DNA from: Aeropyrum sp.
GTDB taxonomy: Archaea > Thermoproteota > Thermoprotei_A > Sulfolobales > Acidilobaceae
Reading direction: 5' to 3'
Length of the DNA stretch: 49,582 nucleotides
NCBI GenBank assembly: GCA_015523465.1
Contig: WAKF01000038.1
Span: 1-49,582, forward strand
Positions 1 through 49,582 of the stretch are shown here, piece by piece. The notes under the pieces were generated by a model. The model was not told where the DNA came from. It did not search any database and was given only the letters and a program-made list of their open reading frames with translations. The stretch's first letter is position 1. Every line of letters begins with the position of its first letter. The position numbers and the translations under genes are program-made.

Positions 1-72
1 GACTACGTTAGAGGCGGGGAGGACCTCAGGGGGGCCTACTTATCACTAGTAGAGAGACTCTGTAAGAGGTAG
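1..72 (+). CDS. 3' end of an unidentified protein (partial)
   Basis: The first 23 codons are an open frame that enters from the left edge and stops at TAG (70-72). The tail ends in VERLCKR. Too little remains to name a family. The next gene begins 15 bases downstream, so the two probably share a transcript. Confidence 0.45.
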   Translation, partial: DYVRGGEDLRGAYLSLVERLCKR

Positions 73-87
73 GGGGTGTAGGGGATC

Positions 88-357
88 CTGGCTAAGAGGA
101 AGAGTAGGATTCGCGAGGCCATAAACAAGGTAATATATACTGGGAATGCTAGTAACGTCGTAGTAGTAATCAGGCACAGGATAGAAGGAGTTGGCGAGAG
201 GCTTGTCGAAATACCGCTTGAGAGCGTAGTCAAGGTGGGACCCTGGGCCCTTTATCTCGCAGGTGGCGACGTCATCCCTCTACATAGGGTGGTTGAGCTT
301 AGAGATCGTGGTGGGAAGGTTATTTGGAGAAGGGGTGAGGGCTGGGTCTCAAGATGA
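88..357 (+). CDS. DUF504 / UPF0248 (MJ1316-type) RNA-binding protein, CTG start
   Basis: The frame from 88 to 357 encodes 89 residues with the layout of the DUF504 (MJ1316) family: an N-terminal SRIREAINKVIY helix, a central strand with VVVVIRHR, then VIPLHRVVELR and a closing VIWRRGEGW. Family proteins are about 70-90 residues and are predicted RNA-binding proteins linked to RNA repair. There is no ATG, GTG or TTG that would give a full-length protein: an in-frame TAG lies at 79-81 and the first plausible initiator is CTG at 88, behind a purine-rich GGGGTGTAGGGG. The stop overlaps the next gene's start as ATGA, so the two are translationally coupled. The family call is from memory of its motifs. 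Confidence 0.7.
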   Translation: MAKRKSRIREAINKVIYTGNASNVVVVIRHRIEGVGERLVEIPLESVVKVGPWALYLAGGDVIPLHRVVELRDRGGKVIWRRGEGWVSR

Positions 358-1703
358 CCATTGTCGAGGCGATCTTCCCGGGCGGCGCCTGCCTGAGGAT
401 TGTTGAGGGTAGTCTTAGAGCTGCATATGATGGCATTTGCCTAGAGGTATCTCTAGATGTTGCTAGGATGGACGTTGATTGGAGTTTATTCGCGGAGAAG
501 ATAGCGTCACTGCTCCTAGTGAACCCAGAGTCTATAGAGGGGTCGTGGAGGGTCCTAGAGGCTCTGATAAACAGGTTTAGGGATAGAGTTGTGAGGGAAG
601 AGCTTAGAGGCCTTAAGTCCGTGATGGGACCCCTCTACAACCATCTAGACCTAGACCCTCTTCTACTGCCGGTAATAAGGATGATGTCATCGCAGCCTCT
701 CCACTGCATCTACAAGCCAGCCCTCGAAATCCAGGTGGAGGACCTCAGAGCTGACTGGAGCGGAAGGCTCCAAAGAGCGTCAAGGGGTCCCCGCACTCCA
801 GGCTATAGTGACGGGCTCAGGGCTGCTGCTAGGATGACATTGAGAACCGCTTCAACAGTATTCAAGGCATTGGATCTGTTCGTCAAGGAAAACTCGAGGT
901 GCCAGCCTCACAAGATCTTAAAGGAGCCTTGGACGCTTGTGAGGGCCCCGGAAGGCTACATAGCCCCCTATTCCTGTAGTAATGTAAAAGAGCTTCTACC
1001 CCTAGCCGGGTGTAAGAGGCCCAACCCCATATCGTCGAGTAGGGTGTGTGGGGATGGAGAGTCGAAGATAGTTGTTAAGGACTACAGCGTAGCCTTCTAT
1101 AAGTGGGTGCTGGCAGCGCCGCTGGCTGTGTCATATGGCTTCAAGCTCTCCCCCAATGCTAGAGCGGCTAACGAGTACATATGGTATCATCGGCTTAGAA
1201 AGGCTGTTGGGACGCCTAGAGTGATAGCCCTCTGCCTAGAACCCCGGAGAGCTATCATGTGGAGAGAGTATGTTGAAGGGTCTCCCCTAAGCGAGCTATC
1301 TGACGAAGAGTCTTGGGTTCGAGGGGGCTCCGTCATGGCCTTAGTACACTACAATGCGGAGGCGGCTCTCGGCGACGCCAACCCCGGGAACATACTATTA
1401 TCGGGCGGCGACGCTTATGTGCTCGACGCTGAGCAGGCGAAAGAGTTTAACTATTGGAGAGGCGCATGGGACCTTAGTATAGCAGCCGCCTACTCAATGG
1501 TACTCCTACACAAGCCTGCCAGGCTTATAGAGGCCCTCCTAGAGGGATACTGGGTAGAAGCGCCCCGGACTGAAGCTTCGAGAGTCATATCGCTTCTAAT
1601 CTCACCTGGGTTCATTAAGTCAACGCCGACGAGCCTTGCTGTAGCGCTTGTGCTACGTAGGGCTGCTAAGAGGCTTTTAGACGGACAGCTCAGGAACATT
1701 TAA
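354..1703 (+). CDS. Kinase-fold protein with unknown N-terminal domain
   Basis: This is a 449-residue protein. The C-terminal half shows protein-kinase-like (Bud32/Rio/lipopolysaccharide kinase-like) motifs: IVVKDY with Lys242, an alpha-C-like NEYIWYHRL with Glu274, a hinge-like EYVEGSPLSEL (305-315), a catalytic-loop LGDANPGNILL (339-349, Asp341 and Asn346), and a metal-binding VLDAEQA with Asp358. The first 230 residues match nothing I recognise. The substrate could be a protein, RNA-linked factor or small molecule. The start overlaps the DUF504 stop by four bases, so this is the second gene of an operon. The missing glycine-rich loop and altered DFG (LDAE) resemble atypical kinases rather than Hanks-type kinases. 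Confidence 0.6.
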   Translation: MTIVEAIFPGGACLRIVEGSLRAAYDGICLEVSLDVARMDVDWSLFAEKIASLLLVNPESIEGSWRVLEALINRFRDRVVREELRGLKSVMGPLYNHLDLDPLLLPVIRMMSSQPLHCIYKPALEIQVEDLRADWSGRLQRASRGPRTPGYSDGLRAAARMTLRTASTVFKALDLFVKENSRCQPHKILKEPWTLVRAPEGYIAPYSCSNVKELLPLAGCKRPNPISSSRVCGDGESKIVVKDYSVAFYKWVLAAPLAVSYGFKLSPNARAANEYIWYHRLRKAVGTPRVIALCLEPRRAIMWREYVEGSPLSELSDEESWVRGGSVMALVHYNAEAALGDANPGNILLSGGDAYVLDAEQAKEFNYWRGAWDLSIAAAYSMVLLHKPARLIEALLEGYWVEAPRTEASRVISLLISPGFIKSTPTSLAVALVLRRAAKRLLDGQLRNI

Positions 1704-1710
1704 AACCCAA

Positions 1711-1720
1711 GTATATATAG
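1711..1720 (+). promoter_or_regulatory. TATA box for the GltD-like gene
   Basis: GTATATATAG lies just past the stop of the kinase-like gene and about 80 bases before the TTG at 1794. It would place transcription start near 1740-1745, giving a leader of about 50 bases that includes the purine-rich GGGAGGCGAAGGG ahead of the start. Confidence 0.45.
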
Positions 1721-1793
1721 GCGGGCCTACAAAAAGGTACTCTCAGTTAATCAAGCTTTCAACTAGTCGAATCCCTATGGGAGGCGAAGGGCC

Positions 1794-2807
1794 TTGAGGT
1801 ACCTTAGGTGTAAGAGTATACCGCCACCCACAGGCAAGCTTGTAAGCATAATAGGCGCAGGCCCTGCGGGCCTCGGGGCTGCAGGCTTCTTGAGGTGTAG
1901 GGGCCACGACGTCATAGTCTATGATATGCTCCCTGAGGCTGGAGGCATGATGATGTTCGGTATACCGGACGACAGGATACCTAAAGATAATATCAGGAAG
2001 GCTGTGAGAGAACTCATGGACGGCGGCGTCAAGTTCATATTCAACGTCAAGGTCGGGAGGGATATTGACCTCGAAGAGATAATAAGGGTTAGCGATGCAG
2101 TACTCATAGCTACTGGTACTTGGAAGCCCCGCAGGATGAACGTGCCCGGGGAGGACCTACCCTGGGTTATACCAGCAGCCGATTGGCTCGTAGAAGTCCA
2201 CATGGCTAGGTACGGCTACATACCCTGGAGCAAGGTCCCCATAGTCTCTGGTAAGATACTAGTCGTTGGGGGAGGACTAACAGCCGCAGATGCAGTCCAA
2301 GTGCCTCTAACCTACCCGGAGTTTAAGGATGGGGTCGAGAAGGTAGTACTCAGCTATAGGAGGACTAGAGACTATGCTCCAATGAGAAAACAGGAATTCG
2401 AGAGGCTAATAAAGTTGGGAGCAGAGCCTTGGGAGCTCACACAGCCCATAATGTTCTACGAAGAGGGTGGACGCCACTTCGTTAGGATCGTGAGGATGAA
2501 GCTCGTTGAGAAGGAGGGTGGGAGGCCGAAGCCCGTGCCCATAGAGGGTAGCGAGTTTGATGTAGAGTTCGACTGGGTGTTGCTAGCAATAGGCGAGATA
2601 CCAACCCCGCCCTTCGAGAACGGGAAGTATGGTATAGAGCTAAACCCCGATGGCACTATAAAGACCGATGAGAACTTCATGACTACGAGGAAAGGCGTTT
2701 TCGCTGCTGGAGATGTGAGACACGGCCCCAGCCTTATAGGAAAAGCGTTGAAATCGGGTCTAGACGCTGCCTTAAAGGTGCACATGTACCTGGAGGGTAA
2801 GATTTAA
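1794..2807 (+). CDS. GltD-like FAD/NAD(P)-dependent oxidoreductase
   Basis: This 337-residue flavoprotein resembles the small subunit of glutamate synthase and the NADP-binding subunit of Nfn/sulfide dehydrogenase. The FAD Rossmann motif is IIGAGPAGLGAAG (19-31), followed by the family's typical GGMMMFGIPDDRIP. A second nucleotide-binding motif, VVGGGLTAADA, lies near residue 157, and the C-terminal FAD motif is KGVFAAGDVRHGPS. The N-terminal iron-sulfur cysteine domain of full GltD is absent, so electrons would come from a separate ferredoxin-like partner. No glutamate synthase large subunit or Nfn partner lies nearby. The start is TTG at 1794, preceded by GGGAGGCGAAGG. The physiological partner is unknown. 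Confidence 0.8.
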   Translation: MRYLRCKSIPPPTGKLVSIIGAGPAGLGAAGFLRCRGHDVIVYDMLPEAGGMMMFGIPDDRIPKDNIRKAVRELMDGGVKFIFNVKVGRDIDLEEIIRVSDAVLIATGTWKPRRMNVPGEDLPWVIPAADWLVEVHMARYGYIPWSKVPIVSGKILVVGGGLTAADAVQVPLTYPEFKDGVEKVVLSYRRTRDYAPMRKQEFERLIKLGAEPWELTQPIMFYEEGGRHFVRIVRMKLVEKEGGRPKPVPIEGSEFDVEFDWVLLAIGEIPTPPFENGKYGIELNPDGTIKTDENFMTTRKGVFAAGDVRHGPSLIGKALKSGLDAALKVHMYLEGKI

Positions 2808-2845
2808 GCTCTCGTAGGCTGCGAGACTAGTGGAGCCCCCAGGGG

Positions 2846-2971
2846 ATGAGCTACGGGCTATACGCCGAAAGCGTGTGGGGTGTGGAGGTGTCGCGGCTGC
2901 TCACCCCCAAGGAGCCCTGGGGGCTCGCCGCAAGGGTTAGTATGAGGGTTGCTGTAAGTTTTTCCGAGTAA
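2846..2971 (+). CDS. Doubtful 41-codon small frame in the gap
   Basis: The 208 bases between the GltD-like gene and the convergent gene ending at 3016 hold one ATG-started frame of 41 codons, with an AGGGG directly against the ATG, too close for a normal ribosome site. It overlaps a strong hairpin made by CCCCCA (2904-2909) and TGGGGG, which argues for an RNA structure or chance frame. A T-run (2959-2963) and a short AAGCC/GGCTT stem near 2982-2999 look like 3' signals for the flanking convergent genes. Confidence 0.15.
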   Translation: MSYGLYAESVWGVEVSRLLTPKEPWGLAARVSMRVAVSFSE

Positions 2972-3015
2972 TTAGTGTCTAAGCCTAATTTTTGGCTTGC
3001 CCTCTCGCAGTGCCC

Positions 3016-3822
3016 TTATGCTCTTAGCGTGTCTTCTAGCCCAACCTGTTCCCTCACACGCCTTCTCACATCCTCAGGCTCTAGGGGGAGTAGTCGGGCC
3101 ATGTCTTCTCCCAACTCTATAACACCTTCATTAGCCAGCTTTAGGAGGGCCTTGTAGGCTGAGTACGCGGCAATATCGGGTCTTTGCCCTAGAGCGTAGG
3201 CTAGCCTCTTAGCTAGCATGTACAAGACATATAGCTCTTCTTCGCTCTTAATCCTAACAACTCCGTCGTCTATAGCATTCAAGGCTGTAACTGCGGCTTC
3301 TACGGGAAATACTGCTATAACCCAATCTTCCTCTAGGACTGCAGTAACGTCATATGAGTCTTCCTCGTCGTCTATGAATATAGGGGCGTCATCGGGGTAG
3401 ACGGCCTCGGGCACGCCCTCCTCAGAGACTATTACAACAGCGGTCTCCAGGGGCCTGCTACTCAGCTTCTCGACGAGACTCTTAGTAAGGGCCCACAGCT
3501 TAAGTAGGTCCTCGCCGGTGAACTCGACTGGAGCCTCCATCTCATAGCCGATTAGGTCGCTTAGGGAGCTATAGCTGCTTGAGACATCATCGGCGGTCGC
3601 TTGAATCTTTTCAGTCTTTCCGAGCCTACCCTTAAGGGCTAAGCCTATTCCTAGAATAGCGCCTACAGCACCCCCTACAGCTACAGCTACCGTCTTACCC
3701 CACCCGCCCGAGACAGCCTCTACAACTACGTATACTGTAATGGTCCCAGCCCACCCGCCTATAAGGGCGGGTAGGCCCACCTCCCTAACAAGCCTCCTAA
3801 TACTCAACCCTAACCTAAACAC
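3016..3822 (-). CDS. Hypothetical protein with N-terminal membrane hairpin
   Basis: This 268-residue protein is not one I recognise. Residues about 16-37 (LPALIGGWAGTITVYVVV) and 46-64 (VAVGGAVGAILGIGLAL) look like two membrane-spanning helices, followed by a soluble domain of about 200 residues that is rich in acidic residues and ends in a basic LEPEDVRRRVREQ helix. The soluble part has alternating helices and strands (ETAVVIVSEEG, DWVIAVFPVEAA) and no catalytic motif that I can name. It is transcribed toward the GltD-like gene and divergently from the radical SAM gene at 3991. Confidence 0.65.
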   Translation of the reverse strand: MFRLGLSIRRLVREVGLPALIGGWAGTITVYVVVEAVSGGWGKTVAVAVGGAVGAILGIGLALKGRLGKTEKIQATADDVSSSYSSLSDLIGYEMEAPVEFTGEDLLKLWALTKSLVEKLSSRPLETAVVIVSEEGVPEAVYPDDAPIFIDDEEDSYDVTAVLEEDWVIAVFPVEAAVTALNAIDDGVVRIKSEEELYVLYMLAKRLAYALGQRPDIAAYSAYKALLKLANEGVIELGEDMARLLPLEPEDVRRRVREQVGLEDTLRA

Positions 3823-3990
3823 CCCCGCACCTCCAGACTCTGAAACCCCCAGAGACTCCCCTATAGGACCCCCTTATAACTTCTAGCTAGGGCCTCAGTG
3901 CTACAATGGCTCCCCACTCCCCGTCGGACTGCCCATCGTTCTTCATTGGCCCCCATTAGCCGCATTACCCTATGGGAGGGTATAAGCGGG

Positions 3991-4959
3991 GTGTTGCCTG
4001 AGTTGAAGCGTGGCAGGGGTCTGAGGCTCAGTGTCGTCAGCCTCTTCGACCCCTGGGATAGCCCTCTCTGCTATTGCCCCATAAAGTATAGTCTTAACCC
4101 TTATACAGGCTGTAGCATAGGCTGCCACTACTGCTACGCTACCGCCTACATAGGCTTGAAGCCTAGCACTGTTAAGAGGGATCTCGTTAGGAGGGTTAAG
4201 CGAGACATACTCAAGCTCCCACAGGGGGCTATTATAAACTTGGGGACGAGCAGCGATCCCTATCCCCCCGAAGAGGAAGCCTTGGGGGTTACTAGGGTTG
4301 TGCTCGAGATCCTAGTGCCCCTGGGGTTTAAGGTATTGATAACGACGAAGGGCGTGGGCTATGCCTATAGGGACTTAGACCTAGTGTCTAAGGGTAATGT
4401 TGCAGTGACTCCAACCATAACGATGCTAGACCCCGGGAAGGCGAGGCTAGTGGAGCCCTTCGCCCCTACCCCCCAGGAAAGGATAGTGGCTGTGAAGAGG
4501 GCTTCTAAGGCCGGTGTTCCTGTGGGCGTGAGGGTTGACCCGATAATACCGTATGTCAACGACGATCAGGATGAGATTAGAGAGCTGGTGTCTAGGCTCG
4601 CTGAGGCAGGCGCTAGATTCATAGTAACCAGCACCTACAAGGCTAGGCCCGATAACCTTGCTAGGATGAGGGAAGCCTTAGGTCCTGAGGGCGAAAAACT
4701 CTACAGGCTTTATAGAGAGAAGGGCGTTAGGCTACACGGCTACATGTATCTCCCAGAAGAGATGCGTAAGAGGCTACTGCGCCCCGTAGTGGAGGAAGCT
4801 AGACGTTTAGGGCTGGAATACGCCACATGTAGGGAAGGCTTTAAAGGGAGGGAGTGGTTCAACGCTGGTAGCTGCGACGGCAGCCACTTGATACCCCTAA
4901 GGGTTAAGCCTAGAAGAGTGGAAACTGGAATGGACTTATGGGTTGGGAGGCTCGGCTGA
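3991..4959 (+). CDS. SPL-family (Rv2578c-like) radical SAM protein
   Basis: This is a radical SAM protein of the spore-photoproduct-lyase-like group. The signature PYTGCSIGCHYCYA carries the CxxxCxxC that binds the 4Fe-4S cluster, and FDPWDSPLCYCP with LGTSSDPYPPEE are typical of the Rv2578c-type subfamily, whose reaction is unknown. The open frame extends upstream to a GTG at 3898, but I prefer GTG at 3991: it follows GGGAGGG by about 10 bases and removes a segment unlike the family. The result is 322 residues. A TTATAA at 3874-3879 could be its TATA box. The 3' side has a hairpin at 4987. Confidence 0.75.
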   Translation: MLPELKRGRGLRLSVVSLFDPWDSPLCYCPIKYSLNPYTGCSIGCHYCYATAYIGLKPSTVKRDLVRRVKRDILKLPQGAIINLGTSSDPYPPEEEALGVTRVVLEILVPLGFKVLITTKGVGYAYRDLDLVSKGNVAVTPTITMLDPGKARLVEPFAPTPQERIVAVKRASKAGVPVGVRVDPIIPYVNDDQDEIRELVSRLAEAGARFIVTSTYKARPDNLARMREALGPEGEKLYRLYREKGVRLHGYMYLPEEMRKRLLRPVVEEARRLGLEYATCREGFKGREWFNAGSCDGSHLIPLRVKPRRVETGMDLWVGRLG

Positions 4960-4986
4960 GGCCGAACTCCTCATCCTACGTAAGTC

Positions 4987-5014
4987 GGGGCTGTCGGGCT
5001 AGCCTCACAGCCCC
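4987..5014. repeat. Inverted repeat / hairpin after the radical SAM gene
   Basis: GGGGCTGT (4987-4994) and ACAGCCCC (5007-5014) form a perfect 8-bp stem with a 12-base loop, 28 bases after the stop at 4959. The loop itself contains the palindrome GGCTAGCC. It may stabilise or end the mRNA; there is no T-run after it. Confidence 0.5.
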
Positions 5015-5203
5015 TCAAGGCATAGAGCCTAGAAGCTGGGATTAATGCTTTCCTCGACACTTCTCGTCCCTATGCAACTTGAAATCTACACGTTATAGAG
5101 ATCATCATTATAGTTAATCAATTGGTATCCCGTAGGTCCTATCCCAATGGAGTGATTAAGGCTAAATGCTAGATGATCTTGCGGAGGCCGGGAGTGTTAT
5201 ATC

Positions 5204-5509
5204 ATGGGTAATTATACTTTAAAACCGGAGCTTCAGAGAGCCCTAAGAGAGTTCCTAGATGGTAAGTGCACTCTAGAAGACCTAATGGAGTTAGTCAGGG
5301 AAGCCTGTAGGGGCGATGCTAGGTGCGTTAACGAAACTATTAAAACAGTTCTAGCGGCTAGTATAACTCATAATACAGTCTTTAAAAGTTCTAAACCTAA
5401 AAGAAACAATGTAGCCCTAGGCGAAATCTTGGAGCGCGTTCAAGGAGTTGTAACTGAAACTAGGAGGCGTGGGTCGGTGCGAGAAAGGAGGCGTGGAGGC
5501 AGAGGTTGA
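5204..5509 (+). CDS. Small basic hypothetical protein
   Basis: This 101-residue protein starts at ATG 5204. The first 50 residues are predicted helical (LKPELQRALREFLDG, LEDLMELVREACRGD), and the tail is strongly basic (TETRRRGSVRERRRGGRG), suggesting nucleic-acid contact. I do not recognise a family. The 244 bases upstream have no gene; they hold the hairpin at 4987, a palindromic GTAGGTCCTATC at 5132, and ATTGG/CCAAT arms around it. Confidence 0.5.
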   Translation: MGNYTLKPELQRALREFLDGKCTLEDLMELVREACRGDARCVNETIKTVLAASITHNTVFKSSKPKRNNVALGEILERVQGVVTETRRRGSVRERRRGGRG

Positions 5510-5599
5510 GCGGCTATTCTAGTCAAGCACCCTTATACACCGAATGGGCTAGGATTTGGAGTTGTGAGCCCCTAGAAAGGGCGACTAAAAGAGTCATCG

Positions 5600-5614
5600 T
5601 GTTTTTAGTTGTAA
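5600..5614 (+). promoter_or_regulatory. Promoter-like 15-mer shared with the sugar-type ABC operon
   Basis: TGTTTTTAGTTGTAA sits 34 bases before the start at 5648. The identical 15 bases occur at 31630-31644, 27 bases before the binding-protein gene at 31671. The T-rich core could serve as a TATA-like element. Confidence 0.4.
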
Positions 5615-5647
5615 CCTAAGGGTGGCTAGGGGCTATTATCTTATTAC

Positions 5648-6988
5648 ATGGGGGCTACTGCTATGAACGCGGTGATTGTGAGGGTCGGATACGGAGCTAG
5701 GAACTCCGCAGCGCCTATAGCATCGGCATTAAAGCGTAGTAGAGTTGGTGCTAGGGTTTATCTCGTTGAGGAGGATCCTCTCTCCCTGGCTAGGCGTCTG
5801 GCTAGTAAGGGTATGAAGGTTGTAGTATTGTATAGTCTCTCAACGCCCCTCTTCCTAGAGGTTGCTGAAGAGGTTGCTAGAGTCTCGAGGGAGTTCCCCG
5901 TTGGAGCTGGAGGCCCTCACGCTACCGGAGCGTATTGGCAGCTCCTACGGCTTGGCGTTAGGGCTGCTGTCGCGGGAGATGGTGAGCCTGCAGCACCGCT
6001 GCTAGTAGAGGCTTTACTGGGCGAGAGGGAGCTTGGTGAGGTGCCTAACATAGCATTCATGGAGGGAAGGAGGTTTAGGGTTACTAGGAGGGTCTACGCT
6101 AGCCTAGACGACTACGATCCTCATAGCCCTGAGCTCGGCTTATACCCTCCAATAGAGATTATGAGGGGGTGTACGGATAGGTGTACCTTCTGCGAAGTCC
6201 CATACCACTGGGGTGGTGGCGCTAGGTTTAGGAGTGTTGAGAGCGTTGCTAGGGCTGTGAGAGACTATGTCGCTGCAGGGAGGAGGGACATCAGGTTCGT
6301 GGCTCCAGTGGGGTTTGCCTATATGAGTAAGGATCTTAGAACTCCTAATGTAGACGCTATAGAGAAGCTACTACTAGCCGTTAGGAGGGAGGGTGGGAAG
6401 CCATACCTGGGGACCTTCCCCAGCGAGACTAGGCCTGAGCTTGTGACTGAGGACGTGCTTAGGGTAGTGGCGAGGCTAGCTTACAATAGGAGGATAGCTA
6501 TGGGCCTTCAGAGCGGTAGTGAGAGAATGCTTAGACTCGTAAGAAGGGGTCACGGGGTTGAAGAGGTCCTTGAGGCTTCGAGGTTGGCATTGAAATACGG
6601 TTTCACACCTGTAGTAGACATCATCTTTGGCCTCCCTGGGGAGATGGAGGAGGATGTTAGGGCTACGATCATGGTTATGGAGGAGCTAGCTTCTATGGGT
6701 GCTAGGCTGAGACTACACACGTTCATCCCTCTTCCAGGGACTCCCCTGGCTAGAAGTCCTCCCGGCAGGGTTCACCCGCTTTATGAGAAGGCTGTGCTAA
6801 GGCTGCTGGGTAAGGGGGTAATTGAGGGCTATTGGAGAGAGCAGGTTGAGCTTGCTAGGAAGGTTTACTGCCTTACAGCACTAGACCCTCTGCCTACACC
6901 TGAGCCTAGGCCCCTCGAGCCTATGGTTAGTTGTAGCGACGTCTGGAGAAGGTTCTCTAAGCTCCTCCAGATCCCCCTTGAGGCTTAA
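5648..6988 (+). CDS. B12-binding-like/radical SAM protein (MJ1487-like family)
   Basis: This 446-residue protein has an N-terminal B12-binding-like Rossmann domain (about 5-130, with VGAGGPHATG and VAGDGEP) and a radical SAM barrel with Cys175, Cys179 and Cys182 in EIMRGCTDRCTFCEVP. The sequence GLQSGSERMLRLVRRGH is the usual beta-strand region of the Elp3/MiaB-type radical SAM core. I place it in the archaeal MJ1487-like group, whose reaction is unknown. The canonical B12 ligand motif DxHxxG is not visible, so cobalamin may not be bound. ATG 5648 and ATG 5663 are both possible starts. Confidence 0.7.
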   Translation: MGATAMNAVIVRVGYGARNSAAPIASALKRSRVGARVYLVEEDPLSLARRLASKGMKVVVLYSLSTPLFLEVAEEVARVSREFPVGAGGPHATGAYWQLLRLGVRAAVAGDGEPAAPLLVEALLGERELGEVPNIAFMEGRRFRVTRRVYASLDDYDPHSPELGLYPPIEIMRGCTDRCTFCEVPYHWGGGARFRSVESVARAVRDYVAAGRRDIRFVAPVGFAYMSKDLRTPNVDAIEKLLLAVRREGGKPYLGTFPSETRPELVTEDVLRVVARLAYNRRIAMGLQSGSERMLRLVRRGHGVEEVLEASRLALKYGFTPVVDIIFGLPGEMEEDVRATIMVMEELASMGARLRLHTFIPLPGTPLARSPPGRVHPLYEKAVLRLLGKGVIEGYWREQVELARKVYCLTALDPLPTPEPRPLEPMVSCSDVWRRFSKLLQIPLEA

Positions 6989-7063
6989 GAAGCTTTATTG
7001 TAGGCCTTCATTGTGTATAGTTTAATCCTCCTATTTCGACTATTGACATTGTGGGTGTGGGCT

Positions 7064-8284
7064 GTGGCTAAGGCTAGGGGAGCCTTGTTTAGGAGGCCCG
7101 TCTATATCGTTGATGGCGTTAGAACCCCTATAGGTAAGTTCGGCAGAAGTCTAAAGGATATTTCGGCTGTAGACCTGGCCGCCGCGACCATAAAGGGGGT
7201 TATAGAGAGGGTTGGTGTTGAAGGAGATAATATAGACCTGGTTATTATGGGCCATGTTATAAGGGCTGGTACTGGGATGAACACAGCCAAGCATGCAGCC
7301 TTAAAAGCCGGGTTGCCCGAGGATATTGAGGGCTACAATGTTAACATGGTTTGTGCTAGCGGGATGGCTTCGATAATAGAGGCTGCTATGGCCATCGAGA
7401 TGGGGGCTGCAGACATAATAATTGCAGGTGGCATGGAGAGTATGAGCACGGCACCCTTCCTAGCTCCGCCCTCAATCAGGTGGGGTGTCAAGCTGATATA
7501 TAAGGGGGCGATGGAGGTAAGGGATTCGATGGTATATGATGGCCTCTACGATCCAATAAACATGATGGTGATGGGGGAGGAGGCTGATGAGACTGCATGG
7601 GAGTACAAGGCTCCTAGGGAGGACCTAGACGCGATAGCCTACGAGAGCCACATGAGGTCTGCGAAGGCCTGGGACTCAGGCTTCATGCAGAAGTTCGTGA
7701 TCCCAGTAGTCAAGGGAGGGAGGATCGTGCTAGACTACGACGAGGGTGTAAGGCGAGACACAACCATCGAAGCCCTATCAAGGCTACCCCCAGCATTCAC
7801 CACTAAGGGACCACACACAGCCGGAAATAGTAGTCAACTGAGCGACGGGGCCGTTAGCCTGCTCGTAGCAAGCGAGAACGCCGTGAGAGAGTTGGGACTT
7901 AAGCCCAAAGCGAGGATACTTGGGTGGGCTGTCGCAGGCGTCAACCCCCGGAGGTTCCCTGTAGCCCCTATACCAGCCGTGAAGAAGCTCCTATCACTCC
8001 TAGGCTGGAGAGTGGGCGACGTAGACTACTGGGAGAACAACGAGGCGTTCGCCATAAACAGCTACATATTTAACAAGGAGCTGAAGGTACCATATGATAA
8101 GCTAAACGTGGCCGGAGGCTCCATAGGAGTAGGCCACCCCCTCGGCTCGACGGGAGCCAGGCTAGTACTACACCTAGCCTACATACTAGAGGATAGGCAG
8201 GCAAAGAGAGGAATAGCCTCAATCTGTCACGGCCTTGGAGGAGCTGCAGCAATAGCTCTAGAGAGAGTAGAGACTAAGATATAA
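7064..8284 (+). CDS. Acetyl-CoA acetyltransferase (thiolase, bacterial-type)
   Basis: This is a full-length thiolase that condenses or cleaves acyl-CoA with CoA. The acylated cysteine is in NMVCASGMAS, the active-site histidine in GHPLGSTGAR, and the second cysteine in SICHGLGGA; NEAFA is also present. The open frame reaches GTG 7013, but the extra N-terminal stretch is hydrophobic and absent from relatives that begin close to RRPVYIVDGVRTPIG, so I choose GTG 7064; TTG 7085 is another option. CTTTATT at 6992-6998 is the likely TATA box. It is distinct from the archaeal SCP-x-like thiolase at the end of the window and may act in fatty-acid or amino-acid breakdown. Confidence 0.85.
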   Translation: MAKARGALFRRPVYIVDGVRTPIGKFGRSLKDISAVDLAAATIKGVIERVGVEGDNIDLVIMGHVIRAGTGMNTAKHAALKAGLPEDIEGYNVNMVCASGMASIIEAAMAIEMGAADIIIAGGMESMSTAPFLAPPSIRWGVKLIYKGAMEVRDSMVYDGLYDPINMMVMGEEADETAWEYKAPREDLDAIAYESHMRSAKAWDSGFMQKFVIPVVKGGRIVLDYDEGVRRDTTIEALSRLPPAFTTKGPHTAGNSSQLSDGAVSLLVASENAVRELGLKPKARILGWAVAGVNPRRFPVAPIPAVKKLLSLLGWRVGDVDYWENNEAFAINSYIFNKELKVPYDKLNVAGGSIGVGHPLGSTGARLVLHLAYILEDRQAKRGIASICHGLGGAAAIALERVETKI

Positions 8285-8502
8285 GTTCGGCTAAGCATAC
8301 CCTATACAATTAAACCCCTTAACTCCTCCCACCTTGACCTCGGAGACCTCTATTCAATGAGTCTCTTAATTGTCTATATGAGTATAGTATGATAGACGAA
8401 GTTATAATATAAATATAGAATATGATTATGACGCTGTCAATCATCGTAGCTTACAAACTCACATATGACTATAAAAACAAAAACTCTAAGCATGTAAATC
8501 TA

Positions 8503-9285
8503 TTATGTAGCAAGTAATCGTAGTATAAGTGCTGCTATTAGTGTTGCTATGACTGATATAGTGAGTATGAGGTTCATCCTTGCTATGTAATCTAGTCTTT
8601 TCCCGAACTCGTCCATCCTCTTATCCACCTCCACGAATCTAGCGTTAATAGTTTTTTCTAGTTGGTCTATGCGTTTATTCATTTCCGAGAGCCTCGTGTT
8701 GACGCTATTCTCTAACAGGTCTATATGCTTGTCTACCTCTGCCAGCCTCGTGTTGACGCTCTTTTCTAGTTGGTCTATCCTTTTATCCACGTCGGAGAGC
8801 CTCGCGTTCACGGTTTTCTCTAGGCTATCTACTCTCTTATCCACCTCCGCGAGCCTAGAATTTATACTCTTCTCTAGGCTATCTACTCTCTTATCTACAC
8901 CCACTAGCCTTGCGTTGATGTTACTCTCTAACAAGTCTAAACGCTTGTCCAAACCGCCTACACGCTTATCCACGCTCCTCTCTAGGGCGTCGATCCGTTT
9001 GTCGAGATCTCCTATCCTTTCGGCCATCTGCATTAGTGCACCCTCAACCCTCGCAATCCTCTCCCTAAGTGCCGATAGCTCGCCCCAAACCCGGTCAAAC
9101 TCTCCCCGAAGCCTCTCCCTCAATTCCTCCAAGTCCCGCTTTGTAGCAACCTCCCTCATCACAGCTTTTATTACAGCCTTTCGGGCTTTAGGCTCCTTGA
9201 CTAGTAGCTCGGCTAGCCGCCTCCTAGCTTCTTCATCCTCCTCGAAGAGCCTGACAATATCGCTGGCGGTGATATCAGCCTTCAT
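8503..9285 (-). CDS. Tail-anchored coiled-coil protein of 18-residue repeats
   Basis: This is a 260-residue protein. Residues 1-55 are helical and charged, 50-93 are a coiled coil, 94-219 are seven consecutive 18-residue repeats of the form VDKRVDSLEKSINSRLAE, with a partial eighth to about 231. Residues 237-258 (NLILTISVIATLIAALILRL) form one C-terminal membrane helix. Hydrophobic residues sit at repeat positions 1, 5, 8, 12 and 16, and an N-x-R pair recurs at 13 and 15 from the second repeat onward. I know of no function. The predicted form is a rod held at the membrane by its tail. The gene converges on the thiolase across an AT-rich 218-base gap in which I see nothing else. Confidence 0.75.
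   Translation of the reverse strand: MKADITASDIVRLFEEDEEARRRLAELLVKEPKARKAVIKAVMREVATKRDLEELRERLRGEFDRVWGELSALRERIARVEGALMQMAERIGDLDKRIDALERSVDKRVGGLDKRLDLLESNINARLVGVDKRVDSLEKSINSRLAEVDKRVDSLEKTVNARLSDVDKRIDQLEKSVNTRLAEVDKHIDLLENSVNTRLSEMNKRIDQLEKTINARFVEVDKRMDEFGKRLDYIARMNLILTISVIATLIAALILRLLAT
8629..9006 (-). repeat. Seven tandem 54-bp coding repeats
   Basis: The DNA encoding residues 94-219 of the coiled-coil protein is made of seven in-frame 54-bp units. The units share blocks such as the complement of CTATCTACTCTCTTATC, found twice (8877 and 8823 regions), indicating expansion by duplication. Confidence 0.7.
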
Positions 9286-9436
9286 CTAAACCCCTAGTGA
9301 AGTCTACTTGTAGCGTGATACTATAAGTATTTTAGAGTGGTGTTATCGTAGACGCTATTCCCCTCCACCCTACGTTGCGGCACTTCTAAATAGTGTTTGA
9401 GGGAGTTTAATCTAGCTTTATTGTCTTGGTATAATT

Positions 9437-10672
9437 GTGGTGGCGGGCGTGGGTAAATGTAGGCTATGCGGGAGAGAGTCTAGGCTTGTATCATCGTGGC
9501 TGGGCGTCTGTGCCGAGTGTTTAAGGAGGAGGCCTAGCGAGGCTCTCACGAGGGTTAGGAGAGTTAGGGGGTTTTGGAGAACCCGCTTGGGTCTGCCTGG
9601 CGAGACTCCCCGAACAAGGGGTAGGACTGTGAAGTGTAGGATATGCGTTAACGAGTGTAGCGTGCCTGAGGGGGGAGTGGGTTATTGTGGTGTGTGGCGT
9701 GTTAGGAATGGTAGGCTTGAGCACGTAGCGGGTCCTGGCATGGTGGTGGGCTTCACCTATCTAGACCCTCTCCCCACCAACTGCGTGTCAACTCCAGTAT
9801 GCCCTGCGGCTACGGAGAGGGGTTTTCCCGTCTACACTGATACTAAGGGGCCCGAACACGGCTATTATAATCTTGCAGTATTCATGGGCGGGTGCCCTCT
9901 AGACTGTGCTTTCTGCCAGAACTGGGAGCATAAGCTGATGGTTGCCGACAAGCTTCCTGAAGGCCTCAGTGGCTTCCCGGAGACGAAGCTAGGCTACTGG
10001 AAGAGGGTTATGAGCCTAGAGGACTTGGTGGACGAGGCCTTGAATGATAGTGTTAGGTGTGTCTGCTACTTCGGCGGGGACCCAACCCCCCAGGCTGGGA
10101 TCCTAGTTGCGGCGTCTAGGAGAGTGCTTAGGAAGGCGAGGGAGTCGGGGCAGGCTTTTAAGAGGATATGCTGGGAGACGGACGGGCTGGTAAACTCTAG
10201 GATTATGAGGGAGATGGCTCGTGTGAGCCTGGAGAGCGGGGGGATTGTTAAGGTTGACTGGAAAGCGTGGACACCCTCGATCTACGAGGCGCTTACGGGG
10301 GTTGAGGGTGAGAGGGGGCTGGCTAGGCTCAGGGGGAATGTTAGACTTGTAGCCGAGATGGGTAGGGAGAGACGAGATCCCCCGCTCTTAGTGGTGAGCA
10401 CTCTCTTAGTCCCGGGTTATGTAGGCCCCGGCGAGGTCTACAGGATAGCCAGGTACCTAGCCAGCATAGACCCTAGCATTCCTATGGTGCTGCTAGCATT
10501 CCATCCAGACCACAGGATGCCAGACTTGCCTACGACTAGCGTGGACCACGCTGAGAAGGCTTTGAAGGCCGCTTATAGGGCGGGGCTGCGTGAGGTCTAC
10601 CTGGGTAACGAGTGGCTCCTAAGGCCACATTATAAGGTGGAGCCTTGGTGGGACGACTGGGCTAACCTCTAA
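9437..10672 (+). CDS. AmrS-like radical SAM protein with extra zinc-finger N-terminus
   Basis: This 411-residue protein has three cysteine clusters: C8/C11/C25/C28 (KCRLCG and GVCAEC, probable zinc site), C67/C70/C74/C84 (VKCRICVNECSVPEG), and the radical SAM site C153/C157/C160 in MGGCPLDCAFCQNW. The second and third clusters match the AmrS (AmmeMemoRadiSam) and PflA-like group. The first is an added N-terminal ribbon. AmrS partners (Memo, AMMECR1) are not in the window. CTTTATT near 9415 would put transcription start around 9440, so GTG 9437, 9440 or 9449 could be the leaderless start. The stop overlaps the convergent PfkB-family gene by four bases. Confidence 0.7.
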   Translation: MVAGVGKCRLCGRESRLVSSWLGVCAECLRRRPSEALTRVRRVRGFWRTRLGLPGETPRTRGRTVKCRICVNECSVPEGGVGYCGVWRVRNGRLEHVAGPGMVVGFTYLDPLPTNCVSTPVCPAATERGFPVYTDTKGPEHGYYNLAVFMGGCPLDCAFCQNWEHKLMVADKLPEGLSGFPETKLGYWKRVMSLEDLVDEALNDSVRCVCYFGGDPTPQAGILVAASRRVLRKARESGQAFKRICWETDGLVNSRIMREMARVSLESGGIVKVDWKAWTPSIYEALTGVEGERGLARLRGNVRLVAEMGRERRDPPLLVVSTLLVPGYVGPGEVYRIARYLASIDPSIPMVLLAFHPDHRMPDLPTTSVDHAEKALKAAYRAGLREVYLGNEWLLRPHYKVEPWWDDWANL

Positions 10673-11601
10673 ACGCAGTCCTCCACCCCTCCGACGTCAC
10701 CGGCTAGGGCTAAGACCTCCTCTAGCGTGGGCATGGAGCTGCTACCCCTCCTAGTAACCTTGGCTGAGCCTGCTGCAAGGGCGTGGCGAAGGGCTTCCTC
10801 CAGGGGTGCCCCAGCGAGTAGCCATACGTTGAATGCTGCGTCGAAGGCGTCGCCAGCCCCGGTGACGTCTACGACATTTACTCTCGGGAGCCTCGTTATC
10901 CTGAGGCATCTCCTCTCGGAGAGGACTGTAGCCCCGCCCTTTCCATGCTTAACCACGACGAGCCTAGCACCCCGCTCTAGGAAGACTGAGGCTGCTAGGG
11001 GGTCCGGGGAGCCCGTCATACCCTTCAGCTCCACAGTGTTTATGAAGACCCAGTCAGCCTCCCTCGACACCTCTATGACATCTCTGGGCCTTCTAAGGGC
11101 CTCCCCTCCAGGGTCGTAACTAATAGTGCACTCCCTGCAGTGCCTCCTAGCGTCAGAGACGAGCTGGGGCTTGACGCTGGCTAGGTGTATGTGACCCTTG
11201 AAACCCCTGAGGTGGGGCTCCTCTATAGTTAGGTCCTCGTTGGCCCCCCTAACGGTAACCATAGTCCTTAGGGACCTCTCAGCGTCAACCATGACGACCA
11301 CCATGCCGGCTGGCTTGGGCGACATACTTACTAGTGACGTATCAACTCCATTAGACTTGATAGCCTCCAGTATGCCTAGGGTGGCAGCCTCCCTCCCCGC
11401 GACAGCCCTTAGCATTGACTTCTGCCCTAGTCTAGCCACTGCTATCGAGTAGTTCGTAGCGGCACCCCCAGGTCCTACCCAAGTATCAGTAGCGAATACT
11501 ATCTCGTCGCCCCCCGGTATCCGGGGGACGTAGAGGCTTATGTCTATGTTTATGTTGCCTACCGCGAGGTGGACCTGGCTACCAGGCCTGGGTAGAACCA
11601 T
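10669..11601 (-). CDS. PfkB-family (ribokinase-like) sugar or nucleoside kinase
   Basis: This 310-residue kinase has the PfkB N-terminal GGAATNYSIAVARLG (46-60) and C-terminal VTGAGDAFDAAF with the catalytic base Asp251. The family phosphorylates sugars, sugar phosphates or nucleosides. Its start lies inside the end of the nucleoside phosphorylase gene (43-base overlap), so the two are co-translated. That suggests a substrate released by the phosphorylase. A ribose-1-phosphate kinase, as in the archaeal pentose bisphosphate pathway, or a nucleoside kinase are the leading options. Confidence 0.75.
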   Translation of the reverse strand: MVLPRPGSQVHLAVGNINIDISLYVPRIPGGDEIVFATDTWVGPGGAATNYSIAVARLGQKSMLRAVAGREAATLGILEAIKSNGVDTSLVSMSPKPAGMVVVMVDAERSLRTMVTVRGANEDLTIEEPHLRGFKGHIHLASVKPQLVSDARRHCRECTISYDPGGEALRRPRDVIEVSREADWVFINTVELKGMTGSPDPLAASVFLERGARLVVVKHGKGGATVLSERRCLRITRLPRVNVVDVTGAGDAFDAAFNVWLLAGAPLEEALRHALAAGSAKVTRRGSSSMPTLEEVLALAGDVGGVEDCV

Positions 11602-12404
11602 CTCTTACCAGCCCCCACCTTAACCCCATCCCACTCACCAAGCACTCTCACAGCCTCAGAGGCCACGAGGGAAGCCTCCCTAACCCCCTCCTCACCCCTA
11701 AACTCGTCGGTCTCCCTATTAGCTATTACAGTGCACACGCAGCCGGCCCTAGCCCCGTATATAGAGGCTATTGTGAAGAGGGTTGCAGCCTCCATCTCGA
11801 AGCCGAGCACCCCCGCAGCCTGCAGCTCTGGTAGGACCCTCGACGCCCTGGGGGTCATGTATCCCCGGTATCCGGGCCTCCCTTGACCTAAGTAAAAGCT
11901 GTCTGTGCTAGCGACAATCCCCATCTCATACCTAACCCCTAGGCTCTCAGCCGCCTCAATGAGTGCTAGGAGGACCTCGTACGAAGCCAAGGCGGGATAC
12001 TCTGGCATGACGTACTGCTTGCTAGTCCCCTCGAGCCTCACAGCCCCAGAGGCTATGACCAGCGTGCCGGGTTCAAGATCTCTCCTAAGACCGCCCATAG
12101 TCCCCACCCTGATGAAGGTGTCGGCCCCTACCCTCAGTAGCTCCTCAACAGCTATGGCAGTGCTAGGACCTCCAATCCCAGTACTGGTAACGCTTAGTTT
12201 AACCCCCCGGTAAACGCCGGTCCACGTCCTAAACTCCCTATGGTGAGCTACAAGCTTGGCATCTTCCCATAGGGAGGCTATTAGGTCCGTCCTAGCAGGG
12301 TCTCCAGGGAGTAGCACGTAGCGGGCCACATCACCCCTCCTAACCCTAAGGTGATACTGGAGGCCCTCCTCGCCCTCAGGGCGGGCGGCACTCTTAAAAG
12401 GCAA
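11559..12404 (-). CDS. Nucleoside phosphorylase (uridine/purine phosphorylase family)
   Basis: This 281-residue protein belongs to the PNP/UDP family, which cleaves nucleosides with phosphate to a base and ribose-1-phosphate. Visible motifs are the phosphate-binding LLPGDPARTDLI (31-42), TSTGIGGPSTAIAVEEL, RVGTMGGLR, and the ribose-binding FEMEAATLF. Its base preference cannot be read from sequence. It overlaps the PfkB kinase downstream. An ACTTAATTTAAGT-like AT block at 12442-12455 lies in the divergent gap with endonuclease IV and can serve as its TATA box. Confidence 0.8.
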   Translation of the reverse strand: MPFKSAARPEGEEGLQYHLRVRRGDVARYVLLPGDPARTDLIASLWEDAKLVAHHREFRTWTGVYRGVKLSVTSTGIGGPSTAIAVEELLRVGADTFIRVGTMGGLRRDLEPGTLVIASGAVRLEGTSKQYVMPEYPALASYEVLLALIEAAESLGVRYEMGIVASTDSFYLGQGRPGYRGYMTPRASRVLPELQAAGVLGFEMEAATLFTIASIYGARAGCVCTVIANRETDEFRGEEGVREASLVASEAVRVLGEWDGVKVGAGKRWFYPGLVARSTSR

Positions 12405-12526
12405 CCCACACCACCCAGTCCAAGCCGCATGGTCCCATGTAGACTTAATTTAAGTTCACGTGGAGGCCGGGAGGCCTGTCTTTAAGGAGAGCCCTGGGAT
12501 AGAGGTGATATGGGGTATGGGGTCTC

Positions 12527-13366
12527 ATGGGTAGGGTTAGGTTTGGGCCTGCGGGGAAGCCTGTGGAGTTCAAAGGCGCTATGGAGAGGGTTCCCGAGTT
12601 CTTGAGAGGCATAGGCTTGGACGCTCTCGAGTATGAGGCTGTCAGGGGGGTTAGGATTAGCGAGGCTAAGGCTCGGCTTCTCGGGGAGGAGGCTAGAAAG
12701 CATGATATAGTCTTGAGCATGCACGCCCCATACTACGTCAACCTGGCTAGCCCTGACGAGGATACCGTTAGGAGGAGCTTGAAGAGACTCTATGAGTCTA
12801 TGGTCGCTGCAGAGTGGATGGGCGCTTATGTAGTCGTCGTACATCCAGGCTACTATAAGGGGAATAGTAGCGAGAGGGAGGCCCTAGAGAAGGTGATCAG
12901 AGCGTTCAACACACTGATAGAGTCGTTGCCCTCGTGGGTGAAGACGCCGGAAGTAGGACCTGAGACTATGGGCAAGACATCCCAGGTAGGGAGCCTGGAG
13001 GAGGTCATAGAGATATGTGAGAGAGTGCCCCGATGCAGGCCATGCGTTGACTGGGCTCATCTCTACGCTAGGAGTGAAGGGAGCTTCGTGACTAGCGTGG
13101 ACCAGGTGATCAAGGCTATAGAGGAGATAGAGAGGAGGCTCGGCTCCAGGGCCGTCAGGCCCCTTCACACCCACTTCTCAAAGATAGAGTATGGGAGGGG
13201 CGGCGAGAGGGAGCACCACACACTCTCAGAGGAGGGATACGGGCCTGAGTGGGGGGTTGTATGTCGGGCCTACAAGGAGACGGGGATAGATGCTGTGGTG
13301 ATAAGCGAGAGCCCGGTGCTGGAGAAGGACGCAATATTAATGAAGAAGGTCTGCATGGAGGGATGA
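12527..13366 (+). CDS. nfo: Endonuclease IV-like AP endonuclease (TIM barrel)
   Basis: This 279-residue protein has the endonuclease IV layout with metal-binding residues in MHAPYYVNL, VVVVHPGYYKG, GPETMGK, CVDWAHLYAR, HTHFSK and VISESP. The enzyme cuts DNA at abasic sites. TTTAAGG at 12481-12487 is a likely TATA box, giving a short leader before ATG 12527. The gene is divergent from the nucleoside phosphorylase. Confidence 0.85.
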   Translation: MGRVRFGPAGKPVEFKGAMERVPEFLRGIGLDALEYEAVRGVRISEAKARLLGEEARKHDIVLSMHAPYYVNLASPDEDTVRRSLKRLYESMVAAEWMGAYVVVVHPGYYKGNSSEREALEKVIRAFNTLIESLPSWVKTPEVGPETMGKTSQVGSLEEVIEICERVPRCRPCVDWAHLYARSEGSFVTSVDQVIKAIEEIERRLGSRAVRPLHTHFSKIEYGRGGEREHHTLSEEGYGPEWGVVCRAYKETGIDAVVISESPVLEKDAILMKKVCMEG

Positions 13367-13429
13367 TAGGTAGCTAGGTAGCATAGCTAGATTAACCCTC
13401 CCCCACACCCACCACCCGGTGCCTGAGTC

Positions 13430-13756
13430 GTGGGTAGAGTGACCAAGATAATACTGGTAGACCTCCCCCACCACCCATACAGCAAGCACTGGAAAGCCCT
13501 GGCAGAAAAGATTGCAAACGAGCTCGGAGTACCCCTGGAGGTTAAGAACGAGGACTACGTCTTCGCCATAGAGCATGGAGAGACTGACGACCTAGGCATG
13601 GCATCACTCCCACAGCTATTCGCCGAGCTGGAGGGCGGTGAGATAAGACTACTGCTGGCAAGGTTCCCTTTCAACCCGACAACACTTCAAGCAGACCCGG
13701 AGGAGGCGTATAGGGTGGTCAAGGAGAAGATAAAGGAGGTTACGGGAGAACAATAG
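13430..13756 (+). CDS. Conserved-looking small hypothetical protein
   Basis: This 108-residue protein begins at GTG 13430 (GTG 13439 is an alternative). It starts with a strand KIILVDLPHHPYSKHW, then a helix, then VFAIEHGETDDLG and LLLARFPFNP, consistent with a compact alpha/beta fold. I do not recognise the family. It follows endonuclease IV by 63 bases and may share its transcript. The 236 bases after it are AT-rich up to 13900 and contain no gene that I can support. Confidence 0.55.
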   Translation: MGRVTKIILVDLPHHPYSKHWKALAEKIANELGVPLEVKNEDYVFAIEHGETDDLGMASLPQLFAELEGGEIRLLLARFPFNPTTLQADPEEAYRVVKEKIKEVTGEQ

Positions 13757-13951
13757 TAATCTCGTTAACACGCATCCTAGAGGGCTTGGAAGTAAAACTA
13801 GCATACACGCGACTTTTAACTATAATCATATGTTATCACCTAAAACTCCATAGCATGCAAAACCTTCCTTTAAAAGCGCAATTATTCCTAAAGACAGGCT
13901 TATAGCTGGCATGGGAAGGGGGGAGGTCCTACACTACCCGCTCTCCTCACC

Positions 13952-13959
13952 ATTATAGT
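13952..13959 (+). promoter_or_regulatory. TATA box for the first HEPN/MNT pair
   Basis: ATTATAGT lies 34 bases before GTG 13993, the spacing expected for a transcript with a short leader. A GGAGGTCCTAC block at 13922-13932 just upstream recurs at 20978-20988 beside the second HEPN/MNT pair. Confidence 0.45.
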
Positions 13960-13992
13960 CTTTGAGGGCAACTAGTTCTGCTTGGGGAGCGC

Positions 13993-14382
13993 GTGAGGGC
14001 TGAGGCTGAGGCGTGGCTTAGGCAGGCGGAGAGGGACCTTGTGAAGGCCGAGAACGACCTTAAGACCGGGGACTGGGATGGAGCTGCGTTTTGGAGTCAG
14101 CAGGCTGCGGAGAAGGCTTTGAAGGCTCTATTGCTCAACGCAGGCTACCCGGCTAGAGGTCATAACCTTCTAGCCCTCGCAGACGCCGTGAGGAGGGAGC
14201 TGGGCCTAGACGTAACGCCGATTATGAGTGACCTCAGGGAGCTTACAATCCACTACACGATAGCTAGGTATCCTAACGCCGCCAACGCTATACCATACGA
14301 GCTTTATGACGAGGCTAAGGCTAGAGATCTCGTGGGGAGGGCTAGGAGGGTCTTGGAATGGGTAAGGCAGCATCTGCAGTGA
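13993..14382 (+). CDS. HEPN-domain protein, pair 1
   Basis: This 129-residue protein has the HEPN signature WLRQAERDLVKAENDL, AAFWSQQAAEKALKALLL and a GHNLLALAD turn, followed by the usual HYTIARYP. HEPN proteins paired with minimal nucleotidyltransferases often act as toxin/antitoxin-like modules, where the HEPN can be an RNase. I do not see a clear R-x4-6-H nuclease motif; RRVLEWVRQH near the end is the closest. The start of the nucleotidyltransferase lies inside this gene (25-base overlap), so the pair is coupled. Confidence 0.8.
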   Translation: MRAEAEAWLRQAERDLVKAENDLKTGDWDGAAFWSQQAAEKALKALLLNAGYPARGHNLLALADAVRRELGLDVTPIMSDLRELTIHYTIARYPNAANAIPYELYDEAKARDLVGRARRVLEWVRQHLQ

Positions 14383-14717
14383 GGAGCCAGAGAGAGGCCT
14401 TGAGGATGGCTTGTGAATCCGTGAAAGAGGCTTCAAGAATAGCTATGGCGCGGGGATGGAGGCTTGTGGGCGCTTACCTTGTGGGTAGTAGGGCCCGGGG
14501 AGACTATACTGTAGAAAGCGATGTAGACGTGGTGCTAGTGATTGAGGGGGTGGAGGGCCTAAATGCACTGGAGAGGCTTGAGGCCTTCAAAGAGGCTCTA
14601 AGGCCCAACGTGGAGCTGAGAGTGTACGCTACGTCAGAGTGGACGGGGGATGATATCTGGATGTCAGTGTTAAGGAGGGAGGCAAAGTTCCTCCTAGGAG
14701 TCTGTAAGGAGTTCTAA
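14358..14717 (+). CDS. Minimal nucleotidyltransferase (MNT), pair 1
   Basis: This 119-residue protein has the nucleotidyltransferase motif LVGSRARGDYTVESDVDVVLVI, here given as GSRARG followed by SDVDVVL, with both metal-binding aspartates. In known pairs such MNTs AMPylate or neutralise the HEPN partner. The ATG at 14358 overlaps the HEPN gene. An intact active site supports an enzymatically active antitoxin-type role, as inference. Confidence 0.8.
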   Translation: MGKAASAVRSQREALRMACESVKEASRIAMARGWRLVGAYLVGSRARGDYTVESDVDVVLVIEGVEGLNALERLEAFKEALRPNVELRVYATSEWTGDDIWMSVLRREAKFLLGVCKEF

Positions 14718-14780
14718 TGCCGTATCACTGTAGCTAATGGTGTTTCATGGCCATCGGCCTAGTCCTCGATTATCGTGTCC

Positions 14781-15920
14781 TCACGGTCTCCATGCAGGCT
14801 TAACCGTTACCCAAGCCACGTCTACTACGTCACGGGCTAGGGGGACGTTGAGGACTAGCTTGAGCCTCGCCCACTTTATATCTCTCCATGCGGCGCCCGC
14901 TAGTAGGGGGTTTGTGCTCAGCCTCCGGAGTAGCTCCCTGGGGCGTGTCCTAGCTTGGCTGTGTATTAGTAGGTAGGCCTCTTCCTCGGGCCCTGGGCTC
15001 CACCTAAAGTTTATTCTACCAGGGTTGCTTAGCTTTGCAAGGGTTATTCTATACCTTATACCCCACTTAACGGCTTCAAATTCAAGCCTAACCTCTCTCG
15101 CTCTAGAGCCAGGCTGTTTAGTGTAGGTTATTGTCCCCTTGATAGCTCCACTCTCGACTCCCATCTCGGCAGTCCCCGTAGCTCCGTCGCCCTTAACTGT
15201 CAATACGCTCTTTGTCACTTCTATTTCATGGTTGATCCTGGGTATGAACGCCACTATTATGCTACCGCTAGGCCCACTATAATCTGGGTCCACGATCTCA
15301 TAAGCAGGGGCAACGATCCACTCGTAAGCGTCCCAGACGAGTATTGGAGGCTTCCCGCCCTTCCTCGAAGCCTGCGGCTCCGTGCTAGACCCCGTATCCA
15401 ACGTTACCTCCCAGGGAAGCCCCGCTAGAATCCCCACATTACCTTTGAAGTCCTTGGGCCCAAGGGAGTCCTTTACAACCTCTCCTTCCTCTGACTCCTT
15501 GAAGCTGAGCCGAGTATAGTAGTCGTAGCCTGTTTCGGCCCTGTGGTAGGAGATTGTTATGGTGCCGGGCTTCATCTTGAGCGGCTTAGGGAGTATGAGC
15601 CTCTCGCCCTCTACCCTCACGTCCTTCGAGAGCGCCTTTAATACGCGAGCTAGCCTTGGACCGTAAATGAGCGATTGCAAGGCGCCTCCAATGACTAGTA
15701 GGCTCGCTACGGCTACCAGGACCTTCAGGTAGGTTGGCGTATTGGATGCAGTGAATGTTGCGGCTAGGAGTAGGAGCGCAATCACTATCGCGACGACATC
15801 AACCAGGCGGCGGGGCTGATGCTCTACAATAATAAGCCTAGCCAACCCTAGGAACCTCCACACCACCAGGTTTCTCGGAGCGTTATGTAAACCCTTTCGC
15901 GCCGACGAGAGGCAATGCAT
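14781..15920 (-). CDS. Hypothetical membrane-anchored protein
   Basis: This protein has up to 379 residues and no family that I recognise. Two hydrophobic helices (VDVVAIVIALLLLAATF and LKVLVAVASLLVIGGAL, about 40-80) are followed by a mainly beta soluble domain with sequences such as GTITISYHRAETGY and GSIIVAFIPRINHEIEV. The AATTTAAG just upstream (15921-15928) would put transcription start near 15899, inside the frame, so the true start may be GTG 15866 or 15863 rather than ATG 15920. It is divergent from dnaG. Confidence 0.6.
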   Translation of the reverse strand: MHCLSSARKGLHNAPRNLVVWRFLGLARLIIVEHQPRRLVDVVAIVIALLLLAATFTASNTPTYLKVLVAVASLLVIGGALQSLIYGPRLARVLKALSKDVRVEGERLILPKPLKMKPGTITISYHRAETGYDYYTRLSFKESEEGEVVKDSLGPKDFKGNVGILAGLPWEVTLDTGSSTEPQASRKGGKPPILVWDAYEWIVAPAYEIVDPDYSGPSGSIIVAFIPRINHEIEVTKSVLTVKGDGATGTAEMGVESGAIKGTITYTKQPGSRAREVRLEFEAVKWGIRYRITLAKLSNPGRINFRWSPGPEEEAYLLIHSQARTRPRELLRRLSTNPLLAGAAWRDIKWARLKLVLNVPLARDVVDVAWVTVKPAWRP

Positions 15921-16039
15921 CTTAAATTGAGGTTTATGGGTCTGAGCGATTTAACCTCTCGGTGCAACCCTATCCCGACTGGAAGGTGCGAGTGCCTGTC
16001 TGGTTAGAGGGGTTGACGCTTAGAGGGGTGTAGAGTGGC

Positions 16040-17299
16040 ATGAAGTACCTGATTAAGGCTAGGCTAGAGGTTGAAGGTAGGGTTGATAGGCACGATGTAA
16101 TAGGCGCCATCTTCGGTCAAACTGAGGGGCTCCTAGGCACAGGTTTCTCCCTTGAAGAGCTCCAGGAAAAGGATAAGATCGGCAGGATTCACGTCGAGAT
16201 CAAGTACCAAGGTACTAAGACTGTAGGTCAAGTCCTAGTACCTAGTAACCTAGATAGGGTTCATACGAGCATTATAGCCGCCATGCTCGAAACTGTGGAC
16301 AAGATAGGACCATACCCTGCTAGGATAACTGTGGAGGAGATTAAGGACCTGAGGGCTGATAAGATCAAGAAGATCATTGCTAGGGCCCGCGAACTCCTAG
16401 CCATGATGAGGGAGAGAGAGCCAGATATAAAGGAGATCGTGAGGGAGGTAGTAGAGCAGGAACAGGTCAAGCCAGCTAAGATAGTAGAGTATGGTCCTGA
16501 AAAGCTGCCTGCAGGTCCTGGAGTGGACCAGGCTGATACTATAATAGTGGTTGAGGGTAGAGGTGATGTGCAGAACCTGCTCAGGTATGGTTACACTAAC
16601 GTGATAGCCCTTGAGGGTGCTAGGGGTAAGGTGCCGGAAACTATTAAGAAGCTAGCTGAGAAGAAGAAGATAATCTTATTCGTGGACGGAGATAGGGGCG
16701 GGGAGCTTATACTAAAGAACGTGCTACCCCAGCTCAAGGTAGACTATGTAGCCAGGGCTCCCGAGGGGAAGGAGGTTGAAGAGCTTACTGGGAAGGAGAT
16801 AGCGAGGGCCCTAAACCAGATGGTGCCAGCCTCAACTGTAGCTAAGGAGCTTGGGCTCGTAGAGGAGAAGCCTGAGAAGCCGAAGCCCGAGGAGAAGCCT
16901 GCGCCTCCGGAGGAGAAGGTTGAAGTTGTGGAGAAGCCGAAGCCCCCCGAGGAGGCTGCCAAGAAAGCCGAGAAGCCTTCTGAGGAGGCCGTCACCATTG
17001 CTATACCAAAGGAGGTGCTCGAGAGCGTCAAGAAGCTCGTTGGGACTCTAGAAGCGGTACTCTACGATAAGGAGTGGAGGGAGGTTGATAGAGTTAAGGT
17101 TAGAGAGCTATTTGAGAGGCTTCAGAGCGCTGAGAAGGGTAGCATCTACGCTGTAGTATTCGACGGCATAATAACCCAAAGGCTACTAGACGTGGCTGCC
17201 GAGAAGGGCGTAGCACTTCTAGTAGGTTCTAGAGTGGGCAGTAAGATAACCTACAAGCCCAGTCAAGTCAAGTTTGTGACGTTCAACGACCTCCTCTAG
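16040..17299 (+). CDS. dnaG: Archaeal DnaG-like primase / exosome subunit
   Basis: This 419-residue protein has the archaeal DnaG N-terminus (KYLIKARLEVEGRVDRHDVIG) and a TOPRIM domain with VVEGRGD (Glu173) and FVDGDRGG (Asp216 and Asp218). Residues about 284-325 are a Lys/Pro/Glu-rich linker, followed by a conserved C-terminal domain. In archaea the protein can make RNA primers in vitro and is also a stable subunit of the RNA exosome. The ATG at 16040 follows GAGGGGTG by about 10 bases. Its 3' end overlaps the polymerase gene on the other strand by 17 bases. Confidence 0.93.
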   Translation: MKYLIKARLEVEGRVDRHDVIGAIFGQTEGLLGTGFSLEELQEKDKIGRIHVEIKYQGTKTVGQVLVPSNLDRVHTSIIAAMLETVDKIGPYPARITVEEIKDLRADKIKKIIARARELLAMMREREPDIKEIVREVVEQEQVKPAKIVEYGPEKLPAGPGVDQADTIIVVEGRGDVQNLLRYGYTNVIALEGARGKVPETIKKLAEKKKIILFVDGDRGGELILKNVLPQLKVDYVARAPEGKEVEELTGKEIARALNQMVPASTVAKELGLVEEKPEKPKPEEKPAPPEEKVEVVEKPKPPEEAAKKAEKPSEEAVTIAIPKEVLESVKKLVGTLEAVLYDKEWREVDRVKVRELFERLQSAEKGSIYAVVFDGIITQRLLDVAAEKGVALLVGSRVGSKITYKPSQVKFVTFNDLL

Positions 17300-19703
17300 T
17301 CTTGCCTAGGAAGTCGAGTAGGCTGGCTTGACCCCCACCCTTAAGCCTTTTCTCTGTGACGCCGAAGTAGCCCAGTATCCTGAGGGCGGCTGGTACCACC
17401 TGCTTGTCTATGTAGTACTCTACGTCAATCTCCTCTTTCTTGGCTAGGAAGTAGGGTTTAGCCCTGGTGTAGAGGGGGCCTGAGCCCTTGACTATAACGT
17501 AGCCTATCTTCATGCCCGGCTCAACCCTTATACCATGCCTCATCATTATCAGTGCCGCCGTGACGTGGGGTTGCCTAGCCTCATACCTGCTAGGGGGCCT
17601 GGTGAGCGTCTTCCAGATTGTTAGCTCTTTGACGTCGAAGTCTCCCTTCTTGAGCCTAGATATGACCTCTCTAACGTGCTTCACAGCCTCCTCCACACTC
17701 CCCGTCTTCAAGACGACCTCTGCAACCCTAGCCTGAGTCTCCTTAGCCAGCTCACTCCAATCACCCCTCACGGCCTCGAATCCCACCAGGTCTATCTTAC
17801 CGTCTGAGGTGAGCCCGGCGTACCTTTTCTTAGCCTCTGTGAAGAACACCCTCCTATACACTTTCTCCAGCTTGATCTCGAAGCCCAGCTCCTCCTCTAT
17901 CCTCCTAATAAGCTCTTCAACCCTCCCAGGATCGTATTGCACGAAAAGGCTGTCTGTGTCGCCATAGTAGACTTCCAGTCCAAGGCGCCTAGCAGTCTGA
18001 ATAGCATATCGTATGATGGTGCGGCCCCAGGCAGTAACAGCCTCAGCACACTCCCTACAATACCACCTAGCCGAGGGCCACCCCATGTAGCCGTAGCTAG
18101 CGTTTGCGAGCAATTTGATCGCTTTCTGCCTCTCATCCAGTAGCCTATACTCCGGGCTGTCAGGGTCAACGTTCTTCATCTGCTTCCTGATCATCCTCCT
18201 CCACGAGAGGAACCTTTCCAGTATCTTCTTGAAGAATCCTGGAGGTTCCTTCCGGAACTTGTGCCCCACCTCAGGCGCCTCATAGACGTCTTCAGGCTTG
18301 TAGGGTTCACCGGGTCTCACTATAGTGTCGGGGCCCACGTTGTACTTAACCATTATATTTGGGTACATGCTAGCGAAGTCTAGGACTGCAACGTTCTCGT
18401 GGAGGCCCGGCTTGGGCTTTAATACTATGGCCCCAGTATAGCTCTCCTCGCCCCTCTCCACACGGTTAGGTATAAGCTCCCCTAGCTTAACAGCCTCCCT
18501 CATAAGCCTCCACTCAAGCCTGAAGCCCACGCTAGCCGCTACAACCTGGTCTAGAGGGAGGCCTGAGACCTGGCTTAGCTGTGCCCCGAAAGGTAAGAAC
18601 TTCCACGCCAGGCCCATCGTAGACAGAATGTCATCTATCAGGTACTTTCTTAGAAGGGGCCTCTTCGAGGGATCGTCCCAGTACTCCCCGATCTGCCACC
18701 ACTCCAGCAAGACCCTCTTCTCCTTGGGCATAACGCCAAGGTAGTCAGCTATCTCCTCGAGACTCTTCACCTTAACCTCCCTAATCTCCTCTGCGAAGTC
18801 GAAAAGGTCTACGTTAAGCCTCCCTGAGACGCTTATATGCCCATAAAGCCCGGGGCTAGGCTCTACACCGGGCCTCCTAGCGACGGCGAGCTTGATACCA
18901 TGTATCTTAGCTCTGGCAGTCAAGTAGGGCCAATCGAACCTGTTCTGGTTGTATCCAACTATTATGTCTGGGTCTCTCTTTTTAACCTCCTCTACGAACC
19001 TCTCTATAAGCCTTCTATCATTCTTTCCCTCAGCCTCCATTATCAACGGCTCATCCTCGCCTGGATAGCTCCAGAGGCCTATCATTATCACGGGGTCTCT
19101 CCGGGGGTCTGGGCTCCTTAGGGTGTTGTAGACCTCTATGTCGAATGCCATCACTCTGAGCCCCTTCAGGGGGTCTATGTTGACGAAAGCCGGGTCTTCC
19201 TCGGGCCTAGAAACTAGCCTGTAAGCCTTATCGACCTGATAGCCTGGTGGCACCCGCTCCTCTTCAACAGTAGCCTTATACCAGCGTAGGGGGTATAGGT
19301 TGAAGTCTAGCATGAACCTCAGGGCGAAGGGTATGTCAGCCTCTAGTACCTCATCCACGCCGTGAAGCTTTGAGACTTCCTCCCTATACTCTCTCACGTA
19401 TGCTGGGACTAGGGTCGTCACTTTCAAAGCCTTCACGGGCCTTCCAATATACTTCTTGCCAACCTCTTCTATGGAGAGCACAGGGCTCTTAGGGAGAGAT
19501 AGCCTCTTTATCATCGAAGCTAGTTGTCCTAGGTCCTCTCCCGGATTAGGAAGCACGTAGAAGTAGGGTCTGAAGTCATCGTAGAAGATGACAGCCCTTC
19601 TATCGTCTTCAGTCCTAGCCCAGAGTATAATCCTGGGCTTACCTCCCCGAACCTCGTAACTCACGTCTAGGACCTGGAAGGTTAGAGAAGGCAAACCCTC
19701 CAT
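17283..19703 (-). CDS. polB: Family B DNA polymerase with proofreading and PCNA-binding tail
   Basis: This 806-residue polymerase has all exonuclease motifs (AFDIEVY with Asp188/Glu190; YNQNRFDWPY with Asp257; YLIDD with Tyr354/Asp358) and polymerase motifs A (DFASMYPNIM, Asp442), B (KLLANASYGYMG) and C (YGDTDSLF, Asp582/Asp584). The tail GGQASLLDFLG is a PIP box that binds the sliding clamp. Length and the PIP box fit a crenarchaeal PolB3-like replicative enzyme; subgroup assignment is inference. An ATATATT at 19711-19717 is only about 11 bases before the ATG, so TTG 19694 may be the leaderless start. Confidence 0.95.
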   Translation of the reverse strand: MEGLPSLTFQVLDVSYEVRGGKPRIILWARTEDDRRAVIFYDDFRPYFYVLPNPGEDLGQLASMIKRLSLPKSPVLSIEEVGKKYIGRPVKALKVTTLVPAYVREYREEVSKLHGVDEVLEADIPFALRFMLDFNLYPLRWYKATVEEERVPPGYQVDKAYRLVSRPEEDPAFVNIDPLKGLRVMAFDIEVYNTLRSPDPRRDPVIMIGLWSYPGEDEPLIMEAEGKNDRRLIERFVEEVKKRDPDIIVGYNQNRFDWPYLTARAKIHGIKLAVARRPGVEPSPGLYGHISVSGRLNVDLFDFAEEIREVKVKSLEEIADYLGVMPKEKRVLLEWWQIGEYWDDPSKRPLLRKYLIDDILSTMGLAWKFLPFGAQLSQVSGLPLDQVVAASVGFRLEWRLMREAVKLGELIPNRVERGEESYTGAIVLKPKPGLHENVAVLDFASMYPNIMVKYNVGPDTIVRPGEPYKPEDVYEAPEVGHKFRKEPPGFFKKILERFLSWRRMIRKQMKNVDPDSPEYRLLDERQKAIKLLANASYGYMGWPSARWYCRECAEAVTAWGRTIIRYAIQTARRLGLEVYYGDTDSLFVQYDPGRVEELIRRIEEELGFEIKLEKVYRRVFFTEAKKRYAGLTSDGKIDLVGFEAVRGDWSELAKETQARVAEVVLKTGSVEEAVKHVREVISRLKKGDFDVKELTIWKTLTRPPSRYEARQPHVTAALIMMRHGIRVEPGMKIGYVIVKGSGPLYTRAKPYFLAKKEEIDVEYYIDKQVVPAALRILGYFGVTEKRLKGGGQASLLDFLGKTRGGR

Positions 19704-19808
19704 ACCCCAAATATATTGTGGCTACAGTGTAAGGGAAAAGCGTTAGCAGCCTCGTCATGCTGCCTACAGGGAAGGGTCTCGCAGTCCTAGCCGTTATGAG
19801 GGTCTATT

Positions 19809-20921
19809 TCACCTTGTGACTCTAGCCTCAACCTCCGATAGCAGCTTCAGGAACTCGCTATCCCTGAGTAGGACCTCTCTCACAGGCTTCAAGATCCTGA
19901 TGAGCTCCTCGGCCACAGCATTCTTCAAGTCTAGCGGGTGTAGCCGGCCCTCCACGTAATCCCTCTCAAGCTCCTCGTAGGACTCGTAGGTCACGGGCCC
20001 CCCATACTTGCTAGGCCTGTCTACATGGAGTCTAGAGCCAGGCTCATAGAATATAATGTACCTCGCTATCTCCATCACAGGATTACCCTCCACCTGCCTA
20101 GCAGGGCAATAGGCCTTCCTGATCTTGAACCTTATATTATCCTCCGAGTCAGTGACGAATATCGCCGTCTCGGGCTTGGACTTGCTCATCTTAGCCTCCG
20201 CTAGGGCCTCGTCAACCTCCAAGCCCTCCATCCTCGAGGCGCCCTGAAGCCCCGTTATTATGGGTGTGTGTAGTGCTATCGGCTTCTTCCTCCCCGTCTT
20301 CTCCGCCAGGTCCCTGGCTAGCATGTGAGCCTTCCTCTGATCCATCCCCCCAAGGGCTATATCTAGGTCTAAATAGAATATGTCGGTGACTTGCATTAGC
20401 GGGTAGATCAGCTTTGAGAAGTCGGTTTCAGCCTCCTCAGCCCTCCTACCCATAATGGTTAGCGCCCTCTTCACCCTAGCGAGGGTAACCTTTTTAGAAG
20501 CCCTAACAAGCATGCCCCAATACTCCCTGTCACCCGCCAGGTCCTCAGCGTCAACAAACCTAACCCTCTCAACGGGGACTCCCACAGCCTCCATAACCTT
20601 CCTAACGAGCCTGGCAGCCCCCTTGATCAGCCTCATATCCCCTCCGAGCTTATCGTTTATGAAAGCGTGCCACGTAGCCTCAAGGACCGTGAAGTCAACG
20701 CCAGCCTCTACCAGGTCCCTCACCTTGTACATCCACACAAGCCAGCCGACATGCACTATGCCGCTAGGCTCATAGCCTATATAGCCCTTAAGCCTCTCTC
20801 CAGACTCAAGCTTCTCCCTGAGCTCCTCCCTAGTCACGACTTCAATGGTATTCCGAGTTATCAGCTCGAGCCGGGTGTCAACGTCCAACACTACCCCCCA
20901 CAGCACACCCGGGTAGACCAT
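19809..20921 (-). CDS. tyrS: Tyrosyl-tRNA synthetase
   Basis: This 370-residue class I synthetase has a HIGH-like HVGW (57-60) in GYEPSGIVHVGWLVW, the tyrosine-site QVTDIFYLDLDIALGGMDQRK, and KMSKS in EAKMSKSKPETAIF. It charges tRNA-Tyr. The archaeal tyrosyl type is favoured over tryptophanyl by the QVTDIFYLDLDIALGG block. The first 10 residues (VYPGVLWGV) look non-conserved; the AT-rich GGATTAATTCC near 20930 would favour GTG 20891 or TTG 20888. Confidence 0.88.
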   Translation of the reverse strand: MVYPGVLWGVVLDVDTRLELITRNTIEVVTREELREKLESGERLKGYIGYEPSGIVHVGWLVWMYKVRDLVEAGVDFTVLEATWHAFINDKLGGDMRLIKGAARLVRKVMEAVGVPVERVRFVDAEDLAGDREYWGMLVRASKKVTLARVKRALTIMGRRAEEAETDFSKLIYPLMQVTDIFYLDLDIALGGMDQRKAHMLARDLAEKTGRKKPIALHTPIITGLQGASRMEGLEVDEALAEAKMSKSKPETAIFVTDSEDNIRFKIRKAYCPARQVEGNPVMEIARYIIFYEPGSRLHVDRPSKYGGPVTYESYEELERDYVEGRLHPLDLKNAVAEELIRILKPVREVLLRDSEFLKLLSEVEARVTR

Positions 20922-20957
20922 AAGGGAATTAATCCTTACCCAGAAAAATCCTGCAAG

Positions 20958-20989
20958 CGTAGGTCCTACCCCCGGGAGGAGGTCCTACG
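20958..20989 (-). terminator. Dyad followed by T-run after the second HEPN/MNT pair
   Basis: CGTAGG (20958-20963) and CCTACG (20984-20989) bound a 32-base imperfect dyad centred on CCC/GGG. Read on the minus strand it starts 22 bases after the MNT stop and is followed by GCAGGATTTTT, as in a stem-loop plus T-run terminator. It also lies upstream of tyrS, so an operator is another reading. Confidence 0.45.
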
Positions 20990-21010
20990 GTAACTATTAT
21001 GCTATTCCTT

Positions 21011-21349
21011 TCAAGCGAGCCTTTTCTTCGCCCCTCGAAGCCTCTCAACCTCACCCCTACCCAGTACTATGACATGAAGGGGATAGTATGGAGGTACTCC
21101 ACTCTCTTCTAGCTCCTCCCAGATCCTAGCTAGGACCTCAACCCTCTCCTCCCTAGACAACTCTCTATTGAACACTACTGCAACGTCTATATCGCTCGCA
21201 ACCGTCAGCCTATCCTCAGCTACGCCACCTACAAGATACACTTTAGCGTCTGGATAGACCTTCCTTATCGCCTCTACAGCCCTCGACACCATCACCCTCC
21301 ACTCTCTGAGCATCCGGAGGCGGGATCTAGGCAAATAGCCTCCCCTCAA
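21011..21349 (-). CDS. MNT-like nucleotidyltransferase, pair 2, altered loop
   Basis: This 112-residue protein has the nucleotidyltransferase fold: VYLVGGVAEDRLTVASDIDVAVVF. The usual GSxARG glycine-serine loop reads GGVAED, while SDIDVAV keeps both aspartates. The changed loop may weaken nucleotide binding. It follows its HEPN partner with a 23-base overlap. It probably counters the HEPN protein, as inference. Confidence 0.7.
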   Translation of the reverse strand: MRGGYLPRSRLRMLREWRVMVSRAVEAIRKVYPDAKVYLVGGVAEDRLTVASDIDVAVVFNRELSREERVEVLARIWEELEESGVPPYYPLHVIVLGRGEVERLRGAKKRLA

Positions 21350-21785
21350 TCTCTCTTAGCTTCCCCATTACTCCCTCGGCTATCTCCAATAGCAACGTTG
21401 CTTCTTTCTCCCCGTACTCTACTAGCCCGTAGACAGCTCTAGTGTGTGCCTCGCTGAGCTCAGCAAGCTCCCTCCTATGCCTTCTCACGTAGTCTGACAC
21501 TTCTCTGGCCAAGTCGTACTCGCCCTCCTCCATAAGCGCAGCGGCTAGCAGGCCAAACAGCTCTCTTACATTATGGCCTCTAACCTCCTCCCCCAACACA
21601 CGGTATAACAAGCTCTTAAGGTATACTTGCACAGCGTACTCAGCCTCGAAAGCGCAGGTGTCGTAGTCGCCTTCAGCGCAGGCACGGCGAGCCCACTTCA
21701 AAGCATTCAAAGCCCTCTTACGCAGTAAGGCGGCATACTCGCCACTCAACACAACACCCATACTTAAATCCAGCCTCACAATCAT
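21327..21785 (-). CDS. HEPN-domain protein, pair 2
   Basis: This 152-residue protein has the helical HEPN layout: LLRKRALNALKWARRACAEG, CAFEAEYAVQVYLKSLLY and VRGHNVRELFGLL, then a YVRRHRRELAELSEAH helix with an R-x-x-x-x-x-x-H spacing of uncertain meaning. It lacks the QQAAEKA block of pair 1, so it belongs to a different HEPN subgroup. ATG 21761 or a downstream GTG may be the real start, because GGATTTAAG sits just ahead of them. Confidence 0.7.
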   Translation of the reverse strand: MIVRLDLSMGVVLSGEYAALLRKRALNALKWARRACAEGDYDTCAFEAEYAVQVYLKSLLYRVLGEEVRGHNVRELFGLLAAALMEEGEYDLAREVSDYVRRHRRELAELSEAHTRAVYGLVEYGEKEATLLLEIAEGVMGKLREIEGRLFA

Positions 21786-21870
21786 ACTAAGCTTGTCAAG
21801 CCCCGCAGCAAAGGTTTCGGTCCCACCTGGGGGCTAAGGAGGTTAAGGTTCTTTCGGGGAAGTGTAGCTA

Positions 21871-21890
21871 TGTTAACTCCCCAGTTAACA
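21871..21890. repeat. Perfect 8-bp hairpin with CCCC loop
   Basis: TGTTAACT (21871-21878) and AGTTAACA (21883-21890) form a perfect stem around CCCC. A third GTTAAC occurs near 21952. The site lies 86 bases upstream of the second HEPN gene and could be an operator for it. Confidence 0.5.
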
Positions 21891-21916
21891 GAGGCCGCCA
21901 TACAATTACACTCTAA

Positions 21917-22010
21917 ACTTGCAGGCAGCCATTGCGGTAGGATTTTACAGTGTTAACATGGAGTAGGGAGTGTAGGACCTATCCCTCTATCTTAGCTATT
22001 GCCTGCAAGT
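21917..22010. repeat. Perfect 11-bp inverted repeat enclosing 72 bases
   Basis: ACTTGCAGGCA (21917-21927) is the exact reverse complement of TGCCTGCAAGT (22000-22010). The right arm ends one base before the stop codon (22011-22013) of the ATP pyrophosphatase gene. The enclosed segment contains AGGGA/TCCCT arms and GTAGGACCTATCCC. It could be a transcript 3' structure, a small RNA, or ends of a relic element; there is no coding frame inside. Confidence 0.5.
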
Positions 22011-23414
22011 CTATACCCCGCAGATGCAGGCTCCGAACTCGCCTCCATGCCCCTTCCTTTTCAGCTCTAGGAACCTGTCTATGAGGGCCTTGTGGTGAGG
22101 CCTCTCCCTCATTATCCTCCTAAAGATCCCGGCCTTCTCCATCACGTTAATCTCCCAGCTCCGGAGGGCGAAGCATATGTAGCAGCCTATCCTGTAGAAG
22201 CCGGCCTCGTATAGAGGGTTGAGTCTCAGGCCTTTCCATAGTATGTAGGTTTGCACGTGGCTACCGCTCCACAGCTTTAGGGGGGATATGACGGGGTAGC
22301 CTAGCTTCTCGTCGTACCTCATAACGGGCCTACGGCCCCTCTTCTCCGACTCTCCATCCCGGTCCCCCGTGACGACTATGGTCTTCCCCCTCGCCGCCTC
22401 CTTGAAGCCCTCCCTGAGGGCGTCTAGCTTCCTACCTGTGCACCACCTGTAGTCGGGGTCTGGCATGGGCATGTCCTCGATTAGGAGCCCTTCGTCTACA
22501 TTAGCCCTCTTATAGATCAAGTCTACCCCTAGCTTAGAAGCCACTTCCTCCACGTACTCAGCATTCTCTAGAAAGTCTATGCCCGTGTCGACGTAGACTG
22601 CCTTGACAGCATCCCTGCCATAAGCCTTTATGGCTACTAGGAGGGCCGCAGTGGAATCCTTCCCCCCGCTCCAGGGCACAATGACCGTGTCGGGGTCCGG
22701 GGCCATAGAGCGTAGGACCTCCACAGACTTCCTCTCAAGGGCCTCCATCACGGGCGAGTTCTTCTCAACAACCCTCTCCAAGTCAACCTTGAGGGGTGAG
22801 ACTCCTCTCCGAGGAGAGGCCTTAGGGGTAAACCCCTTATCTTCAGCGTAGACCTCGCCCATAACCCTATCGCCGCTATAGACAAGGTGCTTCCCCCGCT
22901 CAGCTTTGAATAAGAGTGGCACGGGTCCTAGGCTTCGCATCATGAAGAGGCTCAGCGTCCTAGCCCCCCTCCCGTAGAGGAAGAAGCTGTCGCCCTGGGG
23001 TATGTAGGGTATCTCGGGGAGCTCCCGGCCACCCAGCCCCCCAGAGAATATGTAGGCGTCACCATCCCAGAACGTAGCAAGCCTAATCCTAACCCTAGCC
23101 CTAGTCAGGTAACTATATATCATTTCAATGGTATTGTTACGAACCCTAGCGCCCCTAGTCGTAATTACAGCCGAGAGGGGGGGCGCCCTTGATGCTAGCT
23201 CCTCAGCTATGCTTGAATCCTCGCTGCCAAGGAGGGCTACCGCGAAGGGCTCCATCTCCCCAGCAATATCCTCGAGAAGACTCCTACCCCTGCTACCACC
23301 TACAGATACTACCCTCACGCCCCAGCCGTCCATAAACCTCTCTACAGCGGCCTCGACGGCCTTGGCATCCCTCCTACTCCTAACTATGACCTTGAGCATA
23401 AACCGCTCCTCCAC
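22011..23414 (-). CDS. PAPS-reductase-like ATP pyrophosphatase with C-terminal cysteines
   Basis: This 467-residue protein has the PP-loop VPWSGGKDSTAALL (247-260, SGGKDS), the PAPS-reductase-like WCTGRKLD, and cysteines in RIGCYICFALRSWE and a terminal CIC. A central RGKHLVYSGDRVMGEV resembles a PUA-type RNA-binding segment. Similar archaeal proteins (MJ0066/MJ0973 type) are annotated as PAPS reductases, but the probable RNA-binding part suggests thiolation or another RNA or protein modification. No sulfate-reduction gene is nearby. ATG 23414 and ATG 23399 are both possible starts. Confidence 0.72.
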   Translation of the reverse strand: MEERFMLKVIVRSRRDAKAVEAAVERFMDGWGVRVVSVGGSRGRSLLEDIAGEMEPFAVALLGSEDSSIAEELASRAPPLSAVITTRGARVRNNTIEMIYSYLTRARVRIRLATFWDGDAYIFSGGLGGRELPEIPYIPQGDSFFLYGRGARTLSLFMMRSLGPVPLLFKAERGKHLVYSGDRVMGEVYAEDKGFTPKASPRRGVSPLKVDLERVVEKNSPVMEALERKSVEVLRSMAPDPDTVIVPWSGGKDSTAALLVAIKAYGRDAVKAVYVDTGIDFLENAEYVEEVASKLGVDLIYKRANVDEGLLIEDMPMPDPDYRWCTGRKLDALREGFKEAARGKTIVVTGDRDGESEKRGRRPVMRYDEKLGYPVISPLKLWSGSHVQTYILWKGLRLNPLYEAGFYRIGCYICFALRSWEINVMEKAGIFRRIMRERPHHKALIDRFLELKRKGHGGEFGACICGV

Positions 23415-23450
23415 CCTAACTACAATATAATGTCTCGGGACAAGCTAAAC

Positions 23451-23660
23451 TTAGCTTTCACCCTCCTTCAACCCCTTTAAAACCCTGTCAGCCCTGAGCT
23501 TCTCAAGCATGCTTAGGGCCTTAGAGAGGGCTTCCTCCCTGTTGGAAGCGGCCACGTTGACGTAGAGGTTCGTTCCTTTCACCCTAATCCTAAACCTCCT
23601 CTCGCCGAGGAGAACATACTCTTCAACAACCTCCAACTCCAAGAAAGCTACACCCCACAC
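23451..23660 (-). CDS. Small hypothetical protein upstream of the ATP pyrophosphatase
   Basis: This 69-residue protein has a beta-rich start (LELEVVEEYVLLGERRFRIRV) then a helix SNREEALSKALSMLEKL. It resembles small crenarchaeal proteins of unknown role. It lies 36 bases upstream of the ATP pyrophosphatase on the same strand, likely as one operon. CTTAAAC (23684-23690, read on the minus strand as GTTTAAG) gives a leaderless start near 23660. Confidence 0.6.
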   Translation of the reverse strand: MWGVAFLELEVVEEYVLLGERRFRIRVKGTNLYVNVAASNREEALSKALSMLEKLRADRVLKGLKEGES

Positions 23661-23665
23661 AGTCG

Positions 23666-24379
23666 ATGGTAAGCCTTTACACCCTTAAACAGCGCGACAT
23701 CCACCCTGGGGGGATCCCTTTAGCCGGATTTAGGAGGAAGTTCATACTATGGCTGGATGGGAGGCCCTCCTCTCTGAGGCTAGTTAGGGAGATGTCGGAG
23801 GTCCTAGAACTTCAGGGCATTATGGTGAGGGTGCCCAGCTCTATGGATCTTGAAGAGCTAGAGGCTATGAGGGCCGACGTCATCGTAGCGCCGCCTGAGG
23901 GGCCTGAGAGGGCGCTTGCAGAGGTGATCGCTAGTAGAACCTCAGCAGGCCTAGTCCACCATGTTAGGCCTAGGAGAGCCTTGTACCAGGCCATAGCTTA
24001 CCCATCAAGCAGTTTCGGTAAGGTTGTCGTCGGCGTTGACCCTGGTAAGACCTGCGCAGCAGTGGCAGTAGCAGATGGCCTGGTGGTCTGGCTTTGGAGG
24101 GGAGACTGCGTGGACCTCCCGGTAGAGGTTGACATGTTAAGAGACGATGCTCCCAGCAGGGAATTCCAGGTTTACGTTGGCTTCGGGTGGGGCGGTGAGG
24201 AAGCTGCTGCTAGCTTGAGGGGCGTTGGCTTCGAGGTTAGAGGGGTGCCGGAGGAGGGTTCAACGACGCTTCCATACCATGCCCCCGCCGGGCTACTTGA
24301 GGCTATTGACGACGAACACGTTTTAGCCGCCTTAACGATAGCCTATAGGGGGTTGACAGGGTGGCCAAGGCGTATCTAG
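23666..24379 (+). CDS. RNase H-fold (RuvC/YqgF-like) protein of unknown function
   Basis: This 237-residue protein has VVVGVDPGKTCAAVAVADG at about 122-140, the first strand and DPG turn of RuvC/YqgF and COG2433-type proteins. The acidic ELID and DD motifs needed for a complete nuclease site are not clear, although DDEH near 217-220 could supply the last. Residues 25-110 form a second alpha/beta region. Start ATG 23666 is only five bases from the divergent small gene, so one of the two starts may be misplaced. The stop overlaps the UbiD-family gene by 19 bases. Confidence 0.55.
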   Translation: MVSLYTLKQRDIHPGGIPLAGFRRKFILWLDGRPSSLRLVREMSEVLELQGIMVRVPSSMDLEELEAMRADVIVAPPEGPERALAEVIASRTSAGLVHHVRPRRALYQAIAYPSSSFGKVVVGVDPGKTCAAVAVADGLVVWLWRGDCVDLPVEVDMLRDDAPSREFQVYVGFGWGGEEAAASLRGVGFEVRGVPEEGSTTLPYHAPAGLLEAIDDEHVLAALTIAYRGLTGWPRRI

Positions 24380-25665
24380 CCCCCTTCCTGGAGGAGGTAG
24401 GATATGAGCGTGTGGGGGAGACCCTCCCCAGAGACTACGGGGCTTCTAGGCTCCTAGCTGAGAGGCAGGGATGCGGGCCCGCCCTTTTATTCAAGGTTGA
24501 GGGATCGGAGCTAGAGTCTGCGGGTAACGTTGTCGATACTAGAGGCAAGCTCTATAGGGCCCTTCAGGCCGGCTCTGACGAGGAGGCTTATAAGGCTCTC
24601 TTAGAGGCTATGTCGAGTCCTCAGCCGCTAAAGATGGTGGGGGCTCCGAGGCTGAGAGAGGCTAGCCGGGGCCTCCTAAGCCTCCCAGCAGTGAAGTTCT
24701 ATGAGGGCGAGGCTGGCTGGTACCTCTCAGCCTCCATATACATAGCATGCTACGAGGGCGTCTGCAACGCTAGTATACACAGGACGCTAGTCAGGGGGGA
24801 GCGGGAGGCGGTAGCCAGGATAGTGCCACGTCACCTATGGTCCCTGTATAGGAAAGCTAGGGCCCGGGGGGAGGACCTACCGGTAACCATAGTGCTTGGA
24901 GTACACCCTGCAGTCCTCCTAGCAGCCGCCTCAAGCCCCAGGCTGGGAGTCTTCGAGGTAGAAGTGGCGTCTAGGCTTATGGGGGGTCTTGAGGCCTATG
25001 AGAGCCCTATACACGGTAACCCCGTACCCTTCGGGGCTGGAGCTATCGTCGAGGCCTGGGTAACAGGTATTATGGTGGAGGAGGGCCCCTACGTAGACGC
25101 CCTGTTGACTTACGACAGGGTTAGAAAGCAGCCCCTCATAAAGGTCGAGAAGGTCTACCTAGACCCAGATGGAATAGGCCATGTGATCCTAGGGGGAGGC
25201 CTGGAGCACGCAATCCTAATGGGCTTCCCCCGCGAGGCTGCCATATGGGATGCAGTGTCCAAGGTCGTCCCAAGGGTGAGGAAGGTTAGGCTCACTCCAG
25301 CAAGCGGGGGCTGGCTCCACGCAGTCATATCGATCGAGAAGCAGCACGAGGGAGACGGCAAATCAGCCATAATGGCGGCGTTCGCAGCCCATCCAAGCCT
25401 CAAACACGTGGTAGTAGTGGACTCGGACGTGGACCCCGACAACCCCTGGGAAGTTGAGTGGGCGATAGCAACCAGGTTCCAAGCAGACAGAGACCTAGTG
25501 TTAATAAGGAACGCAAGGGGCTCCACACTAGACCCAAGCTCCCAGGACGGCCTCACCTCAAAGGTCGGGATAGACGCTACGAAGCCCCTAGAAGCGGGCC
25601 CAGGCTACAAGCGGGGAGTAATCCCGGGTCTCAGGTCCTGGGGAGGCGAGTGTAGGGGAGGTTAG
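24361..25665 (+). CDS. UbiD-family decarboxylase, possibly anhydromevalonate phosphate decarboxylase
   Basis: This 434-residue protein is of the prenylated-FMN-dependent UbiD family: NASIHRTLVRGERE, VTIVLGVHPAVLLAAASS, GNPVPFGAGAIVEAWVTG and VVVDSDVDPDNPWEVEWA are the usual blocks. The short length, near 430, matches archaeal members that decarboxylate trans-anhydromevalonate 5-phosphate in the modified archaeal mevalonate pathway. That substrate is inferred from lineage and length, not from a diagnostic residue. The prenyl-FMN synthase UbiX is not in the window. The start is GTG 24361, and the next gene follows by six bases. Confidence 0.8.
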   Translation: MAKAYLAPFLEEVGYERVGETLPRDYGASRLLAERQGCGPALLFKVEGSELESAGNVVDTRGKLYRALQAGSDEEAYKALLEAMSSPQPLKMVGAPRLREASRGLLSLPAVKFYEGEAGWYLSASIYIACYEGVCNASIHRTLVRGEREAVARIVPRHLWSLYRKARARGEDLPVTIVLGVHPAVLLAAASSPRLGVFEVEVASRLMGGLEAYESPIHGNPVPFGAGAIVEAWVTGIMVEEGPYVDALLTYDRVRKQPLIKVEKVYLDPDGIGHVILGGGLEHAILMGFPREAAIWDAVSKVVPRVRKVRLTPASGGWLHAVISIEKQHEGDGKSAIMAAFAAHPSLKHVVVVDSDVDPDNPWEVEWAIATRFQADRDLVLIRNARGSTLDPSSQDGLTSKVGIDATKPLEAGPGYKRGVIPGLRSWGGECRGG

Positions 25666-25670
25666 AAGAG

Positions 25671-26141
25671 ATGCCCAAGCTATACCCCGATCAGCCAGTA
25701 GTAGGTGTTGGAGCCCTGGTACTAGACTCAGGGAGGATCCTACTTGTAAAGAGAGCCTACCCCCCGGGGCGAGGGCGCTGGAGTGTGCCCGGGGGTCACG
25801 TCGAGCTGGGTGAAGGGGTCCTCGAGGCTGCTGCGAGGGAACTTAGAGAGGAGACGGGTCTTGAAGGGGAGCCGCTTGGAGTCGTTAACGTGGATGACGC
25901 TATAACCAGAGACGATAAGGGAGTGAGGTACCACTACGTGCTCGTAACAGTACTGGTAAAGCCTGTCGGGGGCGAGTTGAAGCCGGGTGGCGACGCCCTA
26001 GAAGTAGGCTTCTTCACGCTAAGCGAGGCTAAAAGCCTAGACTTAACCCCCTCAACCAGGGGGCTTATAGAGAAGATTGAGAAGGGGCTACTATGCATTG
26101 AGAAGCCCATACCGGTTAACCGATACTCGCCCAGCGACTAG
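25671..26141 (+). CDS. Nudix hydrolase
   Basis: This 156-residue protein has a full Nudix box, G-x5-E-x7-REL-x-EE-x-GL, at about residues 38-60 (GHVELGEG then ARELREETGL). It hydrolyses nucleoside diphosphate-linked compounds such as ADP-ribose or oxidised nucleotides; the substrate cannot be read here. The ATG is preceded by GGAGG at 25658-25662, within the UbiD-family gene, so the two are one operon. Confidence 0.85.
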   Translation: MPKLYPDQPVVGVGALVLDSGRILLVKRAYPPGRGRWSVPGGHVELGEGVLEAAARELREETGLEGEPLGVVNVDDAITRDDKGVRYHYVLVTVLVKPVGGELKPGGDALEVGFFTLSEAKSLDLTPSTRGLIEKIEKGLLCIEKPIPVNRYSPSD

Positions 26142-26198
26142 AGTCATAGCTTAAAAATAGAAGCGCTCCCAGGCCCTCAGCGTTACCAGGGACCCATA

Positions 26199-27323
26199 AT
26201 GGCATCAACACTATTTCTCCAGGCCCTACCCAGGGTAGCGGAACTCCTTGTAAGGTACTCGCTAGACCTCAAGCTCAAGGAAGACGTGATGATAACCACT
26301 AGCTTGGAAAGCGTCGAGCTAGCTAAAGCTATTGCATTCGAGGCTATAAGGGCTGGCGCGATGCCCCATATAAGACTCAGCCTGGAGGAGGTAAACGAGT
26401 TCTTCTACAAGAACGCCCCCAGAGAGCTGCTAGAGTACGTGTCACCCCTAGAAGAATACTCTATGGAGAGGATCCATGCGCTGGTAAGCATCATAGCACC
26501 CAGGCACATGAAGCCCCTCCAAGGAGTAGACCCCTCCAGGCTAGCATTAAGAGCCTCGGCAACTAAGAAGCTAACAGAGATATTCATGAGGAGGGATGGC
26601 GAGGGAAGCCTGAAATGGGTGGTGACAGCCTATCCAACGCCAGCTATGGCTCAGGAAGCGGGTATGACGCCACTAGAGATGGAGGAGTTTGTCTACAAAG
26701 CCCTAAAGCTCCACGAAAAAGACCCTATAGAAGCGTGGAAGAGGCAAGCCAGAGGCCAGGAGAAGGTAAGGGAGTTACTGTCAAGGGTGTCTGAGCTTAG
26801 GGTTGTGGGGCCTGGGACCGACATTACATTCCGAGTTGAGGGTAGGACCTGGATAAACGATGACGGCAGAAAGAATATGCCGGGAGGCGAGGTGTTCACG
26901 GCTCCACACGAGGACGGCGTCGACGGTGAGATCTACTATGAGTTCCCCCTTGTATGGAGGGGGATAGAGTTGAGGGGTGTAAGGTTGAAGTTTAGGAGAG
27001 GCGAGGTAGTGGAGGCTCAGGCGCTCGAGGGCGGGGAAGCTCTAAAGAAGCTGCTCGGCGTTGACGATGGGGCTAGGAGGCTGGGAGAGCTAGCCTTCGG
27101 CCTCAACTATGAGATAACAAGGCACACTAAGATAGTTTTATTCGACGAGAAAATCGGGGGCACGATGCACACTGCGCTGGGAGCGGCATACCCCATAACG
27201 GGGGGCAAGAACAACTCCTCCATACACGTGGACATAGTGAAGGACCTAAGAAGAGGCGGTAAGATATACGCCGACGGGGACTTAATATTCGAGGACGGGA
27301 GGTTCTTAATAGAGTTAGCGTGA
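26199..27323 (+). CDS. M29-family aminopeptidase
   Basis: This 374-residue metallopeptidase is of the thermophilic M29 type. Metal-site residues lie in NMPGGEVFTAP, LGELAFGLN, GGTMHTALG and SSIHVDIVKDL. It removes N-terminal residues from peptides in the cytoplasm and needs two divalent metals. CTTAAAAATA at 26151-26160 is a plausible TATA box, giving a leader of about 20 bases. Confidence 0.85.
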   Translation: MASTLFLQALPRVAELLVRYSLDLKLKEDVMITTSLESVELAKAIAFEAIRAGAMPHIRLSLEEVNEFFYKNAPRELLEYVSPLEEYSMERIHALVSIIAPRHMKPLQGVDPSRLALRASATKKLTEIFMRRDGEGSLKWVVTAYPTPAMAQEAGMTPLEMEEFVYKALKLHEKDPIEAWKRQARGQEKVRELLSRVSELRVVGPGTDITFRVEGRTWINDDGRKNMPGGEVFTAPHEDGVDGEIYYEFPLVWRGIELRGVRLKFRRGEVVEAQALEGGEALKKLLGVDDGARRLGELAFGLNYEITRHTKIVLFDEKIGGTMHTALGAAYPITGGKNNSSIHVDIVKDLRRGGKIYADGDLIFEDGRFLIELA

Positions 27324-27357
27324 AACGCAGGTGCACATAGGAGGCAGGACCCCGCGT

Positions 27358-28296
27358 TTACCTTTTCTCAAAAAAGCTTGTCTCCACTGTTCTTTCTACA
27401 AACAGGGGCGCCTCTCTCCCCACCTCCACCCTTTTCCCTTCAACGTCGAGACTGATCCATATGCTGATGCGTATGGTACTCCTCTCCCCATTCTTTAAGT
27501 GGTGATAGGCGATCTGGGGGATCTTGGTTAAGTCAACTGTGACTGGCACGGGAACCTCTATAGACTCTCCAGGCTTGACTATATTGACGCCTTCGACATA
27601 ACCTTCGGCAACATCGACCTCAGCCTCAACATGGTATATGCCGAAGCCTAACGCCCCTATAACAACCGGTATTCTAGAGTCGTTCCTAACCTTAACGTAG
27701 ACAGTCAAGTCGAGCATATCGGGCTTGACCCCTGCAAGCTCTATCCTAGCGCTCTCCACTACCACACTCCCCAGGAAGCCTAGATCCACGCTCTTACCCA
27801 CTTCAACTGTAACTGGGAATATTTGTGTCTCAACGCTGGTAGAATACTTTATAGGTATGGGTACTGTGAGTGGTCCCAGGCCAAGGGATACCTCGCCTGA
27901 TACTTTCAGGTTGCTAGCCTCCCCCGAGGATAAGTGAGTGTATACTAGCTCATCTAGGAGCTTGTTGTCTATAGTGACCTCAGCCTCGATCTCGGTCTCG
28001 CCCGCCTTTATATCCTGGGTTGGTATCTCAGTCACAGCGATCTTCAGGTCATTGAGATAAACCTCTATACTCCCCCCGTCAACCCTGACTGAAAGCCCAG
28101 TATTGTTTACTAGGTCCACAACAACAAGCACAGGTACACTATCCGGCGTCACGGAGTCAGGGTCTAGGTAGAGTGTGACCCCCTCAACCCTAAAAGGCTC
28201 TCCTCCACTCTTATAGTATATATAGCCTCCGAGAGCGGCAAGTCCTAAAATCAGCAAGGCTATAAGAATAAAAACGATCCTTAAAATCCCAGCCAA
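27358..28296 (-). CDS. Membrane-anchored protein with two LEA14/WHy domains
   Basis: This 312-residue protein has one N-terminal membrane helix (VFILIALLILGLAALGGYIYY) and two beta-sandwich domains of the LEA14/WHy type, about 35-155 and 165-305. Both have the family's VLVVVDLVNNTGL or TVYVKVRNDSRIPV strand. The anchor would hold them outside the cell. Such domains bind water or membranes in plants; their archaeal role is unknown. The gene is convergent with the M29 peptidase. The 216 bases beyond its start show only a TTAAAAACC at 28493-28501. Confidence 0.7.
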   Translation of the reverse strand: MAGILRIVFILIALLILGLAALGGYIYYKSGGEPFRVEGVTLYLDPDSVTPDSVPVLVVVDLVNNTGLSVRVDGGSIEVYLNDLKIAVTEIPTQDIKAGETEIEAEVTIDNKLLDELVYTHLSSGEASNLKVSGEVSLGLGPLTVPIPIKYSTSVETQIFPVTVEVGKSVDLGFLGSVVVESARIELAGVKPDMLDLTVYVKVRNDSRIPVVIGALGFGIYHVEAEVDVAEGYVEGVNIVKPGESIEVPVPVTVDLTKIPQIAYHHLKNGERSTIRISIWISLDVEGKRVEVGREAPLFVERTVETSFFEKR

Positions 28297-28512
28297 AACG
28301 CTCCCCTAGGTAGCCATGAGAAACGGAAACTATTATGCCTTGGGCTATTCATCTCGTCATTGGGAAACAGGCGTTCTCGAAGGCTTAACGTTGACGCTGA
28401 AAGATGGAGGTCGGCACCAGAAACCATCCTCAACCGGAGCGTCGGCTTATCGAGCCTTCCTCATCCCCCACTAAGGCTAACCCGCAGAAAGTTAAAAACC
28501 CTAGATTGCCTG

Positions 28513-29190
28513 CTACACAGGCCACTCTTCCATGTTATATGCCATGCTCCAGAACATGTACTCGTACTTAGTTGCTACACGGAAGATCCTCTTCAAGGCT
28601 TCGTAGCTCCCCCCGTAGGTCTCGTAGAGGGAGTCGATAAGGCTCCTATACTCTTCCACTGCAGCCCCATACTCGTCGCTAAGATAGACCTTAGCCCATC
28701 TCACGTAGATATCCACCTTGTTCCCTTCAAGCCTATCTTTGTTGTGGAGGGCTATCTCACGGTAACTCCAATAACAAGGTAACAAGGCCACAAGGCACTC
28801 TAATAGCGTGCCAGTAGCACAGGTTGCGATCATGAAGTCAACGTATGCTTGGTTCGTGGGCGCGGGCTCGGCTTGTAGGACCTCTGAAAGGCTGAGTCCA
28901 AGCTCTTTTAGTAGCTCCTCGTAGTTCCTCATCTCGGTTGTGGCTAGGAAGTGTGCGTGCTCTAGCGCCTTCCTACTAGCCTCGAAAGGCCCTAGTTTGG
29001 ATGCTGCAAGGCTTAAGCTTCTCACAAGGCCCACGAGGTAGTTGTAGTCCTGTATTGCGTAGAACCTAAATTTCTCTAGGGGGAGGCTCCCCTCGTATAG
29101 CTCTCGCACAAAAACGTGGTCGAGGAGCTTGGACCACACGTCAATATTATCAGTCTTAAGCCTCTCGCTAACCTTCACGTCTGAGCCCAC
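28513..29190 (-). CDS. tenA: TenA-family thiaminase II / aminopyrimidine aminohydrolase
   Basis: This 225-residue helical protein has TenA motifs: FRFYAIQDYNYLVGLVRSLS, the catalytic-type cysteine in LLPCYWSYREIA, and the C-terminal glutamate in YEYMFWSMAYN. TenA salvages thiamine breakdown products (aminopyrimidines). I see no THI-box riboswitch upstream. Its start ATG 29190 lies in a gap with an AT-rich ATTTATTAATT near 29222 that can serve as a TATA box. Confidence 0.85.
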   Translation of the reverse strand: MGSDVKVSERLKTDNIDVWSKLLDHVFVRELYEGSLPLEKFRFYAIQDYNYLVGLVRSLSLAASKLGPFEASRKALEHAHFLATTEMRNYEELLKELGLSLSEVLQAEPAPTNQAYVDFMIATCATGTLLECLVALLPCYWSYREIALHNKDRLEGNKVDIYVRWAKVYLSDEYGAAVEEYRSLIDSLYETYGGSYEALKRIFRVATKYEYMFWSMAYNMEEWPV

Positions 29191-29320
29191 AAGCGGTTAG
29201 ATGGAGGCTAGAGTAAATTACCATTTATTAATTATGCCGTTGCTTCATGCGAGCCTCACTGTGCATACCAGCGCCTGGTAAAGATGAATGAGAAAAGTGG
29301 TGCTTTAGACTATATAGTAT

Positions 29321-29344
29321 AGTATACTGTAGTTATACTGTAGT
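29321..29344. repeat. Tandem 11-bp repeat, possible operator
   Basis: TATACTGTAGT occurs twice in a row (29323-29333 and 29334-29344), preceded by the palindrome AGTATACT (29321-29328). An 11-bp spacing is about one helical turn. The block ends next to the stop of the CDGSH gene and about 130 bases upstream of tenA. Confidence 0.5.
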
Positions 29345-29536
29345 CTATGCTTCATACTCGAATGCTACGCTCTCGTCGGCAGTAAATCCTATTCTGGCAT
29401 GTGTGCCGTCACAATAAGGTTTATTCTTAGAGCCCCCGCACCGGCATAGCGCCGCCTTTACTTGACCATTAACTTCTATAAGGTAAGGACCGTTTTTTGT
29501 TGCAACGACTCTGAATTTAACGGGCACGTGTCTCAC
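29345..29536 (-). CDS. Small CDGSH iron-sulfur protein
   Basis: This 63-residue protein has the CDGSH motif in CRCGGSKNKPYCDGTH: three cysteines and one histidine that bind a redox-active 2Fe-2S cluster. The length fits single-motif prokaryotic members. TATAAACATG just upstream (complement, near 29568-29577) could be its TATA box. Its redox partner is unknown. Confidence 0.85.
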   Translation of the reverse strand: MRHVPVKFRVVATKNGPYLIEVNGQVKAALCRCGGSKNKPYCDGTHARIGFTADESVAFEYEA

Positions 29537-29643
29537 CGTCTCCAGTAAGCACTTAGCAAAGGCATTATCATGTTTATAGTGAGGTCATACGTGTCTAACC
29601 ACCGTCAAGCTTTATATGTTAAACTAGCTTTACATTAGAAAGC

Positions 29644-29725
29644 GGGCCCTCGGAACCCCCATTAAGCACATCGAGACTTCGCTAGTCAACGCCTTCCTCA
29701 CAGGGCCCCTAGCAGTCTGGGGTTC
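29644..29725 (+). ncRNA. Candidate structured RNA with pseudoknot-like pairing
   Basis: Two perfect 7-bp pairings interleave: GGGCCCT (29644-29650) with AGGGCCC (29702-29708), and GAACCCC (29653-29659) with GGGGTTC (29719-29725). GACT/AGTC inside can form a small hairpin. A TTTATATG at 29612-29619 lies about 30 bases before the first arm and could start a transcript there. A TATA box for amtB follows. The interleaved arms may reflect alternative folds. No known RNA family is recognised. Confidence 0.3.
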
Positions 29726-29740
29726 TCCAGCGTCTTAAGC

Positions 29741-29748
29741 TATATAAA
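29741..29748 (+). promoter_or_regulatory. TATA box for amtB-PII
   Basis: TATATAAA is a consensus TATA box placing transcription start near 29770, about 42 bases before GTG 29813. A second AT-rich element, GATTTTTAAG (29770-29779), would give an 11-base leader. Confidence 0.55.
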
Positions 29749-29812
29749 GCTGCTTGAAACTGCTACGTAAGATTTTTAAGCATGTTAAAACCGCTTCTAG
29801 GGCAAGGCTCAC

Positions 29813-31060
29813 GTGGGTTCGGTTGATCCCTCGGCTACAGCCTGGCTTCTAGCCTCTACAGCCCTCGTCGTCGCTATGGTTTTTGGCGTAGCGTTCTTCT
29901 ACTCCGGGCTGGTTAGGAGGAAGAATGCTGTCAACATGATAGCTACTAGCGTGATGGCGTTATCCGTAGCTGGGGTTCAATGGGTGCTTGTAGGGTTCAC
30001 CCTGGCATTCAGTGGCGACGCTTTATGGGGCTTTAGTGGCGACCTGAAAGCCCTAGGACTGAGAGGTTACGGGCTTGAAGCTCCAGAGGGCCTAAGCGTG
30101 CCCGGAGCCCTCTACGCAGCCTTCCAGGGAGCCTTCGCGGCTGTGACCGCAGCGATACTGACAAGCCCCTTCGCCGAGAGGGCTAGCTTCCTGGGCTTCA
30201 CGGTCTTCACGCTAGCCTGGCTAACCCTGGTATACAGCATCGTAGCCCACTGGGTATGGGCTGGAGGCCTAGCAGACAAGGTCGCCTACGCCCTAACTGG
30301 AGAGCACCCTGTAGACTTCGCTGGGGGCCTGGTAGTCCATACAGCGAGCGGCTTCAGCGCTCTCGCAGTAGCCCTAGTCCTGGGCCCCAGGGAGGGTTAT
30401 GGTATGAGGCAGTTCCAGCCACACAACATACCACTCTCAGCCCTAGGAGCAGCGATACTCTGGGCTGGATGGTTTGGCTTCAACGCGGGAAGCGCCCTTG
30501 AGGCTAGTGGCCTAGCGGGTAACGCCCTCCTAGTGACTCACGTAGCGGCTAGCAGCGGGGCACTAGCATGGGGAGTTGCCAGTTGGGTCTTCAACGGTAG
30601 GCCAGGCCTGCTTGGCATGCTTAGCGGTGCCATAGCGGGCCTCGTAGCAATAACGCCCGCTTCAGGCTACGTAAACCCCCTTGACGCCATAGTCATAGGC
30701 GCCCTGGGAGCCCTAGCCAGCTACCTAGCCCTAAGTTGGAGGCTTAGGAGCGGTGTGGACGAGAGCCTAGATGCATGGGCTATACATGGGGTAGCCGGGC
30801 TTACTGGCAGCCTTCTCACCGGGGTCTTCGCTAGGCAGGGAATAGGGGGAGTAGCTGGGCTCCTAGAAGGCAATCCCAGCTTGCTAGCGGCGCAGCTAGT
30901 GGCAGCCGTCGTAGTGGTAGTATACTCGCTCATAGCTAGCTATCTAATAGCCCTAGCAGTAGACAAGACTCTAGGCCTAAGAGTAAAGCCTGAGGAAGAG
31001 ATGGTAGGCCTCGATATAAGCCAGCATGCAGAAGAGGCTTATGGATGGGCCGAGGCCTAG
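29813..31060 (+). CDS. amtB: Ammonium transporter (Amt/MEP/Rh)
   Basis: This 415-residue membrane protein has about 11 helices, beginning with WLLASTALVVAMVFGVAFFYSGLVRRKNAVN. The two conserved pore histidines are in DFAGGLVVHTASG and AIHGVAGLTG. Amt moves ammonium or ammonia into the cell. GTG 29813 is the start; the PII gene follows three bases after the stop, as usual for amtB-PII pairs. Regulation by nitrogen is expected from the pairing. Confidence 0.93.
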   Translation: MGSVDPSATAWLLASTALVVAMVFGVAFFYSGLVRRKNAVNMIATSVMALSVAGVQWVLVGFTLAFSGDALWGFSGDLKALGLRGYGLEAPEGLSVPGALYAAFQGAFAAVTAAILTSPFAERASFLGFTVFTLAWLTLVYSIVAHWVWAGGLADKVAYALTGEHPVDFAGGLVVHTASGFSALAVALVLGPREGYGMRQFQPHNIPLSALGAAILWAGWFGFNAGSALEASGLAGNALLVTHVAASSGALAWGVASWVFNGRPGLLGMLSGAIAGLVAITPASGYVNPLDAIVIGALGALASYLALSWRLRSGVDESLDAWAIHGVAGLTGSLLTGVFARQGIGGVAGLLEGNPSLLAAQLVAAVVVVVYSLIASYLIALAVDKTLGLRVKPEEEMVGLDISQHAEEAYGWAEA

Positions 31061-31405
<345 letters not shown>

Positions 31406-31629
31406 ACTATATTTTAATGACCTCTTAATAACTTCTATACCTTCGCATCCCAGTAGAGCTCACCATCCACGTCTCAAAAGTAACTTTACATGGGATTAGG
31501 CAACGGCGCGTCGAGAAGCAGAAGATAAAAATTAGATAAAATTATAGAATATGTGGGGAGGCTTTAAAGAGTCTATAGCTAGCAAGATAAAATAGGCATG
31601 TGATTGAGATAATATAAGAGCCCCGAGCA

Positions 31630-31644
31630 TGTTTTTAGTTGTAA
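31630..31644 (+). promoter_or_regulatory. Promoter-like 15-mer before the ABC operon
   Basis: TGTTTTTAGTTGTAA is identical to 5600-5614 and lies 27 bases before GTG 31671, at the spacing expected for a TATA-like element with a leaderless or near-leaderless start. A GAGGGGTG follows. Confidence 0.45.
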
Positions 31645-31670
31645 TTGAGTGTTAAGAGGGGTGTTTTAGC

Positions 31671-33557
31671 GTGAGAAGGATCTACCACATACTAACAGCT
31701 CTCGTTCTTCTCGCCATGATGGCGCTCCCCTTCACATTCACCTGGGTGCCGACGAAGGCGCAGGCAGTACCCGCTCTTACCGGCAACTTCGAGGAAGACG
31801 TTATAGCTATAGGTAAGTGGCTTCAGGAAAACGGGATTACAGAGGTTAAATATAAGGTTCAAGCGGCTGGCGACCCTAACAGCGTCCTCAGGATGTGGGG
31901 TATAGTAGAGGCTGCAGAGGACATTAATGATATTTGGGCTGCAAACGGGATTAACGTGAAGATCGTCGTTGAAAGAGACTGGATTGACAGCTTCCAGAAA
32001 CAGTATGAGAACTTCGTTAACCAGTACCAGCTCGGGAGGAACGGCGACTTCTTCGTTAACAGCTATATATTCATAGCGCCTCTAGCCGCTGACGAGAGGC
32101 TTCTAGACATCACCGAGTGGGTTCAAATATACTGGGATAGCGTGTTTAAGGACTTCTACACCCCTCTAATGGAGGCTGCAAAGTTTAACGGTAAATTCTA
32201 TGGCATCCCACAGGACACCGAGGCAAGGCCCCTCTACATCAGGACAGACGTAGCCCAGTGCATGGGATGGAACATTGAGGGTCTAGACGAGAAGGTCAAG
32301 AATGGAGAGTTCACCTGGTACGATGTATTCGAGAAGGCTAAGGAGGCTGTGGACAAGGGTTGCGCCGACTGGGGCCTAATACACAGGAAGGGTAGCGCCC
32401 ACCCAGACCTAATTCAGTTCATCTTCGCCTTCGGAGGTAAGCTCTATAACCCCAACACCGGGAAGCTAGTATTCGACAAGGAGGCAGTCTACAAGTGGTT
32501 CTCTGTGGAGGCAGCGTTCGCCGATGCAGGCCTCCTACCAAGGGACATATTCCAGTGGGACTGGGCTACCCAGATTCACCCTACTATAGTAGGTGATAGG
32601 AAGGCTGACGGTGGCGTGGGTAACACGCTCTTCGACATCGGCGGTACCTGGTATTGGACCGAGTGGCAGACTAAGGACTACTATAAGGACCCCCAGACAG
32701 GTCAATTCAGGCCTCTGACGCCACAGGAAGTTAAGAGTAAGTTCTACTACACGCTCTTCCCTGCAGGCGAGCCTGGAAAGTCTCCGGTAACTCTAAGCCA
32801 GCCCTTCATGTGGATGATAGCCGCTAACGCTGGGAAGAGCAACCCGAACTTTGATAACCCCATGTTCAAGGAGGCTTATCAGAAGCTGGCGTTCCTCATA
32901 GTCGTGGCGGCTAGCGACGCCGAGATAAACGCTGTTCACAGCGTGATAAGCGCTCACGTGCCTGTAAGGAAGGAGGCTTCCAAGCTCCTCACGGACCCTG
33001 CCTGGATACAGAAGCTAAGGAACTACCAGCTAGAGTTCCACGATGATGTGATGAATGCTATCAAGGATATTATCGCTAAGACTGCAGACCCCATAAACAT
33101 CGAGTTCCTAGCTAGCGTGAGCTACATGCTAGACTACACAAAACTCGCTCCCAGCCACCCAGCCTACGATAGGCTCGCCGGCATCTATTTCGACGCAGTT
33201 AACAACGTTGTAAAGGGTGAAATGACCCCCGAAGAGGCGGTAAACTACGTCGAGAGCAAGATAAGGGCGGACCCCGTGCTCAAGGACTCAGTCGAGATAG
33301 TGGGTAACATACCAACTGGCTGGCAGTTCCCGAAGATGGCTGCAGAGACCCCAGCCCCCGAGAAGACACCCGAAAAGCCTGCTGAAACCCCCAAGGAGAC
33401 GCCGCAGCCGCAGCAGCCCGAGACGCCAGCGCCCGCTGAGACCCCGACAGAGACGCCTGAAGAGGGCGGTGTTAACACGGCATTGATCATAGGCATAATA
33501 ATAGTGGTTATAGTGGTGGCGGCGGCGATCTACTACTTCATGAGGAGTAGGGGCTAG
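31671..33557 (+). CDS. ABC transporter substrate-binding protein, carbohydrate-type
   Basis: This 628-residue protein has a signal peptide (hydrophobic core ALVLLAMMALPF, cleavage expected after PTKAQA), a family 1 binding domain, a Pro/Thr/Glu stalk (about 560-600) and a C-terminal membrane helix (LIIGIIIVVIVVAAAIYYF). The stalk and anchor hold it outside the membrane, as common for crenarchaeal binding proteins. It heads an operon with two MalF/MalG-type permeases and the downstream GDPD. The substrate cannot be read directly; glycerol phosphate or glycerophosphodiesters fit the neighbours. The start is GTG 31671. Confidence 0.85.
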   Translation: MRRIYHILTALVLLAMMALPFTFTWVPTKAQAVPALTGNFEEDVIAIGKWLQENGITEVKYKVQAAGDPNSVLRMWGIVEAAEDINDIWAANGINVKIVVERDWIDSFQKQYENFVNQYQLGRNGDFFVNSYIFIAPLAADERLLDITEWVQIYWDSVFKDFYTPLMEAAKFNGKFYGIPQDTEARPLYIRTDVAQCMGWNIEGLDEKVKNGEFTWYDVFEKAKEAVDKGCADWGLIHRKGSAHPDLIQFIFAFGGKLYNPNTGKLVFDKEAVYKWFSVEAAFADAGLLPRDIFQWDWATQIHPTIVGDRKADGGVGNTLFDIGGTWYWTEWQTKDYYKDPQTGQFRPLTPQEVKSKFYYTLFPAGEPGKSPVTLSQPFMWMIAANAGKSNPNFDNPMFKEAYQKLAFLIVVAASDAEINAVHSVISAHVPVRKEASKLLTDPAWIQKLRNYQLEFHDDVMNAIKDIIAKTADPINIEFLASVSYMLDYTKLAPSHPAYDRLAGIYFDAVNNVVKGEMTPEEAVNYVESKIRADPVLKDSVEIVGNIPTGWQFPKMAAETPAPEKTPEKPAETPKETPQPQQPETPAPAETPTETPEEGGVNTALIIGIIIVVIVVAAAIYYFMRSRG

Positions 33558-33562
33558 CTGGC

Positions 33563-34513
33563 ATGAAGCTTAGGTACTCCAAGAAAACCACAACTCTTTT
33601 CTTCCTGGCCCCCGCCCTCCTCCTAGTATTCTTCTTCTACCTCCTTCCAGTGGTACTGACTATATGGATAAGCTTCACTAACCTTTACAACTGGAGGATA
33701 GACCTTGCATTCCAATTCATAGGGCTAGAGAACTACAGGAACCTTATACACTTCATAATGAACGACCCCGATGTAAGCAAGGTGGCAAAGACCACCATAG
33801 CGTTCACCGCGATGACGCTAGTAGTCAACGTGCTTGGAGGGCTAATCCTAGCTATACTCACCTTCCTCCTAGAAGAGAAGATTAGCCTCACCTTCAGGCT
33901 ACTATGGCTCCTCCCTAGGATGACCCCTATAGCCGTCTTCGGCCTCCTCTGGTACTACTTCTTCTACGGTAGTGAGCATGGGACCTTCAACAGTATACTT
34001 TTAAAGCTAGGCCTCATAGAAGAGCCTATTTCCTGGGGTACGGAGCCCAGTCTACAGCCCTGGGCCTCATGGCTTATCATAGTATATGTTAATGGCCTAG
34101 TGGGCGTTAGCTTCGGCATGATAATATTCTATAGCGTGTTTAAGAGTATACCGAGGGAGCTACTAATCGCTGCTCAGGTAGACGGAGCTTCCACGCTCCA
34201 CATAGTAAGGCACATACTAATACCTATGGCTAGGTGGCACCTAGTCTTCGTGACCGTGTGGCAGCTACTCAGCCTCCTCACAACATACCCCCACCTCTTC
34301 GTCCTCGTCGAGTGGGGCGTGGTGGACAAGGACTATGGCACTACATGGGCTCTCTACGTATTCCTGACAGCGTTTAGTAGAACAGTCAACTACCAGGCTT
34401 TAGCAGCCGCTGCAGCCGTATTCCTAGTGATCATAGGGATAATCCTGGGCTTAGTGATACTGAGGATAATGAGGTTTGAAGAGATGATCCAGCCTGTAAG
34501 AGGTGACTTGTAA
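33563..34513 (+). CDS. ABC permease, MalF/UgpA-type
   Basis: This 316-residue protein has six membrane helices, starting with TTLFFLAPALLLVFFFYLLP. The coupling EAA-like motif is in LLIAAQVDGASTLHIVRHILIP. It forms the pore with the next gene. The downstream permease starts on the last base of this stop (G of TAATG overlap, base 34513). The partner ATPase gene is not in the operon. Confidence 0.88.
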   Translation: MKLRYSKKTTTLFFLAPALLLVFFFYLLPVVLTIWISFTNLYNWRIDLAFQFIGLENYRNLIHFIMNDPDVSKVAKTTIAFTAMTLVVNVLGGLILAILTFLLEEKISLTFRLLWLLPRMTPIAVFGLLWYYFFYGSEHGTFNSILLKLGLIEEPISWGTEPSLQPWASWLIIVYVNGLVGVSFGMIIFYSVFKSIPRELLIAAQVDGASTLHIVRHILIPMARWHLVFVTVWQLLSLLTTYPHLFVLVEWGVVDKDYGTTWALYVFLTAFSRTVNYQALAAAAAVFLVIIGIILGLVILRIMRFEEMIQPVRGDL

Positions 34514-35508
34514 TGGCTAGCATAGCCTCAAGGATTCTTAGAGCCTTAAGGGGCGAGAGCGATAGGGCGGATCAACCCCTTGCCAGGGGCAGAATCGCTG
34601 CTATCATCCTAGCAGTATTGATACTAGCCTCCTTACCCGTAGTATCATCATACATATTCCTCGTGGTAACGAGCTTCGCTAATACCATAGTGTTTACGCC
34701 GTTCATAGAGTTCGCTGTCAACTGGACTGTAGATAACTATGTAAAGTTCTTCCAGGGTAAGTTGTCGCCGGCGGCGGGTCAAGTGTATTCTACCACCGAC
34801 ATAGTCATGTTTATAGTGAACACGCTCATAGTCGCTCTGGGCGTCACCCTAGTCGTCCTAATAACTAGTGTGCCGGCGGGCTACGCGATCTCGAGGATAG
34901 GTTTCAGGGGGCGTGGGGCTCTGATGAAACTGTTGATACTACTCCACGCCTTCCCCGGCGTAGCCTTGATCATCGCGGTCTATTTCATCTACATCTACAT
35001 GAGGTCCCCGTTATTCCAGGCGTTCGAGTACATGGCTTCTAAGGGGCTGCTAACAGACGAAGTTCTAGCGAGCTTCGACATAGCTTATAGTTTCTTCTTC
35101 GTCATAGTAGCCAGAGCCTCGCTCGAAATACCCATGAGCATATGGCTTATGAAAGGATTCTTCGACAAGGTTCCCTGGGAGTTCGAGTGGGCTGCTATAG
35201 TTGACGGGGCAAGCCGCTTCACGGCCTTTAGGAAAGCCGTACTACCTCTCGTAAAGCCTGGTATAGCCGCTCTAGCCATCTTTGCATTCCTCGCGGGCTG
35301 GGAGGACCTGATCTACGTCTTCGTATTCCTACCTCAAATGACGCTGGCAACATTCATACACAACCAGCTAAGCGGTGGCAGCTTAGAGACGACATATCTA
35401 CCAATAGTCGCGGCTGCAGCCACACTATACTTACTGCCGACGATCCTATTCTTCGTAATAACTCAAAGGCTACTACTTGAAGCTGCATCCGGAGGCTTTA
35501 AGGGCTAA
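34513..35508 (+). CDS. ABC permease, MalG/UgpE-type
   Basis: This 331-residue protein has six membrane helices and the EAA-like segment FEWAAIVDGASRFTAFRKAVLPL (quoted as EWAAIVDGASRF). It pairs with the MalF-type permease. It is the last transporter gene; T-rich sequence and a hairpin follow. No ATP-binding gene is found next to it, so an ATPase encoded elsewhere must serve this importer. Confidence 0.88.
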   Translation: MASIASRILRALRGESDRADQPLARGRIAAIILAVLILASLPVVSSYIFLVVTSFANTIVFTPFIEFAVNWTVDNYVKFFQGKLSPAAGQVYSTTDIVMFIVNTLIVALGVTLVVLITSVPAGYAISRIGFRGRGALMKLLILLHAFPGVALIIAVYFIYIYMRSPLFQAFEYMASKGLLTDEVLASFDIAYSFFFVIVARASLEIPMSIWLMKGFFDKVPWEFEWAAIVDGASRFTAFRKAVLPLVKPGIAALAIFAFLAGWEDLIYVFVFLPQMTLATFIHNQLSGGSLETTYLPIVAAAATLYLLPTILFFVITQRLLLEAASGGFKG

Positions 35509-35510
35509 AC

Positions 35511-35548
35511 CCTTTTTAACCCTTTTCCAGGTTTCCCCTCTTCCTGGA
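35511..35548 (+). terminator. T-rich tract and TCCAGG/CCTGGA hairpin
   Basis: CCTTTTTAACCCTTTT begins two bases after the permease stop, and TCCAGG (35526-35531) pairs perfectly with CCTGGA (35543-35548). T-rich DNA downstream of a stop is the usual archaeal terminator. Read-through into GDPD, 62 bases from the stop, remains possible. Confidence 0.45.
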
Positions 35549-35570
35549 GCGTGAGGGGCTCTAGTGGGTC

Positions 35571-36338
35571 ATGAACGCGGATTATGAGATGACAGGTAAC
35601 GTTAAGGTGCTAGTTCTAGGCCATAGAGGCTACCGTTCGAAATACCTGGAAAACACTATTGAGTCTATCATAGGCGCCTTAAAGGCTGGAGCTGACGGCG
35701 TGGAAGTGGATGTACGGCTAACAAGGGATGGCGTGCCTATAGTCTACCATGACCCGTCTCTTAGAAGGCTAGCCGGTGTTAAGAAGCGCGTGAAAGAGTT
35801 AACTGTAAGTGACGTTAAAAACTTAAAGGTGAGGAAGAGCGCGCCTATACCCACTCTAGCCGAAGTACTGGATGTGATCGTTAAGTACTCAAGTAGAAGA
35901 CCCCTTATAGACCTAGAGGTGAAAGATTACAAGGCTTCAGGACGCCTTTTAAAGCTGGTAGAGGAGAGGTGTCTGTTAGACACGACGATATTCACATCTT
36001 CAGACCCTAGGGCGTTGATACAGCTTAGAATGCATTCGCGTGGAGCAAAACTGGGATACATTGTTAGAAGGCCTTCTACCATGTTTAATCCCTTCATACT
36101 GCATGAAAAGGTTGGGCTTGAGGTAGCTTCAGTCTCTGTATCTCTTAAGCGCTCGCTAGGTGTTGAGATGCTTAGAAGGTATCTTAGGTCGCTTAAGCTT
36201 GTAGGGCTAAAAGTCGCTCTTTGGACCCTCAACGACCCAAGGGATCTAGATTTATTCCAGGGTCTTTACGATATAGTGATAACAGACGATGTGGAAAAAA
36301 TATTGAAGTCGCTTAGAAGATCCCAACGCAACGATTAA
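35571..36338 (+). CDS. Glycerophosphodiester phosphodiesterase
   Basis: This 255-residue TIM-barrel enzyme has the GDPD signature: GHRGYRSKYLENTIES (catalytic His and Arg), GADGVEVDVRLTRDG, VPIVYHD, and the closing WTLNDPRDL. It cleaves glycerophosphodiesters to glycerol-3-phosphate and an alcohol. No signal peptide is seen, so it works inside the cell on imported substrate. It follows the transporter by 62 bases. The ATG at 35571 or 35589 may be used. It is convergent with the SRPBCC/GlpA-like pair. Confidence 0.9.
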   Translation: MNADYEMTGNVKVLVLGHRGYRSKYLENTIESIIGALKAGADGVEVDVRLTRDGVPIVYHDPSLRRLAGVKKRVKELTVSDVKNLKVRKSAPIPTLAEVLDVIVKYSSRRPLIDLEVKDYKASGRLLKLVEERCLLDTTIFTSSDPRALIQLRMHSRGAKLGYIVRRPSTMFNPFILHEKVGLEVASVSVSLKRSLGVEMLRRYLRSLKLVGLKVALWTLNDPRDLDLFQGLYDIVITDDVEKILKSLRRSQRND

Positions 36339-36376
36339 AACAAACAGCCTGTAAGGGCCTCGACCACTTATTTCTT

Positions 36377-36832
36377 CTATCCTTTTATACACTTTTCTAG
36401 GTTACTCACTATGTCATTAACGATCCTCTTAATGAGCGCATCCATATCAATGAACCTACCGAGTAGTGTAGCTAGCCTACTTAGCTCGAGCTCAGCGTTC
36501 CACCTTAAGCCTACTAATCCGGGCTCTTTCTCCTCTAAGAACAGGTTTATGGAGCCTCGGTAAGGGGCTCTGGCGGCGCGCCCCTCAATATCGTATCTTA
36601 TAATGCTACCTTCTCCACGACTTATCACTATCCTCGCCTGAGCCCTGAGCCTTGCCAAGTAGTCTACGACTCCCCCTACATTAAGGGTAAATGTGGCCTC
36701 TAACTCACTATCAGAAACCTTCCTCCACGTCACAAGGTGGGGGAGACACTTTACCATCAATTCAGGTTTACTAAGCGTCTCTAATGCTCTACTAAGCTCA
36801 GACCTCACAGTTATTTCGCCTGAAACATTCAC
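36377..36832 (-). CDS. SRPBCC (START/CoxG-like) domain protein
   Basis: This 151-residue protein has the strand-helix-strand layout of SRPBCC ligand-binding proteins: NVSGEITVRSELSRALETLS, LVTWRKVSDSELEATFTLN, and a long C-terminal helix MDALIKRIVNDIVSNLEKCIKG (quoted in part). CoxG-like members are partners of redox enzymes. It lies six bases downstream of the GlpA-like gene on the same strand, which suggests it serves that enzyme, for instance in membrane or quinone contact. That role is inference. Confidence 0.6.
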   Translation of the reverse strand: MNVSGEITVRSELSRALETLSKPELMVKCLPHLVTWRKVSDSELEATFTLNVGGVVDYLARLRAQARIVISRGEGSIIRYDIEGRAARAPYRGSINLFLEEKEPGLVGLRWNAELELSRLATLLGRFIDMDALIKRIVNDIVSNLEKCIKG

Positions 36833-36838
36833 CTGCCC

Positions 36839-38155
36839 TCACCCTACGAGTCCTAACTTGGATCTGCTATGTAAAGAGACTAGTGCTTGTAGCAGCATGT
36901 AGACTCCAGGTCTCCCTCTATCCTCATCAATGCCCCCCCTTAGCATAGCCAGATAATTAATTGCTAGGCCCAGCTTACTACCCGCCCCTCGGGCTAACTC
37001 GTCAATCTCAGAATAAGGATCCTCTCCGTCGAGCTTAGTTATACGGGTTAGCGATTTCCTTTTTAAGCCAAGATACTCACTTACTGTATCACCCACTTTC
37101 TCGCCCATTAGCCTTCCCGTAGTGAACTTACCCCCTATTACAGTGAAGAGACCTTCTACCTCGTTATGCTTAACTACCATGAAATCCCTCGTAACAGGGC
37201 CCCCGGGAATCCTTATTAGAGGTCTTACACTAGTATAAGCCCTAAGCACGGGAGTCTTAGCAAGGGCTGGTACCATGAGTGAGCCCTCCTTTGTCAGGAA
37301 GTCGATATCCTCGGGCTCTGGGCTCGCAGACTCTACATCGTCTATTAGAAAAGCGGTTGTGCCCATTATCGACGTGTTACTGTAGGGGACTAGTATATCG
37401 CCCTCGGAGGGGGGCCTCATCCTATTGATTACCCGTCTAGTAAGCCTTCTCGAGTATACAACCATTGTCCCTGCGGTAGGTAAGACTTCCACCTCAACCC
37501 CAGCTTTACGGGCGAACTCTGCAGCCCAGGGGCCCGTAGCGTTAACTATGGCCTTGGCTTTAAAGGTATATTCTCTCCCTGTGAGCCTGTCAACTGTGTA
37601 TATGGCATTATTGCTATCTCTTATCTCCAAGCCCTTAGCCTCTAATCCTTCGAGGATCAAAGCTCCATTCTTGAAAGCAGTCAACGCTATGCTTGCTACT
37701 AAGTCTCTAGAGTAGACTACCTTATCAGGAACCTCTACGACGAGCCGAGCTTCACTCGTCAAGTTAGGCTCCTCCTTCACAGCTTCACGTGGGTCCCATT
37801 CCTTAAACGTGATTCCAGTCCTCTTCAAACCGCTTATAAAGTCTTCATAGTATTCTTCGTCGCTCCTAGTAACAGCTACGAAGAAGCCCCCCGTATCCTC
37901 GATTGCATGCGGGGCGATCTGAGAGAGTATCTTGTTTTCCTCGGCGCACTCCCTAGCTGCGGGGGGGTCCGTGACGACATACCTAGCTCCACTATGGAGT
38001 AGCCCGTGAAACTTGCCGCTTGTCTCCCCTCCTAGGACCTTTCTCTCTATAAGGAGTACTCGTAGGCCCCTTAATGTAAGGTCTAGTGTAGCCCATAACC
38101 CTGAAATCCCTCCGCCCACCACGATCACGTCGAACTCGTCTTGCAAGACCATCAT
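36839..38155 (-). CDS. FAD-dependent glycerol-3-phosphate dehydrogenase (GlpA-like)
   Basis: This 438-residue flavoprotein starts with the FAD motif DVIVVGGGISGLWATLDL and has the GlpA/GlpD-type TSGKFHGLLHSGARYV, AIVNATGPWAAEFA, and GLFTVIGGKFTTGRLMGEK. The reaction expected is oxidation of sn-glycerol-3-phosphate to dihydroxyacetone phosphate, with electrons passed to a quinone or another acceptor. It is shorter than bacterial GlpA/D. The cysteine-rich GlpC-type subunit is missing; the SRPBCC protein may replace it. A TTTTTTATATG (minus strand, near 38180-38190) gives a leaderless start at 38155. Confidence 0.82.
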   Translation of the reverse strand: MMVLQDEFDVIVVGGGISGLWATLDLTLRGLRVLLIERKVLGGETSGKFHGLLHSGARYVVTDPPAARECAEENKILSQIAPHAIEDTGGFFVAVTRSDEEYYEDFISGLKRTGITFKEWDPREAVKEEPNLTSEARLVVEVPDKVVYSRDLVASIALTAFKNGALILEGLEAKGLEIRDSNNAIYTVDRLTGREYTFKAKAIVNATGPWAAEFARKAGVEVEVLPTAGTMVVYSRRLTRRVINRMRPPSEGDILVPYSNTSIMGTTAFLIDDVESASPEPEDIDFLTKEGSLMVPALAKTPVLRAYTSVRPLIRIPGGPVTRDFMVVKHNEVEGLFTVIGGKFTTGRLMGEKVGDTVSEYLGLKRKSLTRITKLDGEDPYSEIDELARGAGSKLGLAINYLAMLRGGIDEDRGRPGVYMLLQALVSLHSRSKLGLVG

Positions 38156-38250
38156 CCACTCCGGTGTCTAGAGCTTTTACATATAAAAAATTTGTTCTTC
38201 CTAGACGCCTTTAAACTTGGATAGCAGCGTGTAAACTTCATTTACCCGAG

Positions 38251-38258
38251 TATAAAAC
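38251..38258 (+). promoter_or_regulatory. TATA box for the PflX-like radical SAM gene
   Basis: TATAAAAC centred about 27 bases before ATG 38281 predicts a leaderless transcript beginning at that ATG rather than the in-frame ATG 38269. Confidence 0.55.
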
Positions 38259-38280
38259 ATATAGTTACATGGGGGTTTGC

Positions 38281-39432
38281 ATGGTGTGGCGTGCTGCTTT
38301 CGAGTGGTACTTAGTAAGGCCCGACGCTATAACTGTGTGGAGCGAGTATCCTGAAGTTGAAGAGAGGCTTTCATGGTACGTCAGGGTTATGAGGGGCGAA
38401 GCGCCGCCAAAGTATAAGATAGTGAGGTCGATGGAAGCCCCCTTTAAGGACATTGGGGAGTTAAAGGAGGCGTCTACGGAGGACCTCTGGAGGGTTCATG
38501 GTAGGCTTACCAGCGAGTTTAGGAGGCTCTGGCGTGAGCTGAGGAATGGGGGTAGTCTTGACTTTAAGGTCTCTGATGTGGAGCCTAGCCTACTAGACGT
38601 TAAGATCGAGCTTATCTACAGGCTCTCCAGCCCCTGTTACCTATGCGAGAGGAGATGTGGGGTTGAAAGGGCTGAGGGTAGGAGGGGCGCCTGTAGGCTG
38701 GCTCTGGAGACCTATGTTCACAGCGCCTTCCTACACCTAGGGGAGGAGGCTCCGTTAGTGCCTAGCGGCACCATATTCTATGGGGGCTGCAACTTTACGT
38801 GCGTCTTCTGTCAGAATTGGGATGTGAGCCAGTGGAAGGCGCGTGATGCCTACAAGGTGACTCCTAGGGAGCTGGGGGAGATCCAGGATAAGCTGGCGAG
38901 GCTGGGGGCTAGGAATATCAACCACGTGGGCGGGGACCCGGTGCCTAGCCTCTACGCTATAGTAGAGAGCATGAAGTATGCCAGTCACAGCAAGCCTCAG
39001 CTATGGAACAGTAACATGTATATGAGCGACGAGGCCTTCGAGATACTAGCAGACCTCATAGACATCTGGCTCCCCGACCTAAAGTTCGGTAGCGACAAAT
39101 GCGCTTTGAGGCTGGCGGCAGTGCCGAGATACTGGGAGGTCACAACGAGGAACATAAAGAAGGCTATAGAGCATGGCGACATGATCATAAGGCACCTGGT
39201 AATGCCGGGCCACATAGACTGTTGCACCATACCAGTCCTAGAGTGGATTGCAAAGGAGATACCCAGGGAAAAGATATTAGTCAACGTCATGGACCAGTAC
39301 CACCCGGACAACCTAGTGCTAAAGATGCCTTGGAAGTGGAGGGAGATCGCTAGGAGGCCTACGGAAGAGGAGATTAGGAGGGCTAGGGAGTACGCCTCTA
39401 AGCTGGGCCTACTATGGGAGCCCGTAGCTTAG
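38281..39432 (+). CDS. PflX/AmrS-like radical SAM protein
   Basis: This protein is 383 residues from ATG 38281, or 387 from ATG 38269. The radical SAM site is GGCNFTCVFCQNW. An upstream cluster PCYLCERRC...GACR (four cysteines) matches the PflX/AmrS group. The first 110 residues have no match that I can name. Relatives' substrates are unknown. It overlaps the convergent ANL-like gene by four bases at the 3' ends. It is a second member of the group found at 9437, but lacks the N-terminal zinc ribbon. Confidence 0.72.
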   Translation: MVWRAAFEWYLVRPDAITVWSEYPEVEERLSWYVRVMRGEAPPKYKIVRSMEAPFKDIGELKEASTEDLWRVHGRLTSEFRRLWRELRNGGSLDFKVSDVEPSLLDVKIELIYRLSSPCYLCERRCGVERAEGRRGACRLALETYVHSAFLHLGEEAPLVPSGTIFYGGCNFTCVFCQNWDVSQWKARDAYKVTPRELGEIQDKLARLGARNINHVGGDPVPSLYAIVESMKYASHSKPQLWNSNMYMSDEAFEILADLIDIWLPDLKFGSDKCALRLAAVPRYWEVTTRNIKKAIEHGDMIIRHLVMPGHIDCCTIPVLEWIAKEIPREKILVNVMDQYHPDNLVLKMPWKWREIARRPTEEEIRRAREYASKLGLLWEPVA

Positions 39433-40952
39433 AGGTACCCCGCTATCTCGACCCGCCTCAGCTTCTTATAGAACGCTACCCGCGAGTTCACGTAACTCAG
39501 CAGCTCGTCGCTGCTAGTCTGAGACCCCTCCCGAAGCCATACTCTAGCCACCGGAACTTGTCCGACCTCGCCGGCGGGCTCACCGTAGACTTCGACCTTG
39601 ACCACGTCTGGGTGTGTCTTCAACACGGCTTCTAGGTCCCCGAGCAGCACGGCATATCCTTTATACTTTATAATCCTTTTCTTAATCCCCCTAAAGAACA
39701 TGACGCCATCCTCCCTCACATGGATTATATCGCCAGTCCTAAGCCACCCGTTAATGAACGCCTTCTCATTCTCCTCGGGAAACTCATAGCCCTTCATAAC
39801 CCAGGGGGCCTTAACAAGTAGCTCCCCGGTAGAGCCTAGGGGTAGGTCCTCCCCCCTCTCAGGGTCGATCAGCTTCACGTCAACGCCTGGCAGGGGCACG
39901 CCGATCGTCCCCTCGACGTCGGCTAGGGCTGGCGTCTGGAGGGTTAGGAACATGGTCTCGCTCATACCATAGCCCTGCAGTAGGGGAGTGCCGGTGTGCT
40001 CTCTAAACCTGAGCTGTAGCTCGGGGCTTAGTGGCGCCCCTGCAGAGAGTGCGTGCCTAAGCCTTATCCCTCTGCCAGCGTCTAGGAGCTGCTGGAACAT
40101 TAAGGGCACCCCGGCAATATAGGATACCTCTCCCGAGGCTACCAGGCTCGCGGCAATCTGGGGATTCCACCTAGCCATAGCGTATACCGGAGCCCCCTCT
40201 AGGAGAGGAGCTATGAGGGACGCCTGGAAGCCTAGCACGTGAGTGAATGGCGTTGCTAGGAGACTCCCCTCACCACCGTCAATACCTAGCACGGTAGAGA
40301 AGACCTTACTCACAGTCCACAATCCCCCGTGACTGTGTATAACCTGCATAGTCCTCCCGGCGATCCCGGCATAGTAGATTGAGAACGCATCGTCCCCGGG
40401 CCCTAGACCAGGGTCATCCAGGGATCCCGTGTACGATGCCGCGTCCTTTAGAGTGTAGATCCTCTTCCCCTCCACCTTAAACATGGAGTCTCCAGGGGCG
40501 AGCTCTACAATGCTAGCCTCGGTAGACTCTAGGATAGCATTAAGGCTTCTCAACAGGAAGGTTCGGCTGCCAGCAACCACAACTATACTCCTACTTTCAA
40601 GCTGAAACTTCAGGTCCTCCCCTATGGTTAGAGGGTCTATGAGCACCAGCCTAGACCCCGCTGCCATAGCGGCGAGGGAAAAGGATATCGCCTCTATAAG
40701 GTTCTCCGAGGCAACTGCTACTTGAGCCCCTCTCCCAGCCCCCAGACCCTGAAGCCAAGCACCAACTCTTACAATAAAGTCTGAGAGCCGCCTCCAACTA
40801 TAGCAGTACCCAGTCTCGGCCTGAGTAAGAGCACACGATTCCCTTGCTCCCATAGCCTTGACCACGCTAGTTACAGGTTCGAAGCTCCCAATTACTTTGT
40901 CTACATCTAGGCTAGCGGCCTTCTGGGGCCAAAACCTGCTCCACGGGCGCAA
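39429..40952 (-). CDS. Acyl-CoA synthetase-like (ANL) protein, likely catalytically degenerate
   Basis: This 507-residue protein has the ANL fold: GYGMSETMFLTLQTP, WLRTGDIIHVREDG and a KGYAVLLGDLEAVL hinge region. Two catalytic features are changed. The P-loop reads YYAGIAGRTMQ (193-203) instead of YTSGTTGxPKG, losing the lysine and the Ser/Thr residues. The protein also ends at KKLRRVEIAGYL, without the terminal G-K catalytic lysine segment. It may bind acyl or CoA ligands without making acyl-CoA, or act as a regulator. It is divergent from the liv-type operon across a shared AT-rich promoter. The start is TTG 40952. Confidence 0.7.
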   Translation of the reverse strand: MRPWSRFWPQKAASLDVDKVIGSFEPVTSVVKAMGARESCALTQAETGYCYSWRRLSDFIVRVGAWLQGLGAGRGAQVAVASENLIEAISFSLAAMAAGSRLVLIDPLTIGEDLKFQLESRSIVVVAGSRTFLLRSLNAILESTEASIVELAPGDSMFKVEGKRIYTLKDAASYTGSLDDPGLGPGDDAFSIYYAGIAGRTMQVIHSHGGLWTVSKVFSTVLGIDGGEGSLLATPFTHVLGFQASLIAPLLEGAPVYAMARWNPQIAASLVASGEVSYIAGVPLMFQQLLDAGRGIRLRHALSAGAPLSPELQLRFREHTGTPLLQGYGMSETMFLTLQTPALADVEGTIGVPLPGVDVKLIDPERGEDLPLGSTGELLVKAPWVMKGYEFPEENEKAFINGWLRTGDIIHVREDGVMFFRGIKKRIIKYKGYAVLLGDLEAVLKTHPDVVKVEVYGEPAGEVGQVPVARVWLREGSQTSSDELLSYVNSRVAFYKKLRRVEIAGYL

Positions 40953-41010
40953 CTAAATGCACCAGGAAGACCCCCATTACGAAGCTTCTTTTAAAGGAGT
41001 AATAAGAAAA

Positions 41011-41021
41011 TATATATTATA
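41011..41021 (+). promoter_or_regulatory. TATA box for the liv-type operon
   Basis: TATATATTATA is followed by TTGGAGGGTG and ATG 41046, with transcription start expected near 41042. The spacing supports translation from 41046, so the N-terminal extension of LivG is probably made. On the minus strand the same AT block can serve the ANL-like gene. Confidence 0.55.
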
Positions 41022-41045
41022 CCTTTTGGAGGGTGTAGCCGGGGT

Positions 41046-41966
41046 ATGTACTATACACTTAACCCCCCTGCAACCAATTTCAATGAACACCTCATTAACC
41101 CTAATTGGGTGCACTTAGTGCCGCATCCACAGCCTTCTATGGAAGAGGCTAAAGTCGACATGGTCTGGGATAAATCAAGCTTGTACAAGCGTGTCTGGGG
41201 TATGGGAGAGCGCATACTATGGGCTGAGGGGCTACACCTCAGCTTTGGAGGCGTTAGGGCGCTTGATGGAGTCTCCATAGTGATTAGGAAGGGAGAGCTT
41301 GTAGGGCTTATAGGCCCCAACGGCGCCGGGAAGACGTCTCTACTCAACGTTATAAGCGGCATTTACAGGCCTGAGAGGGGCCGAGTATACTTTAAGGGTA
41401 AGGATATCACGGGGATGCCGCCTCACGAGAGGGTTAAGCTAGGCATAGCTAGGACCTTCCAGCACGGAGAGATGTTCCACGGTATGACGGTCCTTGAAGC
41501 GATAATGTTGAGGCTTCACCCCTGGCATAGGGGTAGCATAATAGAGGCCGCGCTATGGGGTTTCAGAGCGAAGAGGTGGGAGGTTGAGGCTAGGGAGAGG
41601 GCTGAGCACATTATAGACTTGCTGGAGCTCCAGGAGTATAGGCATAGGCCTGTGGGGTCTCTACCTCCAGGTATACAGAAGAAGGTAGACCTAGCTGCAG
41701 CCCTAGTCCAAGACCCGGAGGTCATTCTTATGGACGAGCCTATGGCCGGCCTCTCGAGGGAGGAGAAGGAAGACATTATCAGGGCCATAATAGAGGTGAG
41801 GGAGACTAGGGGTACTACTATGGTGCTTGTCGAGCACGATCTCGAGGTTGTAAGTGACATCTGTGATAGAGTCATAGTTATGGATAGGGGTAGGGTGATC
41901 TTCGACGGTCACCCCGAGGATGCTGTAAGGGATGAAGCAGTGATAACTGCTTATATAGGGGGTTAG
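41046..41966 (+). CDS. livG: ABC ATPase, LivG-type, with N-terminal extension
   Basis: This 306-residue ATPase has Walker A GPNGAGKTS, a signature LPPGIQKK in place of LSGGQ, Walker B VILMDEPMAGL and the H-loop VLVEHDLEVV. The liv-family block GIARTFQHGEMF is present. The first 50 residues precede the usual start (GMGERILWAEGLHLSFGG) and are not family-like. It couples ATP hydrolysis to uptake with LivH/LivM. The acyl-CoA synthetase gene follows seven bases after the stop. Confidence 0.88.
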   Translation: MYYTLNPPATNFNEHLINPNWVHLVPHPQPSMEEAKVDMVWDKSSLYKRVWGMGERILWAEGLHLSFGGVRALDGVSIVIRKGELVGLIGPNGAGKTSLLNVISGIYRPERGRVYFKGKDITGMPPHERVKLGIARTFQHGEMFHGMTVLEAIMLRLHPWHRGSIIEAALWGFRAKRWEVEARERAEHIIDLLELQEYRHRPVGSLPPGIQKKVDLAAALVQDPEVILMDEPMAGLSREEKEDIIRAIIEVRETRGTTMVLVEHDLEVVSDICDRVIVMDRGRVIFDGHPEDAVRDEAVITAYIGG

Positions 41967-41972
41967 CACGCG

Positions 41973-43922
41973 ATGAAGGCGGAGGACTTCCTCGAGAGGC
42001 CTTGGGAGGAGGTGGAGTACGAGAGCACTTTTCCCTGGTTGCTAGCGTGGAGAGCCCGCAAGAAGCCCGGGGATGTCGCGTTTAGGTGGAAGCGCTATGG
42101 GATCTGGAGGAGATACACTTGGAAGGATTATTATGAGAGGGTTGTCTATGCAGCCCTGGCTTTGGAGGAGATGGGGCTGGGTATTGGAGATACAGCGGCG
42201 TTCATAACTTTCAACAGGCCTGCATGGGTGATATACGAGGTTGGCGCCCACCTTCTCGGAGCCAAGACTGTAGGCATATATCGTGACAGCCTGAGCGATG
42301 AGGTAGGCTATGTGCTAGACCGTAGCGACGCTTCAATAGTGCTAGTTGAGGGGCAAGAACAGCTAGATAGAGTATTAGATTCTGGCGTTGATGTCGAGAA
42401 GATCATTGTTGACGAGGCTAAGGGCCTTCACCAGTATCGTGACATGATCGGCAAGAAGATAGTGACGTTCGGAGACCTCATGGAGCTTGGTAGGAAGCTT
42501 GCAGTGAAGAGGGGCGAGGGGTTCGTTAGAAGGAAGCTGGAGGACCTAGAGCCAGACATGGTATGCGGCCTCTTCACCACAAGCGGGACTACAGGGCCTC
42601 CGAAGCTTGCAATGCTATCTTTTAAGAGCATGCTAGCAATGGCTTACCAGCTAAACCAGGTGGACCCTGTAGAAGAGGATTGGGAGTACGTTTCATTCCT
42701 CCCTACAGCGTGGATAGGCGAGCAGATGATGAGCATCTCCCTACACCTGCTAGCAGGGTTTAGGGTTAACTTCCCAGAGACCCCTTGGACGATGTGGAGC
42801 GACTTTAGGGAGATAGCCCCCCACTTCCTATTCTCGCCCCCTAGGGTATGGGAGCGGATAGCTAAGGATATTATGGCTAGGGTGGAGGATGCGGACCTTA
42901 TAAAGAGGCTTGCCTTCAAGATAGCCTACGCTATAGGCATGGAGGCTGCTAAGAGGAGGCTAGTTAAGGGTAGGAGCAAGCCCCCTCTACCCTGGAGGGC
43001 TCTAGCCTATATTGCCTACTGGCTAGCCCTCAGGGCCGTGCTAGACAAGACCGGGTTGAAGAGGGTTAGAAGGGCTTACACAGGCGGTGCCATGATCGGG
43101 GAGGACTACGTCCTGTTCTACCACGCGATAGGGGTTAACCTCAAACAGATCTATGGGCAAACCGAGGTAGCTGGGATAGCTGTCGTGCACCCAGATGATG
43201 ACGTGAGACCTGATACTGTAGGCAAGCCGCTTCCGCTCACTGAGGTTAAGATAGCTGAGGACGGCGAGATACTGCTCCGTAGCCCGGCGGTCATGAAAGG
43301 CTACTATGGGAACGAGGAGGCCACTAAGAAGGCTTTCAAGGATGGGTGGCTTAGGACGGGCGATGTGGGGGTGTTAACGGATGATGGCCACTTAAAGGTA
43401 TTGGATAGAGCTAAGGAGTTGATTAAGCTAGCAGATGGCACCGTAGTGGCCCCCCAGGTAATCCAGAATAAGCTGAAGTTTAGCCCTTACATAGGGGAGG
43501 CGGCTATAATAGGCTCAGGGAAACCCTACCTGGTAGCACTGCTCAACATAGACTTCGAGATTGTATCTCGCTGGGCTGAGAGGAGGAGGATAACGTTTAC
43601 AAGCTACTCAGACCTATCCCAGAAGCCCGAGGTCCTACAGCTCCTTAAGAGGGAGGTTAGAAAGGTGAACTCTAGGCTCTCCGAGAAGGAGAGGATTAAG
43701 AAGTTCGCTAGCCTCTTTAAGGAGTTCCACCCTGACGACGGAGAGATGACTAGGACTAGGAAGCTTAGGAGGGCTGTAATAGAGAGGAGGTATGCTGGGT
43801 TGATAGAGGCTATGTATAGGGGGGAGAGGGAGTACGAGCTCACAGTGCCTATGAAGCTCGAGGACGGGCGGATAGTTGAGGTCACTAAGAGGGTTTCGAT
43901 CGTTGACGTTGATGAGGGGTGA
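41973..43922 (+). CDS. Long-chain-type acyl-CoA synthetase (AMP-forming)
   Basis: This 649-residue protein is of the FadD/bubblegum-like ANL group. The P-loop is intact (FTTSGTTGPPKLAML), IYGQTEVAG is the adenylate-binding motif, and GWLRTGDVG and the C-terminal GEMTRTRKLRR are present. The enzyme joins a carboxylic acid to CoA at the cost of ATP. It is inside the liv-type operon, between LivG and LivH, where it can trap an imported acid. The acid could be a fatty, aromatic or branched-chain acid; chain length is not readable. Confidence 0.9.
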   Translation: MKAEDFLERPWEEVEYESTFPWLLAWRARKKPGDVAFRWKRYGIWRRYTWKDYYERVVYAALALEEMGLGIGDTAAFITFNRPAWVIYEVGAHLLGAKTVGIYRDSLSDEVGYVLDRSDASIVLVEGQEQLDRVLDSGVDVEKIIVDEAKGLHQYRDMIGKKIVTFGDLMELGRKLAVKRGEGFVRRKLEDLEPDMVCGLFTTSGTTGPPKLAMLSFKSMLAMAYQLNQVDPVEEDWEYVSFLPTAWIGEQMMSISLHLLAGFRVNFPETPWTMWSDFREIAPHFLFSPPRVWERIAKDIMARVEDADLIKRLAFKIAYAIGMEAAKRRLVKGRSKPPLPWRALAYIAYWLALRAVLDKTGLKRVRRAYTGGAMIGEDYVLFYHAIGVNLKQIYGQTEVAGIAVVHPDDDVRPDTVGKPLPLTEVKIAEDGEILLRSPAVMKGYYGNEEATKKAFKDGWLRTGDVGVLTDDGHLKVLDRAKELIKLADGTVVAPQVIQNKLKFSPYIGEAAIIGSGKPYLVALLNIDFEIVSRWAERRRITFTSYSDLSQKPEVLQLLKREVRKVNSRLSEKERIKKFASLFKEFHPDDGEMTRTRKLRRAVIERRYAGLIEAMYRGEREYELTVPMKLEDGRIVEVTKRVSIVDVDEG

Positions 43923-43927
43923 CTTTA

Positions 43928-44821
43928 ATGGCTTTAGAGGCTGTCGATGTAGAGACGTGGTCTAACCTGATATTCCAGGGCGTCCTCTTAGGGATATTAT
44001 ACTCGCTCATAGCGATGGGATATAACTTGGTCTACAGGGCCAATAAGTCTATAAACTTCGCGGTGCCCCAGGTAGTGCTACTAGCCGCCTACACTGCGCT
44101 CATAACAGCTACTGCTACAGGTAGGCTCGAAGTCGCACTAGCCTCTGCAATAATAGTCTCGGTCGCAGTCAGCATGGCTATAGAGAGGGGTGTTGCCAGG
44201 CCTCTCCTAGGGAGGCCTCCAATAGCCCTTATAGGTGCCACGCTGGGTGTGTTCTACGCGCTTAAAGGGGTAGTTCTTGTAGTTGGTGGCAGCGAGGTTG
44301 CAGTCCTCCCTCTAGACATAGACTACTATAGGCTCGGAGCCTTAACTGTAGCAACCAACGACCTCATATCCCTCCTAGGTGCGATACCTGTGCTCGCCGG
44401 GGTTGTACTACTACACAGAAAAACGAGTTTCGGCGCCGCTATGAGGGCTGTAGCTGAGGATGCTGAAGGAGCAGCCGCCTACGGGCTCCCAGTTAGGAGG
44501 CTAATGCTGGCTGGGTGGGCCCTCGCGGGTCTGGTTGGAGGTCTAGGGAGCATACTGCTTGCAGTGAAGACTCAAGTATCGCCGGACCTCGAGTACTATG
44601 CCATCAGGGCGCTGGCTGCGAGCCTTATAGCGGGGCTTGACAGTCTGGGGGGCGTGCTTCTAGGCGGGATAGTACTAGGGCTTGCTGAGCAGCTTGCAAG
44701 CAAGTTCTTAGACCCATACCTCCCCGGCATCGGGAGCGATATAGCCTTCCTACTCCTACTACTCATCCTATTCGTGAAGCCCTACGGGTTCTTCGGTAGC
44801 GAGAGGATCGAGAGGGTGTGA
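43928..44821 (+). CDS. livH: ABC permease, LivH-type
   Basis: This protein is 297 residues from ATG 43928, behind GGGGTGA; the frame extends to GTG 43919. It has about eight membrane helices and the LivH-type IFQGVLLGILYSLIAMGYNLVYRA and GLDSLGGVLLGGIVLGLAE (quoted in part). It forms half of the pore. It overlaps or abuts the synthetase stop and is followed three bases later by LivM. Confidence 0.88.
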   Translation: MALEAVDVETWSNLIFQGVLLGILYSLIAMGYNLVYRANKSINFAVPQVVLLAAYTALITATATGRLEVALASAIIVSVAVSMAIERGVARPLLGRPPIALIGATLGVFYALKGVVLVVGGSEVAVLPLDIDYYRLGALTVATNDLISLLGAIPVLAGVVLLHRKTSFGAAMRAVAEDAEGAAAYGLPVRRLMLAGWALAGLVGGLGSILLAVKTQVSPDLEYYAIRALAASLIAGLDSLGGVLLGGIVLGLAEQLASKFLDPYLPGIGSDIAFLLLLLILFVKPYGFFGSERIERV

Positions 44822-44824
44822 GCC

Positions 44825-45862
44825 GTGCCTGCGGGGGTGTTCAAGGAGACTTATGAAGGCGATATGGCGTTCATAAGATACCCTATACACAAGGCTGCGC
44901 TGGTACTAGCAGTCATAGCAGGTTTAAGCGCCCCCCTACTCTTAGACACTTACTACTTGAACCTTGCTATAACGGCCCTCATATTCTGGGTAGCAGTCAT
45001 CGGCCTTAACATAACAGTGGGCCTTGCAGGCCAAATTTCCCTTGCCCAGGCAGCATTGATGGGAGTCGGAGCCTATACTGTAGCTTTCGCAGCCCTCAAG
45101 CTGGGCGTTAATGTTGTGCTAGCTCTACCCCTAGCAGGTATAACCGCTATGATCATAGGCCTAGTGTTGAGCCTGCCTAGCTTCAAGCTGAAGGAGTACT
45201 ATCTGGCGATGGCTAGCCTCGCCGCACAGCTACTCCTAGAATACGCCTTCTCGCGCATAGACCCGGACCAGTACACACCCATACCCCCCGAGGCTAAGAG
45301 GCTAGCCTCAATAGACTTAAACGAGCCCGAGGCCCTCTACTACTTCACGTTCATAGTAGCGGCTTTGATGGCGCTTGCTGCGGGTAACATAGCAAGGAGC
45401 AGCTATGGGAGGGCTATGAAGGCTGTAAGGGATAACGATGTGGCTGCTTCCATAGTTGGAGTAAACGTGCCCCTAACCAAGGCAATAGCCTTTGGCATCG
45501 GAGGATTCTATGCTGGCATAGCTGGAGGCCTCTATGCAATATATAGTGTGGGGATAGGCTGGGAGGCGTTCACCCTAGTTAACTCAATAGAGCTTCTTGG
45601 CATGGTGCTCATAGGCGGCCCTGGAAGGGTGGTATGGGGAAGCTTGCTGGGCGTGCTTGTTTTGAGGACTGGGTGGACGCTGCTTGAGAGCAACCTTGTA
45701 CCTATACTAGCTGCAATGGGGTTCTCAGCCTTCGCCTCGGCTATAAAGTACATCGTGCTAGGTACCCTGATAACGGTAGTAATAATCCTGGAGCCAGAGG
45801 GTCTCATAGCCGTGCTTAGGAGAGTGAAGGAGTACTTCAGGCTATGGCCCTACAGCTACTAG
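44825..45862 (+). CDS. livM: ABC permease, LivM-type
   Basis: This 345-residue protein has the LivM signature GLAGQISLAQAALMGVGAY and GRAMKAVRDNDVAASIVGVN, with about ten membrane helices. It pairs with LivH. The start is GTG 44825 after GAGGGTGTGAG. A 76-base gap with a TTTTAAAAG element (45902-45911) precedes the binding protein, which may have a second promoter. Confidence 0.9.
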   Translation: MPAGVFKETYEGDMAFIRYPIHKAALVLAVIAGLSAPLLLDTYYLNLAITALIFWVAVIGLNITVGLAGQISLAQAALMGVGAYTVAFAALKLGVNVVLALPLAGITAMIIGLVLSLPSFKLKEYYLAMASLAAQLLLEYAFSRIDPDQYTPIPPEAKRLASIDLNEPEALYYFTFIVAALMALAAGNIARSSYGRAMKAVRDNDVAASIVGVNVPLTKAIAFGIGGFYAGIAGGLYAIYSVGIGWEAFTLVNSIELLGMVLIGGPGRVVWGSLLGVLVLRTGWTLLESNLVPILAAMGFSAFASAIKYIVLGTLITVVIILEPEGLIAVLRRVKEYFRLWPYSY

Positions 45863-45938
45863 ATTAGGCCTGAAAGTCAAGTAAATACTATTCCCCAAAA
45901 AGGTTTTAAAAGTCCTGTTTGTAATAAGAGGTGGATTT

Positions 45939-47279
45939 ATGGAGGGAGGGGGTTTGGCGCGTCAAAATACCCTTTACATAGTCCTAGCAGCCCTCGTAAT
46001 CATAATAGTGTTAGCGGGAGCCTACTTCCTGCTAGCTGGTAGAGGAGGCGAGATGCAAGAAGAGACCACTCCCGCCGAAGCAACCCCTACAGCAGGCGAG
46101 GCGGCTCCCAAGGAGGAGGCTAAAGTAATAGAGATTAATGTGGGCTTGCTGGTTGACGAGACCGGGCCCACGAGCGACGTCGGTAAGGGCTATGCTAGGG
46201 GTGCTGAGGCAGCCTTCAAGTATTTCAACGAGAAGGGAATCTATACTAAGGATGGAGTGAGGGTTAAGATAAACTATATTAAGAGGGACTACGCCTACAA
46301 CCCCACGCTAGCCGAAGAGTTCTACAGAGAGTTTAGAGACAGGTATAATGTCATAGCAGTCGTGGGCTGGGGTACCGCTGATACCGAGAAGCTCTCGGAC
46401 CAGGTTGCTAGGGATAAGGTGGTTTACATTTCAGCCAGCTACTCAGCCAAGCTGGTAGTGAAGCCCTACAACTTCTTCCCAGCGCCCGACTATAGCACGC
46501 AGGCCTGCTCAGGGCTCCAATGGCTTGCTACGGAGTACGGGGCTGGCAAGATAGCCCTAGCATACGACCATAAGGTGGCATACAGCCGTAGCCCCATATC
46601 AGCCATAAAGGAGGCTGCCAAGGCGCTGGGCATGGAGGTTGTGGGCGACTTCGACCTACCGCTAAGGGCTACTGAGGCCGACGCTGAGAGGATTGCGAGG
46701 GAGATGAAGGCCGCAGACCCAGACTATGTGTGGTGTGGAAACACCATTAGCAGTTGCAGTCTACTAGCTAGAGCTATGGCCAAGGTAGGCTTGGACGCCG
46801 TGCTACTCTCCAACGTGTGGGGCTTCGACGAGAGGAGCCCTAACCTGGTAGGCGAGGAGGCCTATGGTATGGTAGCCGGCATAAGCCCCTTCCTCTACCC
46901 GATGTTCGCCTCCGGGGTTGAAGCCTACAACGTGATATACGAAGCCGCCTCTATGGCCGGCGTGCCCAAGGAGGAAGTAACCCTGCGCTTCGTCCAAGGC
47001 TTCCTCAACGTGTGGCTGCTGGTAAAGGCTATAGAGGAGGTTACATCGCAGGACCTACTCGAGAGGAAAGGTGAGGCGTTGAAGGAAGTGCTTGAGAGTA
47101 GGACCTTCGACTTCGGAGGTATAACAGCGGCCCCCTTAAGGTTCCAGGAAGGCTGGCACGTGCCCTACAAGACCGTCTTCATAGTATTCCTCGCCGAGGA
47201 TGGAAGCCTCCAGTTGAAGGGTAAGTTCACAGCGCCGGAGGCTATAGACTGTGCCAAGGTGACTATAGAAGGAGGGTGA
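45939..47279 (+). CDS. Substrate-binding protein of the liv-type transporter
   Basis: This 446-residue protein has an N-terminal membrane helix (LYIVLAALVIIIVLAGAYFLL), a Thr/Pro/Ala/Glu linker, and a periplasmic-type leucine-binding domain beginning NVGLLVDETGPTSDVGKGYARG. It is anchored at its N-terminus, unlike the C-terminally anchored protein at 31671. Length and fold match the LivJ/LivK family. The ligand is unknown; the operon suggests an organic acid rather than only an amino acid. Confidence 0.87.
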   Translation: MEGGGLARQNTLYIVLAALVIIIVLAGAYFLLAGRGGEMQEETTPAEATPTAGEAAPKEEAKVIEINVGLLVDETGPTSDVGKGYARGAEAAFKYFNEKGIYTKDGVRVKINYIKRDYAYNPTLAEEFYREFRDRYNVIAVVGWGTADTEKLSDQVARDKVVYISASYSAKLVVKPYNFFPAPDYSTQACSGLQWLATEYGAGKIALAYDHKVAYSRSPISAIKEAAKALGMEVVGDFDLPLRATEADAERIAREMKAADPDYVWCGNTISSCSLLARAMAKVGLDAVLLSNVWGFDERSPNLVGEEAYGMVAGISPFLYPMFASGVEAYNVIYEAASMAGVPKEEVTLRFVQGFLNVWLLVKAIEEVTSQDLLERKGEALKEVLESRTFDFGGITAAPLRFQEGWHVPYKTVFIVFLAEDGSLQLKGKFTAPEAIDCAKVTIEGG

Positions 47280-47286
47280 GCAGTTA

Positions 47287-48072
47287 GTGCCGCCAATGCT
47301 GACAGTGTCTAACGCCGAGATAATGTACCACCCCTACATACTGGTGATTAAGAACCTTAGCTTGGCTGTGGAGAAGGGAACCATAACCTGTATTTTAGGT
47401 CCTAACGGGGCGGGCAAGTCTACAACCCTCAAGGCGATATCGGGGGTTATAAAATATGAGAGGGGGAAGGTGACAAGGGGCTCAATATCGTTTGAGGGAG
47501 AAGACATTACTAACAGGGAGCCCGACGACATAGCTAAGAGGGGAGTTATATATGTTATGGAGGGTAGAAGGATCTTCAAGGAGCTCACGGTCAAGGAGAA
47601 CATAGACGCAGTCGCCTATACTACGGGGGCGGGGCCTGACGAGGTAAAAGCGGTTCTAGACTACTTCCCCAGGCTCAGGGAGCGATTCTCTGAGAGAGCG
47701 GGAAACCTGAGTGGCGGGGAACAGCAGATGCTAGCCATAGCGCTAGCGCTTTTACACAAGCCTAAGCTCTTAATGTTAGACGAGCCTAGCCTAGGGCTTG
47801 CCCCCAAGGTGGTATCGCAGCTCTACTCAACTATTGTAGAGTTACACCGTAATGAGGGGATCACTATACTTCTGGCGGAGCAGAACGCCCGCAAAGCGCT
47901 AGAGATCTCAGACTACGGCTACGTAATGGAGAATGGGAGGATCGTTACTGAGGGGCCTGCAGATGTCCTACGTGAGGATAAGGATATAAGGGAGTTCTAC
48001 CTAGGCATGGGTAAGGCGAGGGCTGGCTATAAGAGCGTGAAGTGGTATCGTAGGAAGAAGAGGTGGGTCTAG
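47287..48072 (+). CDS. livF: ABC ATPase, LivF-type
   Basis: This 261-residue ATPase has Walker A GPNGAGKST, the canonical signature LSGGEQQML, Walker B LLMLDEPSLGL and the LivF block VMEGRRIFKELTV. It is the second ATPase of the importer. It follows the binding protein by seven bases and ends the operon. The frame may start at GTG 47287 or ATG 47296. Confidence 0.9.
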   Translation: MPPMLTVSNAEIMYHPYILVIKNLSLAVEKGTITCILGPNGAGKSTTLKAISGVIKYERGKVTRGSISFEGEDITNREPDDIAKRGVIYVMEGRRIFKELTVKENIDAVAYTTGAGPDEVKAVLDYFPRLRERFSERAGNLSGGEQQMLAIALALLHKPKLLMLDEPSLGLAPKVVSQLYSTIVELHRNEGITILLAEQNARKALEISDYGYVMENGRIVTEGPADVLREDKDIREFYLGMGKARAGYKSVKWYRRKKRWV

Positions 48073-48266
48073 AACCTAAAGCCGTTTTTAATTTAAACTA
48101 TAAATATCATTAAAGTATTCAAGTCTTAATAATAATAGTTGTTTTGATAGTATATTCATAGGCTATATAATGTATTGCAATTTTAGAGCGTTCACGTTGA
48201 AGATGGATTAACTTGAAAGGAGACATAAGTTACATGGGAAGCCTATAACGTTTAGAAGGGAATCAG

Positions 48267-48321
48267 GCGATGATGTAGTTACGCACTGAGGACCCTTCGG
48301 GGGATGACTTGGGCCCGCTGA
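48267..48321 (+). ncRNA. Candidate C/D box guide RNA
   Basis: GCGATGA (48267-48273) resembles box C (RUGAUGA, one change), followed after 12 bases by CTGA (48286-48289) as box D'. After 11 bases, GGGATGA (48301-48307) resembles box C', and after 10 bases CTGA (48318-48321) is a box D; another CTGA is at 48326. A CCC-TTCG-GGG tetraloop lies between D' and C'. Guide 1 is TGTAGTTACGCA. Terminal stem pairing is weak, which lowers confidence. Confidence 0.35.
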
Positions 48322-48348
48322 AGGGCTGAGGCGCTAGAGCAGAGCTTC

Positions 48349-48355
48349 TATAAAT
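48349..48355 (+). promoter_or_regulatory. TATA box for tpiA
   Basis: TATAAAT is centred about 33 bases before GTG 48385, predicting a nearly leaderless tpiA transcript that does not include the candidate guide RNA. Confidence 0.5.
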
Positions 48356-48384
48356 CTCTCTGTAGCTCTAGATACTATGCTCTG

Positions 48385-49080
48385 GTGTCTGAGTTGCTGG
48401 AGGCTCCCGTGCTAGCTGTTAACATGAAGGCTTATGGAAATGCGTTTGGAAGCGGTGCTCGAGATCTTGCTAGGGCCGCTTCTAGGATAGCCTCCTCTAC
48501 GGGTGTTAGGGTAATACTGGTGGCCCCCCTAGTTAATGCTGTTCTGTTGGCCTCGATATATGATGATGTGTACGCACAGCACGCAGACCCTGTTGGTTTC
48601 GGGGCTCATACAGGCTTTACCCCGCCTGAGGCGCTGGCGGCTGAGGGCGTCAAGGGCGTGCTTATAAATCATAGCGAGCATAAGATGCTGTATCGTGACG
48701 TGGAGAAGGTTGCAGAGCTTGCTAAGAAGGCCGGGCTGGAGGTCCTAGCCTGCGCAGACACCCCTGGAGAGGCTGCAGGGCTAGCATACCTACCTGTAGA
48801 CATGATCGCCGTAGAGCCCCCAGAGCTTATAGGCACTGGGATACCAGTCTCGAAAGCCAAACCCGAAGTGATAACCGGCGCCCTGGAGGCCGTAGGGAGA
48901 GTTAGGAGTCTCCCGGTGCTGGCTGGAGCAGGGATTACGGGGGGCGAGGACGCGGCCCGCGCAGTAGAGCTAGGAGCTTCTGGAGTGCTGGTGGCAAGCG
49001 CTGTCATGAAGGCTTCTAATCCTGAAGCTAAAATGAGAGAGCTAGCGGAGGCTATGGTTAAGTTATGGAGGAAAATGTAG
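48385..49080 (+). CDS. tpiA: Triosephosphate isomerase, archaeal type
   Basis: This 231-residue TIM barrel has the substrate-binding NMK (NMKAYG), catalytic histidine in LINHSEHKM, catalytic glutamate in [12 protein letters not shown], and the phosphate loop AGAGITGG. Archaeal enzymes are shorter than bacterial ones, as here. It converts dihydroxyacetone phosphate to glyceraldehyde-3-phosphate and would receive the product of the GlpA-like dehydrogenase. The start is GTG 48385. A stem-loop follows the stop by 20 bases. Confidence 0.93.
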
Positions 49081-49100
49081 TAGGGACCGTTTTCAAAGCC

Positions 49101-49121
49101 AAAAGACCTGCTGGTCTTTTT
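49101..49121 (+). terminator. Stem-loop with T-run after tpiA
   Basis: AAAAGACC (49101-49108) and GGTCTTTT (49113-49120) form a perfect 8-bp stem with loop TGCT, ending in T5. It is placed 20 bases after the tpiA stop and looks like an intrinsic terminator, which is less usual in archaea than plain T-tracts. Confidence 0.65.
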
Positions 49122-49128
49122 AAAGTGG

Positions 49129-49140
49129 GCCTCTAGAGGC
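49129..49140. repeat. 12-bp perfect palindrome upstream of the last gene
   Basis: GCCTCTAGAGGC is a perfect palindrome about 100 bases upstream of the thiolase start, between the tpiA terminator and a possible TATA box GTATAAGT (49153-49160). It may be an operator. Confidence 0.35.
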
Positions 49141-49228
49141 TCCTCTCCCCAGGTATAAGTTTGAGACGTCTACCTCATATTTAGGCTTTTCCAGCCCACA
49201 AGGCTTTAAGGCCGAGGGAGTGTCGGCT

Positions 49229-49582
49229 TTGAGGGTAGCCCTCGTGTCTATAGGGTGGAGCGGTCTGAAGCCTTCTGTAGAGGAGCTGAGCTTCCGGGAG
49301 ATGATGTTCGAGGCCGCTATGAGGGCTTACGAGGCTGCTGGCGTAGATCCTAGGAGGGATGTAGACGCCTTCGTTTCCTGCCAGGAAGACTATTGGGAAG
49401 GTATAGCGATAACCGATGAGTTCGCCCCCGAGCCCATTGGAGGCGTTCTAAGGCCTACCTTCACTGTCGCCGGCGACTTTATCCAGGGGCTGGCTCAGGC
49501 CTACATGCTAGTTAAGACGGGCTACTTCGACGTGGTGGCTGTGGAGTCTCATGCTAAGCCTAGCGATGTTGAGAGCATGGCC
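49229..49582 (+). CDS. Archaeal-type thiolase (SCP-x-like), 5' part
   Basis: This frame runs off the right edge; 118 residues are visible, starting LRVALVSIGWSGLKPSVEELSFREMM and with GVDPRRDVDAFVSCQ (quoted in pieces), matching the archaeal acetyl-CoA acetyltransferase/SCP-x family. In archaea this thiolase usually forms a complex with HMG-CoA synthase and a DUF35 protein for mevalonate synthesis, and those would lie downstream. The start is TTG 49229, or GTG 49220 after GAGGGA. CTTTAAG at 49204-49210 and GTATAAGT at 49153 are candidate TATA boxes. Confidence 0.75.
   Translation, partial: MRVALVSIGWSGLKPSVEELSFREMMFEAAMRAYEAAGVDPRRDVDAFVSCQEDYWEGIAITDEFAPEPIGGVLRPTFTVAGDFIQGLAQAYMLVKTGYFDVVAVESHAKPSDVESMA

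Follow-up and report, generated by a model that had tools for sequence, protein, structure and literature searches.

What is an ANL-fold protein doing beside an importer operon that already encodes an intact acyl-CoA synthetase, when its own ATP phosphate loop has been replaced? ANL enzymes are well-studied two-step catalysts, and one chain normally carries out both half-reactions by swinging its C-terminal domain. We pursued this question in a stretch of 49,582 nucleotides from Aeropyrum sp. (contig WAKF01000038.1), referred to below as the window. The gene occupies 39429..40952 on the reverse strand, begins with TTG, encodes 507 aa and shares its last 4 nt with a convergent radical SAM ORF. 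We use c0 as the label for this degenerate ANL family and c2 for the liv-operon-type synthetase family. By fold and descent c0 is an ANL protein: Pfam detected AMP-binding (PF00501, 1.3e-52) and AMP-binding_C (PF13193, 7.3e-9), both above cut-off, and together with full-length model matches this defines an AMP-binding N-domain followed by a small C-domain. The AMP-binding_C match stops at profile position 65 of 76, and the chain itself ends in ...VAFYKKLRRVEIAGYL, ahead of the A10 P-x4-G-K element.

Divergently from c0, a liv-type operon runs on the forward strand. It opens with a LivG-type ATPase (41046..41966) and continues with c2 (41973..43922), a LivH-type permease (43919..44821), a LivM-type permease assigned by position and gene cluster (44825..45862), a Liv-type substrate-binding protein (Peripla_BP_6; 45939..47279) and a LivF-type ATPase (47287..48072). 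The c2 protein, a long-chain-type acyl-CoA synthetase of 649 aa and the candidate partner of c0, carries both the P-loop TTSGTTGPPK and the C-terminal segment TRTRKLRR, which bears out the earlier claim that the importer operon encodes a normal synthetase. Between the two transcription units lies a 93-bp AT-rich spacer (40953..41045), the presumed site of both promoters. A promoter region shared by c0 and the importer, as the sequence-only reading had proposed, is plausible in the window given this length, composition and divergent arrangement, but it does not explain the link between c0 and ligases in general, since relatives with a co-directional arrangement occur. Elsewhere in the window, a GlpA-like FAD protein (36839-38155; 438 aa against a 530-position model, TIGR03377 at 371 bits, below cut-off) is followed by a CoxG-like protein.

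We examined the nucleotide site by aligning c0 with ordinary ANLs. In the A3/P-loop (residues Y194-Q203, YAGIAGRTMQ; 40344..40373, reverse strand, with a pattern match at 40351-40373), the canonical T-S-G-T-T-G-x-P-K is replaced by Y-A-G-I-A-G-R-T-M, read as YYAGIAGRTMQ in the window. None of the 49 aligned family rows fits the A3 pattern [ST][ST/G]G[ST]TGxPK; all 49 instead read Y-A/S-G-I/V-A/V-G-R/K-T-M/L/E. The P-loop had been described as lacking both its lysine and its Ser/Thr residues; the lysine is indeed gone, but a threonine is present, T201, at the canonical Pro position in 49/49 rows. The A8/hinge (residues R421-G432, RGIKKRIIKYKG; 39657..39692, reverse strand, placed by alignment) shows a further loss that had escaped the sequence-only reading: the canonical Asp-Arg has become Gly-Ile/Val, and an Asp/Glu has become Arg426, while the A8 lysine, K429, is retained. 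The reported absence of the terminal G-K segment extends to the whole family, as the A10 P-x4-G-K lysine was found in 0/49 rows; nine GK strings do occur and fall, by our own reading of the rows, ahead of the last helix.

The lost residues have fixed substitutes. We compared 59 c0 rows with 28 ordinary ANLs of related archaea. Y194 and T201 are present in 59/59 c0 rows, where ordinary ANLs have Thr (27/28) and Pro (25/28), respectively; A198 (56/59) likewise stands in place of Thr (27/28), R200 is found in 57/59 rows with Lys in the other two, and position 202 is M/L/E in c0 and Lys in 27/28 ordinary ANLs. An added histidine, H206, occurs in 57/59 rows and also in 6/28 ordinary ANLs. Around A8, G422 (58/59) replaces Asp (22/28), position 423 is Val in 55/59 rows (Ile in the window) and Arg in 28/28 ordinary ANLs, and R426 (58/59) replaces Asp (21/28). 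The site is thus rewired rather than eroded. The adenine/ribose motifs, A5 aromatic-G-x-T-E and A7 T-G-D, are kept (position 331 is Thr in 45 rows and Ser in 4; T406 is found in 48/49), and G196, G199, H238, Y328-G329, E332, G407-D408, K425, K429, K431 and K496 are invariant in 49/49 rows. K429 falls at the position of the A8 lysine, K443 in luciferase, which takes part in the second half-reaction.

Because the ATP phosphate loop, the A8 Asp-Arg pair and the A10 lysine are all gone, c0 would be unable to make an acyl-adenylate. In a review of aryl-CoA ligases (PMC8388817), large activity losses are listed for A3 Thr, Gly and Pro mutants, the A8 Arg is described as contacting the ribose, and the A10 lysine as the key catalytic residue of adenylation. 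Judged from these data and the c0 motifs, adenylation by c0 is unlikely.

Are these losses a property of one gene or of a family? When 60 relatives were searched at the protein level, 48 contained ANL matches, and a large share of these matches were ordinary. Thirty loci were retrieved; 24 of them (L001-L024) belong to the YYAGIAGRT type, can be aligned over their whole length and have about the same C-terminal end. We therefore rule out a sequencing error hiding a longer C-terminus, because the orthologs stop at the same place. Searching the genomes of 84,980 species with two peptide patterns yielded 46 loci, all in archaeal records of Thermoproteota or Caldarchaeum-like groups. The exact c0 loop motif was found in 41/398 Thermoproteota genomes and 17/164 genera, with a backwards control of 0 in every row. 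The 49-row alignment (A2) contains 38 invariant columns; it omits 21 of the 46 pattern loci, of which 10 lie on contigs already included, 2 are near-duplicates and 9 are split or at contig edges. In a tree of 79 rows, the 59 c0 rows all fall on one side of a single branch (SH-aLRT 100), opposite 20 ordinary ANLs. The clade is nearest the FadD-type rows and separate from c2 and the ACS type, although the placement nearer FadD-type than c2 has a branch support of 88 and involves long branches; the idea that c0 arose by recent duplication of the liv-operon synthetase is accordingly unsupported. The dN/dS ratio was 0.05-0.13 in five of six ortholog pairs, the sixth (window versus L002) being saturated. 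The c0 proteins form a single monophyletic family under strong purifying selection.

Several members deviate individually. One has a C-terminal CxxC...CxxC extension resembling a zinc ribbon (L067:1337-2968), and a contig-edge member reads HYAGVAERT, with the invariant loop Gly changed to Glu (L105:1-558). In L003:1440-1530 there is no in-frame ATG, GTG or TTG between the stop and the conserved N-terminus, which may mean a non-standard start codon or an error in the assembly. In four Vulcanisaeta JCM drafts (L093, L094, L097, L099), the c0 gene and many of its neighbours are broken into short ORFs, which look like frameshift errors. By keyword, the open-access literature returned no description of a c0-like family; most subscription papers lie outside that coverage.

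An AlphaFold2 model of c0, built from the 49-row alignment, reached a pLDDT of 95.4 and a pTM of 0.93. It superposes end to end on 4-coumarate:CoA ligase (4CL) 3a9v (TM 0.85, 3.0 Å over 503 columns), and on 5bsr with AMP and CoA bound (TM 0.83, 3.5 Å). Luciferase in its second conformation (4g37) gave TM 0.78 and 4.4 Å, and the adenylate-forming luciferase 4g36 and ATP-bound MatB 4fut each gave TM 0.71, at 11.2 Å and 11.6 Å, respectively. A second aligner recovered the same fold, with N-terminal-domain-only matches ranking equally high. The structure matches list ordinary ANLs only, with no solved structure of a c0 relative among them. The fit to a thioester-like pose is suggestive only, because the ordinary paralogue modelled as control (6 rows) was too poor to serve as one (pLDDT 73.4, P-loop and A8 stretches <50), and because AlphaFold2 is reported to put an ordinary AcsA in the adenylation pose (PMC11255334). 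Archaeal/bacterial FadD-type acyl-CoA synthetases and 4CL (3g7s, 3a9u/3a9v, 5bsr) resemble c0 along the entire two-domain ANL fold, with TM values reaching 0.85, and in having A5 Y-G-x-T-E, A7 T-G-D and the A8 lysine. They differ from c0, which lacks the Lys and polar residues of A3, Asp-Arg in A8 and Gly-Lys in A10 and has fixed substitutes instead; identity is ~18-26% by the second aligner.

We next consider where c0 genes lie in relatives. The c2 motif was found in 18/398 genomes, and in 16 of these 18 c0 lies nearby, so the pair seen in the window does recur, with ACS- or PaaK-type ligases near c0 elsewhere. Twelve of the 18 carry the exact c0 motif, with a c0-c2 spacing of 3.3-8.8 kb in 12/12; a variant-loop c0 adjoins c2 in three more (G226, G290, G318), and in G355 a c0 fragment lies near c2 where the contig stops. 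Within the stretch fetched, no c0 was seen in G158 or G216, nor beside the second c2 copy of G318. Acidilobaceae and Pyrodictiaceae-like genomes show c0 diverging from the liv operon; those of Calditenuaceae and Thermoproteaceae have it on the operon's strand.

In Vulcanisaeta, f22 and Caldisphaera, c0 sits directly 3' of an ACS-type ligase on the same strand, and in the PaaK context it lies next to one PaaK-type ligase with a second PaaK-type opposite. The gaps depend on a mechanical choice of start codons: read so, the ACS-type and c0 ORFs overlap in the Vulcanisaeta rows, abut in the f22 genome and are 16-20 bp apart in Caldisphaera, and c0 is 46-72 bp from its PaaK-type neighbour. In L069, L107, L108 and L119 (Vulcanisaeta-type), the ACS-type ligase and c0 are overlapping consecutive ORFs on the same strand and are likely translationally coupled. 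Caldisphaera-type L045:8560-17032 has c0 adjoining two ACS-type ligases, two thiolase-like proteins and ChsH2 zinc-ribbon/OB proteins. In L038:7449-14005 (also L039 and L042), c0 is flanked by two PaaK-type ligases, alongside proteins that we read from their sequences as GNAT-like (no Pfam match) and amidohydrolase-like.

We chose 12 genomes, each of which has 6-22 AMP-binding matches. The nearest other match on the same contig was ≤1.4 kb from c0 in 9 of them, a spacing whose chance under random placement is 1.4-3% for each of the 9; in G015, G055 and G138 the nearest other match was >100 kb away. Contexts could be scored for 55 of the 59 c0 rows, the other four being on short contigs: c2 in 22, ACS in 8, PaaK in 3 and none in 22. 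On the c0 tree this amounts to 8 changes for the four contexts and 3 for the ACS context. The 22 rows with no ligase within 9 kb include every Sulfolobaceae row and several Desulfurococcales and Acidilobaceae rows, so a partner in cis is not obligatory. The Sulfolobaceae neighbour clusters (beta-RFAP synthase, rRNA methyltransferase and others, the latter named by our own reading) gave no functional lead.

Taken together, c0 probably does not adenylate, keeps an adenosine pocket, has fixed new residues and recurs beside synthetases of three classes; its simplest reading is therefore a conserved ANL paralogue that does not adenylate and that cooperates with AMP-forming acyl-CoA synthetases. We hold this tentatively, at a little short of an even chance, with both the partnership and the ligand deduced rather than observed. 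Under this proposal, c0 would bind the adenylate, AMP or acyl-CoA made by the partner synthetase, held in a thioester-like pose; in the window, the partner would be the synthetase of the liv-type importer operon, and c0, as a regulatory or scaffold subunit, would tune or channel how the imported acid is activated. Of the three roles first suggested (ligand sensor, chaperone-like partner or unusual enzyme), the partner is favoured because c0 is associated with active-looking synthetases of three classes in many relatives (c2, ACS and PaaK contexts, not Sulfolobaceae and several other groups); the other two stay as rivals. Against the partner role stand the ligase-free 22/55 rows and the 2/18 c2 genomes without c0. 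Gene neighbourhood, moreover, speaks for a partnership only indirectly, and a plain scaffold would have no need of the Arg/Lys, Thr and His that are fixed where the phosphate site used to be.

Known systems offer partial parallels. The second FLD domain of eukaryotic DIP2 (PMC9342972) is likewise an ANL fold without adenylation motifs beside an intact ANL module; unlike c0, its modules are in one chain and its A5/A7 are degenerate, whereas c0 is encoded by its own gene, retains A5/A7 and has lost A3, the A8 Asp-Arg and A10. In Bacillus subtilis (PMC11255334), AcuA is encoded divergently from the AMP-forming synthetase AcsA, which it binds and controls, a gene layout like that of c0 in the window and a relationship like the one proposed for it, but AcuA is a lysine acetyltransferase of unrelated fold. 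The PaaK-type ligases AjiA1/NatL2 (PMC8388817) are reported as an ANL variant without domain alternation, held in one conformation, as c0 may be; they differ in that their source describes them as ligases whose C-terminal loop is swapped.

The rival that survives best, though we consider it unlikely, is an enzyme of thioesterification only, in which c0, permanently in a thioester-forming pose, would take a neighbour's acyl-AMP and transfer its acyl moiety to CoA or a different acceptor. What was lost belongs mostly to the first half-reaction, K429 and the A5/A7 motifs show little or no variation, and the model appears to fit second-conformation structures, 4g37 better than 4g36. Yet the partner synthetases look capable of both halves, leaving no evident need for a second enzyme; the acyl-AMP would have to exit one enzyme and enter another; and the A8 Arg, described as a ribose contact in PMC8388817, is gone.

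Only slightly less probable is an unusual active enzyme, in which Y194, R/K200, T201, H206 and R426 would form a new anion site, for another nucleotide or a CoA phosphate, serving a new reaction. Such a role would account for Y194, A198, R200, T201, H206, G422 and R426 each being found in 56-59 of 59 rows, and for replacements that cluster at the P-loop and A8, where the 28 ordinary ANLs are mostly classical; however, no known chemistry is indicated, and the structure matches are ordinary ANLs only. A ligand sensor without a ligase partner, for example one that lets liv-operon transcription respond to acyl-CoA or AMP, is improbable: the divergent, promoter-proximal position of c0 in the window and in relatives and the intact adenine/ribose motifs would suit it, but the Pfam search of c0 found no DNA-binding or signalling domain, and the co-directional ACS, PaaK and liv arrangements need no shared regulator. 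Decay or mis-sequencing of a synthetase gene, which the lost catalytic motifs could suggest, is refuted because the same losses and the same end are conserved across 49 rows of a single old clade, with invariant columns and low dN/dS, and its probability is negligible.

A bolder reading, which is possible but doubtful, is that c0 represents a new ANL class whose ATP-phosphate site has been rebuilt as a fixed new anion site and which would act only on ready-made adenylates or acyl-CoA from a dedicated active synthetase, with the half-reactions divided between two ANL proteins in these archaea or controlled across the pair. We caution against annotating c0 genes as acyl-CoA synthetases. The c0 family offers a natural test of whether the two half-reactions are separable, or can be controlled by a pseudo-subunit.
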